From: Shewanella sp. c952
Lineage (GTDB): Bacteria; Pseudomonadota; Gammaproteobacteria; Enterobacterales; Shewanellaceae
Length of the DNA stretch: 64,000 bases
Direction of reading: 5' to 3'
Assembly: GCF_019654975.1 (NCBI RefSeq)
Contig: NZ_BPEW01000002.1
Coordinates: 1-64,000, forward strand
In this document: positions 1-64,000 of the stretch, one piece after another
How the letters are laid out: each line of letters opens with the position of its first letter
How positions within the stretch are numbered: the first letter of the stretch is position 1
Position numbers and translations under genes: made by a program
Notes under the pieces: model-generated
Told to the model about the DNA's origin: nothing
The model's input: the letters and a program-made list of their open reading frames with translations, nothing else
Databases searched by the model: none

Positions 1-227
1 GCTTTATCTTTTAGGATTAGCGGTGAAAGCTGCTGGTAAACACTGGCAATATCAAGCTAACTCAATAAAGCACCGCAACGTACTCTCAAACCAATTCATA
101 GGCTTGAGAGCATACAAAGATAGGAACATGAAGCTGTTGAAATTGCATTGGCAGGTAGCAATCAAAACACTACAAGGCTTAGTTCGGGAGCCACAAGCAT
201 GCTATTAAATTCGTGGGGATCCCTCAG
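1..227 (+). mobile_element. Right end of an IS4-family (IS10-type) insertion sequence
   Basis: The window opens inside an insertion sequence. The last bases (213-227) read GTGGGGATCCCTCAG, whose complement begins CTGAGGGATCCCC and so resembles the IS10-type terminus (CTGAGAGATCCCC). The end of a transposase frame stops 19 bases before the terminus. The other end lies outside the window, so neither completeness nor the 9-bp target duplication expected of this group (here it would be 228-236) can be verified. The family call rests on terminus resemblance and protein style. Confidence 0.6.
2..208 (+). CDS. IS4-family transposase, C-terminal fragment (cut by window edge)
   Basis: An open frame runs in from the left edge and ends at TAA 206-208, giving about 68 residues. 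It is basic and ends just inside the IS terminus, as expected for the C-terminus of an IS4-family transposase. The stretch around QANSIKHRNVLS and FIGLRAYKDR looks like the C-terminal helix region of these proteins. The DDE catalytic residues are upstream and not visible. Whether the enzyme is intact cannot be told from this window. The family call is recognition-based and moderate. Confidence 0.55.
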   Translation, partial: LYLLGLAVKAAGKHWQYQANSIKHRNVLSNQFIGLRAYKDRNMKLLKLHWQVAIKTLQGLVREPQACY

Positions 228-1318
228 ACTCTGAGCTGATCTCTGTTAATGATAAATTTTCACAATTAAATAAGCGCTCCTACGATATTCAAGAATTAAA
301 AGACAAAATTGCGCTTAACCAAGCACAATACCAAAAGCTTATTACTCAGCTACCCAACAAAATTTTAGCTAAAAGTAATATGAGTAATTTCTATGCCCAG
401 ATAGAAGACAATATCAATTCAACGGCTAACTTAACCCTAAAGACAGAAATAGATACTGCTGCATTAGAGCGCCAAAGCCTCACTATCCAAGAAGAATTCG
501 AGACGGTTAATAAGCGTAGACTACAAAAGAACCAGCAACTTTTTGAACTCAAAACAGACATAATTAATCGATTAATCAGCGACCTATCAAAATCGACGAG
601 TAGCCTGCCTATTAATATTAATGGCTCCACAAAATGTTCTAAGTTTCAATCTATCTCTGATTGTTTGAAAGAATCGAAGAGCCAAATTCTGTCGAGTACC
701 CGCAACAAGTCACCATTTCTGAACGACAAAAGCGTTTTACTTTCTTATCAAGTTGTTGATGCGAATATGAACATGGCAGGCGATCTGCGCTATAACGTTG
801 CAATGCATTTTAAGCCCTCTTATAACAGCAAAATAGATACCGTTTTAAATGAAAAGCTAGGATTGCGCTCGGCAATGGTGACACTCGTCAGTAACGTACC
901 AGCAGATTGGTTTATCAATGGTAAAAAAATCGGCTCAGGAAAAGAGTTATTCCATGAAATTCCATTAGGAAAACATGGTATTTTGGCTTCATACCAAAAT
1001 AACGATAAATCCAGCGTTGAGAAGATTGAAGGTAACGGTGTGTTTAGCTATAACTTCAAAGATCACAAGCAGACAAAAATACTCAAAGTAAGTAATAGTG
1101 TTGAGCGCTTACCTAGCGTTGAAGTCGCAAAAGGCAGTATTAAAGCTAAGAAAAAAGCCAAATTCACTCTGCTCGCCGATAACACCACAATACCAACACC
1201 AGAAAAACAAAAACAGGCAGACACTGAGTCTGAAAAAGGCTATGAGTATTTTATGGGGGTGGCACCGTCATCAAAGCAACAAAATATCGAATTTACCAAC
1301 GAGCCTATTAATAAGTGA
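228..1318 (+). pseudogene. 5'-truncated envelope-type protein gene, interrupted by the IS
   Basis: The reading frame is open right up to the IS border at 228, and the first ATG is only at 380. The original start must therefore have been lost or lie beyond the IS. The N-terminal part (through about residue 110 of the remnant) is Lys/Gln/Glu-rich and likely coiled coil. The middle region has a PEGA-like segment with NVPADWFINGKKIGSG followed by an IPLGKH turn, typical of beta-rich carbohydrate or surface modules. The C-terminus is Lys-rich and then polar. I do not recognise a specific family. A product could still be made from ATG 380 (312 residues), but it would lack the upstream coiled coil and any signal peptide. 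Confidence 0.6.
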
Positions 1319-1351
1319 CCTAGGTTAGTGGCCTGTTATTAGCCTAGCTTA

Positions 1352-1621
1352 CTAGGGTCTGTTGATCTTTCATGGTTGTTTTTGCCGCCGATTAATGGCT
1401 ATTTTGACAAGGCCAAGACTATGCGGTTTAGTCATTCTCTACAAATTGGCTTCAACGCAATAAAAATAGCCAAGAAGCACGGCCCTTCGGGTTCGTTTCA
1501 ATGCTTTTATTACAGTGTTATTAGCTTTTCGCTTAGCGAGCTAAAGCCTTGTACTAAAAGCATTATTCCTTGCGGTAAAGAATCGAATAAAAACTAAGCT
1601 CGAAAGGTAAACTGACTCTAG
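1352..1621. mobile_element. Degenerate 270-bp miniature inverted-repeat element
   Basis: The ends are imperfect inverted repeats. The left end starts CTAGGGTCTGTTGATCTTTC, and the complement of the right end starts CTAGAGTCAGTTTACCTTTC, so about 15 of 20 positions match. CTAG at both borders would fit the 4-bp target duplication of IS5-group elements. There is no transposase, and the short ORF inside (1376-1597) has no credible features. It is best read as a decayed non-autonomous element. The flanking gaps 1319-1351 and 1622-1742 show nothing else apart from the likely promoter of the next gene. Confidence 0.45.
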
Positions 1622-1742
1622 ACACAAAGTAAGTTAACTTAAGCTCTATTCACTTCATCGCTGCATTTTCACAACAAAATAACTCTAATTATGAGATGCT
1701 AAGCATTAAACCAGTGAATTAACAATAATAAGAGCCAATGCC

Positions 1743-2861
1743 ATGGATGAAAAACTCACTCAAGCTCAAGACAGTCCCTCCTCCGCAACAACAGAGCCTG
1801 TAGCCACTGAAAAGAAGCCCAAAAAGTTCTTAAACAGCATTAACCACTTCCGTGGCATCGCTATTATTTTCATAGTAATGGCACACTGCTATAGGCCTGC
1901 GGGATGGGAAATTGAAACCTTCGCCGACAAAGCATGGTTTAACTTAATGATGAACGGCACCGTATTTTTTGTCTTCATTTCAGGGTTTCTGTTTCACCAT
2001 GTGTTTTATCATCGCTGGGACTACAAAAAATATATGAAAAGCAAAACAAAATTTGTTTTTCTGCCCTATTTACTATTATCACTACCATGGATTGTTTGGC
2101 ACTTAACTGTTGGCACTGAACCGGCATTTCATGTGCTATATGCTGATATTACAGCGCCAGCTCAGGCTGCTAGTTGGTATGTCATCACCGGCCGCACCTT
2201 AACCGCATACTGGTATATTCCTATGGGAATGATGCTATTTGCGCTATCTCCTTGGGTCATGTATTTGATCAAGAAGCAGCAGGTAATGTACTGGGCTTTG
2301 GCGCTACTTGTGGTTGCCATTCTGGTTCATCGCCCTATTTCAAACCTCAATGCTATCCAATCATTAGTCTATTTCTTACCATGCTATTTACTCGGGGTTT
2401 GGGGATCGGCTCATCGCGACAAACTGTTTCCATTCATCGATAAGTATTGGCTATTAATGCTGGTTGCTGCGATTGCATTAGCACTGATCCAAGCACAATT
2501 TTTTGGCGCTGGAGTGCTCAACAAAGCCCCGTTTGAAATGACCGTTCCCGATCTAATGTTGCCGCAAAAACTGTTGCTAACTTTAGTCATATTGGCACTA
2601 CTCAATAAGTTTGAACATATCTCGATTGCTCCATTACAAAAACTGGCTGAAGTCAGCTTTGCAATTTACTTTATCCATCCGTGGCTCACCACCCCGTGGT
2701 GGATGATATATGACAGCCCAGATCTGTTTGGACTGGCTGGTAAAGGGAACATTTTTACCACGCTTATCGTCACTTTAGTCGTTGTCGCTATCTCATATAT
2801 GATTGCGTTGCTGATTAAAAAGCTTATGAATAAACGCAGTCGCTACCTGATAGGTTGGTAG
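1743..2861 (+). CDS. Acyltransferase family 3 (OafA/WecH-like) membrane protein
   Basis: A 372-residue protein with a polar, Ser/Thr/Lys-rich N-terminal tail (1-30) followed by about ten hydrophobic segments. The AT3 hallmark R-X10-H is present as R37 and H48, in the first membrane segment (HFRGIAIIFIVMAH). Family members move acyl groups, often acetyl or succinyl, from the cytoplasm onto surface glycans at the inner membrane. The substrate here cannot be inferred because no glycan-biosynthesis genes adjoin it. Length is normal for a stand-alone AT3 protein without an SGNH domain. The next gene starts 62 bases downstream on the same strand, so cotranscription is possible. Confidence 0.85.
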   Translation: MDEKLTQAQDSPSSATTEPVATEKKPKKFLNSINHFRGIAIIFIVMAHCYRPAGWEIETFADKAWFNLMMNGTVFFVFISGFLFHHVFYHRWDYKKYMKSKTKFVFLPYLLLSLPWIVWHLTVGTEPAFHVLYADITAPAQAASWYVITGRTLTAYWYIPMGMMLFALSPWVMYLIKKQQVMYWALALLVVAILVHRPISNLNAIQSLVYFLPCYLLGVWGSAHRDKLFPFIDKYWLLMLVAAIALALIQAQFFGAGVLNKAPFEMTVPDLMLPQKLLLTLVILALLNKFEHISIAPLQKLAEVSFAIYFIHPWLTTPWWMIYDSPDLFGLAGKGNIFTTLIVTLVVVAISYMIALLIKKLMNKRSRYLIGW

Positions 2862-2923
2862 TGACCATCGTTAAGTGTATGCCAATTATCATTTTCAAAT
2901 ATAACAAGAAGAAGTCGTTAATA

Positions 2924-4012
2924 ATGGATAATATCTTTCGTCTTTCGATACTCGTGCTTACTTTATTAAGCCCTATCGCTGCAGCAAATAGCCCGCTATC
3001 GACGGCAAATAGCACTGCTGAGTTTGATGGTCCTTATGTGATAACACCCACACCATCAAGCCAAAGTACTGCTTACTGGGTGTGTAACAACAAACTCAAG
3101 ACCACCTCAGTCATAGCACAGCAGGTAAAGCGTCCACAAAGCTGTGGTCAACTACCACAAGCCACTATCTCAGCCGAGATAAAACAGATAATGCCTGATA
3201 CATACTCTGGCATTAAAAAAGTTGTCGCCCTAAGCGATGTACATGGCCAATTTGATGTACTGATTACACTGCTGACCAACCAAAAAATTATCGATGATGA
3301 CGGTAATTGGGCTTTTGGTGACGGTCATATGGTAATGACAGGCGATATCTTTGATCGTGGCCACCAAGTCAATGAAGTGCTGTGGTTTATGTATAAACTC
3401 GACCAACAAGCAAGAGATGCTGGCGGCATGGTGCACCTGTTAATGGGCAACCATGAGCAGATGGTACTCGGCGGTGACTTACGTTATGTACACCAACGCT
3501 ATGATGTTGCGGCAAAACTGCTCGATCGCTCCTACGACAAACTTTATGGCGCCGATACAGAAATAGGCCAATGGCTCAGAAGTAAAAATACCATCATCAA
3601 GATCAATGATGTGCTTTATATGCATGGAGGGATCAGCAGCGAATGGATAAGCCGAAACCTTACATTAGCAAGAGCCAACAAGCTTTATAGACAACATGTG
3701 GACGCTTCAAAGCAATCACGTAAAGCCGATGAAGAGCTTAACTTTTTATTCTTTGGCAATGGTCCTACATGGTACAGAGGTTACTTTTCAGAAGAGTTTA
3801 CCGAAACAGAACTCGACACCATCCTCAACCACTTTGATGTCAAACGAATTGTAGTTGGTCACACATCTCAAGATAGAGTGTTAGGGCTGTTTAATAATAA
3901 AGTGCTTGCTGTTGATACCAGCATCAAAAAAGGTCAATCAGGTGAACTGCTTCTGTTAGAAAACAAGCAGCTTACACGCGGCTTGTATAACGGTAGCCGT
4001 GAGGATCTATAA
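2924..4012 (+). CDS. Secreted PPP-type metallophosphatase (Shewanella-like protein phosphatase)
   Basis: The start is placed at ATG 2924 because a signal peptide begins there (hydrophobic residues 5-20, AAANS cleavage region) and a purine-rich AAGAAGAAG lies upstream. An in-frame start further upstream would bury this signal. All PPP-family metal motifs are present: SDVHG (104-108), GDIFDRG (130-136), GNHE (165-168), a MHGG near 224 and a VGHT near the C-terminus. These fit the Shewanella-like ('Shelph') branch, which includes the cold-active protein-tyrosine phosphatase described from Shewanella. It probably acts in the periplasm with two bound metals. The physiological substrate is unknown. 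Confidence 0.85.
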   Translation: MDNIFRLSILVLTLLSPIAAANSPLSTANSTAEFDGPYVITPTPSSQSTAYWVCNNKLKTTSVIAQQVKRPQSCGQLPQATISAEIKQIMPDTYSGIKKVVALSDVHGQFDVLITLLTNQKIIDDDGNWAFGDGHMVMTGDIFDRGHQVNEVLWFMYKLDQQARDAGGMVHLLMGNHEQMVLGGDLRYVHQRYDVAAKLLDRSYDKLYGADTEIGQWLRSKNTIIKINDVLYMHGGISSEWISRNLTLARANKLYRQHVDASKQSRKADEELNFLFFGNGPTWYRGYFSEEFTETELDTILNHFDVKRIVVGHTSQDRVLGLFNNKVLAVDTSIKKGQSGELLLLENKQLTRGLYNGSREDL

Positions 4013-4330
4013 CCAACACCTGTAACGACATAGCACCAGTGACCAAATTACAACTGAGTAACCCACTGGTGTAAAATTCAACTCAGCATAACGTCGCAAG
4101 GGCTAAACCTTATCGTTAGAAGCAAATTAAAGCACTTTGCACTTTAAATAAATCCAACAGATGAAAACAGAAAGATCATTCCACCACCTCAAATGTTAAA
4201 AGATAAACTTTTAAGTTAGCCACTTGTAAATTATTAAATGCTAATTTTCTTTACTTTACATTGCTTTACCCTACTCGCGCTGTTTTTTTCTTAAAATAGG
4301 CTCAACTTTGGCAGCGTTAAGTAATCACTC
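4013..4330. other. Intergenic region, no gene seen
   Basis: This AT-rich stretch of 318 bases separates the phosphatase from the efflux operon. A hairpin with arms CACCAGTG (4034-4041) and CACTGGTG (4064-4071) lies just after the phosphatase stop, but it has no T-run on the plus strand, so it is only a weak terminator candidate. The remainder presumably holds the pump promoter. No operator is recognised. Confidence 0.4.
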
Positions 4331-5434
4331 ATGAAAGCATCATCTTTTGTTATACCTATCTTTCTCGTTTTAGCGAGTACGCTAACCTATAGCAGTCTAT
4401 CTGAAGCAAAAAGGCCTGCGACAAAAGATCGTGCGGTGCGCACCGTTCCTGTTATCACTGGCATTGTCGACCAGCACGAGTTAGCTCAGTCTCTCTCTCT
4501 TGTTGGTAAACTTGATGCTGAAGAGTCAGTCTTCATCGCGCCGCAGATTGCTGGCAAGATCCGTTCAATTAACGTCAGCTCAGATCAAGATATCACTGCA
4601 GGGCAACTGCTAGTTCAACTCGATGATGCTAAAGCCCAAGCAGCGCTCGCTGAAGCAGCAAGCTACCTCGCCGATGAGAAGCGTAAACTGGCTGAGTTTT
4701 CAAAACTGATTAGTCGCAATGCCATTACTCAAACAGAAATTGATGCCCAAAAAGCCAGTGTTGATATCGCAGCCGCTAGACTCGCTGCAGCTCAAGCCGA
4801 TCTTGACTATCACTACCTAAGTGCGCCCTTCTCTGGCACTGCTGGATTAATCGATTTCAGCCAAGGAAAAATGGTCACCGCTGGCGCAGAACTGCTTACA
4901 CTCGATGATCTTTCAAGCATGCGCTTAGATCTACAAGTCCCCGAGCATTACCTTGCAATGCTGAGCCCAGGCATGAACGTGCTGGCCACTAGCAGAGCGT
5001 GGCCAGATACTCACTTTGCCGGCAAAGTGACTGCTATTGATTCGCGTGTTAACCAAGACACCTTAAACCTTCGAGTCAGAGTACAGTTTGACAACCCACA
5101 ACATCACCTAAAACCTGGCATGATGATGTCAGCAACCCTGGTGTTTCCTAGTGTTTCAGAACCTGTTATTCCGGTGCAGGCACTTGAATATTCCGGCACT
5201 AACCGCTTTGTATATGTTGTCAGTGAAGACGGGCTAGCTAAGCGCACCAAAGTCACCCTCGGCGCACGTATAGACAACGAAGTGTTGATCACCGATGGTC
5301 TAGCCATTGGTGATAAGGTGGTAGTACAAGGGCTAGTTAATATGCGCGATGGCTTACGGGTTGAAGACCTCACTAATTCAGCGATTGCCAAAGATGCAGA
5401 ACAACAGACAGAGCAAGCGCGAGGTAGCATCTAA
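4331..5434 (+). CDS. RND efflux periplasmic adaptor (membrane fusion protein)
   Basis: A 367-residue protein with an N-terminal signal or anchor segment (roughly 5-25). The order of parts is typical of MFPs. A first lipoyl half ends near IAPQIAGKIRSINVSSDQDI. A short alpha-helical hairpin rich in Ala follows (about 90-155), then the second lipoyl half at YHYLSAPFSGTAGLIDFS. Beta-barrel and membrane-proximal domains come last, with LKPGMMMSATLVFP. It bridges the RND permease to an outer membrane channel. The stop codon abuts the permease ATG directly (5434/5435), so the two are translated together. No outer membrane factor gene follows, so a shared TolC-like protein is likely. Confidence 0.9.
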   Translation: MKASSFVIPIFLVLASTLTYSSLSEAKRPATKDRAVRTVPVITGIVDQHELAQSLSLVGKLDAEESVFIAPQIAGKIRSINVSSDQDITAGQLLVQLDDAKAQAALAEAASYLADEKRKLAEFSKLISRNAITQTEIDAQKASVDIAAARLAAAQADLDYHYLSAPFSGTAGLIDFSQGKMVTAGAELLTLDDLSSMRLDLQVPEHYLAMLSPGMNVLATSRAWPDTHFAGKVTAIDSRVNQDTLNLRVRVQFDNPQHHLKPGMMMSATLVFPSVSEPVIPVQALEYSGTNRFVYVVSEDGLAKRTKVTLGARIDNEVLITDGLAIGDKVVVQGLVNMRDGLRVEDLTNSAIAKDAEQQTEQARGSI

Positions 5435-8400
5435 ATGTGGTTATCTGATGTATCCGTCAAGCGCCCTGTTGTTGCCATTGTTTTAAGCTTATTGCTGTGT
5501 GTCTTTGGCGCAGTCTCGTTCAGTAAACTCGCTGTTCGTGAAATGCCAGACGTTGAAAGCCCTGTTGTTACTGTGATGACAACCTATGACGGTGCTTCGG
5601 CTACCATCATGGAAAGCCAAATAACCACCGCATTAGAAGATGAGCTCACCGGTATTAGTGGCGTCGATCAAATCGAATCCGTCACCCGTAATGGTATGAG
5701 CCGCATTACTGTCACCTTCTTCTTAGGTTGGGATCTCACCGAAGGCGTCAGTGACGTTCGTGATGCAGTTGCGCGTGCGCAGCGTAGACTCCCCGATGAA
5801 GCTAACGATCCTATCGTGTCGAAAGATAACGGTACAGGTGAGCCATCGGTGTACGTGAACCTCAGCTCATCCATTATGGATAGAACCCAGCTTACCGATT
5901 ACGCCCAGCGTGTACTCGAAGACCGTTTTAGCCTAATTAGTGGCGTTAGCAGTGTCGATATTTCTGGTGGTCTATACAAGGTGATGTACGTCCAGCTCAA
6001 ACCTGAGCTAATGGCAGGCCGACAAGTTACCGCTAGCGACATTATTCAGGTACTCAACCAAGAGAACGTCGAAACGCCAGGCGGTGAAGTCAGAAACGAC
6101 ACCACTGTTATGGCAGTAAGAACCGCAAGGCTGTATCAGAACCCAGAAGACTTTGACTATTTAGTACTACGCCGCGCAAGCGACGGTACACCAGTCTATT
6201 TAAAGGATGTTGCCGATGTATTTATTGGCGCAGAAAATGAAAACTCGACCTTTAAAAGCGACGGCGTGGTTAACATCAGTTTAGGTGTTGTGCCGCAATC
6301 AGATGCTAACCCGTTAGAAGTTGCCCAAGATGTGCATAAAGAGGTCGACCGCATTCAACAATTCCTGCCAGAAGGCACCAAGCTTATTGTTGATTATGAC
6401 TCTACCGTATTTATCGACCGCTCGATTGATGAAGTGTTTAACACCTTAGCCGTCACCGCACTACTAGTAATATTAGTGTTGTACATTTTCATCGGACAAG
6501 CACGCGCAACGCTTATTCCGGCTGTCACGGTGCCAGTTTCATTAATCTCAGCATTTATTGCAGCCAATAGCTTTGGCTTCTCAATTAACTTGTTGACCTT
6601 AATGGCACTTATCCTATCGATTGGCCTAGTGGTCGATGACGCTATTGTCGTCGTCGAGAACATATTCCATCACATCGAAAAAGGTGAGCCTCCTATTCTG
6701 GCAGCCTATAAAGGTACCCGTGAAGTTGGCTTTGCTGTTGTGGCAACCACTGCAGTGTTAGTGATGGTGTTTCTACCGATCTCATTTATGGAGGGGATGG
6801 TTGGCCTACTGTTTACAGAGTTCTCAGTCATGCTAGCGGTCTCAGTCATCTTCTCTTCAATTGTGGCGCTGACCCTAACCCCTGTACTGGGTAGTAAATT
6901 ACTCAAAGCCAATGTAAAGCCAAGTCGTTTTAACCTGTGGGTTGAAGCTAAATTCGCCCGATTAGAGCAACTCTATCGACGAGTGGTCAGCAAAGCTGTG
7001 TCATTCAGATTGGCAGCGCCTTTAGTCATCATCGCCTGTATTGTCGGTAGTGGCTTGTTGATGAAACAAGTACCGGCTCAGCTAGCACCGCAAGAAGATA
7101 GAGGCGTAATATTTGCCTTTATCAAAGGCGCAGAAGGCACCAGTTACAACCGTATGGCCGCTAATATGGAGATAGCTGAGAAAAAGCTAATGCCACTTTT
7201 AGGCCAAGGGGTAGTCAAGTCTTTTAGCATTCAAGCACCGGCTTTTGGTGGCCGTGCCGGCGACCAAACTGGCTTTGTTATTATTCAGCTAGAAGACTGG
7301 AATGAACGAACTGTTAATGCCCAACAAGCACTGGGCGTTATCGCCCAAGCGTTAAAAGGGATCCCCGACGTGATGGTGCGCCCAATGCTACCAGGCTTTA
7401 GGGGTGGATCCAGCGAGCCGGTACAGTTTGTACTTGGTGGCTCTGACTATCAAGAGCTATTCAAATGGGCAACCGCATTAGAGGAAGAGGCACTGTATAG
7501 CCCAATCCTAGAAGGCCCTGAAATTGATTATAAAGAGACCACACCAGAGCTAGTGGTCACCGTTGACCGTGAACGTGCAGCCGAACTGGGAGTTAGCGTC
7601 GCAGAGGTGTCAGAAACACTTGAAGTGATGTTAGGTGGCCGCAGTGAAACCACTTTTGTGGAACGGGGTGAAGAATATGACGTGTATCTTCGTGGTGATG
7701 AAAATAGCTTTAATAGCGTGGCGGATCTAAGCCAGATCTACATGCGCTCAGCCAAAGGAGAGCTTATCACTCTAGATACCATCACCCATATTGAAGAGGT
7801 CGCGTCGGCGCAAAAACTGAGCCACAACAACAAGCAAAAGTCGATAACCCTTAAAGCCAACTTAGGTGAAGGCTATACCTTAGGTGAAGCGCTAGACTTT
7901 CTAGATCAAAAAGCCATTGAAATGCTACCAAGTGATATCTCCGTTGCTTACACCGGCGAATCTAAAGACTTTAAAGAAAATCAAAGCAGTATTTTCATGG
8001 TATTTGGCTTAGCCCTGCTGGTAGCTTATCTAGTGCTAGCCGCGCAATTTGAAAGTTTCATCAACCCATTAGTGGTGATGTTTACGGTACCAATGGGTGT
8101 CTTCGGCGGCTTCTTAGGACTCTACTTAACTGGGCAAGGACTAAACATCTATAGCCAAATTGGTATGATAATGCTGATTGGCATGGTGACCAAAAACGGC
8201 ATTCTAATCGTCGAGTTTGCCAACCAACTAAGAGATAAAGGTTTAGCGATAGAACAAGCCATTATTGACGCCTCAGCGAGACGTCTACGCCCTATTCTGA
8301 TGACAGCATTCACCACCTTAATTGGTGCGATACCGCTCATTATGTCTACCGGCGCAGGCTCTGAAAGCCGTATCGCAGTGGGTACCGTGGTGTTCTTCGG

Positions 8401-8542
8401 TATGGCATTCGCCACATTCGTCACCCTACTGATCATACCCGCCATGTACCGATTGATCTCTGGCGCAACCAAATCACCGGGGTACGTCGAAGCCCAGCTG
8501 GATAAAGCGATTGCTGAACAGGCACTAAAGCAACAGCAATAG
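5435..8542 (+). CDS. RND efflux permease, HAE1 family
   Basis: A 1035-residue proton-driven inner-membrane exporter. It has the RND layout of an N-terminal TM helix, a large periplasmic loop, a TM2-6 block, a second TM and loop, and a terminal TM block. TM4 carries [15 protein letters not shown] with the paired Asp residues used in proton relay, and the TM11 region carries MVTKNGILIVEFANQLRDKG. The length matches AcrB/MexB relatives. It has the MWLSDVSVKRPV amino end seen in a subgroup distinct from the second pump at 36492-39614, so the two systems are paralogues with probably different substrates. A good terminator follows at 8569. Confidence 0.92.
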   Translation: MWLSDVSVKRPVVAIVLSLLLCVFGAVSFSKLAVREMPDVESPVVTVMTTYDGASATIMESQITTALEDELTGISGVDQIESVTRNGMSRITVTFFLGWDLTEGVSDVRDAVARAQRRLPDEANDPIVSKDNGTGEPSVYVNLSSSIMDRTQLTDYAQRVLEDRFSLISGVSSVDISGGLYKVMYVQLKPELMAGRQVTASDIIQVLNQENVETPGGEVRNDTTVMAVRTARLYQNPEDFDYLVLRRASDGTPVYLKDVADVFIGAENENSTFKSDGVVNISLGVVPQSDANPLEVAQDVHKEVDRIQQFLPEGTKLIVDYDSTVFIDRSIDEVFNTLAVTALLVILVLYIFIGQARATLIPAVTVPVSLISAFIAANSFGFSINLLTLMALILSIGLVVDDAIVVVENIFHHIEKGEPPILAAYKGTREVGFAVVATTAVLVMVFLPISFMEGMVGLLFTEFSVMLAVSVIFSSIVALTLTPVLGSKLLKANVKPSRFNLWVEAKFARLEQLYRRVVSKAVSFRLAAPLVIIACIVGSGLLMKQVPAQLAPQEDRGVIFAFIKGAEGTSYNRMAANMEIAEKKLMPLLGQGVVKSFSIQAPAFGGRAGDQTGFVIIQLEDWNERTVNAQQALGVIAQALKGIPDVMVRPMLPGFRGGSSEPVQFVLGGSDYQELFKWATALEEEALYSPILEGPEIDYKETTPELVVTVDRERAAELGVSVAEVSETLEVMLGGRSETTFVERGEEYDVYLRGDENSFNSVADLSQIYMRSAKGELITLDTITHIEEVASAQKLSHNNKQKSITLKANLGEGYTLGEALDFLDQKAIEMLPSDISVAYTGESKDFKENQSSIFMVFGLALLVAYLVLAAQFESFINPLVVMFTVPMGVFGGFLGLYLTGQGLNIYSQIGMIMLIGMVTKNGILIVEFANQLRDKGLAIEQAIIDASARRLRPILMTAFTTLIGAIPLIMSTGAGSESRIAVGTVVFFGMAFATFVTLLIIPAMYRLISGATKSPGYVEAQLDKAIAEQALKQQQ

Positions 8543-8568
8543 CGACAGCACTAACAGCAGCATTGTCT

Positions 8569-8602
8569 AAAAGGGCTTATCATTACTGGTAAGCCCTTTT
8601 TT
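8569..8602 (+). terminator. Rho-independent terminator of the RND operon
   Basis: An 11-bp stem, AAAAGGGCTTA with TAAGCCCTTTT, closes a 10-base loop and is followed by further T residues. It lies 27 bases after the permease stop. Confidence 0.85.
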
Positions 8603-8744
8603 CATCTCAATTCTGCCGCACAAGATACATAACGTAAAATTATTGTTTTTATAAAATTTGATAATTTTTATAAATAATGAAGAACCCCTATAATTCTTCC
8701 ATCGAAACAAACAAGCAATTACACAACAGAATTTGGGGTAAGTT

Positions 8745-9230
8745 ATGAAAATGAATCATATAGGCATCATGGTTGGCAACATGGACCAAGCCGTTGAGTT
8801 TTACACTAAAGCACTTGGTCTTAAAGTCGTCATGGGAAATACTCAAGTTAAAGAAGAGCGCGAAACCGCAATCGGTAGAATGTGCGTAGCAGTATTTGGT
8901 GAAGGCTTTAAAGGTTTCAATATCGCTCACTTAGTGACTACCGACGGTATTGGCGTAGAGCTATTTGAAATGAAAGAGCGCCAAGAGCGCCATGAAGTCG
9001 ACTTCTCACGTATTGGGATCTTCCACTTCTGTTTGCAAACAGATGACTTCCACGGTGTTATCGAACGCACTCAGCAGCTAGGCGGGAAAGTGCGCATGGA
9101 CATCATGCGTTACCACCCTGAAGACGATAGCAAGCAAGCTAAAATGGTCTACCTAGAAGACCCATTTGGAAACCTGTTTGAACTGTACTCGCATACATAC
9201 GAAGAAACCTACGCGTCTGATTACGAGTAA
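8745..9230 (+). CDS. VOC-family protein (glyoxalase/dioxygenase fold)
   Basis: A 161-residue cytoplasmic protein with two beta-alpha-beta-beta-beta modules. The first opens MNHIGIMVGNMDQAVEFYTKALGLKVV, and the second ends YLEDPFGNLFELYS, the standard closing motif of vicinal-oxygen-chelate enzymes. Candidate metal ligands are His in the first strand, the His of IFHFCLQTDD and the final Glu of FELYS. The reaction is not predictable: lyase, epimerase, dioxygenase or resistance roles all occur in this fold. A GGGGTAAG ribosome site precedes the ATG, and the gene is flanked by its own terminator at 9297. Confidence 0.85.
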   Translation: MKMNHIGIMVGNMDQAVEFYTKALGLKVVMGNTQVKEERETAIGRMCVAVFGEGFKGFNIAHLVTTDGIGVELFEMKERQERHEVDFSRIGIFHFCLQTDDFHGVIERTQQLGGKVRMDIMRYHPEDDSKQAKMVYLEDPFGNLFELYSHTYEETYASDYE

Positions 9231-9296
9231 GTGGCATAACAGCTAGCGCTAAAAGCCGCTAGCGTTAGCGATGACTCACATAAAAACGTAGTAAAC

Positions 9297-9322
9297 GGGC
9301 TGGCCACGTGTCAGCCCTTTTT
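9297..9322 (+). terminator. Terminator of the VOC gene
   Basis: The stem GGGCTG/CAGCCC with a 9-base loop is followed directly by TTTTT. Confidence 0.8.
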
Positions 9323-9446
9323 ATGTCTGATTGCGGCCCATTTTGACGATACTGAATAACAAACTTAGCGACCACAACCCGCACTTCACGGTTAATATTT
9401 TAATCGAACAACAAAAGTGATATTTGAGCTGCAGTATAGGCATCCA

Positions 9447-9473
9447 GATTGTGGCGATTGTGGCGATTGTGGC
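9447..9473. repeat. 9-bp tandem repeat, three perfect copies
   Basis: GATTGTGGC occurs three times head to tail. It sits in the 422-base gap 9231-9652, which otherwise holds the VOC terminator and an AT-rich probable promoter for the MAPEG gene. No ORF with support is present there. The repeat could vary by slippage. Confidence 0.8.
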
Positions 9474-9652
9474 AAAGAAGAATGAGTCTACACTGAACCA
9501 CCACACAAATTTACCTATCCACTAATAAACACCTACAGTAAAACACCAACAAATACTTGTTTACATAACCAAAGTGAGTTGCTAATTTTTGATGCGTTAA
9601 CATAATAGATTGCTAGAATAAAGCCGCACTCAAGGTTTTTTTAGGAGGCTAA

Positions 9653-10198
9653 ATGACATTATCAATCAAGCAAAAAGGTGTATTAAAAGGCATGGCCATG
9701 GCTATGTTAACCTCGGTGATTGTAATTGTTTATGCTATTAACGCCGATCCGTTCAGCTATGCTCAAAACAGCCAAGTATCAGACAGGCTATCAATCTTGG
9801 GCTTATCACTTATTCTGCCAATCCTATTATTAATCGCTTCAATAGGACGCTTAGCTAAGTATCGTTTTTTTAGCCCTGAAGACATTGACGGCAGCGGTTT
9901 AACATCAGCCACGAATACAGCGCTTATCCTACAAAGCCTACTACAAAACACCCTAGAGCAACTTGTGATTGCTATTGGCGTATACAGCGCATGGTGCATA
10001 CTGATGCCCAGCGTTTGGCTATCTGCAGTGCCTTTATGTTCAGTGCTTTTCGTAATAGGTCGAATTTTGTTTTTCAAAGGTTACAACCAAGGTGCAGCTA
10101 CAAGAGCATTTGGTTTTGCACTAACCTTTTACTCAACGATCATTATGTTTTTAGTGCTGCTAGGGTATCAATTAATGCATTGGATAAGCTCGTTCTGA
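9653..10198 (+). CDS. MAPEG-family membrane protein
   Basis: A 181-residue protein with four predicted membrane helices, at about 12-32, 47-66, 95-135 and 150-178. The MAPEG signature is visible: NTLEQLVIAIGVYSAW, then GRILFFKGYNQGAATRAFGFALTF, matching the E-x-x and R-x-x-F-x-x-G-Y segments of the superfamily. Eukaryotic members handle eicosanoids and glutathione. Bacterial members are mostly uncharacterised inner-membrane proteins, so no substrate is proposed. The AGGAGG site just before ATG supports the start strongly. Confidence 0.8.
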   Translation: MTLSIKQKGVLKGMAMAMLTSVIVIVYAINADPFSYAQNSQVSDRLSILGLSLILPILLLIASIGRLAKYRFFSPEDIDGSGLTSATNTALILQSLLQNTLEQLVIAIGVYSAWCILMPSVWLSAVPLCSVLFVIGRILFFKGYNQGAATRAFGFALTFYSTIIMFLVLLGYQLMHWISSF

Positions 10199-10544
10199 TC
10201 CAAATTGAAGCTTAGCATTAAGAGTATAACCACTCTCACCAAGTGCTTTTGGCGTCATTTTTCTGTCTTTAAGCAAAATGGGCAACTAAACCTTCAAAAG
10301 CAATAGCCATACAAACTGATACACTTAAAAAAATAAAGATTGTATTGTAAAACAACGCCCCTTCACACACCAAAATATAAAACATTAACCCTACCCAAAC
10401 CTTAATCACAACAAATGTTTTTAAACAATAGCTTAACAAAAAAATGCTTTTACTATGTTTAGCAGTCAAGTTTGTAATATTGGCCAAGTATTTGCTAATA
10501 ACAGTGCAATATAAAACATACGTAACTTTTTTAAGGTATAACTG
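10199..10544. other. Intergenic region with no recognisable gene
   Basis: This is a very AT-rich stretch of 346 bases. The minus-strand ORFs crossing it have no motifs or ribosome sites and overlap the signal sequence of the next gene, so they are not called. The right end should contain the promoter for the lipoprotein at 10545. Confidence 0.4.
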
Positions 10545-12038
10545 GTGAAAAAACAACTCTCTTTAGCAGTATCAATCGCATTAGGCTTAGCAGCATGTGG
10601 CAGCAGTGATAGCTCATCTTCACCAGAACCAGCCCCTAAATACGACTGGCAAATAATCAACCTCTATGCAGCAAACCAAAGTGATGTCGCTAAAGGCTGT
10701 ATCATTTACGACAATGCTATTGCTGAACCAGAGAAGGTCATTACTGCATCGATTGCATTTTATGGCTATAACATCCTATTTCATAACCGCGATGGTAGCG
10801 TGATCAGCAAGCACACGATTAAAGCAGCTGATGTGCCAAGCACTGGTATTGTTACCATTGATAGTGCAAATGTGCCTGACGGTGGCTACGTGTCACTGGA
10901 AGAGGTTGATGGCGGCATAGGCGGTAACGCCGACGTCTATATGTTCACTGTGCAAAAAGAGCTATTGTCTGATCTAGTACTCAATGTTCGTCAACCACAG
11001 ATGGGAGCCAGCTGCTTTAAAGGTAGCCAAGACTTGCCTGTAGAGACCGTTAAGGGCGCTGCGGTATCCGTGCTACAAGAGAAAAACATTAGCTTTTATC
11101 AATCAAGCTATGGAGTGGATGTTGACGGCCACAGCATCTCTTCACATATCCCGGTTAAGTCTGAACTCCCCGCTAAAAAGCAGGTACTCGTCACCGCCTA
11201 TGAAAATGATAATAGCGGCAATGCCACTATTATGAGTCATTACGGCTTAATCCAGTCTGGGTATATCTACGATAGTAATAATCCAGGCTCAATTGTCGCC
11301 AGACCGTTAACGAGTGAAAACTTAATCTACCAACCGTGGGCTTCAGAAAATAACCTCAGCATTAGCCGAGATAGCGCCATCTATATGGTTAGCAACCAAG
11401 AGACTTATCTATGGCAGTCAATTTTTGAAGATAACCAACAGTTTGCTATCGTCGATGGCAGTAGCACCATGCAGCAATGGTCAGCCTACTTTGCTGGGAC
11501 TGAAACAAACTACCTCTGGGATTATCACTCTTACATGCCACTTGATGGCAGTAATAGTGCCATTGTAAATGTGCTGCCGGAATTGTATGACTTTAATGAC
11601 ATGGGGATTGTTAGCAGTTGTAGTGCAGAGACATCTGCAGACTTGTGCATCGATACGTCAAGTTTCAGCACTAATGACTTTGATCTACAGCGCACGCAAG
11701 TCCGTTCGACAGCAACCATTGGCGGCCGTAATTTCTACCAATCTATCTATGCTGTTCCGAGTGCTCAACAAGTGTTGATGAACAGCAGTGTAGCAATCAT
11801 GAACCCTAGTGAAAACAATCGTGTAGAAGTAGGTCTAACAAAATCAGATAACCTACCACAAGCACTTAGCTATATGATGGCAGAATCAGTGAACATACAA
11901 ACGGCAGCTAAAGACTCACCAATAGTGCCAAATTTCACTGACACAAACGGATCTATTTTGACCTTAGCTGAAAAGACCGCTGCCCAGCAGATTATCCTTG
12001 GAACAAACAGCACTATGGTGTCAAACAGCAAAAACTAA
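10545..12038 (+). CDS. Large lipoprotein of unknown function
   Basis: A 497-residue protein starting at GTG, eight bases after an AAGG ribosome site (10533-10536). The signal ends in the lipobox LAAC with the acylated Cys at residue 18, followed by a Ser-rich linker, so it is a lipoprotein that should sit in the outer or inner membrane facing the periplasm. The body is beta-rich with no transmembrane helix. It has four further Cys, in GCIIYD, ASCFKG and SCSAETSADLC, which could form disulfides. I recognise no catalytic motif. It is a single-gene unit with a clear terminator at 12071. Confidence 0.75.
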   Translation: MKKQLSLAVSIALGLAACGSSDSSSSPEPAPKYDWQIINLYAANQSDVAKGCIIYDNAIAEPEKVITASIAFYGYNILFHNRDGSVISKHTIKAADVPSTGIVTIDSANVPDGGYVSLEEVDGGIGGNADVYMFTVQKELLSDLVLNVRQPQMGASCFKGSQDLPVETVKGAAVSVLQEKNISFYQSSYGVDVDGHSISSHIPVKSELPAKKQVLVTAYENDNSGNATIMSHYGLIQSGYIYDSNNPGSIVARPLTSENLIYQPWASENNLSISRDSAIYMVSNQETYLWQSIFEDNQQFAIVDGSSTMQQWSAYFAGTETNYLWDYHSYMPLDGSNSAIVNVLPELYDFNDMGIVSSCSAETSADLCIDTSSFSTNDFDLQRTQVRSTATIGGRNFYQSIYAVPSAQQVLMNSSVAIMNPSENNRVEVGLTKSDNLPQALSYMMAESVNIQTAAKDSPIVPNFTDTNGSILTLAEKTAAQQIILGTNSTMVSNSKN

Positions 12039-12070
12039 CCTATCGCTTTAGTTAGCTCACTGCACTCAAT

Positions 12071-12100
12071 AAAAAGGACGCTATGTAGCGTCCTTTTTTT
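12071..12100 (+). terminator. Terminator of the lipoprotein gene
   Basis: AAAAAGGACGCTA and TAGCGTCCTTTTT form a stem with a very short loop, followed by a T-run. Confidence 0.88.
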
Positions 12101-12322
12101 GTCCGTTATCTACACCGATGTAAAACATTTAGGCGCTCGAATCACATAAAACAATTAATCAGTTAAAGGCTAACAACCCAGCATTTACATCTATAATCCA
12201 ACCAGCATAAAGCTATAAAAACTAATCGTTCAGGCAGTATCTTCGCAACGGACTATAATTAACTACATTGATAGCAGGTTGAAACTAAGTCGTCTTTCAC
12301 CTTACCAGCAAAGGATATGCAA

Positions 12323-12502
12323 ATGATTAAGCCCCAAATGCCCTCAAGAGTGATTGAAACAATCAATGTCAATGGTCAGTTTTTAGCTGATAGACGCAGA
12401 CCTGAACCCGAAGATATCACTGAAAAACCGCAACTTGCAGCATATGAGCGCCGCCAAGAAAATCTCGCTTACCTCGAAACAAGCATCGACGTTTGGGTTT
12501 AA
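12323..12502 (+). CDS. Small hypothetical protein
   Basis: A 59-residue charged protein with no signal or membrane segment. Start ATG 12323 is chosen because AAAGGA at 12309-12314 is correctly spaced (8 bases) from it. The ATG at 12317 would sit almost on the ribosome site. The middle is rich in Arg, Pro and Glu (DRRRPEPEDITEKP), followed by a probable helix. No family is recognised. It is followed 119 bases later by the NYN gene on the same strand, and a link between the two is only positional. Confidence 0.5.
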   Translation: MIKPQMPSRVIETINVNGQFLADRRRPEPEDITEKPQLAAYERRQENLAYLETSIDVWV

Positions 12503-12621
12503 CTGCGGCTAATTTCAATCAAAGCCCTACGTCTTCCAACGACCAAATGGCTGCATAACACTTCACTCCACTCGCTAGCTCATGTATTGTCTTGAGGCTA
12601 CTTGCCAACTATGGACACTCT

Positions 12622-13095
12622 GTGAAAAAAATCGCTCTGTTTGTTGATGTTCAAAACATTTACTACACCTGCCGCCAAGCCTATGGTCGCCAATTTAACT
12701 ACCGAAAACTATGGCAACATCTAGGTTATGAAGGCGAAATAACAAACGCAACTGCGTATGCGATTCATCGAGGCGATGACGGTCAACTAAAGTTTCAAGA
12801 TGCGCTAAAGCACATAGGTTTTGACGTCAAACTAAAACCCTTTATCCAACGCAGCGACGGTTCAGCAAAAGGTGATTGGGATGTCGGAATTACTATCGAC
12901 ATCATGGAAGCCGCCGGCGAAGTCGATTGCGTTATTTTGCTCTCAGGTGACGGTGACTTTGATCTATTGATGCTAAAAATCTATCAGAAGTACGGTGTCG
13001 AAACCCAAGTCTATGGCGTACCAGGCTTAACGGCTAAATCCTTGATCGATTCAGCCAGTCAGTACCATGAAATTGACGACAGCTTACTGCTCTAA
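12622..13095 (+). CDS. NYN/LabA-like PIN-type ribonuclease domain protein
   Basis: The start is set at GTG 12622, so that the protein begins MKKIALFVDVQNIYY, the usual amino end of this family. An in-frame TTG ten codons earlier is the alternative. The 157 residues form one NYN domain. Acidic metal-binding residues are visible in FVDVQNIYY, GDWDVGITID and ILLSGDGDFDLL. Relatives (DUF88, LabA) are predicted Mg-dependent RNases. The protein is cytoplasmic, with no signal. Its targets are unknown. Confidence 0.8.
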   Translation: MKKIALFVDVQNIYYTCRQAYGRQFNYRKLWQHLGYEGEITNATAYAIHRGDDGQLKFQDALKHIGFDVKLKPFIQRSDGSAKGDWDVGITIDIMEAAGEVDCVILLSGDGDFDLLMLKIYQKYGVETQVYGVPGLTAKSLIDSASQYHEIDDSLLL

Positions 13096-13129
13096 TCACT
13101 AGAGCTTAAAGCCGATTGCACACAGCCCC

Positions 13130-13420
13130 TAGTAATACCAATCAGTATAAGTAGTTGATCTACTCAGAGTGTTTTTGGCGAACTAATTCAAGGCGGGCTA
13201 ATTCAAAGTGAGTAATGACACAATGGTTATTCCCTTATGAGTTTATTCAACGCAGAAGTAGGAAGCTAAACACACTCCTTACAGGCGAGTTTTAGAGGCT
13301 TTGATGCTGTGTTAATGAACTTGAATGTAGAATAACTATGTTCTTCATTCATTGCCTTACCTCAAAGCCGCTAAACTCTCGCTGAGCGATCAAATCTTTA
13401 TACTGATTGGTATAAACTAG
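13130..13420. repeat. 291-bp MITE-like repeat with TACCAATCAGTATA ends
   Basis: Its terminal inverted repeats start CTAGT, followed by ATACCAATCAGTATA on both sides, and match over about 20 bases. It fills the gap between the NYN gene and glgA, which converge here. The interior has no ORF but shares the words GTAGAATAACTAT and AAGGGAATAACC with the repeats at 43478 and 36300, so it belongs to a dispersed family. It could also act as a transcription barrier between the two convergent genes. Confidence 0.65.
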
Positions 13421-13439
13421 AAGCGGTGTGCCATATACA

Positions 13440-15188
13440 TTAAAGACAGTAAAGCTGGTCTACATATTGCTTTGCTTGGCTATGCCAATCAAAGCGTTGC
13501 TGCTTTGCTAACAGCTCCATTGCACGCCATTTGTCACTAGCGTGAAGCGCTAGCGCCGCTTCAAAGCTTGTGATTAGCGCAGCTCCCTGCTCATACATGT
13601 CGCTTCCCTCAAAGACAAAGCCTGTTTCCATATGTTGCACCGTATCTTTAAGCCCACCAACATGATTGACCAAGCACAGCTGGCCTTCTCGCATAGCTAA
13701 CATTTGACTAATACCGCACGGCTCAAACGAGCTTGGCATCAGAAATAGCGAGCCTGATTGATACAGCGAGGAGGAGAGCTGCTCATCATAGCCATCAAGA
13801 AACACAAAGTTGTTATGCTGAGCGGCTAGATCAGAGAACTCTCGCGCTATTTGTTTATCACCACTGCCGAGTAAAATAAATTGCCCATTTGGCTTTAACA
13901 AAGTTAACCGTTCAAGCATCACTTGCAGTACCGTCTTAGCACGAAAGCTTTCGTTGGCCGCTGCGCCTGGAAAGCGATAACGTAAAATCATCACTTTTTG
14001 ATCGGTTAGCCTGCCAACAGAGGTCATTAAAAATGGCGCTTCATCTGCTAGAGCTGATTGCTGCTTCGCCAACTGTGCACTGTTTTGCCACTGCTGTAAT
14101 CGAGACTGCGCCACAAAGTGTTGACTGCTCACCTGCTCTTTACCCACTTGCCAGCGTAACAACGCTGACTCAGCCTGCAGAAGCAATGCTTGCCAACCGC
14201 TTACTGAGCACTTCGCTCGCGCTGAAGGCTGGCAAGCTTGGCGGTCATCAATATCAGTGTCATACATACAACCATTTAAGATCCCGATAACCCTGCCCTG
14301 CTCAAGCTTTGCCTGCAGATCAACCTCTAACCCTTCACCACCAAAGAAACCTTGTTCGGGTATTGAAGGTTTTAACACTTCAGTCGCATAACTTGGTGAG
14401 ACGAGATGTACTCGATCTGATAGCACGATGGCCGCTCTTAGAGGATTAACGCAATGGCGATAGCGTGGATCAACTATCGCGGCTAATTGCTGCTCATCGA
14501 GCTTGGCGGTCAATTGAGGAAACCATGCCGCCAACGATGACGCCTCATCTGCTAGCGGTCTTATCCCTTGCAGTGCTAAGTTGTGAATGCTGAACACGCA
14601 AGGCGTTGCAGCGAGTGCCTCAAAGCTAGGATCGAACGCCCGCAATATGGCGAAGAAACCACAATGCCAATCATGTAGATGGATGATATCTGGCGGTGGC
14701 ATTATCACGCTGCCTGTTTCATTAGCGTCGATTGCCTGTGAATCAGCAGTTAATGCTGTCGCTACAGCTAAACTGAACAAAGCAAACTTGCTCGCATCGG
14801 TAGCAAAAGGGCGAGATGCATCGCCTTGAGAGTAGATCTCACCGCCAGCATTAAACAGAGGGTGTGAGAATAGGTAACAATAGCAATCATCAAGACTTGG
14901 ATGAGCCGCCTTATAAACGCTGATTTGCTCCTCTCGCCCCGCAAAGTTAACTCTAAGCTTACTGATCAGCTTTGCAGCGATAGTATCTTGCAAAAATCCA
15001 TAGCTGGGCATGGCCACATCCACCGCCACATTATGCTGCGCCAATGCTAAAGGTAGATCGCGCACAACATCAGCCATACCGCCAACTTTTGCGCCAGCAA
15101 TAGCACCATTTTCTGCCGCTAGCATTAATACTCGTGGCCTATTTTGCTTGACGCTCGTCTGTATTTGCACTTGGTATTTGCCCGCCAT
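13440..15188 (-). CDS. glgA: Glycogen synthase (GT5, ADP-glucose)
   Basis: A 582-residue GT-B glycosyltransferase that adds glucose from ADP-glucose to glycogen. The N-terminal ADP-glucose site appears as AKVGGMADVVRDLP (KxGG), and HLHDWHCGF follows. The C-terminal half carries the catalytic FEPCGISQMLAMREG and the closing HVGGLKDTV. It is about 100 residues longer than the E. coli enzyme (477), with extra material around residues 330-390. The segment after VGRLTDQK reads MILRYRF rather than the common GLDL, so the protein is somewhat divergent. It is the last gene of the operon, and its ATG comes three bases after the glgC stop. Confidence 0.88.
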   Translation of the reverse strand: MAGKYQVQIQTSVKQNRPRVLMLAAENGAIAGAKVGGMADVVRDLPLALAQHNVAVDVAMPSYGFLQDTIAAKLISKLRVNFAGREEQISVYKAAHPSLDDCYCYLFSHPLFNAGGEIYSQGDASRPFATDASKFALFSLAVATALTADSQAIDANETGSVIMPPPDIIHLHDWHCGFFAILRAFDPSFEALAATPCVFSIHNLALQGIRPLADEASSLAAWFPQLTAKLDEQQLAAIVDPRYRHCVNPLRAAIVLSDRVHLVSPSYATEVLKPSIPEQGFFGGEGLEVDLQAKLEQGRVIGILNGCMYDTDIDDRQACQPSARAKCSVSGWQALLLQAESALLRWQVGKEQVSSQHFVAQSRLQQWQNSAQLAKQQSALADEAPFLMTSVGRLTDQKVMILRYRFPGAAANESFRAKTVLQVMLERLTLLKPNGQFILLGSGDKQIAREFSDLAAQHNNFVFLDGYDEQLSSSLYQSGSLFLMPSSFEPCGISQMLAMREGQLCLVNHVGGLKDTVQHMETGFVFEGSDMYEQGAALITSFEAALALHASDKWRAMELLAKQQRFDWHSQAKQYVDQLYCL

Positions 15189-15191
15189 TTT

Positions 15192-16457
15192 CTACTCATA
15201 CCCCACAGGTAATCCCAACATGTCACGAGTCACCAGTACCACTCCTTTCTCGGACACCCTATAACCCTTAGCGCGGTCGTGGTCATGGTTATAGCCAATA
15301 ACACTTCCTTCGGGAATGATGCAGCCGCGGTCGATAATGGCATTTTTAATCTTACAATTTCGTAGCACGACTACGTCAGGCAAAATCACCGAATCTTCAA
15401 CCGATGAGTAAGAGCACACTCTCACCTCGTTAAATAGCACGCTACGGCGCACTGTCGCGCCAGAGATGATGCAGCCTCCAGAGATAATAGAGTCGAGAGC
15501 CATACCGCGCCTATCGTCATCATCGAACACGAACTTTGCTGGCGGAAGTTGCTCTTGGTAAGTCCATATGGGCCATTTGGCATCATAGAGATTTAGCGCC
15601 GGGGTTGGCGACAACAACTCCATATTGGATTGCCAAAAAGAGTCTAAAGTCCCCACATCACGCCAGTAAGCTTCCTCGTTAGGAAAGACACTTCTAAAGC
15701 GGTGTGCGTAGACTTGATGATCTTCAATTATCGACGGAATAATATCTTTACCAAAATCTCTGTCTGAGTCTTCATTTTGCGCATCACGCTTAAGTTGCTC
15801 GAACAAAAACTCGGTGTTAAACACATAGTTTCCCATCGAGGCGAGGCACTTTTCAGGGTCTTCTGGCAGGTGTTTAGGTAATTCAGGTTTCTCTTCAAAT
15901 CCCAATATTTTGCCAGTATCATCGACCTCAACCACCCCAAATGCTCCCGCAGCTTCAGGCGTTGGCACCTCTAAGCAAGAAACGGTCATATCAGCACCAG
16001 ATTCCGCATGGGTTGCCAGTAAGCCCGCATAATCCATACGGTAAACATGATCACCCGATAAGATCATCACGTACTTAGGCAGCTCATGGCGAATGATATC
16101 GATATTTTGAAATACCGCATCGGCGGTGCCTTGATACCAATTTTCAGAATAACGCTGAGAGGCTGGCAAAATCTCAACCGATTCACCCAGTTCTTTTTTA
16201 AAATGTCCCCAGCCGCGCATAACGTGGCGTATAAGCGAGTGAGATTTATACTGAGTCACCACGCCAATACGACGGATCCCCGAGTTAATACAGTTCGACA
16301 ATGGGAAGTCTATAATCCTAAATTTGCCACCAAAATAGAGTGAAGGCTTAGCACGCCAGTCCGTGAGTTCATGCAACCTAGAACCGCGTCCACCGGCTAA
16401 AATAATCGCATAGGTATCGCGGGTTAAATTACTGATGTAGCGAGGGTTATTACTCAT
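15192..16457 (-). CDS. glgC: Glucose-1-phosphate adenylyltransferase
   Basis: A 421-residue enzyme making ADP-glucose from ATP and glucose-1-phosphate, the committed step of glycogen synthesis. The nucleotide-binding [20 protein letters not shown], the [11 protein letters not shown] segment and the [11 protein letters not shown] motif are all present. The C-terminal part is a left-handed beta-helix with hexapeptide-like repeats ([14 protein letters not shown] and onwards). The length matches the family. AAGGAGAG precedes the ATG. A 55-base gap separates it from glgP, the largest gap in the operon, so an internal promoter there is possible. Confidence 0.95.
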
Positions 16458-16512
16458 GTAAGTTCTCTCCTTGAACGTGCGTTAACAACATGCTTTTTCA
16501 ACAGAATGCGCA

Positions 16513-19041
16513 TCATGCTCTCCAAATTTCGTCACGGTAACCAGCAATCGTCATATCACTCGAAAAACGACCGCTCGCGGCGGTGTTTCTAATACTCATT
16601 TGTGTCCAACTCATTTGATCTTTATAGGCGTTTGCAGCATCAACTTGGGCTTGACGATAGGATTCAAAATCGGCGGCAGTCATCCAGGGATCATTAGGGC
16701 TTTTAATGCTGGCGATAATTGAGTCGAAAATCTCAGGTTCTTGCAGATTAAAATGTCCGCTCTCTAATAGCTCCATCACCTCAGACAGTGCGCTCAACGG
16801 CGGCATAAATGAGTCAGGTTGATAGTTCAATCTAAGGGACGCCACCTCATTAGCATTAAGGCCAAACAGGAAAAAGTTCTCATGGCCGACCTCTTCTAAC
16901 ATCTCAACGTTGGCGCCATCTAAGGTGCCAATTGTCAGCGCGCCATTCATCATGAACTTCATATTACCTGTGCCTGATGCCTCTTTGCCTGCGGTTGAAA
17001 TCTGCTCAGACAAGTCCGTTGCGGGGCAGATTTTTTCCATCGCGCTGACGTTATAATTAGGCAAAAAAGCAAATCGGAGGTATTGACTCACCACCGCATC
17101 AGAATTGACCATGTGAGCAACATTATTAGCCAGTTTTATCAATAGCTTTGCCATGGCATAACCGGGGGCTGCTTTGCCGCCTATTAACACACAACGCGGC
17201 ACTAAATCATCGGTATTGCCTAGGCGGATCTGCTGATATAGATGGATAACATGTAAGATATTGAGCAGCTGCCGCTTATACTCATGAATGCGCTTAACCT
17301 GAACGTCAAACATCATTTCAGCATCGAACTCGACGCCACACTCGCGACTTATCAACAGTTGTAACTCAGCTTTGTTAGCCTGCTTGACTGCGGCCCATTC
17401 TTTGATGAATCCGACATCATCAGTAAAGGCATTTAGCGCATTTAGGTGGCTAAGATCCGTTATCCACTCATCACCTAAGCGCTTACTCAGCAATGCACTT
17501 AACTTAGGGTTACACTGAGCAAGCCAACGCCTAGGCGTCACACCATTGGTGCGGTTATTGAACTTATGTGGCCACAGTTGATAAAAATGACGAAACAGTC
17601 CTGAAGTCAAAAGTTGGGTATGTAACCCTGCGACGCCGTTAATTGAGAAACTGGCAACAATGGCCAGATAGGCCATACGTACATGAGGCTCGCAGCCCTC
17701 TTCAATAATCGACATATCGGCAAGTTTGCTGGCATCTCCCGGCCACTGATGGGCAACATGTTCAAGGTAACGGGCATTGATCTCAAAGATTATCTCCATG
17801 ATGCGCGGCAGCATATGTTGCATCATTCTTACAGGCCAGCGCTCTAATGCCTCAGGCAGCAAGGTATGGTTGGTGTAAGCCATAGTTTGATTCACTACCT
17901 GCCAAGCCTCATCCCACTCAAGAAAGTACTGATCCACCAGCAAGCGCATCAACTCGGGGATGGCGATAGCGGGGTGGGTATCATTTAGCTGCATCACATT
18001 AAACTTGGCGAAATCACTAAAGTCGTTGCCATGTTGATTAACCCAAGTATTGAGCAAATCTTGTAAGCTGGCAGATGAGAGGAAGTACTGCTGCCGTAGT
18101 CGCAGCTCCTTGCCATTCTCGCTAGCATCATTGGGGTAGAGCACCATAGTGATCTGCTCAGCCATATTTTTACGTGCAACCGCTTCGCTGTAATCCCCTT
18201 GATTAAACTCTGTTAAATCAAAATCATCGGTGGCTTCCGCTTTCCACAGCCTTAAGGTGTTGATACGACCATTTTTATAGCCCGGAACTGGCATGTCGTA
18301 AGCTACGGCCAGTACATCTTGGGTATCTGACCAAGTGACATTATTACGTCCGTCGCGGTCGATATAACTGCTAGTACGGCCAAAGAATGGCACTTTAACG
18401 TTGTGATTGGCGGCTCTCACTTCCCATGGATTGCCCTCTCTGAGCCAACGGTCAGGGCGCTCTACTTGAAAACCATCCACCAGCTTTTGAGCAAACATAC
18501 CGTACTCATAACGAATACCGTAACCAGTCACCGCCAGATCCATAGTGGCGCAACTATCTAAGAAACAAGCAGCTAAACGCCCTAAACCACCATTGCCCAG
18601 CCCAGCATCGTGCTCTTGCTGTTCAATATCCTCTATGGTGACCGCATATTCTTGTAATGCATCACGGGTGGTTTGCTCTATATCAAGATTGAGCAACGCA
18701 TTGCCGAGAGAGCGTCCCATTAAGAACTCAAGTGATAAGTAAGCAACCTGCTTACGCCCTTGCGAGAGATCATCAATACGAGTTTGACGCCAATCCGTGA
18801 GCATCTGCTCCTTGACTGTTGTGGCCAACGCTTGAAACAGATCTTGTTTATCTCGTTCATCTCGAGTCAGGCCATTGCTAACATGCCGCCCCATCACCAG
18901 ATGGAACGCATCACAGGGCTCACACTGGTGCTTAGCTGCAGATCCGCTATTGTTCACAGCATCCTTCTTCGGCACTTTCTTGGCCGATGTCGCTTGCTTA
19001 GATTTCGCTTTAGGCTGAGTCGGTTTTACCGGTGTCGTCAT
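16513..19041 (-). CDS. glgP: Glycogen phosphorylase
   Basis: An 842-residue GT35 enzyme releasing glucose-1-phosphate from glycogen chain ends. The pyridoxal-phosphate lysine lies in EASGTGNMKFMMNG, and the DVQVKRIHEYKRQLLN signature is intact. It has a short Lys/Ala/Ser-rich N-terminal extension (1-35) before the conserved RDLFQALA-like region. The start codon overlaps the glgX stop by four bases (ATGA), so the two are translationally coupled. The length is slightly above the E. coli enzyme because of the N-terminal tail. Confidence 0.95.
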   Translation of the reverse strand: MTTPVKPTQPKAKSKQATSAKKVPKKDAVNNSGSAAKHQCEPCDAFHLVMGRHVSNGLTRDERDKQDLFQALATTVKEQMLTDWRQTRIDDLSQGRKQVAYLSLEFLMGRSLGNALLNLDIEQTTRDALQEYAVTIEDIEQQEHDAGLGNGGLGRLAACFLDSCATMDLAVTGYGIRYEYGMFAQKLVDGFQVERPDRWLREGNPWEVRAANHNVKVPFFGRTSSYIDRDGRNNVTWSDTQDVLAVAYDMPVPGYKNGRINTLRLWKAEATDDFDLTEFNQGDYSEAVARKNMAEQITMVLYPNDASENGKELRLRQQYFLSSASLQDLLNTWVNQHGNDFSDFAKFNVMQLNDTHPAIAIPELMRLLVDQYFLEWDEAWQVVNQTMAYTNHTLLPEALERWPVRMMQHMLPRIMEIIFEINARYLEHVAHQWPGDASKLADMSIIEEGCEPHVRMAYLAIVASFSINGVAGLHTQLLTSGLFRHFYQLWPHKFNNRTNGVTPRRWLAQCNPKLSALLSKRLGDEWITDLSHLNALNAFTDDVGFIKEWAAVKQANKAELQLLISRECGVEFDAEMMFDVQVKRIHEYKRQLLNILHVIHLYQQIRLGNTDDLVPRCVLIGGKAAPGYAMAKLLIKLANNVAHMVNSDAVVSQYLRFAFLPNYNVSAMEKICPATDLSEQISTAGKEASGTGNMKFMMNGALTIGTLDGANVEMLEEVGHENFFLFGLNANEVASLRLNYQPDSFMPPLSALSEVMELLESGHFNLQEPEIFDSIIASIKSPNDPWMTAADFESYRQAQVDAANAYKDQMSWTQMSIRNTAASGRFSSDMTIAGYRDEIWRA

Positions 19042-21266
19042 GGGGTTGATCCTTTTAGCTGGGCGGAAAACAACATTAAACTGCGATCTTTTAGCGGGTA
19101 AGTTGGGCTGGCGTTATGGGCAGCAGATGAAGCTGAAACCACAGCAGATAGTGGCAACTCACTTTGTACTATTGGCTCAACTTGCCAGCTTTCAACGTCT
19201 ATTGATTGAGCGCTTTCAGCGTCGATTGATTGGGTATGCAGCAGACATTGCCAAGATTCAAATCCTTCAATATCAGGTGCAGTAAAAACAAGCGCTTGTT
19301 CATCCGCATTAAGCATCAACAGCAACGCTTGTTGCTGCGAAGGCTCTGATGGATTGCCGCCAGTAAGCACCAAACTTAAACTACGGGTATGAGCGTCACT
19401 CCAAAGCACTTTAGTCATAGGCTCGCCATTTCGGCAAAACCAACTGAGGCCAGCGCCGTAGCTTGATGCTGGCTGATGAATAAATTGCTGAGTGTACAGC
19501 GCGGAGAATCGTTTACGGATGGCAATAAGCCGCTGTACAAAACCAAGCAAGCTTTGCTGCTCAGCGGTATCGTTCCAGTCACGCCAGTTGATTGAATTAT
19601 CTTGGCAATAGGCGTTGTTATTTCCCTTTAAACTATGCCCGACTTCATCGCCAGCAAGTAGCATAGGAACGCCTTGGGACAGCAGTAAAGTGGTGAGCAT
19701 GTTACGCACCTGGCGTTGCCGCAATGCGTTCAGCGCAGCATTGCCACTTTCGCCCTCCTCACCATAATTGTGACTGTAGTTTTCTTGATGGCCATCGCGG
19801 CTTTGCTCGCCATTTAGATCATTGTGCCTTTGGCTATATCTGACGATGTCATGCAAGCTAAACCCATCATGGCTGGTGATAAAGTTAATTGTAGAGTCAG
19901 CATCCCTATCAGCATGTTCAAACAAGTCACTGGAGCCATGAAGCCTGCGGGCAAGTTCAGGTAGCATGCCAAAGTCACCGCGCCAAAAGCGCCGTACTGT
20001 ATCTCGAAAACGGTCGTTCCACTCGCTCCAACCCTGAGGATAACCTCCAAGCTGATAGCCACCAGGACCGATATCCCAAGGTTCTGCAATCAGCTTGACC
20101 CGACTAAGCACAGGATCTTGCAACAAAGCATCAAAGAAACCTGCACCCTTATCAAAACCGTGTGCTTCACGCCCTAAGCAGCTAGCTAAATCGAATCTAA
20201 AGCCATCCACGCCCATCACTTCAACCCAGTAGCGTAATGAGTCCATCACCAGCTGTAACACTCTGGGCTGATTGATATTAAGGGTATTGCCACAACCAGT
20301 ATCATTGATATAAAAACGCTTATCGCTTGGGTGTAAGCGGTAATAACTGAGGTTATCGATGCCCTTAAAGCAAAGCGTTGGCCCAAGGCGGTTCCCCTCA
20401 GCAGTATGGTTATAGACCACATCTAAAAGCACTTCGATGCCAGCTTGGTGCAGTGAATTCACCATGGTTCTGAACTGAGTAATATCATCGGGCGCAGATA
20501 CCGCATGACTTGTATATTGCCCGTGAGGTACAAAAAAGCTCAGGCTGTTATAGCCCCAATAATTGCTCAGCGCTTTATCTTGTAAAAATGCTTCACTGAT
20601 AAAACCATGAACCGGCAAGAGTTCGACACAAGTCACCCCAAGAGCGACTAAATAATCCAATACCTTTGGCTCAGCCAAGCCCAAATATGTCCCACGCTTG
20701 GCGCTATCAATATCAGCACATTGCTGAGTAAACCCCTTTACGTGCATTTCATAGATGACATGACCATTAAGATCATTCGTTGCAATAGGTTGAGAGTCTG
20801 CCGCCTTAACAACTGGCGCTATAGGCGCTAAAACAGAGGTATCAACCACCTGACATTTAGGCATATAGGCTGCGTTATCAGTGTCATCAAAGGAGAGATC
20901 TTCTAGGGCGTGATCGACGCTATAACCATAATGGCTTTGATGCTCAATAAACTGACCGACCCAGCGCTTAGCATAAGGATCAAGTAGCAACTTATTGGCA
21001 TTAAAGCGATGGCCAGAATGAGGCGCAAATGGACCATCAACCCGATAACCATAAACCAGCGCTTTATCAGCTGTTGCCAAATGCAGATGCCAAATCTGCT
21101 GACTCTTTTGCAGCATGGGATAGCGAGCAATCTCATGAGTGCCGCTGGCATCAAATATACACAAAGTGACTGAAGTGGCATGGGCGGAAAACAGCGCAAA
21201 ATTAACACCAAGTTCATCGACACTCGCACCAAGTGGATAAGGTTTGCCAGCAGTATTAAGCATCAA
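19038..21266 (-). CDS. glgX: Glycogen debranching enzyme (GH13, isoamylase type)
   Basis: A 742-residue alpha-1,6-glucosidase that trims branches left by phosphorylase. It has an N-terminal CBM48-like domain (about 5-110) and a GH13 barrel. The catalytic residues are the Asp in DGFRFDLASCLG, the Glu in LIAEPWDIGPGGYQLG and the Asp in INFITSHDGFSLHD. The C-terminal domain contains a Gln/Ser/Ala-rich stretch including SIDAESAQSIDVES, an internal near-duplication of a short peptide. It starts immediately after the glgB stop (21267) and overlaps glgP. Confidence 0.93.
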   Translation of the reverse strand: MMLNTAGKPYPLGASVDELGVNFALFSAHATSVTLCIFDASGTHEIARYPMLQKSQQIWHLHLATADKALVYGYRVDGPFAPHSGHRFNANKLLLDPYAKRWVGQFIEHQSHYGYSVDHALEDLSFDDTDNAAYMPKCQVVDTSVLAPIAPVVKAADSQPIATNDLNGHVIYEMHVKGFTQQCADIDSAKRGTYLGLAEPKVLDYLVALGVTCVELLPVHGFISEAFLQDKALSNYWGYNSLSFFVPHGQYTSHAVSAPDDITQFRTMVNSLHQAGIEVLLDVVYNHTAEGNRLGPTLCFKGIDNLSYYRLHPSDKRFYINDTGCGNTLNINQPRVLQLVMDSLRYWVEVMGVDGFRFDLASCLGREAHGFDKGAGFFDALLQDPVLSRVKLIAEPWDIGPGGYQLGGYPQGWSEWNDRFRDTVRRFWRGDFGMLPELARRLHGSSDLFEHADRDADSTINFITSHDGFSLHDIVRYSQRHNDLNGEQSRDGHQENYSHNYGEEGESGNAALNALRQRQVRNMLTTLLLSQGVPMLLAGDEVGHSLKGNNNAYCQDNSINWRDWNDTAEQQSLLGFVQRLIAIRKRFSALYTQQFIHQPASSYGAGLSWFCRNGEPMTKVLWSDAHTRSLSLVLTGGNPSEPSQQQALLLMLNADEQALVFTAPDIEGFESWQCLLHTQSIDAESAQSIDVESWQVEPIVQSELPLSAVVSASSAAHNASPTYPLKDRSLMLFSAQLKGSTP

Positions 21267-23519
21267 TTAGCCCTTACCAATAACAAGGCAAGCTAGCGGC
21301 GGCACAGTGATCAACGCACTATAGGGCGAGCCTTGATATGCGTAACTCTCTGCATTGATAACCCCTTGGTTACCCACATCGCTACCACCATAAAATGCGC
21401 TATCACTGTTAAGTTTTTCGCGATATTCACCAGCCTGAGGCAGACCAACTCTAAAGCCGTGATGCACCTCAGGGGTCATGTTGACGATGAAAATCAATTC
21501 ATCACAAACGTCCGCCAATGGTGCATCACCGTAGCGGATAAAACTGAAAATACTCGAGTCAGCATTGTCACAATCTAACCAGCTAAAACCGCTCGGTTCA
21601 TTGTCCTTTAACCACAGTGCTGAGGACGCTTTATATAGCTTATTTAAATCTTTTACCCACGCTTGCATGCCTAAATGCGGCGGGTATTGCAGTAGATGCC
21701 AGTCTAAGCTTGCATCGTGATCCCATTCGTCACGCTGGGCAAACTCGCCGCCCATGAACAATAACTTCTTGCCCGGATGCCCCCACATAAAGCCGTAATA
21801 TGCCCGTAAATTCGCAAACTTTTGCCAGTCGTCGCCGGGCACTTTGTGTAGCAGAGAACCTTTACCGTGCACCACTTCGTCATGACTTAATGCCAAGATA
21901 AACTGCTCGGTATATTGATAAACAAGGCTAAAGCTAAATTCATGGTGATGATGGCGACGATGAATAGGGTCGCGGCTTAAATAGCCTAAACTGTCATTCA
22001 TCCAACCCATGTTCCATTTAAAACCAAAACCAAGGTTTTGCTGTGTTTGCCCGCTTTCTGGTGCCTGCAAAGGCTTATCAATGATATGAGTCACCCCCGG
22101 CCAAGCCGTTGATTCCTCGGCAATCATGCAGATCCCAGGAAAGCTTTGATACAAGCGTTGATTAAGGTTTTGTAAAAAGCTAATCGCGGCTAGGTTCTCG
22201 CGGCCACCGTACGCATTGGGTAACCACTGCCCCGCTTCGCGGCTGTAATCTAAGTAAAGCATCGACGACACAGCATCAAGCCTTAAGCCATCAAAATGGA
22301 ACTCCTTTAACCAGTAACAAGCGTTGCTCAACAGGTAACTTTGCACCTCACCGCGCTCATAGTTATAAATGAGAGTGTCCCAATCAGGGTGTTCGCCTTG
22401 GCGAGGATCATCATGTTCATAAAGACTCGTACCGTCGAACTGCTTTAAACCATGTGGGTCTTTAGGGAAGTGAGCCGGCACCCAATCAAGTAATACCGCA
22501 ATTCCAGCTTGATGGCAGGCATCAATAAAGGCTTTCAATCCGTTAGCATCACCAAAACGGTAGGTAGGAGCATAAAGCCCTACAGGCTGATAACCCCAAG
22601 AACCATCAAATGGATATTCGCTTAACGGCATAAGCTGTATATGGGTAAAGCCCATTTCTAACACATAGGGAACAAGCTGCTTGATTAGCTCTGAATAATC
22701 TAAGTAATCAGCGCCACTTTCACCTTGTCGGCGCCAAGAACCTAAGTGCACTTCGTAGGTCGACATCGCCGCCTGATGCCACACTTTGTCACACCGCTGT
22801 TTCAACCATTGCTTATCTTGCCAAACATATTGAGCTTGTTCGGGCACTACCGAGGCATTTCCAGGAGCACTCTGCATCGCTTTAGCATAGGGGTCAGCTC
22901 GCTCGATGCATTGTCCATTCACATCAATTATCTCAAACTTGTAATAAGCCCCCGCACTCACTTGGGGAATAAAAATCTCCCACAGTCCATTAGCAAGGTG
23001 TTGGCGCATCACATTCACAGCGCCATCCCAGTGATTAAAGTCACCGATCAGTGATACTCGCTGAGCATTCGGCGCCCAGACACAAAACTGCACCCCAGTA
23101 ACACCTTGATTGACCTGCCAGTTAGCCCCTAGAAACTGATAACTTTGCTGTTGCTGACCTTCACCAAAAAGATAAAGGTCATCGGCATCAAGCAGGCTCG
23201 AAAATTGATACGGATCGATGATCTCTTGTATATCTAACGGATACCTAATCCGCAATTTGTAGAGAAATGGTTTTACCCTGCGGCCCATTTTTCCACTAAA
23301 AAGTCCTTGGTCATTACACTTGTCTAAACTGGCAACTTTGCGCGATGTTTTCATACAGATAACATCTACGCCCAAGGCTCCACGCAAAAAGCAACGCACA
23401 ACCAGCGACTTGCCGTCATCACTGCCATGCATTCCTAAAAGTGCAAACACATCGACATATTCACCGTTAAGCAGGGCGACATCGATACCATGTTGAAATT
23501 CGGGCGCGTTGTTAGTCAT
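21267..23519 (-). CDS. glgB: 1,4-alpha-glucan branching enzyme
   Basis: A 750-residue GH13 enzyme forming alpha-1,6 branches. Two N-terminal beta domains (about 1-110 and 125-220, the latter with [21 protein letters not shown]) precede the barrel. The catalytic trio is the Asp in [15 protein letters not shown], the Glu in [13 protein letters not shown] and the Asp in [15 protein letters not shown]. The length matches E. coli GlgB. Its ATG overlaps the end of malQ by eight bases. Confidence 0.95.
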
Positions 23520-25890
23520 AGCGGTTTAATCCATTTGGTTGTAGTGACGAAGTTGCATGAGACGGTGTTGAATTCGTGCGATTGGGATGAGCATTGGTAC
23601 TAGTATTGGTTTTTGTGCAGGCTTGTGTCCTTGCATGAGTGCCAATTGCCCGATCACTCACCACACCTTGCTGACGAGAGTTTTGTAACTGTTGTAGCAA
23701 TCCTTGCACTTGTTTATCAACTGCTAATTCGGTTAAAGACACTGCTAATCGGCGCTGCCAATTAGGATATTGCAACCAGGTACCAGGGATATTAATAGGT
23801 TGATTATCAGAGACTAAATCACAAAGTTGCACGCTAAAAAGATGCGCATTACCCGCAGCGGTGACCGCTAACCATGCCTTAAGTAATTCAGGGTAATGAA
23901 TGCTAGTTACATCACGACCGTCAAACTGACCCTGCGTTTGCAGTAATTTCAATAACTGTTGTTTATCGAACTCACGCTGTGACATCAGCGATTGCAGCAA
24001 TTCATCATTATCGATAAGGCCAATACTGCGCCTAAGCTGCAGATCATCAGCTTGCCACCAGGCTAATAACGGTGGAACATCGTGATTAGCCAACATCATT
24101 AAGCTGTGTGCTGGATAGTTTGCAGGCACGGTGAAACCGTCACCATCTTTGCTAAAGTAGAATAAGTCGTTAGATAACACGCCCGCTGCCGAGAGTTTGC
24201 TAACAATTTCAGGAGGAATTAAACCTAAGTCTTCACCAATAATTAAGCACTGAGCACGTTGGCTTTCAATACACAAAATAGCCAATAACGCATCAAGTGG
24301 ATAATAAACATAGGCGCCGTGACCTAAGTCTTCCGACCTTGGCCACCACCACAAACGCAGTAGCGACATAACGTGGTCGATTCGTAGGGCACCGCAAGAT
24401 TGCATATTACTGCGCAGTAACTGGATAAAATGCTGATAGCCGTCGTGTTTTAGCGCAATAGGGTCATAGGGTGTTAAGCCCCAATTTTGCCCTTGTGGAG
24501 CAAAGGGGTCCGGCGGCGCACCAATACTGGCATGTTGGCAAAAAGGGCTGTTATCTGCTCGAACCTCAACACTATTGGAAGCCACCCCAACCGCCATATC
24601 GCGTACCAGTCCAATTGCCATCCCCAATTGCTTTGCTTGGCTCTGGCATTGGCTTAATTGCTGCTCAGCGACAAACTGCAGGTAAGCAAAAAAGCGACAA
24701 TCTAACCCAGAAAACTCGCTCAGCTCGGCGGTATCATTAAGCTGCTGCTCACAAAACTGCCGCAAGCTATCGCCATTATCAGTAATAAACTGACTAAATC
24801 GCTGTCCTCTTGCGCTATTGGGCTCAACATGAGCCACTATAAACTGCCGATAAAGCAGTTTAAAAACCCGATATTTATGGAGACTTACCAGCTGATAATC
24901 GAGCCAATCTGCACTATTAACCTGCTGTTTGATTGCTTTAAATTCAATCGCCACCTCAGATGCTGTTCCATCGGCAGCGTAAAGCTCCGCTTCACAAAAT
25001 AACTGGGAATACTCCGGCACCATTTCGAAGTTAATATATAGCGGGTTAAGCCTGCGCCTATCAGAGGGACTATAGGGACTACACGCTTGAGGGTTAGCAA
25101 TATCCAGAGCATGTAACGGGTTGAGTTGAATAAAGCTGCCGCCCTCTTTAGCCACCAGCTCAATAAGCGCTGCTAGATCGGCAAAATCACCAATGCCCCA
25201 TTGCGTATCGCTGCGAAGGCTAAACAGTTGAATACTGAGGCCCCATAATCGGTTATTGCTGAGTGAGCGAGTATTGCCGCTGTGGTAACTCGTCACGGGA
25301 GCAACCAGCCATTGCCCTTCAACAAACTTGCTGCAGACTGAACCAAACTCAACTTCATCACTGATCCGCACCCGATGATAGCCAAGGCCTATATAAGGTA
25401 AAACTGACATTTGTAATGCACTGCAACAGATATCAGACGCGAACAATGCTTGAGTGATTAACAGTCGATAGTGCAAATAGTCGCAATCATCGACATGGTA
25501 ATGGCCTGTAATTTTGGCGATATGAGGATTCGCTGCAAACTTGGCAGTATCGATAAACAATTGAAACTGCTCACCGCCCTCTAACTGCACCTCAATCGTC
25601 AACCGGCAGTCACTGTTACTAGGGATGAACATACTCAACTCGGGATTATCTATCGTTGTATGTTGAAACAAAGGCAACCGTTGAGTCCACGGCATCGCAT
25701 CAAGTTGATATATTTTTTCAGCTATCTGCTCCGCTGACATCACAGGCTCACATCCCTCTTGAGCTGCGCTAGCTAGCATACAGCGCAAAATGCCAATACG
25801 ATCTTGCTCTGGGGTAACGATGTTATCGCCATTACAACTGACAAACTCAGCACCAACGCCTTGCAAATACAGTAACTTTTTTAACCCCAT
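23512..25890 (-). CDS. malQ: 4-alpha-glucanotransferase (amylomaltase, GH77)
   Basis: A 792-residue enzyme transferring alpha-1,4-glucan segments, first gene of the glycogen operon. The start is set at ATG 25890 ([11 protein letters not shown]) because AAGGA lies eight bases upstream. In-frame codons further upstream would place the ribosome site inside the gene. The GH77 catalytic residues are visible: Asp in [16 protein letters not shown], Glu in [13 protein letters not shown] and Asp in [13 protein letters not shown]. An N-terminal extension (about 1-220) precedes the barrel, as in the E. coli enzyme. The C-terminal 60 residues are unusually rich in Thr, Asn, Ser and Gln. Confidence 0.92.
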
Positions 25891-26337
25891 GCTTCTCATC
25901 CTTGAATTTAGCAATGCACTCTCTAGATGGAGCAGTAACCATGCCAATAACAAGTAACAGCTTGAAGACAGTTTTATTTCATTGGGGTGACAATTCGCAT
26001 TCGATGAAAATCAGCAGCTTAAATAAAAATATAGATTTCCTCCTTATCAGTAAAAAGCAGACAAATAGCGTTAAGCTACTTTGTGATTGCACGATAAACG
26101 CGCAGAAATTGCATCAATAAGGCACATTCACTTAGCGGAAATAGTGCTTGTACCAGCGAGCCACACTCGCAGGTGTCGTAAAATTACAGAATTAGCTACC
26201 TAGATCTAGTTTTGAAGTCATTTACACTACATTTGAGGCTAATTTAGAGCCAGATCACACCTTTACCCCACAAGTGTTGGTACTTTAATTACCAGAAAAG
26301 ATAACAAACTTTAACATTAAGCTTATAGGTGGATTTT
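25891..26337. other. Divergent promoter region between malQ operon and Fe-ADH
   Basis: These 447 bases lie between two divergently transcribed units and so must hold both promoters. A perfect palindrome CTAGATCTAG lies near 26200. No family-specific operator is recognised. The short plus-strand ORF at the left edge overlaps the malQ amino end and is not called. Confidence 0.5.
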
Positions 26338-27486
26338 ATGGCTGCTAAATTTTTCATCCCTTCTGTCAATGTCTTAGGTAAAGATGCGGTTACTGAAGCG
26401 ATTGGTGATATCAAAACTCTGGGCTTTAAAAATGCCTTAATTGTTACAGACAAGCCGTTAGTTGAAATTGGGTTAGTAGCTCAAGTGACTGACAAGCTTG
26501 CAAGCAATGATATTGCTTCAGTTGTGTTCGACGGTGTTCAACCAAACCCAACCACTGGTAACGTTGTTGCAGGTCTTGAATTGCTTAAAGCAAACAACTG
26601 TGACTTTGTTATCTCTCTTGGCGGTGGCTCTCCTCATGACTGTGCTAAAGGTATTGCATTAGTTGCAACCAACGGCGGCAGCATTAAAGATTACGAAGGG
26701 CTAGATGTGTCTACTAAGCCACAACTGCCACTTGTTGCTATCAACACCACAGCGGGTACCGCGAGTGAAATGACTCGTTTCTGTATTATCACCGATGAAG
26801 CACGCCACATAAAAATGGCCATCGTTGACAAAAACACCACACCGCTGCTTTCTGTGAATGACCCAGAGTTAATGCTACTTAAGCCTGCAGGCCTAACAGC
26901 AGCAACCGGTATGGATGCACTGACTCACGCAATTGAAGCTTATGTTTCAATCGCTGCAAACCCAATTACAGATGCCTGTGCAATCAAAGCGATTGAGCTC
27001 ATCAAGGGTAACCTAGTTGAAGCAGTAGAAAACGGTCAGAGCATCGAAGCACGTGACCAAATGGCTTATGCACAGTTCCTAGCAGGTATGGCATTTAACA
27101 ATGCCAGCTTAGGATATGTACACGCGATGGCGCATCAGTTAGGTGGATTCTACGACCTACCACACGGTGTATGTAATGCTTTGCTACTACCACATGTACA
27201 AGCTTACAACGCACAAGTGGTACCAGAGCGCTTAAAAGATGTTGCTAAGGCAATGGGTGTTGAAGTGAGCGCCATGAGCGACGCCGAAGGCGCAAGCGCT
27301 GCACTAGAAGCAATTAAAGCACTTTCAGTTGCAGTGAAGATCCCAGAGAACCTCACTAAACTAGGTGTTAAAGCTGAAGATATCCCAACACTTGCAGATA
27401 ATGCACTTAAAGATGCTTGTGGATTCACGAACCCTAAGCAAGCGACTCATGAAGAGATCTGCCAGATCTTTACTAACGCTTTGTAA
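26338..27486 (+). CDS. yiaY: Iron-containing alcohol dehydrogenase (YiaY/AdhB type)
   Basis: A 382-residue NAD-dependent Fe-ADH. The start is set at ATG 26338, five bases after AGGTGG. The protein reads almost along E. coli Yia[19 protein letters not shown] (nucleotide site), [31 protein letters not shown], and the metal ligands in [12 protein letters not shown] and [19 protein letters not shown]. YiaY has been assigned L-threonine dehydrogenase activity, but relatives oxidise ethanol or other primary alcohols, so the substrate is uncertain. Its position beside the glg operon is also known in other Shewanella. Confidence 0.9.
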
Positions 27487-27524
27487 TTAGACACTGACAA
27501 AGCCTGTTTAGTAAAAGGTGAACG

Positions 27525-27569
27525 GATAGCAAGCGTATCATCGCTCCCTTGATGTTGCTTGCTATCTTT
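27525..27569 (+). terminator. Probable terminator of the Fe-ADH gene
   Basis: A perfect 10-bp stem GATAGCAAGC/GCTTGCTATC has a 22-base loop and a short TTTC tail. The stem is strong but the T-run is poor. Confidence 0.5.
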
Positions 27570-27775
27570 CATTGCTAAAGGCTACTTTAGCGCAATTAAA
27601 AGACAAGAATACCGTCAGTTTTACCGAGGTATTTGATCCGAAGCGTTTTAGAGCTTGAACAAATTGATACATTTGTGTGACAAACCTTCAAAAATATCAG
27701 TCAAAAGCCCATAAACAGGCTGTTTCTGGTAGTAATACTGGATACAAATTACTGCAATTGCGATATAATTAAAGT

Positions 27776-27838
27776 GTTCGCTTTTTCCCTGCAAAAGTTA
27801 AAGCAAGCTTTAAAGCCCACTCTTCGGAGTGGGTTTTT
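27776..27838 (+). ncRNA. Candidate short RNA or orphan terminator transcript
   Basis: A TATAAT box lies at 27764-27769, and a textbook terminator (CCCACTC, TTCG loop, GAGTGGG, TTTTT) ends at 27838 with no ORF between them. The implied transcript is about 60 bases. No convincing -35 box is seen, and I recognise no sRNA family. It may instead be a leftover terminator. Confidence 0.3.
27812..27838 (+). terminator. Strong intrinsic terminator
   Basis: The 7-bp GC-rich stem CCCACTC/GAGTGGG is closed by a TTCG tetraloop and followed by TTTTT. It lies more than 300 bases after the Fe-ADH stop, so it may serve a separate short transcript. Confidence 0.8.
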
Positions 27839-28127
27839 CCTTTCTGATAGCCCTCTCTTATCGCATCGAGCCCTAACATTTACCATTCAACTTATGTAGT
27901 CCCCCTCAGCAAAGTATCAGCTTATTTATCCATGATTTTAGCTATTGCTTTAATACAGTCAGTCTACTGCTGGCAGTGAATAACATCACTCTGATTGATA
28001 CCGCGCCGCGTGTAAGAAGAACATGCTAACAGCAAGATAGTTAGGATAGGTTTGGACAAAAGTTTGTTTGTGCTTGAGCACTTCGACATCTAAAAGCCAA
28101 ACCAATCAAACTTCGTTTGATATAAGA

Positions 28128-28336
28128 TCGTGGCGCTTCGCCCACACCCGAGCCAAGGGGCAAAGCGCTTGCGCCCCTTAACAATCCCTCAGCGCCCCAA
28201 ACGAAGTTGTCTTCCTCATACTTATTCGAAATAGCCTAACGCTTCCGATGGGACATCCTGTCCCGCGAAAGCTATGCCCACGTCCGTGTGGGCATTACGG
28301 CTATTTCTTCAACGTACTTCGGCAACTTCGATGGGG
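28128..28336 (-). repeat. 209-bp structured repeat, left copy (inverted)
   Basis: Read on the minus strand, this matches 33729-33937 at about 201 of 209 positions (8 differences, all transitions). It folds into nested stems: CGAAGTTG/CAACTTCG outside and GAAATAGCC/GGCTATTTC inside. Two hairpins lie within (TGCCCAC/GTGGGCA and GGGACA/TGTCCC), then a second domain closes with GGCGCT/AGCGCC around AAGGGGC/GCCCCTT. There is no ORF. Together with the other copy it brackets the accessory genes. The rest of the gap 27839-28604 has no gene. A GGGGG/CCTCC-type hairpin lies near 28500. Confidence 0.8.
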
Positions 28337-28604
28337 AGTGTGTGTATTAGGTGAGTCTGTAATGGCTGTTAGTCACTAGGTATCTGCCCAACGGGGAAGC
28401 TAATTATTGGACAAAAGACTGTTAGTGTTAAAGCTCAGGAAGTGATAATTGTCATTAGTGAAAGTATGGCAACTAGGTATTTGCTAACGTCGTATTAAGA
28501 GGGGGAACGCCTCCACTAAACCATTGCACGACAAACACGAAACCCAACCTTGGGCTGCAAATGCGAAGTGTTGGGGATCACTCTTATTACCCTTCGCTAC
28601 AGTA

Positions 28605-29516
28605 CTACTCAAACAGTTTATGAATAAAATCTTTTGTGTTTTCCACAGCCTTTTTCAGCACATCAAGATTGATGTCGATTTCACTGTTTGGATAGATAAA
28701 CTCTTTGTTGATACCATACTTTGACTCCAAAACATCCAGGATTTCGGACTTAAGAATAGATGGTATTTTGTATACATTACGACCTGGGTGAACAGTCATT
28801 TCTGAGATATTAAACATTGAAATATCGTAAGGCAGTAAACCACCATTATAAACAAATACACCTTCTTGATGCTGAATTCGCTTATTGTACTTAACATTAT
28901 CTACTTCCAGTATCGGTGTAACCAAATTTAAGCCAGTTGGGGAAATGGTAGTTTTTAGATCTATAACCCATTGCTTTAGCTCCTCCGCACTCATTTTTAT
29001 ATAACCCGCTCTTCCTGAAAGATAGATATCGAGTAACGTTTCGATATGCTCATTTATATTAGATTCATACACCACACAGTCTTTATCAGGATTCGCTTCA
29101 CATGCAAAATACAAAGCAATTTTTGCATTAAGAGTGAAATCAATAACATTTGTAGGTAAGCCATAATGTTGAGCCAAATAGATAAGTGTATTAGTTGGCA
29201 AGTCGATAGCACCAAGCTTTTCTAACTCCTCATTAAATTTTTCAATAACTTTAAATGACTTATCTATATAGTCTTCTTGAACAATATCAGGAAAACTTTG
29301 ACTTCTGGCAGGGTCAATAACCACATCATGCCACTCTAAGCCTTTTTTATTCCAAACATAGTGTCGATAGAAACTAGAAATGCAGATATAGCTACTATCA
29401 GACATTCCTCTATAGTAATACCCGGATGAAGTTTCAGGCATCAATCTGCCGATAACGTCTTCAATTGTAGATAGCTCTTTCGTATACCAAGCTCGATAGG
29501 GAAAATCAGGTAGCAT
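28605..29516 (-). CDS. FRG-domain protein
   Basis: A 303-residue cytoplasmic protein with the FRG signature. YYYRGMSDSSYICISSFYR gives the F/Y-R-G core near residues 33-50, LAQHYGLPTNVIDFTLNA lies in the middle (about 112-130), and KRIQHQEGVFVYNGG is near 215. FRG proteins are frequent in phage-defence and mobile islands, but a general biochemical activity is not established. No signal or membrane helix is present. It stands alone on the minus strand. Composition is AT-rich compared with neighbouring core genes, in line with acquisition. Confidence 0.8.
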   Translation of the reverse strand: MLPDFPYRAWYTKELSTIEDVIGRLMPETSSGYYYRGMSDSSYICISSFYRHYVWNKKGLEWHDVVIDPARSQSFPDIVQEDYIDKSFKVIEKFNEELEKLGAIDLPTNTLIYLAQHYGLPTNVIDFTLNAKIALYFACEANPDKDCVVYESNINEHIETLLDIYLSGRAGYIKMSAEELKQWVIDLKTTISPTGLNLVTPILEVDNVKYNKRIQHQEGVFVYNGGLLPYDISMFNISEMTVHPGRNVYKIPSILKSEILDVLESKYGINKEFIYPNSEIDINLDVLKKAVENTKDFIHKLFE

Positions 29517-29656
29517 AATCGTTCATCCTAAAAGTAAGAAATAACAGAGTAAACACATCGCAAATAGTTTAATCCGATGATTTATATAATAATTTCAGCA
29601 TCTGCAACAGCTTGTTATATATCTGTTTGATTATGTTCTGATTAAAATCAGACTTA

Positions 29657-29692
29657 ATAAAAACACCTAATTAACTGTTTAATAAGGTGTTT
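29657..29692 (-). terminator. Terminator of the small two-gene operon (minus strand)
   Basis: On the minus strand AAACACCT pairs with AGGTGTTT around an inner ATTAA/TTAAT pairing, followed by a TTTTT run. It lies about 130 bases beyond the stop of the 29825-30184 gene in the 308-base gap 29517-29824, which is otherwise featureless and should hold the FRG promoter. Confidence 0.55.
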
Positions 29693-29824
29693 AATATCAA
29701 ACCTGGACACTTGAACAACTTGTTGTTGAGGTATCTACAAGCAATAAGTTTCAAATGCTTACAGAGTTTACTGGGAAGAGCATTAACGATGAACAGCCCC
29801 ATTCTTCCTGGCATCATCCAGTAT

Positions 29825-30184
29825 TTAGGCTTTCAAAAAGTAATAGTAACCACCTAAATTATTAGAGTGCCCACCAGATGTACTCGTAAATGCCCAATCT
29901 CGTTCGTCAGTTGCGAAGAAACTCCAAATCGTCATCCCTATAAGACTGCCTAACTGATCCGGGTGATACAGATTAATAACTTCTGGCCTTTCACTAGACA
30001 GTTTCGTCAAGATTTCTTTACCAGCTTGAGATGATTGCAAAGGTTTTCCATCTTCTACCTTTTGATCAACTTCATTGATAAACAGTTTATGAAGAACGCT
30101 ACTTTCAAATTCAACAAATTCGTTCCAGTAGCTATTCTTTCCAATAGCTGACTGTAATTTTCCTTCAATACTGGATAGACTCAT
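29825..30184 (-). CDS. Small hypothetical protein, second gene of accessory pair
   Basis: The start is placed at ATG 30184 because AAGGTG lies six bases before it. An earlier ATG at 30202 has no ribosome site. The 119 residues have no signal or clear membrane helix. The C-terminal part is unusual: WAFTSTSGGHSNNLGGYYYFLKA, Gly/Ser/Tyr-rich. I recognise no family. It follows the 30217-30576 gene with a 32-base gap on the same strand, so the two probably form one transcript and could be functional partners. Confidence 0.6.
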   Translation of the reverse strand: MSLSSIEGKLQSAIGKNSYWNEFVEFESSVLHKLFINEVDQKVEDGKPLQSSQAGKEILTKLSSERPEVINLYHPDQLGSLIGMTIWSFFATDERDWAFTSTSGGHSNNLGGYYYFLKA

Positions 30185-30216
30185 ATAATTCACCTTATTC
30201 ATATTAGTGTTGCAAA

Positions 30217-30576
30217 TTAAACAGAAATAAAAACATTAAATCCACGGTTCTTCAGTTCTTCTAATAATTCCTTATCAGAGAATAATCCAATATCAGTTGT
30301 CGTCAAAATAGACTCTGAACTTCTAGGGCTCGCAAGATCTCGATTGTATCTAGAGGTCAGCTTTATCAGAGCTTCTTCGCCTCTTTTAGATATTCCGTTG
30401 GCTCCAGCAACGTAGTTTTTCAAAGCGCTGCGACTCACGTTAGCAATATCTTTTATCTGACCAGCAGAGTATTTTTCTAAAATTCTATTAGTACCTGTCA
30501 TTCCAAATTCAGACAGAACTACAACACCTTCCCCATTTTTTGAAAAAAACAAATCTACTTCTAATTCAGTATTCAT
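30217..30576 (-). CDS. Small protein with a helix-turn-helix-like segment
   Basis: The start is ATG 30576, with AAAGGAG five bases upstream. The 119-residue protein has an N-terminal hydrophobic strand region and a central stretch QIKDIANVSRSALKNYVAG that looks like a helix-turn-helix (about 45-65). It ends DKELLEELKNRGFNVFISV. It could be a DNA-binding autoregulator of this pair, because an array of seven 10-bp repeats lies just upstream. That is inference, and no family is recognised. Confidence 0.6.
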   Translation of the reverse strand: MNTELEVDLFFSKNGEGVVVLSEFGMTGTNRILEKYSAGQIKDIANVSRSALKNYVAGANGISKRGEEALIKLTSRYNRDLASPRSSESILTTTDIGLFSDKELLEELKNRGFNVFISV

Positions 30577-30624
30577 AAATCTCCTTTGTAACATTCAGCA
30601 ACTAACCAGCTTTCAACTCACTCC

Positions 30625-30688
30625 GATATCTTTTGATATCTTTTGATATCTTTTGATATCTTTTGATATCTTTTGATATCTTTTGATA
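30625..30688. repeat. 10-bp tandem repeat GATATCTTTT, six full copies plus a partial
   Basis: Perfect head-to-tail units run from 30625, each containing the palindrome GATATC. The 10-base period is close to one helical turn, so every palindrome faces the same side of DNA. The array sits 49-112 bases upstream of the start of the 30576 gene, within its probable promoter. It might be an operator array, a slippage-prone promoter spacer or an iteron-like set. A 64-residue ORF over it is rejected. Confidence 0.9.
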
Positions 30689-31130
30689 GGCAAACCTTAG
30701 CTTAAAGTTGGCTTTCGCGCAACAACTATTGAAATCTTTCCGCATCTTTCGGTAGATGAGACCTGTATGTGTGATATTAGTCCTGCTTTGGGGCACTCAA
30801 CTAGATTGTTCCTGCATATTTACCACAGGGATCTGGCCATTCTATTGGAGGTGGCATTACATTTTTGAGGGGAAATGCAACTGGCTTTACCTCAAGAGAT
30901 ATCAATCTTAAACTCATTTTTGGGCATAAGCGATTTACGACCTCGAACCCATTACTGGACATAAACGCTTTATATCATTGAGTCGAATAAGCCTGACATA
31001 GACTAGAAAAGTATCTTAGTTAATCTAAAACCCCTAATTCGTTCTGACCTCATTGTTGCACTTTCGGTGAATAACTTATTGATATACGCTATCCATATTC
31101 ATAAAGCCTATTTAGATTTGGTAGCAGTAA
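30689..31130. other. Intergenic region between divergent accessory genes
   Basis: This region of about 440 bases has no supported gene. It should hold the promoters of the minus-strand pair and the plus-strand 794-residue gene. No recognisable operator was seen outside the 10-bp array. Confidence 0.4.
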
Positions 31131-33515
31131 ATGACAAAAACTAGGGATAACCATTATGTGCCACAATGGCATCAGAAGGGCTTTATAGATGAGCGAGATA
31201 ATCAACTCTGTCATTTGACTCGCCGAATCATCGATCTAAAGAATGGTCAAACCAAGGTTGTCAACTCTAAAAAATGGTATACATCTACTCAGCAGTTTTA
31301 CAAAAAAGACCTTTATTCGACATTCTTTGGTACGAAAATTAATGATGATATTGAACAGAAACTCTTTGGCCCGATTGACGATAATGGTTCTAAAGCGATC
31401 CGTGCATTTTTAACTGATGACCAATCTCAATGGCATCACAATTTTCAAGATCTTTTTACTTACCTTGATGCTCAAAAGCTACGAACACCTAAGGGTTTGG
31501 ACTGGATTCAGACAAAATACCTAGAACTAACCCAATTGCAGCTAATGACGGAAATGCAGTCTCTACGCTCTATCCATTGTACCTTTTGGGCTGAAGGAGT
31601 TAGAGAATTGGTGTCTGCTGAAAATTCTGATGTGAAGTTTATTGTATCTGACCATCCAGTAACGATTTACAACCATGCCTGTCCTCCTGACTCTGAGTTA
31701 TGTCGTTACCCGAATGACCCTGATATAGCGTTAAAGGGGTCACAAACGATATTTCCACTAGATAAAAATCGTTGTCTGATTTTGACGAATCTAGAGTACG
31801 CTCAGGACCCTGAAAACTCCAATCCACTTGAGCAACGAGCTAATGCCACTCGCTTACGCCATAGCATGGTTAGCACTATTGAATTTATCAAAACACGCAA
31901 GTTGACGGTTGCTGAAGTTACACAGATTAACCACGTTATCAAAAGTAGATCTCAAGTGTCAGTTGCTGCGGGGAAAGAGGATTGGCTATACCCTGAAAAT
32001 GATGTGACTTGTGAATGGGGTGACTTGCGACATGTGCTGTTACCGCCCAAAAATGAAATAAATAGTTACACTGATATGTATGCAAAATTTGAGGATGGCT
32101 CCATTCATTATCAAGATGCATATGGTCGAACTGCGCCGCAAAACCAATATTTGAATAAGTATACTGATGAAGCTAAGTTAGGCGTTAATGACCCTTGTGG
32201 TTGTGGTAGTGGTAGTGGCAAAAAATATAAAAAATGTTGCCGTACAGTTTCTTCTGCCTTACGTACTACATGGGATGTGGCCAGTATTCGTGAGCGAAAT
32301 CTGGCATTTTGCAAATGCATTCGCGACAAGCTTGGCCTGGATCGCGGTAAAACATGGTTGGACGTCAGACGAGAGCTATCTGATGTACAAATATCGGAAA
32401 TTTACGGCTTCTACTCAGTGCTTTGGCCTCTTGATACTGACATTTACTCGCTTCTGCCCAAGTCAGATGGGAAGTTTCGAGGATTATATACAGGCTCACT
32501 AGATGTACGGACTATCAGTAAACTTGCTCTGCCTATGGCATCGGTATTTGATGAGTTCTTGATTGAGACTCCTATTACAAATCCGAATAATGTAAAGCCA
32601 GAATTTAGTCCAGTAAAATCACCAAGTAAATATAAGTATCAAGCGTTGAAAGATTTTATGTTCATGTTGGAGCTAGAGCCATTTATTGGTCTCGGTTTAG
32701 TAAATCTCATCCCTGATCCCAGTGAGTTTGACCTCGAACTAATGAGAAATATGATGGATATGGCACGAGATCGAAGCTCGTCTGGAAAGTATCTGTGCGA
32801 GCAGGACCGTAAATTACATTTTCATATGATGATTGAAGATTTTTTGAACTCAATATCAATGATGCCTAAAGATGCGAAAATCCGAATGCTGATGCATCAA
32901 TTCGAAATGGATGAAAAAGTCGCTGGTGAAACTATTGACGTATTAGAACTTAATGCTGAAGCTTCGCCATTAATGATGTTGCAAAAAGTGAATTTTGGCG
33001 AAGGGGGTCAATTTTACCAGCTTCGTATGGGACCTAACTACGAAATGACAATGCTAATTGCACAAGTCACAGGTTCTGTGGTGGTTACTGATAGCGGTTC
33101 TAGATGGCAGGAAATGATATTAGCACAACATAGAAATCAAGGCATTGTCACTTACCCATGGAGTGAAACTGTTTGCCAGCTAAATACACTGCCGATTGAT
33201 TATCAACTCCTAAAAACGTTACGTAAATCTCATGGTTATTTTGCAACGGCCAGAGATCTACTTAAGAGCTCTGATCGCTTAGTCTTAAATGATAATCGTA
33301 ATGAAGCCCAATTAGCTAGGCTATCCGCTCAGATATCCAATTTTGTCTGTGAGATTGGAAAGGGTGAAGAGCCATCAGTCATGAGTAACCTGAAGATCTT
33401 GAGTCCTGATGGTGGTTTCCACGATGCTATGGTTCAGCGGTTACTGGCTAAATCAAACTGCCCTAAATATGATAATAAAGTGAGGTCTGTTTATGGAGTT
33501 GGAATTCCTGATTAA
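31131..33515 (+). CDS. DUF4238-like protein with SEC-C zinc motif
   Basis: A 794-residue cytoplasmic protein. The N-terminus, NHYVPQWHQKGF (7-18), is the usual opening of DUF4238 proteins, and a segment IVSDHPVTIYN follows near 175. A Cys-rich SEC-C motif, DPCGCGSGSGKKYKKCC, lies near 355-371. It carries one extra Ser-Gly relative to the common CxCxSGKKYKxCC spacing. The long C-terminal half has no recognised domain. DUF4238 proteins occur often in mobile islands, and the function is unknown. It is transcribed away from the small operon, and codon use and AT content differ from core neighbours. Confidence 0.7.
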   Translation: MTKTRDNHYVPQWHQKGFIDERDNQLCHLTRRIIDLKNGQTKVVNSKKWYTSTQQFYKKDLYSTFFGTKINDDIEQKLFGPIDDNGSKAIRAFLTDDQSQWHHNFQDLFTYLDAQKLRTPKGLDWIQTKYLELTQLQLMTEMQSLRSIHCTFWAEGVRELVSAENSDVKFIVSDHPVTIYNHACPPDSELCRYPNDPDIALKGSQTIFPLDKNRCLILTNLEYAQDPENSNPLEQRANATRLRHSMVSTIEFIKTRKLTVAEVTQINHVIKSRSQVSVAAGKEDWLYPENDVTCEWGDLRHVLLPPKNEINSYTDMYAKFEDGSIHYQDAYGRTAPQNQYLNKYTDEAKLGVNDPCGCGSGSGKKYKKCCRTVSSALRTTWDVASIRERNLAFCKCIRDKLGLDRGKTWLDVRRELSDVQISEIYGFYSVLWPLDTDIYSLLPKSDGKFRGLYTGSLDVRTISKLALPMASVFDEFLIETPITNPNNVKPEFSPVKSPSKYKYQALKDFMFMLELEPFIGLGLVNLIPDPSEFDLELMRNMMDMARDRSSSGKYLCEQDRKLHFHMMIEDFLNSISMMPKDAKIRMLMHQFEMDEKVAGETIDVLELNAEASPLMMLQKVNFGEGGQFYQLRMGPNYEMTMLIAQVTGSVVVTDSGSRWQEMILAQHRNQGIVTYPWSETVCQLNTLPIDYQLLKTLRKSHGYFATARDLLKSSDRLVLNDNRNEAQLARLSAQISNFVCEIGKGEEPSVMSNLKILSPDGGFHDAMVQRLLAKSNCPKYDNKVRSVYGVGIPD

Positions 33516-33728
33516 CCCATTCTCCACAAAAACTCACTGACGGCGTAGAAACAAAATCGCCAACGTCGTCAACTGAAAAGACGGGACAGCCATAACTTCT
33601 AGATTGTGCAAAAACCTTTCAGATTAGTTTTTTTATAGCCAAAGCTATACTAGCCCTATTTAGCTTTTGAACTACGAAACTAACTTTGGGGCAAAATTGA
33701 GTTACAAAACTAACAGAAAACACCTATC

Positions 33729-33937
33729 CCCCATCGGAGTTGCTGAAGTACGTTGAAGAAATAGCCGTAATGCCCACACGGACGTGGGCATAGCTTTCGC
33801 GGGACAGGATGTTCCATCGGAAGTGTTAGGCTATTTCGAATAAGTGCGAGGGAGACAACTTCGTCTGGGGCGCTGAGGGATTGTTAAGGGGCGCAAGCGC
33901 TTTGCCCCTTGGCTCGGGTGTGGGCGAAGCGCCACGA
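33729..33937 (+). repeat. 209-bp structured repeat, right copy
   Basis: This is the reverse complement partner of 28128-28336, differing at about 8 sites, all transitions. The changes inside stems keep pairing through G-T wobbles (for example TGTTCC opposite GGGACA, and CGGAGTTG opposite CAACTTCG). A leading direct repeat CTTTGGGGCAAAA starts at 33684 and recurs at 34020. The region 33516-33683 shows nothing else. Confidence 0.8.
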
Positions 33938-34019
33938 CTTTAATCAGACGTAGTCTTATGCATTAGAGGTTTTGCAGGTCGCTGGCGATTAAATACACCT
34001 TCATTCGAAGGCTAACCAA

Positions 34020-34237
34020 CTTTGGGGCAAAACCAAGTTACAGAACTAGCAGAAAACACCAACTCCCCACCGGAGTTGCCGAGGTACGATGGAGATACCT
34101 TCGCCGGGGGCACTGCGGGGTTGACTCTTATTAAATCAAGAGCGAGGCGCCACGACTTTAATCAGATGCAATCTGATACATTGGAGAACTGCCCACAGCA
34201 GACGATTAGATACACCTTTTATTCAAAGATAACCACG
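34020..34237 (+). repeat. Shortened third copy of the structured repeat
   Basis: It starts with the same CTTTGGGGCAAAA header as the copy beginning at 33684 (spacing 336 bases). It then keeps CCGGAGTTGCCGAGGTACG and GGCGCCACGACTTTAATCAG but lacks the roughly 120-base two-hairpin middle. In place of the AAGGGGC/GCCCCTT hairpin it has CTCTT/AAGAG, a different sequence with the same pairing. A small ORF crossing it is rejected. Confidence 0.65.
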
Positions 34238-34298
34238 TTTTGAGGCAAAATGAACCAACACTCTAGCGCGGGATAAAGGAGTCTCCTCCTTTAATCAC

Positions 34299-34325
34299 AA
34301 AAAAGCCCCGAATAATCGGGGCTTT
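34299..34325 (-). terminator. Terminator for the EEP lipoprotein gene (works on both strands)
   Basis: AGCCCCGA and TCGGGGCT form a strong stem with a T-run on the minus strand. It lies 28 bases after the minus-strand stop. A second hairpin AAAGGAG/CTCCTTT lies just beyond it at 34276-34292. Confidence 0.85.
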
Positions 34326-34352
34326 ATCTGTTCAACTAGAACTTAGTTCTGA

Positions 34353-35724
34353 TTAAAACTTAGCTTTAATCCAAACCATACGATGGTCTGAAGATACGTC
34401 TTTACCTGTACCCCATTGTCCAATACGAGCATCGTTAAATAGCATACGACCTTCTTGGTAACTGGCTTGCCAGTATACACCTGAGTCGACAATATTTAGC
34501 GAAGCTGATGGAATAGCGTGGTCAGCATTAATACCGCCGAACGCAGTGTGGAATTCAGCAGTAATGCGGTTCGGGTATGGATGCTCAGAGCTTCTGTCAG
34601 CGGCATATTCTGCTGTGCCGAAGCTTGTTGGGTACAAATCGCCGTTAGTCACATTTTGTGTTTACGACAGGGTCAGCATGTAGTGCTGCCATGACTTCGG
34701 TAAAACCATCACCCGCGCCAACTGCAGCATCTAAGTTTTGGTCACCTACGATAACAAAATGAACACCTTCTTTTAGGGCACCAGTGTTACCAGCATCAAA
34801 ATAAAAGTCTTGTGAGTTTGTGACATAGTTATGCCAAAACTCAACTTCTGCAGCGTTTTGAAGTTTGTTCTTGCCAGTATCAAACACTGGAGGTGTTGGA
34901 TGAGACATAAGAATGTGGATAGTCTCAGTGCCATCTTTAGTCGGAACTAAAATCGGTACGTCGACGTGGTTTTTAGAGGATAAAGTCATTTGCTGCCACT
35001 CTTCATAGGTATACCAATTTTCGCCATCGAGTAATGGGTTTTCAGCACTGTCTAGATCTTTCCATTTGAAGTCTTGGAAAGTACGAGTATTTTTAGCATC
35101 AATTTCGTATTTAGACATTAACGCAAAAGCGTACTGTCCGTGATACTTACCAAAACCCCAAGCATCGCCAGCGTACTCGTTAGTACCAACATCTTTAGCC
35201 GTCGCGATGTAGCCATCGTTATTTAAGTCGAATCCGCTTAGCAGACCAGTGTTAGTGCCATAGCTTTCAGCGAATGGGTATTCAATAGGCTCTAGATCAG
35301 CTTCACCACCTGCTCCCTCAATACTTTGGGCGACAGATAGATAGTTTGCTTGGAAGCCTTCGAGTGCAGATAAACCTTCACCTGTGCCATCATTGTTATA
35401 TTCACCCATCATTAGTACATCTGGGCGAGTCTTTTGAATGATTGCCGCTACGTTACGAATTTGAATAACTTTCTCTGCAGCTGTTTTGTCTGCTGGGTCC
35501 ATCGCATCACGATCTGCAAGGTAGGCGTCTACCAGCGTCTTTTGCTCTGCTGAGGTAATAGCCATCTCTGCAACTAAGTCAGCAAAAATCGCACGATAAA
35601 AAGAAAGGTTATAAGCAGCAATTTTAACTTCAGTATGATCAACATACTTGACGTCGTCATCATTACAGCCTGTAAGCAGTGCAACACCAACAGCTAAGGC
35701 TGCGGCAGTTTTTAGTATTTTCAT
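34353..35724 (-). pseudogene. Endonuclease/exonuclease/phosphatase-family lipoprotein, frameshifted
   Basis: Two minus-strand frames together make one EEP-fold lipoprotein of about 457 residues. The first (ATG 35724, MKILKTAAALAVG, lipobox LLTGC) runs through IAAYNLSFYR, the catalytic-type VLMMGEYNNDG and FVIVGDQNLDA, then stops at 34645. The second frame (34652-34353) supplies the missing end, including YPNRITAEF and the family-closing SSDHRMVW with its catalytic His. Removing one base near 34651-34653 would join them as NTKVTNGDLYPTS or a near variant. This is either a real inactivating mutation or a sequencing error. Relatives are secreted nucleases or phosphatases. Confidence 0.75.
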
Positions 35725-35748
35725 GTTTTGACCAATCAATTGTAACTA

Positions 35749-35782
35749 TAATAACGAGCTCATTTAGTTGAGCTCGTTATTA
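35749..35782. promoter_or_regulatory. Perfect 14-bp inverted repeat upstream of the EEP gene
   Basis: TAATAACGAGCTCA and TGAGCTCGTTATTA match at all 14 positions around a 6-base loop. The repeat lies 24 bases before the ATG. Neither strand has a T-run after it, so an operator or 5'-leader hairpin is more likely than a terminator. The rest of the gap up to 36299 has no gene. An odd hairpin, TATTTTGT/AACAAAATA, lies near 36205. Confidence 0.6.
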
Positions 35783-36299
35783 TTCAATACAGCAGTAGAT
35801 TGCATGAAAATGTATCTAGGTTAAGGTTACGTTCAAGTGTTGCATTAACCACCACTATTAACCAAGTCGTTCCACAACTGTTGCCAAGGTGTTTATTTAC
35901 GGGTTGTTGTTACTTAATTGATTAGCGCTAGCTTAAGTTATTTTGCAGTTGAATAGGACTTGATCGTGTTATGAGTTGTCTGAGAATTAGGTGACGTCTC
36001 TATACCTACTCCATTAAAGAGTTGCTCATGCAGCGGGAATTAAGATTACTTTAGACGAGTAGTGGGGTTTGAGCTAATCGTTATTCTCGGCTCTGGCATC
36101 CTGCTCCGCTCTCGATAATTGCTCCTGCATTATTCTACCTTCGACGATCCTTGGTCTCGCACCTCCTAAATCTGACTGCCAAGGAGGGCCGGAATGTCTT
36201 ATTTTGTATGGAACAAAATAGACCATTTAGTGGTATCTCGAACGCCACATGCGCTGCATTAAGTGATTTGCCCATGCCTTAAATATCAGCCGCACGTTG

Positions 36300-36424
36300 T
36301 CAGCGTTTAAGGACTTTCATTGCTACGTTGCATTGTCCCAAAAGGGAATAACCCTTTCTTCCACAATGCGCCTTGAATTGTAAGCCCTGAACTGAGTATA
36401 TCTTTAATGGAATTGGTATTACTT
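36300..36424 (-). repeat. Relic of the TACCAATC repeat family
   Basis: It carries AAAGGGAATAACC and CGCCTTGAATT, both also found inside the 13130-13420 repeat, and ends GGAATTGGTATTACTT, which matches the inner end of that family. Only one terminal repeat is clear, so it is a decayed or partial copy. Confidence 0.4.
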
Positions 36425-36437
36425 AAAAAGCCGGCAT

Positions 36438-36462
36438 AAAAAGGCCCGCTCAAAGCAGGCCT
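36438..36462 (-). terminator. Terminator of the second RND operon
   Basis: On the minus strand GGCCTGC pairs with GCGGGCC around a 5-base loop and is followed by TTTTT. It lies about 30 bases after the permease stop. Confidence 0.82.
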
Positions 36463-36491
36463 TAATCTTATTTAACTTGCTAAGCTAGCGC

Positions 36492-39400
36492 TTAGCTCTC
36501 TACTTTAGCCTCGCCTTTAAACTTTTCGCGCAGTGTTTGCATCATCACGTAGAAAACAGGTACTAGCAGTGTTCCTACTATTGTTGCTGCTAACATGCCG
36601 CCAAATACCGAGTAACCCAACGCACGGCGACTACCCGCACCAGCACCAGTGGCGATGACCAAAGGTAATACCCCGAGTAAGAACGAGAAAGCGGTCATCA
36701 ATACCGCACGGAAACGTAATCTTGCTGCCGTTTCTCCTGCATCGAGAATGCTCTTGCCCTCTTCTCTGAGCTGCTTAGCAAACTCTACAATCAAGATAGC
36801 ATTCTTACAGGCGAGTCCTATCAATAGCACCAAACCAATCTGTGCGTACAGATTAAGCTCTGCGCCCACCAGCCAGATATTGAGGAACGCTCCCAGTATC
36901 GCAATCGGCACAGCTAACATCACCGCAAACGGAATGGTCCAGCTCTCGTATTGCGCCACCAAGAATAGGTAGGTAAATACCAATGCTAAAGCGAAGATTA
37001 ATGGCGCTAAGTTACCCGCTTTAATCTCTTGGTAAGTTTGCCCTGTCCACTCATAGCTGTAACCTGTCGGTAAAGTCTCTGCCGCCGCTCGTTCCATGGC
37101 ACGAATAGCATCACCAGAGCTAAAGCCTGGCGCAGGGAAACCGTTAATCGTGGTTGAACTAAACATGTTGTATGAGTTCATCACATCAGGCCCGAGGATC
37201 GGTGTCACTGTCACTAAGGTACTCAGTGGTACCATCTCACCGGTCGAGGATCTTACGTAGAAACGGGCAATATCCATATCGGAGTTACGGAAATCAGCTT
37301 CTGCTTGCAAGATGACTCTGAAGACCTTACCAAAGCGGTTGAAGTCATTGACATACATCGAACCAAGCATGGTCTGCATGGTAGTGAAGATCTCGTTTAG
37401 CGGTATCCCCAATGCTTTAGCTTTGTCACGGTCAACATCAACAAACATCTGCGGTACATCGGCGCGGAAATTACTAAACGACATGGCAATTTCTGGCTGC
37501 TCATTGGCTTTCATAATGAGCGCACGCATCACCGATGCTAACTCCTGTGGACTACGACCCTGCGTGTCTTGCAACACAAATTCAAAGCCACCCACACTAC
37601 CGACACCAGGAATAGGCGGCAACGAGAATGCCATCGCTTTCACTGACGGATTGGCAGCGTATTTGGCCTGCAGCTTTGCCACAATAGCATGTTCTGCCAT
37701 ATCTGGCGTATCACGCTCAGACCAAGTCGACAGCGTCACAATCATCAAACCTCCGTTTGATGCAACTGAGCCAGTTAGGATACTAAAGCCACTGGCATGG
37801 ATGACATTTTCAACGCCCGGTTCAGCTAACGTTAACTCAACTAGATCACGCATCACATCTTCTGTACGGTTTAATGACGCACCATCAGGAAGTTGAATAT
37901 CTACCATAAAGGCTTTTTTATCTTCCATAGGCACAAAACCTGATGGCAAGATTTTAGCTAAGCCACCCGTTGCGACTAGCAGAGCAATAAAGACCACCAG
38001 CACTAGCATTAGCTTACGAGTCAGCACATGGACTAATTTGGTGTATTTTCCTGTAAAGACATTAAAGTGCTTGTTGAATTTGGCATGAAAACCTTGAGTA
38101 TGCTCTTTAGGTGGACGCAATACCGAGGCGCACAATGCCGGACTTAAGGTTAATGCATTAACCGATGAGATAAGTACCGAGATACAGATGGTCACAGAGA
38201 ACTGCGCATACATCTGCCCGGTGATCCCTGGCATCACAGCCGTTGGCGCAAACACGGCAAGCAATACCAATGTGGTCGCAATAATTGGGCCGGTAACCTC
38301 TTGCATCGCTTTAGAGGTTGCTTCTTTAGGCGATAAGCCCTCATCTTGCATTAGACGTGTGACGTTCTCGACCACCACGATAGCATCATCGACCACAATA
38401 CCAATGGCTAAGATAAGTGCGAATAACGAGACGGTATTAATGCTCATGCCAGACAGTAGCAAGAAGGCAAAGGTACCAATCAAAGATACCGGAATCGCGA
38501 TACCTGGGATAAGTGTAGAACGTACATCTTGCAGGAAGATAAACACTACAAAAATCACCAACGCGACAGAGATAAACAGCGTCTGCACCACTTCTTTGAT
38601 AGAGGTTTCAACAAACTCTGTAGTGTCGTAGAGCACTTCATACTCTAAGTCTTTAGGGAAGTTTGCCGACAAGGCTTCCATCTGCGCACGAATACCTTTA
38701 GCCACGTCTAACGCATTGGCATCGGGTGATTGATAGATAGAGATAATCGCAGACGGTTTGTTATTGAGCTTACCTTGAGCGTCATAGGTTTGTGAGCCAA
38801 GCTCAACCCGTGCCACGTCGCCAACAATGATTTTAGAGCCATCGTCATTGGCTCGTACAACAACATTTGCAAACTCTTTCGGGTTCTTCAAACGCCCTTT
38901 TGTTTGCAAGGTATATTGAAACTGCTGATCGGGATCAACCGGTGCGGCACCAATTCGCCCTGCTGCCACTTGAATGTTTTGCTCTTGCAGCGCGCCGATG
39001 ACATCGGTTGCCGTAATCGAAAAGCTGGCCATCTTATCGGGATCAAGCCAGATCCGCATGGCGTAATCTAACGCACCAATAATCTGTACTTTTGACACAC
39101 CATTTTGACGTGCTAACGCATCTTTAACGTTGAGTCCGGCATAGTTGGTAATAAACAGTGAATCGAAGGTTTCATTAGGCGAAACCAGGTTGACCACCAT
39201 CAATATGTTCGGGCTTTGCTTTTCAACTTTTACGCCCTGCCTTTTTACCTCTTCAGGTAGCCGCGGCATTGCTTGTTGCACCCGGTTCTGCACTTTGACC
39301 TGTGCCATGTCAGGGTCAGTGCCTACCTCAAATGTCACGTTGAGCGAGTAGCTGCCGTCATTGGCGCTCTTTGACTCCATATACAGCATGCCTTCAACGC

Positions 39401-39614
39401 CGTTCACTTCCGCTTCTAAAGGCTGGGCAATAGTGTCTTTTACAATATCGGCACTCGCACCAGAGTAGCTGGTCGATACGCTGACTTGTGGTGGTGCTAT
39501 TTCTGGAAACTCTGCCACTGACAAGATAGGGATAGAGATAAGCCCAACCAAGGTCAGTACGGTAGAGATCACAAAGGCAAATTTAGGCCTATTGATGAAG
39601 AATTGACTAATCAT
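36492..39614 (-). CDS. RND efflux permease, AcrB/MexB type
   Basis: A 1040-residue inner-membrane multidrug exporter. It begins [17 protein letters not shown], the amino end typical of AcrB-like pumps. TM4 carries [16 protein letters not shown] with the proton-relay Asp pair, and TM11 carries [22 protein letters not shown]. Two large periplasmic loops are in place. AGGGG lies before the ATG. It is the distal gene of a two-gene operon with its adaptor nine bases upstream. No outer membrane channel or local repressor adjoins it. It differs at both termini from the pump at 5435-8542. Confidence 0.93.
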
Positions 39615-39623
39615 AGCAATCCC

Positions 39624-40784
39624 CTACTTAGTTTGGTTAGCTTCTTGAAAAGGAACAATCTCTTGCTCCACAGCATTCACTTCAATACCGGGTCGGATCT
39701 TTTGCAGGCCGTCGACCACTATACGATCGCCGCCTTCAAGACCACTCAGAACTCGCCATTCAATACCGAAACGCTCGCCCAGTTCAACAATACGTTTTTC
39801 AACTAGGTTTTTATCATTCAACACCATCACAAAGCGACCTTGTTGGTCCTCTTGCACCGAGGCTTGTGGGATCAATAACGCTTGCTCTTTGACTGGCGAC
39901 TCAATGATGAGTGTCACAAACATGCCCGGTAGCATAAAGTTATCGGCATTTTCGAAGGTTGCTCGAAGTGGCAAAGTACCGGTTGAAGGGTCAACTTTGT
40001 TACTAATAAAGTCGATATAACCAGTCTCCTTATGCATTGTGGCATTTGGCAGACGTAAATTAATCACGATATCTTGGATTTTAATATCTCGCGATAGCGC
40101 TTTAGAGAAGTTTTGCTGTGCAGTAATTAACGACCTTTCAGCCACTTGGAAGTTAACCCACATAGGCTGTAACTGTACTAAATTGGCCATATCTGATTGT
40201 GGACTGATGATGTCACCAGTACTGACCTTCGAGTTACTAATTCGTCCTGAGATTGGCGCATAAACCTTGGTATAGCTAAGTTGTAGCTCTGCGGCACTCA
40301 CCGAGGCTTCAGCTTGAACAACCCCAGCAGCGGTAGTTAGTTTACGTGAAGTCAACTCATCCATGTCTTGGGCGCTAATCATGCCATCAGGTAATAGACG
40401 GCGACCACGTTCCCAGTTCATCACGGCCACATCTCGAGAAGCAATCGCTTGCTTTAACACCGCTTTTTGCTGAGCGAGTTCTGCCACGTAAGTAGCGGGG
40501 TCGATTTCAAACAGTAAATCCCCTTGCTTTACATCATCACCTTCAACGAATGTACGTTTAAGTAACTGCCCCTGAATTTGTGATTTAATCATCACATCTT
40601 CCGACGCCCGTGTTCGGCCAACAATCTCACTTTTTGATTGGATCTCTTGCTGATGAGCAGTGCTCACTATCACACTCGGTAACATGGGAGCTTGCGGTGC
40701 TGGAGCTTCACCGCAACCAGTAGCAATCACACTAATACACACCATGGCGAGCAGTTTTAATTTAGAAACTGTTGAACAGGCCAT
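39624..40784 (-). CDS. RND periplasmic adaptor lipoprotein (AcrA/MexA type)
   Basis: A 386-residue membrane fusion protein. An AGGAGG site five bases before ATG fixes the start. The signal ends in a lipobox-like ATGC (Cys near 24) followed by GEAPAPQAP, so it is anchored by lipid. Lipoyl halves are seen at IKSQIQGQLLKRTFVEGDDV and YTKVYAPISGRISNSKV, with an alpha-hairpin between them and LPGMFVTLIIESP in the barrel. It pairs with the downstream permease and needs a TolC-like partner encoded elsewhere. Confidence 0.92.
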   Translation of the reverse strand: MACSTVSKLKLLAMVCISVIATGCGEAPAPQAPMLPSVIVSTAHQQEIQSKSEIVGRTRASEDVMIKSQIQGQLLKRTFVEGDDVKQGDLLFEIDPATYVAELAQQKAVLKQAIASRDVAVMNWERGRRLLPDGMISAQDMDELTSRKLTTAAGVVQAEASVSAAELQLSYTKVYAPISGRISNSKVSTGDIISPQSDMANLVQLQPMWVNFQVAERSLITAQQNFSKALSRDIKIQDIVINLRLPNATMHKETGYIDFISNKVDPSTGTLPLRATFENADNFMLPGMFVTLIIESPVKEQALLIPQASVQEDQQGRFVMVLNDKNLVEKRIVELGERFGIEWRVLSGLEGGDRIVVDGLQKIRPGIEVNAVEQEIVPFQEANQTK

Positions 40785-41334
40785 TAAAGCCTCCTGAGGG
40801 GATTAATAAGAGATTATTTTTATCTTGAAATTATAAGCACATACTCATCATTATATAAACCTTTTTACATGTTTGTTTCATTATCTTTACAGCCAATCAC
40901 GACTGGGTTTTATTATTGACTCCTGCTAGGGCCAGAGCCTGTTACAAATCCGTTGAGTTAAATTAACTGATGCTTTATTAGCCAAAGTAGCCCTATGTCG
41001 AAGTTGCTGGGGCAAAAGTGAGAGCTAGGGCAAGTTTATTGGCGGCTATGTCATGGTAAAAAATACTCAGAGCAACTAAGTTTTAGCTAGGCTTCCAAGT
41101 TAGCAAGCTTGTTAGTTTCAATCATTAGCCAATAGTGTTACAAATGAATTAGCTCTTTTCGTTATTTATCTAACAGCATGACAAAGCAGCTGTTATTAGT
41201 TTAGATAACCAAAGTTAAAACTTAATTGTTAACGTTAGACACATACAGTACGCACAGGCCAACATAATGATGTTGACCATTATAAAAAACAGTGCCCGAT
41301 ACGGCATCCGTTACAGCGAACAGGTAGGTAATTT
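40785..41334. other. Intergenic region, no gene seen
   Basis: These 550 bases lie between the divergent RND operon and a small hypothetical gene. No regulator gene, terminator or clear repeat is recognised. The left part should contain the RND promoter, and AGGTAGG at the right end serves the next gene. Confidence 0.4.
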
Positions 41335-41697
41335 ATGACAGCAATTTCTCACGTTTATAACTATACAGTCCGATGCCCTCATATAAAGGATCCTTCTCAC
41401 CCAACCAGCTGGTTAAACCACATTGAAATTAACCGTTCATGTGAAATCGCTCTAGACAGAATCACTAAATGGCATGGCCATTCAGGCACTCGACTGTTTG
41501 AACATGAGGGTTGTGTTGTCAGAGAGGCGGAGCAAGAGCAAGCTTACTTTTCGATGAAGAATGACCGCCTAAAGGATGACATTCACGTACTGGTAACCTT
41601 CAAAGTCTTTATGGACAACAAAACCAAAGACACCTCAGTACAAGAGATCATGGAACATATCATTGACGATTATAAATCACGCTTAAGCAAACTTTAG
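41335..41697 (+). CDS. Hypothetical protein
   Basis: A 120-residue soluble protein without signal or membrane segment, starting after AGGTAGG. It is rich in His and charged residues. His pairs occur in RCPHIKDPSHPTSWLNH, and a KWHGHSG motif lies near 45. The C-terminal end is a probable helix (QEIMEHIIDDYKSRLSKL). I recognise no family. It is a single gene between two long intergenic stretches. Confidence 0.6.
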   Translation: MTAISHVYNYTVRCPHIKDPSHPTSWLNHIEINRSCEIALDRITKWHGHSGTRLFEHEGCVVREAEQEQAYFSMKNDRLKDDIHVLVTFKVFMDNKTKDTSVQEIMEHIIDDYKSRLSKL

Positions 41698-42105
41698 TCA
41701 TTAGCAGGCATGCTCTACTTTGGGGCATGCCGCTAACCACCTCTGATACAAACTACTATCGAGTTCACACTTCTAAACATTCATTTAGCCCCAAGTTCAC
41801 AGTTTTCTCCCCCAAAAACCAGCAAATCACGCCTATAAAATCCCATACAGATTAAATAAAAGTGCTATTAATCAATAGAATAAAAACTTTAAAACCACTT
41901 TTAGCCAAAATTTTGCTAGAGAAAGAGCAAATTGCTGCTTTCATTACTCACTGCTACAATAACCTTATACAATGTGTTGTTACTTTTTTATTTTAAGGAT
42001 AATTTAAGGTAAAAGTAAAATAACAAAAACAATAAGTTACAACCACCACCAATTCAACAACCTATTTTTCGATTATCACTATATTTAATTAAGGATTGTA
42101 CACTT
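41698..42105. other. Long leader region upstream of ndh
   Basis: AT-rich, about 400 bases, no gene. AAGGAT at 42091-42096 is the likely ribosome site of ndh. No regulator site could be assigned with confidence. Confidence 0.4.
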
Positions 42106-43407
42106 ATGCATGAAATGGCAAATATTGTCATCGTCGGTGGTGGCGCTGGTGGAATGGAGATAGCCACCAAACTGGGTCATAAACTCGGTCGCAAAGGCAA
42201 GGCGAGAGTCACACTGATAGATTGTGCTGACAGCCATGTTTGGAAACCTTTATTGCACGAAGTAGCAACTGGCGCACTTGATATCGGCATTGACGCGATA
42301 AGCTATCGTGGTCATGCCGCTGCCCATGGTTATCACTTCCAACAAGGCGCGATGACAGATATCGATAGAGAGACTAAACAGGTTATTCTGGCCCCTATAA
42401 CTGATGACAACGGTGAAGAGTTATTGCCTGCACGTCGTATTGATTACGATTATCTTGTTATTGCCATTGGTAGTATTGCCAATGACTTTAATATTGATGG
42501 TGTACGTGACAACTGCGTCTTTTTAGACAGCACAGAACAAGCAATGGAGATCCGCACCATTTTGCTAAACAAGTTCATGCGCTATGCAAGCCATCACCAA
42601 CTGGATGAAAAAATTAAGATTGCAGTCGTGGGCGCTGGCGCAACGGGCGTTGAAATGTCAGCAGAGATGCACCACGCCGTTGACCAACTGCGAGGCTTTG
42701 GTTACAAAATTGATAGCACTCTCCTTGAGATCACCTTAATTGAAGCAGACAAACGTATTCTGCCAAAAGTAGAAAAAGCTGAGATATCAGAATCTGTCGC
42801 CAAAGAGTTAACCGCAATTGGGGTTAAGGTGATGACTGATACTCGGATTAATCAAGTGACCAGTGAAGGCTTACACACTTCTGAAGATGAATTCATTCCA
42901 TCAGATATGGTGATTTGGTCTACCGGTGTAAAAGCGCCTGATTTTTTAAAAGAGATTGGTGGACTAGAGAGCAACCATATCAATCAAGTGATGGTGCAGC
43001 AGAACATGCAGACTACCCGCGATCCGGCTATTTTTGCTATTGGTGATTGTGCAGCTTGTCCGCAGGAAGATGGCAGCTGGGTGCCGCCAAGAGGCCAATC
43101 CGCTAGGCAAATGGCCTTGATGACCGCAGACAACATCATGTTGCTGCTTAATGGCAAAGCTGCATCAAATAACTATGTCTATAAAGACTTAGGCGCATTA
43201 GTTAACCTATCTAAATTCCACACTGTAGGTAACTTAATGTCATTTATTGGCGGTGGCGTGATGGTAGAGGGCAAGATTGCTCGCTTCGTTTACACCTCAC
43301 TTTATAGAAGACACTTAATAGAGCTACATGGCCCAGTGAAAGGTACGCTTTTGATGTTTGCTAAAGGCATTAGCCGTATCATCCACCCACACCTCAAGCT
43401 GCACTAA
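42106..43407 (+). CDS. ndh: NADH:quinone oxidoreductase type II (NDH-2)
   Basis: A 433-residue non-proton-pumping NADH dehydrogenase of the respiratory chain, peripheral on the inner membrane. The FAD-binding Rossmann motif IVIVGGGAGGMEIA is at the N-terminus, the NADH-binding IAVVGAGATGVEMSAEM is near 183, and AIGDCAACPQ is near 315. The C-terminal RHLIELHGPVKGTLLMFAKGISR is amphipathic and probably the membrane anchor. The length matches E. coli Ndh (434). The gene is monocistronic, with a strong terminator at 43437. Confidence 0.92.
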   Translation: MHEMANIVIVGGGAGGMEIATKLGHKLGRKGKARVTLIDCADSHVWKPLLHEVATGALDIGIDAISYRGHAAAHGYHFQQGAMTDIDRETKQVILAPITDDNGEELLPARRIDYDYLVIAIGSIANDFNIDGVRDNCVFLDSTEQAMEIRTILLNKFMRYASHHQLDEKIKIAVVGAGATGVEMSAEMHHAVDQLRGFGYKIDSTLLEITLIEADKRILPKVEKAEISESVAKELTAIGVKVMTDTRINQVTSEGLHTSEDEFIPSDMVIWSTGVKAPDFLKEIGGLESNHINQVMVQQNMQTTRDPAIFAIGDCAACPQEDGSWVPPRGQSARQMALMTADNIMLLLNGKAASNNYVYKDLGALVNLSKFHTVGNLMSFIGGGVMVEGKIARFVYTSLYRRHLIELHGPVKGTLLMFAKGISRIIHPHLKLH

Positions 43408-43436
43408 TCCGCCGTGGCATACTAGATCAAATTGAA

Positions 43437-43467
43437 AATTGCTGGCATAGTGCCAGCAATTATTTTT
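43437..43467 (+). terminator. Terminator of ndh
   Basis: The 11-bp perfect stem AATTGCTGGCA/TGCCAGCAATT has a three-base loop and is followed by ATTTTT. Confidence 0.88.
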
Positions 43468-43477
43468 CAAGATGGTA

Positions 43478-43644
43478 TTATACCAATCGTAGTAAATAAC
43501 TGCTCAACCTAGCTTGTTAAAACACTCGATAACGTTGTTAGACATTTTGTTTGTAGAATAACTATTTATCGAAAATTACCGCCTAGTTCTCAAGCGTTTT
43601 TCCTGCGCTATCTCTGAACTCTTACTTACTGTGATTGGTATTAA
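43478..43644. repeat. 167-bp TACCAATC-type repeat
   Basis: Its ends are inverted: TTATACCAATCGTAGTAAATAA on the left, and the complement of TTACTTACTGTGATTGGTATTAA on the right. The interior shares GTAGAATAACTAT with the repeat at 13130. Its right end stops three bases before the ATG of the next gene, so the repeat supplies that gene's leader. Confidence 0.65.
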
Positions 43645-43647
43645 GCT

Positions 43648-43866
43648 ATGAAACGATCAACGCTTGCAATGACGATTATTGCAATTAGCATGCTCAGCGC
43701 CTGTGCAGAACTCAAAGACGCTGGTAATCAAATCGGTGCAACCACCAAAGAAGTCACCACCGAAATTGGTCATGCTAGCCGTGATGCCACTCGTGCAATA
43801 GGTCATGCATCCCGCGATGCGGTTAATTCAGTAAAAAATGACCTTAGCGAAGACGATACGCTATAA
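43648..43866 (+). CDS. Small lipoprotein with internal repeats
   Basis: A 72-residue protein with a signal ending in the lipobox LSAC (Cys 19). The mature part is helical and contains a repeated IGHASRDAT / IGHASRDAV unit, resembling heptad-type surface lipoproteins. Its function is not known. The start is immediately after a dispersed repeat and has only a weak GGTA upstream, so translation may depend on sequence brought by the repeat. A convergent gene ends 13 bases downstream. Confidence 0.7.
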   Translation: MKRSTLAMTIIAISMLSACAELKDAGNQIGATTKEVTTEIGHASRDATRAIGHASRDAVNSVKNDLSEDDTL

Positions 43867-43878
43867 ATAACCCTCAAA

Positions 43879-44247
43879 TTAAGCCGCATTAGCACGCATA
43901 CCATGCGGTACGGGCAACCCTTGCTCATTAACATGAACGAACACCATTTTGTCGATACTGACAATGGGGGCATGGGTGAGTTTATTACGCACTCTGCAAG
44001 ATACTGTGATTGAGCTTGAACCATAACTTAATAAAGATAAGCCAAATTCGATCACATCCCCCTGCCTTGCTGGCGTCATAAAGTTCACCTCAGAAATCAA
44101 CTTAGTCACATGACTTTGGCTCTGCATTTGGCAACCCGCAAAAATAGCGGCCTCTTCATCAATCCAACTCAAAAGCTGACCACCAAATAGGGAATTGGCA
44201 GGATTAAGATGTTCTGGCTTTATAAACCGTCGACTGTAAAACTTCAT
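43879..44247 (-). CDS. Hotdog-fold acyl-CoA thioesterase (YciA-like)
   Basis: A 122-residue single hotdog domain. HLNPANSLFGGQLLSWIDEEAAIFA matches the N-x-x-G-x-x-x-G/D catalytic segment of acyl-CoA hydrolases (Asn 16 and Asp 30 region), and VNFMTPARQGDVIEF lies in the second strand. It would cleave acyl-CoA thioesters in the cytoplasm. The length is close to YciA (132). The chain-length preference cannot be predicted. Confidence 0.85.
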   Translation of the reverse strand: MKFYSRRFIKPEHLNPANSLFGGQLLSWIDEEAAIFAGCQMQSQSHVTKLISEVNFMTPARQGDVIEFGLSLLSYGSSSITVSCRVRNKLTHAPIVSIDKMVFVHVNEQGLPVPHGMRANAA

Positions 44248-44538
44248 TTCTTTTACCTCAGCAACTGTAACGTTAAATACCTACAAAGTAGTAGCAATTA
44301 GTAAGCCAAAAATTAAAACCCTTAATTTCAATAACTAAGCAAAATAAGCTACTCCCCAAGTTATTCGTTTTGCACACTGCTGATGCAGCAGTGCACCAAA
44401 GTAGGTGAAAGGTATTAGGCGCGCCTCTAGTTAATCAGCAATAAAACTGACACAAAATCATCGCCATATCGTCATGCTTGTGCCCGACAATCACTGCGCC
44501 ACAAACAAACCTCCTTTAAATAATACAAATTGACGGTG

Positions 44539-46044
44539 ATGATAGTGATTAATATCAAAAAGATAGCGGCAATGGCCTCTTGCAGTCTGGTAACAATCGC
44601 AGCCAATGCTGCTGTACTGCCCAGCAATCAAACTGATAGCCAATGGTATAAAGACAGCGCAAAGTTAGTTAGCGATAAAACCCAACAAACAACAGCTAAA
44701 AAAGCTAAAAATGTGATTTTATTTGTCGGTGACGGCATGGGTGTTTCAACCTTAACTGCTGCGCGGATTTTTGAAGGGCAACAGCAAACAGGCAATCAAG
44801 GTGGCGAAGAGAACTTTTTAAGTTTTGAGCAGTTTCCAAAAACAGCATTGGTTAAAACCTACAACACTAACCAACAAACCCCAGACTCAGCTGGCACCAT
44901 GACAGCGATTGTCACTGGCGTTAAATCTAAAGCAGGCGTGTTATCAGTATCAGACAATAGCCTGCGTGCGAACTGTCTATCTTCAAAAGGTAACGAGCTG
45001 ATTACTTTAGTTGATCTGGCTAATGCCAAAGGTCTATCAACAGGGGTTGTCAGTACCGCCCGCATCACCCATGCAACGCCAGCCGCCGCTTACGCGACAT
45101 CTCCTGAGCGTAATTGGGAAGCAGACTCTAATCTTCCAGCAGAAGCTATCGCGAATGAATGTAAAGACATCGCCTACCAACTAGTGATGCGCGATGAAGC
45201 GGATGCTTTAAGTGTGGCACTGGGCGGTGGTCGTCGTAACTTCATTCCAAACGATGTCACCGATGGCGAGAACAAAAGCGGTCGCCGCACCGATGGGGTG
45301 GATTTAACTGCAGCTTGGACTGACAACTTAAGCAACTCCGCCTACGTTTGGGATAAAGCCGGTTTTGATGCCATTGACGTAAGCACTACCGATCACCTAT
45401 TGGGTTTATTTAACTCCTCTCATATGGAGTATGAGGCTGATAGAGCTGATGACACCGCCGGTGAACCGTCTCTGACTGAGATGACAAGTAAATCGATTGA
45501 GCTACTCAATAAGAACGAAGATGGCTATCTGCTTATCGTTGAATCAGGCCGAATCGATCATGCTCACCATTCAGGCAATGCTTATCGCGCCATGATGGAC
45601 ACGGTAGAGCTATCGAATGCAGTAAAAGCAGCTGTTGAAGCAACCGATCCAGAAGAAACACTCATTATGGTTACCGCTGACCATAGCCATGTATTTACTA
45701 TCGCAGGCTACCCTAAGCGTGGTAATCCAATACTTGGTTTAGTCCACAATGTTGGTGGCGACTTGGCTATCGCACAAGATGGCAAACCCTACACGACTGT
45801 AGGTTACACCAACGGGCCTGGCGCAGTAGTTGGTATGCGTGATGATTTAAGTTCAGTAGATACCAAAGATAAAGATTTTATGCAGCAATCACTAGTGCCA
45901 ATGAGCAGTGAAACCCATGCCGGCGAAGATATTACTTTGCATGCAACCGGTCCAGGCTCAGATCTTATCCAAGGCGTAATCGAGCAGAACGTTATCTTCC
46001 ACATCATCAATCAAGCACAAACGCTAGGCGGTACTAAGTATTAA
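44539..46044 (+). CDS. Secreted alkaline phosphatase (PhoA family)
   Basis: The start is set at ATG 44539 (codons 44530 TTG and 44536 GTG are alternatives, and no good ribosome site discriminates). The signal peptide runs to about residue 24 (AANAA). The metal Asp in FVGDGMG (D65) and the nucleophile in TPDSAGT (S117) are present, as are the metal ligands in ESGRIDHAHHSGN and MVTADHSH. A later ETHAGED supplies the last His. It is a periplasmic Zn/Mg phosphomonoesterase. A paralogue follows 77 bases later, so this is a tandem duplication, possibly an operon. Confidence 0.9.
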   Translation: MIVINIKKIAAMASCSLVTIAANAAVLPSNQTDSQWYKDSAKLVSDKTQQTTAKKAKNVILFVGDGMGVSTLTAARIFEGQQQTGNQGGEENFLSFEQFPKTALVKTYNTNQQTPDSAGTMTAIVTGVKSKAGVLSVSDNSLRANCLSSKGNELITLVDLANAKGLSTGVVSTARITHATPAAAYATSPERNWEADSNLPAEAIANECKDIAYQLVMRDEADALSVALGGGRRNFIPNDVTDGENKSGRRTDGVDLTAAWTDNLSNSAYVWDKAGFDAIDVSTTDHLLGLFNSSHMEYEADRADDTAGEPSLTEMTSKSIELLNKNEDGYLLIVESGRIDHAHHSGNAYRAMMDTVELSNAVKAAVEATDPEETLIMVTADHSHVFTIAGYPKRGNPILGLVHNVGGDLAIAQDGKPYTTVGYTNGPGAVVGMRDDLSSVDTKDKDFMQQSLVPMSSETHAGEDITLHATGPGSDLIQGVIEQNVIFHIINQAQTLGGTKY

Positions 46045-46121
46045 TACCTAATAGGTCATTAATCAATTTCTGCTGACGCATTAAGTAAGTCAGCGATAGT
46101 ACCCAACAATTGGAGTTAAAA

Positions 46122-47756
46122 ATGAACAAGAAATTACTCGTACTTTCGATTGCAGCAATGCTTGGTTTAGCGGCTTGTGGCAGCGATGGGGATAACGGCG
46201 CAGATGGTAGTAACGGAAATGATGGCAGCAATGGTGGAAATGGTAGCAACGGCCAAGACTGGACCGCGGTTAATCAGTGGTTTATCGACGGCCAAGCTAG
46301 AGTCGCAAAAGCCGATGGCTTAACCGTTGAAAATCAAGCCGGGGCAGCTAAAAATATTATCCTATTTGTCGGCGATGGTATGGGCGTATCAACCGTCACG
46401 GCAGCGCGTATTTTAGAAGGACAATTGCAAGGACAAACCGGTGAAGAAAACTCACTATCGTTTGAGACCTTGCCTTACTTAGGCCTAGCTAAGACCTATA
46501 ACGTCGATGGTCAAACCCCCGATTCAGCGGGCACCATGACGGCAATGGTTACTGGTGTAAAAACTGATGTTGGCGTGCTTTCGCAAGCAGAAGGTGTCAG
46601 CCGTGGCAACTGCGCTTCAACCGCAGGCCAAAATCTTGTCACCTCGCTTGAACTTGCGGCAATGGCTGGGTTATCTACGGGGGTGGTCTCTACAGCGCGC
46701 ATCACTCATGCAACCCCTGCAGCAACTTATGCCCACGCCCCAGAGCGCAACTGGGAGAGCGATGCAGATCTACCCGCCGAGGCAGTAACAAATGGCTGTA
46801 AGGATATCGCTTCACAACTGCTCGATTTTGACTTTGGTAACGGACTTAATGTGGTCATGGGTGGAGGTCGACGCGCGTTTATTCCAAACACAATGACAGA
46901 TCCCGAAGGAAAGTCTGGTAAACGCCTCGATAACCGAAACCTAACTGATGAGTGGTTAGCAAAGTACAACAACGCGGCTTACGTGACTGACAGAGACAGC
47001 TTCCTAACACTTGACCCAAGCAGCACAGATCATGCATTAGGTTTGTTTAACTCATCACATATGGAGTATGACTTTGATCGCACCACAAACGGCGTTACAG
47101 GCGAACCATCACTTGCTGAAATGACCGCCAAATCAATTGATATTTTGCAAAAGAATGACAAAGGATTTGTGCTTATCATTGAAGCGGGTCGTATCGACCA
47201 CGCCCACCATGCGGGTAATGCAGCCCGTGCGTTACATGACACTATCGCACTGTCTGAAGCAGTGCGTATTGCGATGGAGAAAACCTCGAATAAAGATACA
47301 TTGCTGATGGTCACGGCAGATCACAGCCACGTATTTACCATTGCGGGTTATCCAACTCGCGGCAACCCAATTCTAGGACTGGTAAAAGGCAACGGTGCAG
47401 ACGGTCAACCTGCCATCACTAATGCTACAGACTCTAATGGCTTACCATACACGACTGTTGGCTACGCTAACGGCTTAGGCTATGCCAGCTTAGCAACGGG
47501 TGGCGATGAGCGATACGGCTACGCCGCGGCACCTGGTCGCTTCGATTTGAACTACGTTGACACCCAACATGCAGGTTTCCATCAAGAGGCACTTGTGCCA
47601 CTAGGCAGCGAAACTCATGCAGGTGAAGATGTTGGCATATTCGCCAGCGGTCCTGGCTCACACCTTGTTCAAGGCACGGTAGAGCAAAACCACATCTTTC
47701 ATGTAATGAACCACGCAGCAAGCTTAGTCGAAAAAGCTGAAGCGATGCAGCCGTAA
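46122..47756 (+). CDS. Alkaline phosphatase lipoprotein with Gly-X-Y linker
   Basis: The start is set at ATG 46122, six bases after GGAG. The signal ends in the lipobox LAAC (Cys 19). Residues 20-46 then form nine consecutive Gly-X-Y triplets rich in Asp, Asn and Ser, a collagen-like or flexible stalk absent from the upstream paralogue. The catalytic domain is complete: FVGDGMG (D85), TPDSAGT (S135), EAGRIDHAHHAGN, MVTADHSH and ETHAGED. Lipid anchoring with a stalk suggests a membrane-tethered form, while the paralogue is free in the periplasm. Confidence 0.9.
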   Translation: MNKKLLVLSIAAMLGLAACGSDGDNGADGSNGNDGSNGGNGSNGQDWTAVNQWFIDGQARVAKADGLTVENQAGAAKNIILFVGDGMGVSTVTAARILEGQLQGQTGEENSLSFETLPYLGLAKTYNVDGQTPDSAGTMTAMVTGVKTDVGVLSQAEGVSRGNCASTAGQNLVTSLELAAMAGLSTGVVSTARITHATPAATYAHAPERNWESDADLPAEAVTNGCKDIASQLLDFDFGNGLNVVMGGGRRAFIPNTMTDPEGKSGKRLDNRNLTDEWLAKYNNAAYVTDRDSFLTLDPSSTDHALGLFNSSHMEYDFDRTTNGVTGEPSLAEMTAKSIDILQKNDKGFVLIIEAGRIDHAHHAGNAARALHDTIALSEAVRIAMEKTSNKDTLLMVTADHSHVFTIAGYPTRGNPILGLVKGNGADGQPAITNATDSNGLPYTTVGYANGLGYASLATGGDERYGYAAAPGRFDLNYVDTQHAGFHQEALVPLGSETHAGEDVGIFASGPGSHLVQGTVEQNHIFHVMNHAASLVEKAEAMQP

Positions 47757-47787
47757 CTAAGCGTTCTTTAACAGAGATGATGTTACA

Positions 47788-47822
47788 AGCCACTGAACTC
47801 AGTCAGTAGTCAGTGGCTTTTT
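47788..47822 (+). terminator. Terminator of the phosphatase pair
   Basis: AGCCACTGA pairs with TCAGTGGCT around a 13-base loop, followed by TTTTT. Confidence 0.8.
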
Positions 47823-47942
47823 CACATAACTAAAATCATCTAAGCACGAGTACTAGATGCTCTAGGCTCGAGTATTAGCGGCCTTAGGCACAAGTAATAC
47901 ACAACAGTGTAAATCAGGATTCAGCCCCTTTAAGGAGTGAGC

Positions 47943-48713
47943 ATGCAGTACCCATTAGGCTCTATACCATTATCGACACGCACTGCACTACTATTAGCTG
48001 GTGGCTTAATTAGTCAACTTTTCAGCTCAGCAGCTTATGCGACGCAATGCCAATCAGTAGAAACCACAATCGATGCGTCACATCTCAGTGCGCGCTATGC
48101 TGTTAGCAACAGTCATGGCGACAGTCGTGAAGTAACCTTGATACGTAATAAGCAACAGGTTATCTATCAACACAATCCACAAAGCTTCGAGTTGTGGGAT
48201 AGCCGCGGAGAATATGTTCGCTATTTTCCTAATGAGCGTCGCTCTGTGAGTTACCGAAAAGGCGATCTGCTCTCGCTTAATATGCACTTCAATTTCGAGC
48301 AGTTAAACCACCTTATCTCTCCGGCGACGATTGAAGGCTTGCAGCAAACAGCGTTCAGTAACACAGACATGTCAGATACCTGTATCACCCAGCAATACAC
48401 TGGAGAGCAATCAGGTCAAAAGCTCGTTGTAAGCTGGATTGATAAACTAGACCTACCGCGCTCTTTTGTGGTTAGTAATGCTAACGGCAGCATGCAGTAT
48501 CAGCTGCTTGAGTTAACAGCTTTTCCAAGCAATGAGTTTAGCGCGCTGATCTCAGGCTACCAAGATATAGATTTTGCCGATGTCGGCGACAATGAGTCAG
48601 ATCCGTTCATCGCTAAAATGATCCATCAGGGCTTTATCCAACATGGTAGTAGCGGTTTTTACGACAGCGAAGGCAACAAGCTTTCAGGCGGAGAAAGTGG
48701 CCATAAGCATTAA
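47943..48713 (+). CDS. Secreted hypothetical protein
   Basis: A 256-residue protein starting at ATG 47943, five to six bases after AAGGAG. The in-frame GTG at 47937 overlaps that site. The signal peptide ends near AAYATQC. The mature protein is beta-rich with a Cys pair (QCQSV and DTCITQQ) that may form a disulfide. No catalytic motif is recognised. It follows the phosphatases but is separated by their terminator, so a functional link is not supported. The C-terminus is His-rich (GGESGHKH). Confidence 0.7.
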   Translation: MQYPLGSIPLSTRTALLLAGGLISQLFSSAAYATQCQSVETTIDASHLSARYAVSNSHGDSREVTLIRNKQQVIYQHNPQSFELWDSRGEYVRYFPNERRSVSYRKGDLLSLNMHFNFEQLNHLISPATIEGLQQTAFSNTDMSDTCITQQYTGEQSGQKLVVSWIDKLDLPRSFVVSNANGSMQYQLLELTAFPSNEFSALISGYQDIDFADVGDNESDPFIAKMIHQGFIQHGSSGFYDSEGNKLSGGESGHKH

Positions 48714-48745
48714 TCTTTCGGGAAACTGCGAGGTAATCGACAAAT

Positions 48746-48773
48746 AAAAAGCCCCTAGCTGTTAGGGGCTTTG
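48746..48773 (+). terminator. Terminator after the secreted hypothetical gene
   Basis: The stem GCCCCTA/TAGGGGC has a short loop, with A-rich and T-rich flanks. It can serve both strands between convergent genes. Confidence 0.75.
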
Positions 48774-48810
48774 TAATTATTCGAGCAGCACGTTAAGCAA
48801 CGGGCATTAA

Positions 48811-49824
48811 CTAACGCTGTAATATCACTTTAAGTTCGCGAATAAAGCTATCGATATCTGTACGAGATATATCAGCATGAGTGACTAAACGTAACGTTTG
48901 CCCGGCACTAATGAGTATGCCTTTCTGCTTAAGCTCGTTAGCAACAGCATTAATATCCATCTCGCCAACAACGGCAGCAAATACCATATTGGTCTGCACT
49001 AACGACAAATCAACATCAAAACAGCTAATTGCAGACAACTGCGACGCTAAGTAGCTAGCGTTATCATGATCTTCTGCTAATCGCTCAACTTGATCGGTCA
49101 ATGCTAACTGTGCTGCAGCGGCCAAAATCCCTGCTTGGCGCATACCGCCACCTAATACTTTTCGCCAGCGACGGGCTTTTTTGATCAAGCGCTCATCGGC
49201 TAACAGTATTGAGCCAACAGGTGCACATAGCCCCTTTGATAAACAAATAGAAACAGAGTCGAAATATTGGGTAATATCAGTAATGGGCAAATTCTGTGCA
49301 ACCGCAGCATTAGCCACTCGAGCGCCATCAAGGTGGATTTTTAGCCCCTTTTCAAACGCCAAACTCTGCGCTTGAGCTAAATAGCTTTGTGGCACAACTT
49401 TGCCACCAATTGTGTTTTCCAAACTCAATAATCGAGTACGAGCAAAATGGATGTCATCAGGTTTAATAGCAGCTTCAATATCAGTGAGCAAAATACTGCC
49501 ATCAGCTTGGTTAGTTAATGGTTGCGGCTGAATGCTACCTAATACAGCTGCGCCACCACCTTCAAATTTATAGTTGTGCGCTTGTTGACCACACAGGTAT
49601 TCGTCGCCGCGCTCACAATGACCCATTAAGGCTAATAAGTTGGCTTGAGTCCCTGATGAAGTAAATAATGCACCATCAAAACCGAACATTTCTGCAGCCA
49701 TATCTTCAAGGTAATTTACGCTTGGATCATCACCATATACATCGTCTCCGACCTCAGCAACGCCAATAGCCGCGCGCATTGCCGCGGTAGGTTTAGTGAC
49801 GGTATCACTGCGAAAATCTATCAT
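48811..49824 (-). CDS. ltaE: Low-specificity L-threonine aldolase
   Basis: A 337-residue PLP enzyme cleaving L-threonine or allo-threonine to glycine and acetaldehyde. The amino end [12 protein letters not shown] and the [13 protein letters not shown] motif are typical. The PLP lysine is in [14 protein letters not shown], and [11 protein letters not shown] holds the ring-stacking and binding Asp. The length matches E. coli LtaE (333). It is cytoplasmic and monocistronic. Confidence 0.92.
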
Positions 49825-50196
49825 TACTTACCTCATTCTCGATATTGTTTTTCGAACTCAATGGCCAATACTACTGTGCCTATGGCGCTAGCACCAGCAC
49901 CAAATCAATAGATAGTTCAACAAATAAACAGCCCTTACAGCATGACAACTAAACTGTCTTTAACTTACACCAAGCAGAAAACACCTTACAGATAGCCATA
50001 ATTGAGCATCATTAATATCATTCAACAAGTAAAGCCAAGGCAAAAAATTGCCACACACCCTATACGAGCCATTATTAATGACAAGTGACAAAATTCGAGC
50101 ATTAGTTTTTGTAATGACAAAAAATAAATTTAATCACTATCTTTATTGGCCAAACAGGAGCAAAATCCGCTTCCTTTTAGTTAGCTAGTGCATCTT
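49825..50196. other. Intergenic region between ltaE and the TRIC gene
   Basis: These 372 bases hold two divergent promoters. No gene, repeat or terminator is evident. Confidence 0.4.
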
Positions 50197-50835
50197 ATGT
50201 TAGAAGTAAAAGTAATTAGTGCTTTGTGGCTCATCGGTATCTTAGCGGAAGCAATGACTGGTGCCCTAGCCGCCGGTAAAAAGCAGATGGATCTTTTTGG
50301 GGTAGTCATTATAGGCTGCGTCACCGCAATTGGTGGTGGTACGTTGCGCGATATGCTCCTGGGTAATTATCCGATTATATGGATTGAGAATGCCCACTAT
50401 CTACTCGCGATTGCAGCTGCGTCGCTACTAACCGTGATGATCGCGCCTTTAATGCGTTATCTATCGCGATTATTTCTGGCGATCGATGCCGTTGGTCTAG
50501 CTGTATTTTCAATCGTAGGCGCACAAAAAACCTTAATGCTAGGTTACAGCGCAGAAATCGCGATCGTGATGGGCGTTGTTACAGGTGTATTTGGTGGCGT
50601 AATTCGAGATATTTTGTGTAATCAGGTACCACTTATTTTTAAGAAAGAGCTGTATGCATTGGTCGCATTACTGACAGCGGCACTCTATGTGGGAATGAAG
50701 CTCAATGGGATCACTGAATGGTTAAGCTTGACGATTGCGGTGCTGTTTGGCTTTAGCTTTAGAATGCTAGCGATTCGTTACCACTGGTCAATGCCCAAAT
50801 TTGACTATCAATATCAGTCTGACAGCTCTCACTAG
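50197..50835 (+). CDS. TRIC/UPF0126-family membrane channel
   Basis: The start is set at ATG 50197 (an in-frame GTG at 50188 is possible). The 212-residue protein has seven hydrophobic segments in two similar halves, each with a Gly-rich motif: TAIGGGTLRDMLLG and TGVFGGVIRDILCN. These paired GG-x-x-R-D motifs are the hallmark of the YicG/YadS family, related to trimeric intracellular cation channels. Bacterial members are reported to conduct cations or, in some cases, glycine-like solutes. The specific cargo here is unknown. Confidence 0.87.
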   Translation: MLEVKVISALWLIGILAEAMTGALAAGKKQMDLFGVVIIGCVTAIGGGTLRDMLLGNYPIIWIENAHYLLAIAAASLLTVMIAPLMRYLSRLFLAIDAVGLAVFSIVGAQKTLMLGYSAEIAIVMGVVTGVFGGVIRDILCNQVPLIFKKELYALVALLTAALYVGMKLNGITEWLSLTIAVLFGFSFRMLAIRYHWSMPKFDYQYQSDSSH

Positions 50836-50846
50836 TATTCCCCCAC

Positions 50847-50873
50847 AAAAAAGGCCAGCAATTGCTGGCCTTT
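50847..50873. terminator. Bidirectional terminator
   Basis: AAGGCCAGCAATTGCTGGCCTT is a perfect palindrome with T-runs on either strand. It lies between convergent genes. Confidence 0.85.
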
Positions 50874-50890
50874 CTTAACACAAACTACGA

Positions 50891-51715
50891 TTAACTGGCA
50901 GGCGTCTCTTTCACATACAGATCCATCTGTGGGTATGGAATGCCAATTCCCGCTTCATCAAGTGCCACTTTAATTTGCTCAAGGATTTCGAAATGAGCAG
51001 GCCAGTAGTCACTGCCTTTAACCCATGGGCGAACGACAAAGTTTACCGATGAATCAGCAAGCTCAGCAACCGCTACGGTATAAGCAGGATCTTTAAGCAC
51101 ATACTGACTGTTATCTAATATTGAAGTCAGCACCTTCTTGGTTTCGGCAAGATTAGCGTCATACGACACACCAATCACTAAATCTAAACGGCGAGTTTCC
51201 ATTGCCGAATAATTAACAATAGTGCCGTCCATCATTGCCGAGTTTGGTGCAATAATAACTTTATTATCTGGGGTAAGCAGTTTAGTTGAGAAGATAGTTA
51301 TCTCGCTTACTGTGCCTGCAATTCCTGCTGCCTCTACATAGTCACCGACTCTGCAAGGACGGAACAACACCATCAATACGCCTGCTGCAAAGTTAGATAG
51401 CGAACCTTGTAGCGCTAAACCGACCGCTAAGCCCGCGGCACCAATGACTGCGACAAGAGACGCAGTTTGCACACCAATCTGTCCTAGCGTGGCAACAATG
51501 GTAAATACCAACACCAACGACCAAGCGATATTGCTAACAAATGAAGTCACAGTTTCATCAACTTTGCGTTTCTTAAGCAGTTTGGTGGTAAGCTTTTTTG
51601 CTACTCCAGCTAAAAATTTACCAATCACAAAAATAATTACTGCAAATAATATTTTCATGCCATAGGTGACTATCAGCTCTGGTGCTTGATCCATCAGACC
51701 TTGCAAGTTATCCAT
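50891..51715 (-). CDS. mscS: Small mechanosensitive channel (MscS family)
   Basis: A 274-residue inner-membrane channel that opens on hypo-osmotic tension. Three TM helices occupy about 18-110, with the Gly/Ala-packed pore helix in ASLVAVIGAAGLAVGLALQGSLSNFAAGVLMVLFRPCRVGD. The cytoplasmic beta and alpha/beta domains follow, with ISVSYDANLAETKKVL-like elements. The length is close to E. coli MscS (286). The gene is monocistronic. Confidence 0.92.
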   Translation of the reverse strand: MDNLQGLMDQAPELIVTYGMKILFAVIIFVIGKFLAGVAKKLTTKLLKKRKVDETVTSFVSNIAWSLVLVFTIVATLGQIGVQTASLVAVIGAAGLAVGLALQGSLSNFAAGVLMVLFRPCRVGDYVEAAGIAGTVSEITIFSTKLLTPDNKVIIAPNSAMMDGTIVNYSAMETRRLDLVIGVSYDANLAETKKVLTSILDNSQYVLKDPAYTVAVAELADSSVNFVVRPWVKGSDYWPAHFEILEQIKVALDEAGIGIPYPQMDLYVKETPAS

Positions 51716-51746
51716 GTATATACTCCCTTAACTTTTAGTTTATATT

Positions 51747-52310
51747 TTAAAAAACAACGAAAAATTCAACTCTTCTATTTAGTGCACGACCACTCATGCT
51801 CTTGTTATCAGCAATAGGCTCGACACTGCCAACCCCTTTTACGTCAAATCGTGATGGCGCAAAATTAAATTCATCCACTAAAACTTGTTTAACATTGCTC
51901 GCTCGCATTAACGACAATGGCCGATTAAATGCCTCGTCTCCAACAGAGTCTGTATGACCCACTAACATTAAGCGCGCAGGAACACTCTCTAGCCATTCAG
52001 ATATACGCTCAATAACAACTCTTTGACTAAATAAAATATCTGCTCTCGCAAAATCAAACTTAACCTGGTTGGACGATATTTGCGTACAGCTTTCAGGAAA
52101 GAAGCCACCGTTCAATGTCCGCAAGCACAAGTTAGTCATTGCAGCTTTTCGGGCGCAACCACTAGCATCGACTCTCAGCCCCGCTCTAGAATACTGGCAA
52201 GCATCTTTTTTATCGGGAACACCGTCGGCATCGCTATCGGGCCAGTTTTGGCAAACTGCATCATTAGCAGTCAATATATAAAACCCAACCAGCAAAACTA
52301 ACCATCGCAT
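51747..52310 (-). CDS. OmpA-family protein with TSP3-type calcium motif
   Basis: A 187-residue exported protein (signal about 1-20). WPDSDADGVPDKKDAC is a thrombospondin type 3 calcium-binding repeat, followed by a second Cys-containing region. The C-terminal OmpA domain (about 95-187) has LMLVGHTDSVGDEAFNRPLSLMRASNV and RALNRRVEFFV, which bind peptidoglycan. There is no barrel, so it is periplasmic, tethered to the wall rather than a porin. It may be secreted with, or regulated near, the MscS gene 31 bases downstream, but the two are not obviously one operon. Confidence 0.85.
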   Translation of the reverse strand: MRWLVLLVGFYILTANDAVCQNWPDSDADGVPDKKDACQYSRAGLRVDASGCARKAAMTNLCLRTLNGGFFPESCTQISSNQVKFDFARADILFSQRVVIERISEWLESVPARLMLVGHTDSVGDEAFNRPLSLMRASNVKQVLVDEFNFAPSRFDVKGVGSVEPIADNKSMSGRALNRRVEFFVVF

Positions 52311-52570
52311 ATTGATAACCTTTGGCGGTAACCTAATAGCCGAGTTAACTAAGGTATATGTTAACTAACAAAAAACAAAAATACAGTTAAAAAACCAACA
52401 TAATCACTACAATAATAGTCATTTTTTGTTATTTCACCCAACATAACACCTTTTAAACGCTGCGATGGTTTCCAGCGATTAGCCTAGCAATGCAAAATCC
52501 TACTTATGTGAGAAAATCGATGGGCTTATTGGATTAAGCATATTCATTGAAAGAGATGAATGGTTGCGGT

Positions 52571-53026
52571 CTATTTTCGTTGTTTAAATTTAGTGATAAG
52601 GCGATCTAGCTGATTTGCAAAGGCTTGACGCTCGCTTTGACTCATCGCAGCAGGGCCGCCGGTCTGCACACCACTGGCGCGCATGGTATCCATAAAATCA
52701 CGCATATTTAAAATCGATTTGATATTTTGCTCGGTGTACAGTTCACCACGTGGATTTAGCGCTAAGCCACCTTTTTCTATTACTTCAGCTGCTAATGGTA
52801 TATCCGCTGTAATTACCAAATCTCCAGCACTAAGTCGCTTAACAATCTCATCATCAGCAACATCAAAGCCTGATGAAACAGTCACCATCTTTATAAATCG
52901 TGAAGGTGGGATCCTAACGCTATGATTGGCGATCAGTATGGTTTCAATTTCGGCTCTATCAGCGGCGCGAAAAAGCGTTTCTTTAGTTACACCGGGACAA
53001 GCATCAGCATCAACCCAAACTTTCAT
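52571..53026 (-). CDS. yaiI: YaiI/YqxD-family (DUF188) protein
   Basis: The start is placed at ATG 53026 ([12 protein letters not shown]), six bases after GAGG. An in-frame upstream region has no motif. The 151-residue protein has the metal-binding acidic motif VWVDADACP at its amino end, [16 protein letters not shown] in the middle and a Gly/Pro-rich [13 protein letters not shown]. It belongs to a PIN-related family of unknown activity. Confidence 0.88.
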
Positions 53027-53247
53027 AATATTCCTCAATTTAACACGCCGCAGCGGGCGAAAAACACCGCATCTATCAGTGAGGCCTCTAGTCCCCATCG
53101 CGAGTGCAGCACAAAATACTGCGTATTATAGCGCTAAACGACTCACTCCCCATAGCGGCTTATCGACCAAACAAGCTAATAGTGCATGCCATCATGTCGC
53201 TATTTTGGTATGTTAATCAGCAATTAAATCACCTTGAGAACTGAGTA

Positions 53248-53919
53248 ATGTTTTCACCTGCAAGTTTTGATTTCCTAAATGAACTGTCAGTTAACAATGA
53301 TCGTGAATGGTTTAAAGCAAACCAAACACGCTATGAGCTGCAAGTACGAACGCCAGCATTACAATTTATTGAAGCGATGCAGCCATCGATATTAGCGCTT
53401 TCACCTAGGTTGACCGCAGTGCCTAAAAAGGTCGGCGGCAGTATGATGCGCCCCCAACGAGACAGTCGTTTTAGCAAAGATAAAACACCTTATAAAACCA
53501 ATGTCGGTATTCAGTTTCGTCATTTTCAGGGCAAAGATGTGCATGCCCCAGGTCTTTATTTGCATATAGCCAACGACGGCTGCTTTCTTGGCGCAGGTAT
53601 TTGGCATCCAGAATCTAAAGCACTAAACGCGATACGCAGCTGTATTGATGAAAACCCTAATGGCTATAAAAAGGCTTTGAAAGCTTTAACTCAAGCTGGA
53701 TTTAATATGGAGGGCAGTCAACTGATAAGGCCGCCAAAGGGCTACGATAAAAGCCATCCTATGTTAGAGGAGCTCAAGCGCAAGGATTTTATTGCTATTA
53801 AACCTATCTCAATAGAGCAAGTCTGCGCCGCAGACTTTGGCGAAATGTGCATAACTGAATTTGAACATTGTCAGCAGCTAATGCGTTACTTGTGCTTCTC
53901 GCTAGATTTAGATTATTGA
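53248..53919 (+). CDS. DUF2461/TIGR02453-family protein
   Basis: A 223-residue cytoplasmic protein. The opening FDFLNELSVNNDREWFKANQTRYE and the later FSKDKTPYKTNVGIQF and GLYLHIANDGCFLGAGIW are typical of TIGR02453. The family has no known activity. The gene is monocistronic and divergent from yaiI. Confidence 0.82.
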   Translation: MFSPASFDFLNELSVNNDREWFKANQTRYELQVRTPALQFIEAMQPSILALSPRLTAVPKKVGGSMMRPQRDSRFSKDKTPYKTNVGIQFRHFQGKDVHAPGLYLHIANDGCFLGAGIWHPESKALNAIRSCIDENPNGYKKALKALTQAGFNMEGSQLIRPPKGYDKSHPMLEELKRKDFIAIKPISIEQVCAADFGEMCITEFEHCQQLMRYLCFSLDLDY

Positions 53920-54151
53920 GCTGTTACCTATTTGATCTCTCGACCACCGTTTTTTGCATTAAGCTGGTAGTTATTTTTATCAAAAAGCTAAGGTTATAAC
54001 TCAGGCAAGAAGAGCAAAGCAGGCAAAATCGCTAACTCCCATCATACCATTGGCTAGCGATGCTAGATGGAGGCGTTTAACTTAATACTCTGCTACAATT
54101 GCGCCACTTTTTCTATGAGCCCTTTCAGGCTTCTGCGTCAGGCACATCTAC

Positions 54152-55504
54152 ATGGTCGAATCATCCACATCTTCAGCTAATGCATTTCAAGCACAGAGCA
54201 GTGCTCAGAAACGCGCATTGAGCTACAGCAATACAATTCATCAGCTATTTAATAGTGTCTTTGAGCAAGAAATGCCTGCTGACCGTATTGTTGGCGAATA
54301 CTTTCGAGCTAATAAAAAGCATGGTTCTAAAGACCGACGTGTAATTAGAGAGAGCTTATTTGCCCTATTTCGCTGGTGGGGTTGGCTTAGAAAAGTGCAT
54401 ACCAGCACCGAGCAAGATGAAAGTTGGTTTGCCGCACTGGCCATGGTTGCCGAGTTAGAACAGCACAGCTGGAGTCAATTTAGTGAAGCTTGGCGAGAGT
54501 TCGCTAACCAATCTAACCAGTTCAGTATTGTTAGCAGTACAACAGCTATGCCGACGGTGGTAGATAAATGCCAATATGTACAGCAATCATTTACTGACAT
54601 GGCATTTAACCCGCGGGATCTACTGCCATTATGGTTTTGGGACATTACCGATATTAATGCTATCGATGAACTGGCACTGATTGAAGCGATGAGCTCTCGC
54701 CCTCCAATATGGGGACGCGCACAGAACTGCACCGCTCAGCAACTGTGTACGCAACTGCAAAGCGAGAGTATCGAGGCTTCAACCAGCGAGTTTTTTAGTG
54801 ATACGGTCAATCTCGGGCATAAAAGCATTAACCTCAATGGAATAAAAGCTTATCTTAATGGGCAGCTTGAGATCCAAGACTTGGGCTCGCAAGTGATTGG
54901 ACAGATCTGTGCACCACAGTCTGATGATAATTGGTGGGACACCTGCAGTGGTGCTGGCGGTAAATCGCTACAACTACGTTCACTCATGCTTACTCAAGAC
55001 GATAAAGGCTTAGGCTCTATAACGGCTTCTGATATCCGAAGAAAACCATTAGAAGAGCTTGGGAAGCGAGCAAAACGTGCAGGATTTAATGGTATATCAA
55101 CCTCACCTTGGAAAGATGAATCTCTGCCTGTTGCAGCAGAAAGCTTTGATGGTGTGCTGGTTGATGCGCCTTGCAGTTGCACTGGAACTTGGCGACGCAA
55201 CCCTGATATGCGTTGGCTCGATGATGTATCCGTGGTTAACGATAAACAAGCATTGCAGCTAGATATTCTCAGCCGTAGCGCAAAAGCTGTAAAACTCGAT
55301 GGTCAATTGGTGTATGCCACCTGCTCGCTCTCCCCAGTCGAAAACGAACAGGTTGTTAAGCAGTTTCTTTCCCTGCACCCTCAATTTACTATCCAGCAGC
55401 TGAGCCATCCCTTTACCGGACGCGCTGCAACAATGCTAACCGTTTGGCCTCAAGATGCAGATACAGACGGTATGTTTGTCGCCAAAATGCGCCGAGTAAG
55501 CTAA
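54152..55504 (+). CDS. RsmB/NOP-type RNA m5C methyltransferase
   Basis: A 450-residue class I SAM-dependent methyltransferase. An N-terminal helical region (about 18-130, with PADRIVGEYFRANKKHGSKDRR) precedes the catalytic domain. The SAM site is DTCSGAGGKSLQLR, and the two catalytic Cys are in DAPCSCTGTWRRNPD and YATCSLSPVENEQ. It methylates a cytosine in RNA, but the target is not predictable because it is not RsmB itself by length and N-terminus. A strong terminator follows. Confidence 0.87.
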   Translation: MVESSTSSANAFQAQSSAQKRALSYSNTIHQLFNSVFEQEMPADRIVGEYFRANKKHGSKDRRVIRESLFALFRWWGWLRKVHTSTEQDESWFAALAMVAELEQHSWSQFSEAWREFANQSNQFSIVSSTTAMPTVVDKCQYVQQSFTDMAFNPRDLLPLWFWDITDINAIDELALIEAMSSRPPIWGRAQNCTAQQLCTQLQSESIEASTSEFFSDTVNLGHKSINLNGIKAYLNGQLEIQDLGSQVIGQICAPQSDDNWWDTCSGAGGKSLQLRSLMLTQDDKGLGSITASDIRRKPLEELGKRAKRAGFNGISTSPWKDESLPVAAESFDGVLVDAPCSCTGTWRRNPDMRWLDDVSVVNDKQALQLDILSRSAKAVKLDGQLVYATCSLSPVENEQVVKQFLSLHPQFTIQQLSHPFTGRAATMLTVWPQDADTDGMFVAKMRRVS

Positions 55505-55527
55505 CGCATATCACAATAAGTCACACT

Positions 55528-55556
55528 AAAAAAACCGTGCAATGCACGGTTTTTTT
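55528..55556 (+). terminator. Terminator of the RsmB-like gene
   Basis: AAAACCGTGC and GCACGGTTTT form a 10-bp stem with a three-base loop, followed by a long T-run. Confidence 0.9.
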
Positions 55557-55679
55557 ATATCCCGCCCCAAAAGCGCTAGCTGTTGTCATTGCAGTGTCAT
55601 ATTCACTTTCTAATATCTATTTATCAGCAAAGCTCATGTGCAGCATGCACATGCAACCGTAAACGTTAGGGTTAAGTCG

Positions 55680-55865
55680 ATGAGAAACACCTATGAGTTT
55701 GACCAGCAAGCCGAGTGGCACAATGACTTCGATGATAGTTTTATTGATGACAGTAAAAGCAAACGCTTAAAGCAGCGTAAAAAAGAGCAACGTAGCAATA
55801 ATAAACGTTCGCCAATAGAAGCATTTTCTGAAGAGCATTTCATTAGCGAAAGTAGGCGCCGGTAA
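55680..55865 (+). CDS. Small highly charged hypothetical protein
   Basis: A 61-residue protein from ATG 55680 with AGGG eight bases upstream. It begins with an acidic segment (DDSFIDDSKSK) and continues with a very basic one (KRLKQRKKEQRSNNKRS), then EAFSEEHFISESRRR. The charge pattern suggests a nucleic-acid or ribosome partner, but that is a guess. No family is recognised. It lies between the methyltransferase terminator and a convergent gene. Confidence 0.5.
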   Translation: MRNTYEFDQQAEWHNDFDDSFIDDSKSKRLKQRKKEQRSNNKRSPIEAFSEEHFISESRRR

Positions 55866-55908
55866 AAATGGCATTTTGAGGCTGAACTTGCTCAGCCTCA
55901 AGCTTACC

Positions 55909-57579
55909 TTACATATCCATATCAAGGGTGCTGCTTATGCGCTTGGCATATAGCTGACGCCGTTTGATGCTCTTATTGGCATACAAGTTCTGATCGGCAT
56001 TACGCAACCATTCATGATTATTAACCACTTCAGTATTCAAGCAACGTCCAACATGTAAGCTGGCATCATTAAACCCTTCAGCACTAAAGTGCGATTCAAT
56101 CCTGCTTGTGGCCTGCTCAACCTCAACAAAATCATCTTTATCAATGAACAACACAAAGTCATTCACACCCACCCTATAAATATACTCTTGGTTGCGGCTT
56201 TCAATACGACTTTCCAATTGGTTAGCAACAAAGCAAATCAACTTATCGCCCTCGCCCAGCCCTAATCTTTTATTGACCAGCGAAAGGCCTTCGATAGTGA
56301 TTAACACTAAATAACATTCGACATTAGCTGAAGGACCTATTGATTGTTCCTGCCGCATAAATTCATCGAAGGCAAATCGATTCGCTGTTTTTGTTAGTTC
56401 ATCAATACGAGCATTTTTCCATGCGACGTCTAGCGTTTCGATATAGCGCTCTTTTTCATCAGACAACATCCTGATTTTGTGAGCCAATGCTAGTGATAAC
56501 AGCAGCGCGTCAGCCGTGCCACCGATAAGAGTCGCTAACTCAGCATTGTCGAAGAAGTCTGGGGTAATCCCCATATTCCCAGGCAAAATAAGTACTGCAG
56601 GCAGCAATAAACAAGTAAATGCGAATATGAAATATCGAGCAGGATAAAAGCCTTTTAATAAACAAACATTGCCACAGGTTATCGCCAAAGCTATCCATAA
56701 CATGATCAATATTGATGCAATAATCGCCGTGTATGAGATTAAATAAATACTAGTCGGTAAGGCAATGATACAGGCCCACATCAGATACTTACTGAGCTGC
56801 CATAACTTTGGAGAAAGCTCTGGCAATTGCAAAAAATGTTTATAAAAAAGAATGTTAAAAATTGGCAATCCAATAAAAAACAGATGGTGTAACTGCAAAG
56901 CATGCAGATCAAAAAGGTGTGCAGGAATATGGAAGGTTAACGCCCAACCAGTGAAATAAGTTAACACATAAAAACCGTAATATAAAAATGCCTTATCTCT
57001 AATTGATGCATAGATAAGTAAGTTATAAAAAGCGATTGAAGCTAGCGCCCCTAAACAGAGCACAATAAACATTGCACTTAAATCAGACTTGAGTCGATGC
57101 TGCTGGTAAGGCTCAAGCTGCAATTTAGGTTGTGATGAATAGTAGCGGCTACTAATTCGAGTCACCAACCAATAGTTAGTCTCCCTTTTTAATTCGACCT
57201 TACGTGCATAATCAAATAGAAACTCATAAGGAGCATAATAACCGCTGTGAAAATATTGCTTGGAGCCATCTTCACCAATAATCCAGTAGTCCACAGACTC
57301 AATGATGGCATTTTTGACATTGACGCTCCACTCCCCTTCGTTGCCTACAATAACAAAGGCGCTTGCCATCCAGTAATCTCCCCCAGCCAATGAGACCTTA
57401 CTCTGCAACGAATGTGACTTAATCCAAGGCATTATCGCCATAAAATCTTGTGGGTTAGTATCCCCTTCTACCGCTTCAAAGAGGTATTTTTGATCGAAAA
57501 CGGCACTAGCATGCGCACTTTCATTGCCGCCCATAATGGACAGCATAAGCAAAATGAATGTTATTATTTTTATGTGCAT
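55909..57579 (-). CDS. 7TMR-DISM sensor with degenerate GGDEF domain
   Basis: The start is set at ATG 57579 because a signal peptide (MHIKIITFILLMLS) begins there. Upstream codons would bury it. The 556-residue protein has a periplasmic DISMED2-like sensor domain (about 25-165), seven TM helices (about 175-375) and a C-terminal GGDEF domain beginning DELTKTANRFAFDEF. The catalytic GG(D/E)EF signature is replaced by RVGVNDF, so cyclic di-GMP synthesis is unlikely. It may bind the nucleotide or act as a non-enzymatic signalling partner. A GAGGCTGA/TCAGCCTC hairpin follows the stop. Confidence 0.85.
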   Translation of the reverse strand: MHIKIITFILLMLSIMGGNESAHASAVFDQKYLFEAVEGDTNPQDFMAIMPWIKSHSLQSKVSLAGGDYWMASAFVIVGNEGEWSVNVKNAIIESVDYWIIGEDGSKQYFHSGYYAPYEFLFDYARKVELKRETNYWLVTRISSRYYSSQPKLQLEPYQQHRLKSDLSAMFIVLCLGALASIAFYNLLIYASIRDKAFLYYGFYVLTYFTGWALTFHIPAHLFDLHALQLHHLFFIGLPIFNILFYKHFLQLPELSPKLWQLSKYLMWACIIALPTSIYLISYTAIIASILIMLWIALAITCGNVCLLKGFYPARYFIFAFTCLLLPAVLILPGNMGITPDFFDNAELATLIGGTADALLLSLALAHKIRMLSDEKERYIETLDVAWKNARIDELTKTANRFAFDEFMRQEQSIGPSANVECYLVLITIEGLSLVNKRLGLGEGDKLICFVANQLESRIESRNQEYIYRVGVNDFVLFIDKDDFVEVEQATSRIESHFSAEGFNDASLHVGRCLNTEVVNNHEWLRNADQNLYANKSIKRRQLYAKRISSTLDMDM

Positions 57580-57829
57580 GGAAGATAAATCCGTTTTTAA
57601 AAGCCACACTAAATTGAAGCTAGCGTGATAAAGGTCACGTATATGACAATAATTTGACTTAAGTTTACATGAAACAGACATTTATCAAAATGTAAAACGT
57701 ACTCAGGCTTTTAACGATGACAAGAGTAATTAAGATTTTAAGCTGGCAGTTGAAGGCAGAGGTTAGCAGTATAAAGTGTAGATAAAACGAAATTAGACAG
57801 GAGATCTAGCAGCTAATAGCCTTTATTGG

Positions 57830-57863
57830 ACTATTTAGCTGCACTATTTAGCTGCACTATTTA
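57830..57863. repeat. 13-bp imperfect tandem repeat
   Basis: ACTATTTAGCTGC occurs twice in full and a third time partly, in the gap between the YfaZ-like gene and the sensor gene. Confidence 0.75.
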
Positions 57864-57870
57864 AGCAATA

Positions 57871-58410
57871 TTAGAAAGTTGCTCTACCACCTAGATAGAA
57901 GCCTGAGTCAAATGTAGTATTGGCTGCATCATCATATTGAAAACGAATATTTCTATAACCAACAAAAAGCGCTAATGAAGGGTTTAGCTGGTATTGAACC
58001 TTGCCATCAACCTGCCAAGAACCATCAACATCACCAAACGACAGTACTGAAGGTGAGTAATAACCTGAGCCATGCACAGAAACGTTTGAACCTAAGTGCA
58101 TTGCGTATCGCCCGCCGATGCCTACCGCATTACCATTTTGACTGTTCTTAGACCAAAGCTGAGAAAACTTCGCCCCAATCTCAATATGGTGCACTCCAGC
58201 ATCATGAGCTATGTGCATAGCACCTGATAGCATCTGACCGCCTTTATCAGAGTAGATATACTCTACAGACGCATTGACATCCTTATTCAAGTCTACCTGT
58301 ATATCAGTAAGCAAGGTGTCATCATTAAGCCCTAAGGTAAAATCTGTTGCCTGAGCTGAAACACTAGCCAAACTCAATACTGCAGCACCCACTAAAAGTT
58401 TTATTTTCAT
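57871..58410 (-). CDS. YfaZ-like outer membrane protein
   Basis: A 179-residue protein with a signal peptide (about 1-21, SAQA|TDF). The mature chain is a series of beta strands with a terminal aromatic residue (GGRATF), as in small outer membrane barrels. The amino end FTLGLNDDTLLTDIQVDLN resembles YfaZ. It is probably an eight-stranded barrel of unknown function. Such proteins are typical sigma-E sRNA targets in general, but that link here is speculative. Confidence 0.75.
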   Translation of the reverse strand: MKIKLLVGAAVLSLASVSAQATDFTLGLNDDTLLTDIQVDLNKDVNASVEYIYSDKGGQMLSGAMHIAHDAGVHHIEIGAKFSQLWSKNSQNGNAVGIGGRYAMHLGSNVSVHGSGYYSPSVLSFGDVDGSWQVDGKVQYQLNPSLALFVGYRNIRFQYDDAANTTFDSGFYLGGRATF

Positions 58411-58831
58411 TGTTAATCCGACACATATTTTAATTTGTCAGGAGCATACACAAAACTTATCTAATGTTTTATCTAAACCACTGTACCAAGTTCGCATTTT
58501 AATAAAGCTCAACCTAAATCTCCTTAACTGACAACACACTCAACAATAAAGACACACTAATCTCAACCAAGATTCAAACATGAAATCTCACCTCAAAGAA
58601 TTAAAGCGTTGATTTAGATTAAGAACAATCGACAACTTCTTAGCCTGTTGAATGCGCCATAATTGAGTAGCGGACATTCATCTTAAACTCCCTTATAGTG
58701 CCGCAGGGGTATTGGTCGACAAAGTCAGTATTCATCAATGATTACGGCTTTGGTTTACCCCTATTTAGCATAAGCAAAAGTACTTATAACAACTATAATG
58801 AATATCCTGAGTGATATGATTTGGAGCAATG
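58411..58831. other. Intergenic region, no gene seen
   Basis: About 420 AT-rich bases between divergent genes. No gene, repeat or strong terminator is recognised, and it should hold both promoters. Confidence 0.4.
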
Positions 58832-59911
58832 ATGAAAAATATAAAACTCACATCTTTGAGTATCGCGATAGCAACCAGCATCATGTTATCTGGCTGTGGT
58901 TCTGATTCAGATTCCACCCCAGAACAAGAGTTCGGCACATTCACCCTTGGAGTGTCAGATAATCCCGCTGATGCGAATATTGTTAATATCGCCTTTAAGC
59001 AAGTGGTATTAAAAAACAGTGAAGGCTCTGTCTCATTCGACGTTTCAGTTGGAGAGGACGGACTACAACACGTCGACCTATTAAGTGTGCAAGGGCAAAA
59101 TGTCGAAACACTTGTCAGTGGCCAATCTGTTGCTGTCGGCGAATATCAAATGTGTATCTATATGCAAAATAACGAAATATCAGATACTGATAGCTCTTAT
59201 GTACTTTCTGACGCCACTAAAGATGATAACGGAGAATATGTGGGCGGCGTTGTTGAAGGGTTGATCACAAACAGTAATGGCTCTTGTGGTGGCGAAGGCG
59301 CTGATGAAGAAAATACTGGTCGTTTATTTTTCAATAAAGCGTTTACTATAGCCGCTGGCAATAACGCTTTCGTTGCTGAATTTAACTTATCTAAAGGCCT
59401 TCAAGCTCCTCATGGCAATAAAGAGTACTGGACGTTAAAACCAACGTCAGTGCAATTGGTTAATAACGCCGAGGTTGGCGCAATTGCAGGGCAAATAAGT
59501 CCTGAAACCATGGCAACTTGTGAAGCCAATGCCGGTGGTTCAGAGTTTTCTTCAGCAGTTTACCTCTATCCAAGCGATACGGCACTTGATGATATGGCAG
59601 ATTTTAGAAGTGGCGCGAATGTACTCACTCAGGTTGCTCCTATTACTTCTGCTAGAGTTAACCCTATTGAAGACGCTGAAGGCACTAACTTAGGTTATGG
59701 CTATGAATTTGGTTTTGTGGTTGCTGACACATATAGCCTAGGTTATACCTGCCTAGCGCAAAATGACGACCCTGAACTATCTAATGTTCGTGAGCCAGAA
59801 GATGACACGCTTCCTTTCTTTATCGACTCTGCAGAGCAAGATGTCACGGTCGTTATTGATGAAACAACTACCCGTCATTTCCCTGAGTCATTTGTACCTA
59901 GCGACTCATAG
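58832..59911 (+). CDS. DUF4382-domain lipoprotein
   Basis: ATG 58832 is preferred over 58829 because GGAG (58823-58826) is then five bases away. The 359-residue protein has a signal ending in a lipobox (LSGC, Cys near 22). The amino end FGTFTLGVSDNPADANIVNIAFKQVVLKN matches the DUF4382 beta-sandwich. It is acidic and Gly/Asn-rich throughout, with SCGGEGADEE and a further domain at about 210-359. It is extracytoplasmic, with unknown role. A terminator follows at 59964. Confidence 0.82.
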   Translation: MKNIKLTSLSIAIATSIMLSGCGSDSDSTPEQEFGTFTLGVSDNPADANIVNIAFKQVVLKNSEGSVSFDVSVGEDGLQHVDLLSVQGQNVETLVSGQSVAVGEYQMCIYMQNNEISDTDSSYVLSDATKDDNGEYVGGVVEGLITNSNGSCGGEGADEENTGRLFFNKAFTIAAGNNAFVAEFNLSKGLQAPHGNKEYWTLKPTSVQLVNNAEVGAIAGQISPETMATCEANAGGSEFSSAVYLYPSDTALDDMADFRSGANVLTQVAPITSARVNPIEDAEGTNLGYGYEFGFVVADTYSLGYTCLAQNDDPELSNVREPEDDTLPFFIDSAEQDVTVVIDETTTRHFPESFVPSDS

Positions 59912-59935
59912 GAAAAGCAAGGCTTTGTAGCCCTG

Positions 59936-59960
59936 TTACTTAGGTTACTTAGGTTACTTA
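59936..59960. repeat. 10-bp tandem repeat, about 2.5 copies
   Basis: TTACTTAGGT repeats head to tail immediately after the DUF4382 gene. Confidence 0.7.
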
Positions 59961-59963
59961 GCG

Positions 59964-59996
59964 AAAAGGTACTCACTCATTTGTGAGTACCTTTTT
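59964..59996 (+). terminator. Terminator of the DUF4382 gene
   Basis: AAAAGGTACTCAC pairs with GTGAGTACCTTTT across a six-base loop and runs into T residues. Confidence 0.88.
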
Positions 59997-60108
59997 AATT
60001 TTCCCAAAGAAGCTATTTATTTGCTGCAATTCATACCAATATAAGTTGCGCGCAATAATATTGCCCACAAAACCATTTGATAGTATGCTTCTCAAAAAGG
60101 AGCGCACT

Positions 60109-60591
60109 ATGCCATCATCAATTTATGATTTTTCAGTTGCAAACATTCAAGGTCAATCTACCGCTTTAAAAGACTACCAAGGAAAAGTGGTTCTTATTGT
60201 AAATACAGCGAGTGAGTGTGGCTTTACTCCGCAATATAAAGAGCTCGAAGCACTCTATAAAAAATACCAATCCCAAGGCTTAGTCATACTAGGCTTTCCT
60301 TGCAACCAATTTGGTGCTCAAGAAAAAGGCGATAGTGCAGCCATCAGTTCATTTTGCGAACTCAACTTTGGGGTTACTTTTCCACTTTTTGAAAAAATAG
60401 AGGTAAACGGCGCTGCAACGACACCGCTTTACCAATATTTAAAAACAGAAGCAAAAGGCTTACTTGGCTCTGAACGGATCAAGTGGAACTTCACCAAGTT
60501 TCTAATTAACAAGCAGGGGAAAGTAGAGAAACGCTTTGCGCCGGCAACGAAACCAATGGCGATAGAGAAAAACATCTTAGAATTATTGTAA
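60109..60591 (+). CDS. btuE: Glutathione peroxidase (BtuE type)
   Basis: A 160-residue thiol peroxidase. The start is set at ATG 60109, with AGGAG seven bases upstream; a longer upstream frame is not supported. The catalytic Cys is C37 in VNTASECGFTPQY, with conserved GFPCNQFGAQE and WNFTKFLINKQG. It reduces H2O2 and lipid peroxides using glutathione or thioredoxin. No signal peptide is present, so it is cytoplasmic. The length matches E. coli BtuE (183) loosely, being shorter at the C-terminus. Confidence 0.88.
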   Translation: MPSSIYDFSVANIQGQSTALKDYQGKVVLIVNTASECGFTPQYKELEALYKKYQSQGLVILGFPCNQFGAQEKGDSAAISSFCELNFGVTFPLFEKIEVNGAATTPLYQYLKTEAKGLLGSERIKWNFTKFLINKQGKVEKRFAPATKPMAIEKNILELL

Positions 60592-60660
60592 TTTTTATAG
60601 TTTAAAAACAATGAATTAAAAATATAATTAAAAAAACCACAATTAATCTGTCTATTTTTT

Positions 60661-60687
60661 GAACTTTAACTGATTTTACCTCTCTAA
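60661..60687 (+). promoter_or_regulatory. Sigma-E-like promoter of unit 0
   Basis: GAACTT (60661-60666), a 16-base spacer, then TCTAA (60683-60687) give the spacing and words of RpoE promoters such as rpoH P3. It precedes a short non-coding unit ending in a terminator. Confidence 0.6.
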
Positions 60688-60692
60688 CTTTT

Positions 60693-60802
60693 TGAGCATT
60701 GAATATTTACTTCATGTTCATCATTCTCCCTGGGACTTCTAGCGCGGTCCCCTTGATCTCTAAGTAGGTCAGTCAGGCAACCCATTGGGTTGCCCTTTTT
60801 TT
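60693..60802 (+). ncRNA. Candidate sigma-E-dependent sRNA, unit 0
   Basis: A transcript of about 110 bases is inferred from a sigma-E-like promoter and a terminator (GGCAACCCATTGGGTTGCC, T7). Its internal hairpin is GGGAC/GTCCC. It shares TTCATCATTC..CCCTGGGAC-like sequence with the three downstream copies, and probably belongs to the same sRNA family. The transcription start is approximate, and no known sRNA family is recognised. Confidence 0.5.
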
Positions 60803-60860
60803 CCTCAATGACTCTCCAAATGACATAAACCTGAAGTGAATAGAAAAATCTCTCTTTCAG

Positions 60861-60888
60861 GGAACTAAAACGAATTACAGCACTCTGA
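60861..60888 (+). promoter_or_regulatory. Sigma-E-like promoter, copy 1
   Basis: GGAACTA (60861-60867), 16 bases, TCTGA (60884-60888). Copies 2 and 3 carry the same word pair at the same spacing. Confidence 0.6.
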
Positions 60889-60893
60889 CTATA

Positions 60894-61110
60894 TGAACCG
60901 ATTCTCGTTAAGTGAATTTCATCAGTTGGCTTAACTCTTATTCTCTTTGCTCATCACTCAGAGTGTATATAGTTTCATTGTTCATCATCATTCCCTTGGG
61001 CACTCCTGTTGAGGTTTGCCATTGGAGTTAACCGTTACGCTAGCGCACTAACTGTGTTAACTCTTGAAAACTTATGTTTATGGCAACCTATTTAGGTTGC
61101 CATTTTTTTT
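60894..61110 (+). ncRNA. Candidate sigma-E-dependent sRNA, copy 1
   Basis: From the promoter to the terminator (TGGCAACCTATTTAGGTTGCCA, T8; 61081-61110) this gives about 215 bases. Nested inverted repeats lie upstream in the unit: CACTCTGA/TCAGAGTG (60881-60888/60958-60965) enclosing GTTAAG/CTTAAC (60907-60912/60930-60935). A second hairpin, GAGTTAAC/GTTAACTC, lies near 61025-61065. CATTCCCTTGGGCACTCC between them is unpaired and could base-pair with ribosome sites. A start nearer 60975 (TATAGT box) is an alternative. Confidence 0.55.
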
Positions 61111-61251
61111 GGCTAACAATCACCGCAAAACATCCTCAAACAAATCTTGGTTTAATCGCAAAATTCAATGCATTAATAAACGGATAATCACCAGTAAGTG
61201 AGCTAAAAATCAAACCAAATGAAATAAAAACGAAAAAAGTGAGGAGTAATT

Positions 61252-61279
61252 GGAACTAAAGCGAAATTAGGCACTCTGA
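61252..61279 (+). promoter_or_regulatory. Sigma-E-like promoter, copy 2
   Basis: GGAACTA, 16 bases, TCTGA (61275-61279), the same arrangement as in copy 1. Confidence 0.6.
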
Positions 61280-61284
61280 CTATA

Positions 61285-61501
61285 TGAACCGATTCTCGTT
61301 AAGTGAATTTCATCAATTGGCTTAACTCTTATTCTCTTTGCTCATCACTCAGAGTGTATATAGTTTCATTGTTCATCATCATTCCCTTGGGCACTCCTGT
61401 TGAGGTTTGCCATTGGAGTTAACCGTTACGCTAGCGCACTAACTGTGTTAACTCTTGAAAACTTATGTTTATGGCAACCTATTTAGGTTGCCATTTTTTT
61501 T
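61285..61501 (+). ncRNA. Candidate sigma-E-dependent sRNA, copy 2
   Basis: Second tandem copy, ending at the terminator 61472-61501. The stems and the putative seed CATTCCCTTGGGCACTCC are unchanged from copy 1. Few differences are seen in the transcribed part, one of them ATCAATTGGC for ATCAGTTGGC. Confidence 0.55.
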
Positions 61502-61642
61502 GGCTAACAATCACCGCAAAATATCCTCAAACAAATCTTGGTTTAATCGCAAAATTCAATGCATTAATAAACGGATAATCACCAGTAAGTGAGCTAAAAA
61601 TCAAACCAAATGAAATAAAAACTAAAAAAGTGAGCAATAATT

Positions 61643-61670
61643 GGAACTAAAACGAAATTAGGCACTCTGA
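61643..61670 (+). promoter_or_regulatory. Sigma-E-like promoter, copy 3
   Basis: GGAACTA, 16 bases, TCTGA (61666-61670). Confidence 0.6.
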
Positions 61671-61675
61671 CTATA

Positions 61676-61892
61676 TGAACCGATTCTCGTTAAGTGAATT
61701 TCATCAATTGGCTTAACTCTTACTCTCTTTGCTCATCACTCAGAGTGTATATAGTTTCATTGTTCATCATCATTCCCTTGGGCACTCCTGTTGAGGTTTG
61801 CCATTGGAGTTAACCGTTACGCTAGCGCACTAACCGTGTTAACTCTTGAAAACTTATGTTTATGGCAACCTATTTAGGTTGCCATTTTTTTT
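61676..61892 (+). ncRNA. Candidate sigma-E-dependent sRNA, copy 3
   Basis: Third tandem copy, ending at the terminator 61863-61892, five bases before the stop of the opposite-strand aminopeptidase. One change, TAACCGTG for TAACTGTG, falls within the loop region of the GAGTTAAC hairpin and extends its pairing. Confidence 0.55.
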
Positions 61893-61897
61893 GGCTA

Positions 61898-63742
61898 TTA
61901 AACAACAGCCTTAAGTTGAGCGTCTAACATCACCACTATCGATGGGTGGTAACCCTCTCGCGCCAAGGCATAGATGTTTTTGATCTGGCCATCAAAACCA
62001 GCTTTTAGTAGTTCAGCATAAAGTGGCTTAACAAATTTACCTCGGCCAATTTTTACTAAATAATCACTCACAGCAGGTAATACATCGCTGTAACCATTAC
62101 GAATTGCCACTTTATACCAATCACAGGCTATTTCGGCATTGGTTGATACTGTGAGTGAAAATGCAGCGTCAAGTGCTTTAAGCTGATCATGGCTTACTAC
62201 CTCTGGTAGGTTGGTCAGGAAGTACTGCCAGTGATGCACTAACCAGCCTGTAGTATTCAGGTCGGCAGCAGCAGCATGACCCGCTTCAAATGCTGACAGA
62301 GCTTCAGTGACCTTATCTAAACTATTTGATGTTGGCGCGATAAACCACTCAGGCATACCTTCACCATAGATCCAGCCCAATAGCTCAACCTCAGTAATCA
62401 ATTCACTATGTTCGACAAGCAATGTCTTTTTAGCGTACTCAACAAAAGTCTCTGTTGTTATCGCTTCAAAAGCGAATGCTTGTACATATTGGTAGAGGAA
62501 TTTATCAAAAGCAACTCGCCCTAAGCGCTTTTCAAGGTCATGAACAAACATCGAAGCCTTGTCATAGGTGAAGCGGTTAAAGGCTTCATTTGGGTCTTGA
62601 GTTTGCATATTGGCAGGCAAAGTTTGCGCGTGTAATTCAGTTGACTCGATCGCTTCCTTTAAACGGCCATATTCCAGCACCACTTCAAGCTCGGCTAACT
62701 CTTTACCGAACACCTTTTCAACAATGCGGTTAGTAAAGTAAGTCGTGAAGCCTTCGTTTAACCATAAATCGCGCCAAGTCGCGTTACTGACAAGATTGCC
62801 AGTCCAGGAATGCGCTAGTTCATGGGCAACAGTCGAGACTAAGCTCTTATCTCCAGCGATTAGCGTGGGAGTCATAAAGGCTAATCTTGGGTTTTCCATG
62901 CCACCAAATGGGAAGCTCGGTGGCAATACGATCATGTCATAGCGTCCCCAAGGGTATGGACCCAATAAAGATTCAGCCACTTCAACCATACTTTCAGTAT
63001 CTTCAAACTCGGCAACGGCAGACTCAACAACCTCAGGTTCCGCATAGACACCTGTACGCGCACCCAATCGCCCAAAGGCTAAATCGCCAACGGCTATAGC
63101 GAGTAAGTGTGTCGGCATGGCTTTTTCCATGGTGAAGCTAAAGCGGCCATCGAGTGCTGCAGTGGCATCATTCATGGCGCTCATCACTGCTCGCATCCCT
63201 TTAGGTGCATTAATCACGGCATCGAAAGTTATTCTCGCTTTTGGGGTATCTTGCAGCGGGATCCAGCTACGTGCATTGATGGGTTGCGATTGACTGAACA
63301 AAAAGGGGAGTTTCTTGCCACTGGTTTGAGCGGGGGTTAACCACTGTAACCCTTGCGCTTCAGGCGTAGTGGCATAGTGTATTTTCACGCTGCTAACTGA
63401 AGAATCTAATTTGATACATAAGCGTTGGCCTAAGATTTCATCTTCTTTATCAATCGCGTACTCTAAGGCTTGATCGGCTGTTGTCGTCACATTAAAAATC
63501 GTGATATCACGTAGATCCAACATCAACTCACTGGTATTGTCATCTAAGTAATTAAGATTTAGCTCCACCTGCCCGGTTAACTGTTTTGCAGCAAAGTCCA
63601 CATCTAACATCAATGATAAATGTTTAACACACACTTGCTCTGTATTGGCGAATGAATGGTAGTCACGGCTGTTATCCCATTGCTCTAACACGGCATATCC
63701 TTTTTTAGTCACTGAACTTTTTAGGGGTATTTTAGCCAACAT
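61898..63742 (-). CDS. M1-family aminopeptidase (leukotriene A4 hydrolase-like)
   Basis: A 614-residue zinc metallopeptidase removing N-terminal residues from peptides. The substrate-binding FPFGGMENPRLAF and the zinc motif HELAHSW with its third ligand Glu in WLNEGF, separated by 18 residues, are complete. A C-terminal helical LTA4-hydrolase-type domain follows (about 460-614). It resembles the cold-active aminopeptidases of marine bacteria. No signal peptide is present, so it is cytoplasmic. The last codons come five bases from the terminator of sRNA copy 3 on the other strand. Confidence 0.92.
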   Translation of the reverse strand: MLAKIPLKSSVTKKGYAVLEQWDNSRDYHSFANTEQVCVKHLSLMLDVDFAAKQLTGQVELNLNYLDDNTSELMLDLRDITIFNVTTTADQALEYAIDKEDEILGQRLCIKLDSSVSSVKIHYATTPEAQGLQWLTPAQTSGKKLPFLFSQSQPINARSWIPLQDTPKARITFDAVINAPKGMRAVMSAMNDATAALDGRFSFTMEKAMPTHLLAIAVGDLAFGRLGARTGVYAEPEVVESAVAEFEDTESMVEVAESLLGPYPWGRYDMIVLPPSFPFGGMENPRLAFMTPTLIAGDKSLVSTVAHELAHSWTGNLVSNATWRDLWLNEGFTTYFTNRIVEKVFGKELAELEVVLEYGRLKEAIESTELHAQTLPANMQTQDPNEAFNRFTYDKASMFVHDLEKRLGRVAFDKFLYQYVQAFAFEAITTETFVEYAKKTLLVEHSELITEVELLGWIYGEGMPEWFIAPTSNSLDKVTEALSAFEAGHAAAADLNTTGWLVHHWQYFLTNLPEVVSHDQLKALDAAFSLTVSTNAEIACDWYKVAIRNGYSDVLPAVSDYLVKIGRGKFVKPLYAELLKAGFDGQIKNIYALAREGYHPSIVVMLDAQLKAVV

Positions 63743-63830
63743 CTTAATCTAGAGTGAAATTGACTTGAATAGTTTTAAGTGGAACACTTGCGAATATTGT
63801 ATGCAAATATAAAATATAGAGAAACCCTCC

Positions 63831-64000
63831 ATGAAAAATAAACACTATATCCTGACGCTAATCATGAGCCCTCTGCTGATTATGTCAGCATATACTGCAG
63901 CGCAAACAGCGCAGCCGTTAGAAAGGGTTCTAAGCCAGAACCATACCTGCAGTGATACCATCATAATCCGCTCTCAAGCATTGACGTCGCAGCAGATTGA
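63831..64000 (+). CDS. Secreted protein, amino-terminal part (cut by window edge)
   Basis: A frame open to the window end, beginning with a signal peptide (MKNKHYILTLIMSPLLIMSAYTAAQ). The visible mature part, LERVLSQNHTCSDTIIIRSQ, is too short for a family assignment. It is divergent from the aminopeptidase gene and has no clear ribosome site. Confidence 0.55.
   Translation, partial: MKNKHYILTLIMSPLLIMSAYTAAQTAQPLERVLSQNHTCSDTIIIRSQALTSQQI

Follow-up and report, generated by a model that had tools for sequence, protein, structure and literature searches.

Shewanella is a main model for extracellular electron transfer. Among envelope-stress and multi-copy small RNAs (sRNAs) of other bacteria, MicA and RybB of enterobacteria carry their seeds at the 5' end, VrrA is known as a single gene, Qrr sRNAs occur as several similar copies per genome under sigma-54 promoters, and LhrC sRNAs act on ribosome sites through UCCC motifs. 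E. coli MicA presumably contains a UUAUCAUCAUCCC-like stretch. The array described here is like MicA and RybB in its sigma-E-type promoters, Rho-independent terminators and presumed repression of outer-membrane protein mRNAs, but differs from them in its internal putative seed and its tandem, multi-copy form. With VrrA it shares a sigma-E-type promoter and a likely outer-membrane role, while its sigma-E-type promoters set it apart from Qrr. VrrA of Vibrio is described as sigma-E dependent and as repressing ompA (PMC2628432). A multi-copy envelope-stress sRNA is already known elsewhere, since LhrC1-5 of Listeria are described as multi-copy, induced by cell-envelope stress and linked to the LisRK two-component system (PMC4132741). 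Here LhrC is compared by description only, as a functional analogue sharing multiple copies and envelope stress with the array; unlike the array, it is a Gram-positive family linked to LisRK.

According to a 2009 paper, micA and rybB are not found in S. oneidensis, though the porin Omp35 seems to be post-transcriptionally regulated (PMC2659441). The RpoE consensus reported for S. oneidensis MR-1, GAACTT-16/17-TC..., has the same form as the array promoters; in that study primer extension located the rpoE promoter, the regulon table consists mostly of predictions, and no sRNA appears in it (PMC4336711). S. oneidensis RyhB is reported to lower mtrA/mtrC and other cytochrome transcripts in a study that leaves further mtrC regulators unidentified and whose main text makes no mention of RpoE (PMC5826389). 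RyhB is Fur-controlled and iron-related, unlike the array. The main texts of two MR-1 sigma-E papers do not mention sRNA, nor does the main text of a WP3 sRNA screen mention RpoE or sigma. Among the matches listed in a search of open-access literature no paper dealt with sigma-E sRNAs in Shewanella; an unlabelled transcript of the family may already stand in some RNA-seq table.

Layout and promoters of the array

The array comprises four consecutive units on the plus strand (60661-61892) of the window, the whole 64-kb stretch of DNA that was analysed, and lies between a glutathione peroxidase gene and an M1-type aminopeptidase gene (Table 1). Unit 1 is about 110 nt long and units 2-4 about 217 nt each, with 5' ends deduced from the promoters. 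Units 2-4 are tandem repeats of period 391 (98% matches by TRF). An earlier reading of the DNA from its letters, the sequence-only reading, had called them exact 391-bp repeats, which they are not: copies 1 and 2 agree at 381/391 positions, 2 and 3 at 252/255, and 1 and 3 at 248/255. Two further observations concern the neighbourhood. A YfaZ-family outer-membrane protein gene (57871-58410) lies about 2.3 kb upstream, and a gene with a similar N-terminus is also close to the array in another genome (G085); the 9-mer GTTACTTAG occurs in three exact copies at 59935-59961, directly after a DUF4382 protein gene.

The sigma-E-like promoters with a 16-base spacer proposed by the same reading were confirmed. 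The pattern GAACTW-N16-TCTRA occurs exactly four times in the window, once before each unit, against 0.14 expected, and four matches were reached in none of 100 shuffles. The proposed terminators stood as well, every unit (4/4) closing with its own GGCAACC...GGTTGCC stem followed by a T-run. Judged at the sequence level as sigma-E-dependent sRNAs, the units have a sigma-E-type promoter directly upstream, a Rho-independent terminator, no ORF and a conserved structure, and the promoters point to sigma-E dependence.

No Rfam 15 family reached its gathering threshold in the window, and only sub-threshold matches were found in the array at E up to 10. At that cut-off the stretch 60591-61897 gave 20 matches, MicA and RybB not among them. 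For VrrA and Qrr the scores of 17.9 bits (RF01456) and 18.6 bits (RF00378), respectively, fall far below the gathering score of 50.

Table 1. Features of the array and its flanking genes (window coordinates; z, fold z-score)
Feature	Coordinates	Strand	Remarks
Glutathione peroxidase (GSHPx), upstream, same strand as array	60109..60591	+	Pfam PF00255
Sigma-E-type promoter, unit 1 (class A)	60661..60687	+	GAACTT-N16-TCTAA
Class A sRNA (predicted)	60693..60802	+	5' end deduced from promoter; R1 match 60693-60801, 120.5 bits (unit is one of the 38 sequences that built R1); z -3.16
Putative seed of class A	60716..60730	+	GTTCATCATTCTCCC
Class A hairpin	60732..60751	+	loop word CTAGCGC at 60739-60745; stem covaries
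Terminator, unit 1	60776..60802	+
Sigma-E-type promoter, class B copy 1	60862..60888	+
Class B sRNA copy 1 (predicted)	60894..61110	+	5' end deduced from promoter; R2 match 60972-61110, 127.6 bits (copy itself used in building R2); z -3.89
Putative seed, class B copy 1	60980..60995	+	GTTCATCATCATTCCC
Terminator, class B copy 1	61080..61110	+
Sigma-E-type promoter, class B copy 2	61253..61279	+
Class B sRNA copy 2 (predicted)	61285..61501	+	R2 match 61363-61501
Putative seed, class B copy 2	61371..61386	+
Terminator, class B copy 2	61471..61501	+
Sigma-E-type promoter, class B copy 3	61644..61670	+
Class B sRNA copy 3 (predicted)	61676..61892	+	R2 match 61754-61892
Putative seed, class B copy 3	61762..61777	+
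Terminator, class B copy 3	61862..61892	+
M1 / leukotriene-A4-hydrolase-type aminopeptidase, convergent to array	61898..63742	-

A predicted three-class family in Shewanella

On comparison of genomes, the array is part of a larger predicted family of Shewanella sRNAs with three classes, undescribed in the literature found. Class A is represented by unit 1 of the window, class B by the tandem units, and class C by a further unit that lies beyond the aminopeptidase gene in G085. We take G085 to be S. oneidensis MR-1; all three classes are present in it. When one repeat was searched as DNA against 60 relatives, 24 had matches at E<=0.001; many of these matches were short, and several relatives showed tandem arrays. 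A word of unit 1 was found in 46 stretches of the genome collection, all titled Shewanella. A caller that looks for TTCATCAT and then a terminator returned 132 units, four from the window and the rest from 42 of the 46 stretches (four gave no unit); two units were without a promoter call. Class B copies number from zero to six per stretch, with at least two in 19 of the 42, although some stretches are truncated. In several lineages the copies group by species, which suggests that arrays have repeatedly expanded or been homogenised.

Covariance models were built from 38 class A (R1), 69 class B (R2) and 17 class C (R3) sequences. In the covariance search of Shewanella genomes, which the sequence-only reading had proposed, R1 matched 117 of 117. 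In a sample of the order R1 was found in 30/30 Shewanella genomes and 0/3 of a sister genus of the same family, and there was no credible match among 364 genomes of the order outside Shewanella, the sister genus included. One weak match (G286) was rejected as an sRNA, as it lies inside a long ORF on the opposite strand and is without the seed word. R2 matched 84 of 117 Shewanella genomes at E<=1e-5, some cross-matches included, and R3 matched 112 of 117, partly by cross-matching class A and B units; in the order sample R3 was confined to Shewanella (25 of 345 genomes). At E<=1e-4 R3 finds only the three class B copies in the genome of the window, and the 4.1 kb beyond the window end are without the seed word, so that no class C unit was seen in that genome. 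Because the array is conserved across the genus, a chance origin is excluded.

The layout varies among species. S. corallii (L049) has three tandem class A units and one class C unit, with no class B in the stretch examined. In some species class C forms tandem arrays apart from class A, with three or four copies listed (L131 / G035:C1:3217211-3218333; G034:C22, G020:C1, G008:C7, G076:C2); the four copies of G035 are 341 bp apart and about 38 kb from class A.

Promoter geometry is kept across these units. When spacers of 10-22 bases were allowed, the 132 units, which had been collected by seed word and terminator, showed a strict match with a 16-base spacer in 115 cases, a 17-base spacer in four and other lengths in none; 13 were without a strict match. 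Among 126 spacers of 16 bases there are 111 different sequences. Twenty-eight class A loci found by the covariance model, those that pass a strict context search, all have a promoter under a slightly looser pattern, with a spacer of 16 bases in 26 and 17 in two. The terminators were observed in the window; across species, a terminator was required by the unit caller.

In class A, 97.7% of pairs are kept, and the covariation score is 0.296 against 0.180 in shuffles (reached in 0/500), slid versions of the structure scoring at most 0.074. Two of five covariation measures were not above shuffles, namely pairs changed on both sides (46/500) and further pair types (374/500). The predicted family is marked by units with their own promoter and terminator, by covarying stems, by variable tandem copy number and by restriction to the genus in the genomes sampled. 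That these are tandem sigma-E-type sRNA genes, as had been proposed, is strongly supported by the promoters, the covarying stems and the occurrence in every Shewanella genome searched. A separate element, CUAGCGC (window positions 60739, 61040, 61431 and 61822), is invariant in the aligned class A (38) and class B (69) sequences, although in class A it is part of the search word used to find the loci. It occupies the loop of the class A hairpin, and in the class B copies of the window it lies inside the self-complementary CGCUAGCG, which could allow RNA-RNA kissing.

The putative seed and its candidate targets

The four window units have in common the word GTTCATCAT..CCC (starts as in Table 1). 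A shared word had been predicted near CATTCCCTTGGGCACTCC; the word is indeed common to the four units, but lies just 5' of that position. Common to all classes is UUCAUCAU with a C-rich run after it, the shared word being (G)UUCAUCAU(CAU)U(C)UCCC. All aligned class A and C units and nearly all class B units have GTTCATCAT and the C-rich run, a conservation that is partly by construction, since the units were collected by TTCATCAT. Invariance of GUUCAUCAU was set aside as partly circular for the same reason, and its leading G is not always kept in model-found loci. Of the 30 class A loci of the order sample found by R1 (28 by the strict context search, two by a looser one), every one retains UUCAUCAU, as a seed would be expected to, and 27 retain the preceding G (25 of the 28 strict loci and both looser ones). 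Consensus structures of classes A and C leave the word unpaired. When single sequences are folded, its first part can pair with the 5' end (UGAGCAU or AUGAAC), and GUUCAU is partly covered in the predicted folds. AGGGA...AUGAUGAUGAAC, the complement of the seed, resembles a Shine-Dalgarno site plus start codons.

Evidence on targets is only suggestive of trans-acting pairing with mRNAs of exported proteins. A search of the window's genome with GTTCATCATCATTCCCTT at up to three mismatches gave 18 places against two for the reversed control. Three of the 18 are the array, and six of the other 15 are antisense and in register over start codons of genes whose products have exported-like starts. 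Two porin-like paralogues near FAD-reductase genes, presumably those named IfcO, have 15 and 17 contiguous complementary bases over the start; neither matched a Pfam or NCBIfam family, and a PDB search with one of them gave no match. The same genome has two clusters of a porin-like protein, a tetraheme-type small protein and an FAD-dependent reductase (L313, G000:C57). The six genes with near-matches over their starts also include that of a DmsE-family decaheme cytochrome and an OmcA/MtrC-type protein (198.7 bits, just below the family cut-off). A Porin_4 gene lies 6.4 kb beyond the array. In 24 of 30 genomes its start carries AUGAUGAAC. Elsewhere it commonly lies no more than about 10 kb from a class A or C unit, but the distance from class A is 50-100 kb in G003, G010 and G020.

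A start motif recurs in outer-membrane cytochrome genes. The word is in the start region of 16 of 30 OmcA/MtrC-family loci, compared with 12 of 259 exported genes sampled evenly from MR-1, and the pattern GCAGGGA-N2-8-AUGAUGAA occurs in 105 of 117 Shewanella genomes (exactly twice in 74), a control pattern giving 0. Its places in G000, G085 and G009 are mtrC- and omcA-type genes, family TIGR03507 having been tested for two of them and the gene names being our assumption. The sister genus, in which R1 gave 0/3, has AUGAUGAA or a one-base shift of it in 10 of 18 OmcA/MtrC-family loci and GCAGGGA in four of the 18, second pieces of one gene being counted among the 18. The motif is therefore not explained by this sRNA alone, and the argument that it is specific to genomes bearing the sRNA falls away, although that genus may have a diverged sRNA. 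In the MR-1 locus mtrA, mtrB and mtrF are without the core complement of the seed. So is a MKKTLISASV-type porin, although 11 contiguous bases elsewhere in its start region match MR-1 seeds.

Pairing was also examined genome-wide. When 1331 start regions of MR-1 were ranked by plain duplex energy, exported genes were not favoured: they made up five of the first 20 and 26 of the first 108 places, the background being 19.5%. Contiguous pairing of at least nine bases in MR-1 was found for 23 of 259 exported and 16 of 1072 other genes, and none of 100 shuffled seeds reached more than 17 exported genes. An equal preference for exported genes (7/71 against 5/270; p=0.70) is seen in two genera of the order that do not have the sRNA (G043 and G048), which removes the co-evolution argument for the genome-wide signal. 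The 8-mer AUGAUGAA did not decide the matter when taken alone, since the control word ATGAAAAA, a word of ordinary signal-peptide starts, is as enriched in exported genes (20 of 30 for AUGAUGAA, 12 of 17 for the control). The conserved 5' end pointed to no target, giving the three array copies and one place with three mismatches, against eight places for the reversed control.

The reading preferred here, to which we assign a probability of about 0.72, is that the array is a cluster of RpoE-transcribed, non-coding, trans-acting sRNAs that mask the start sites of envelope-protein mRNAs. Envelope stress would free RpoE, and all copies would fire together, the copy number of the array setting the sRNA dose. 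The word UUCAUCAU...UCCC, partly covered by the RNA's own 5' end until displaced by a target, would pair with mRNAs whose Shine-Dalgarno site and AUGAUGAA(C) start region are complementary to it, and translation would be blocked. Favoured targets would be exported envelope proteins, namely the porin encoded near the array, the two porin-like proteins and outer-membrane decaheme cytochromes such as MtrC and OmcA. RpoE dependence, action in trans, repression, targets and use of Hfq are what we infer. The parts differ in strength: that the family consists of sigma-E-transcribed sRNAs is very probable, that it represses envelope proteins is fairly probable (repression of the outer membrane by the array sRNAs is plausible), and that MtrC and OmcA are real targets is rather doubtful.

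A broader proposal is that the seed recognises the mRNAs of secreted proteins as a class, so that one sigma-E family, dosed by tandem copy number, could damp envelope cargo, the MtrC/OmcA conduit included. Its complement is the consensus start of signal-peptide genes, a Shine-Dalgarno site plus AUGAUGAA (in class A also AUGAAAAA), and an equal exported-gene preference in unrelated genomes is what a generic seed would be expected to give. This proposal is tentative and, on balance, unlikely. To about the same degree unlikely is the strongest rival of the preferred reading, in which sigma-E sRNAs act otherwise, on a few non-cytochrome mRNAs (for example only the porin), through CUAGCGC, or by titrating a protein or another RNA, the complementarity to start regions being incidental. 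Such complementarity to exported genes is a generic property of a word of this kind, the cytochrome start motif persists in the sister genus where the sRNA was not detected, and CTAGCGC is invariant in both aligned classes; against this rival stand the retention of UUCAUCAU in every model-found class A locus and the long contiguous pairing over the starts of the two porin-like genes.

Other explanations and biological meaning

A reading of the repeats as noise from recent amplification, or as a REP-like repetitive element that is dead or not transcribed, is very improbable. The window copies do look recent, being near-identical (97-98% alike), copies cluster by species, and the genome taken as MR-1 has an IS4/5-type transposase gene interposed between its class A and class B units (L127:8568-9326). 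Dead repeats with unconserved promoters, however, are not what was found: promoter elements are kept while their spacers diverge, stems covary, and class A is present in every Shewanella genome sampled. Between class B copies 1 and 2, moreover, the RNA part diverges less (1/217) than the promoter stretch (5/33) and the spacer (4/141).

Still less probable is the suggestion that the units encode small proteins, and the earlier statement that no ORF fits held up. An ATG at the class A seed opens a 17-codon frame in the window, and class B has closed ORFs of up to 52 codons. Across species, however, class A keeps neither start codon nor frame: the codon at the seed position is ATG in 24 of 39 units, TTG in eight, GTG in three and another in four, and 11 of 38 aligned sequences are frame-shifted by the loss of one base within the word. 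The longest closed ORF scatters from 3 to 52 codons in class B and from 1 to 34 in class C (0 to 52 over all classes). Equally improbable is a role of the units as leaders or attenuators of an adjacent gene, for although a promoter plus a terminator can be an attenuator, each unit has its own terminator and the next gene downstream, that of the aminopeptidase, is convergent, so that the array is not its leader.

Shewanella's missing sigma-E RNA arm has a good candidate in this locus, whose form, with up to six tandem copies and two sister classes, is unreported in the literature found. The array also offers a natural copy-number series for sRNA dosage. If the predicted cytochrome targets hold, envelope stress would be coupled to metal and electrode respiration, and if the class-wide reading of the seed is true, envelope stress would throttle extracellular electron transfer. 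The family may be the missing switch that turns down outer-envelope proteins in these metal-breathing bacteria.
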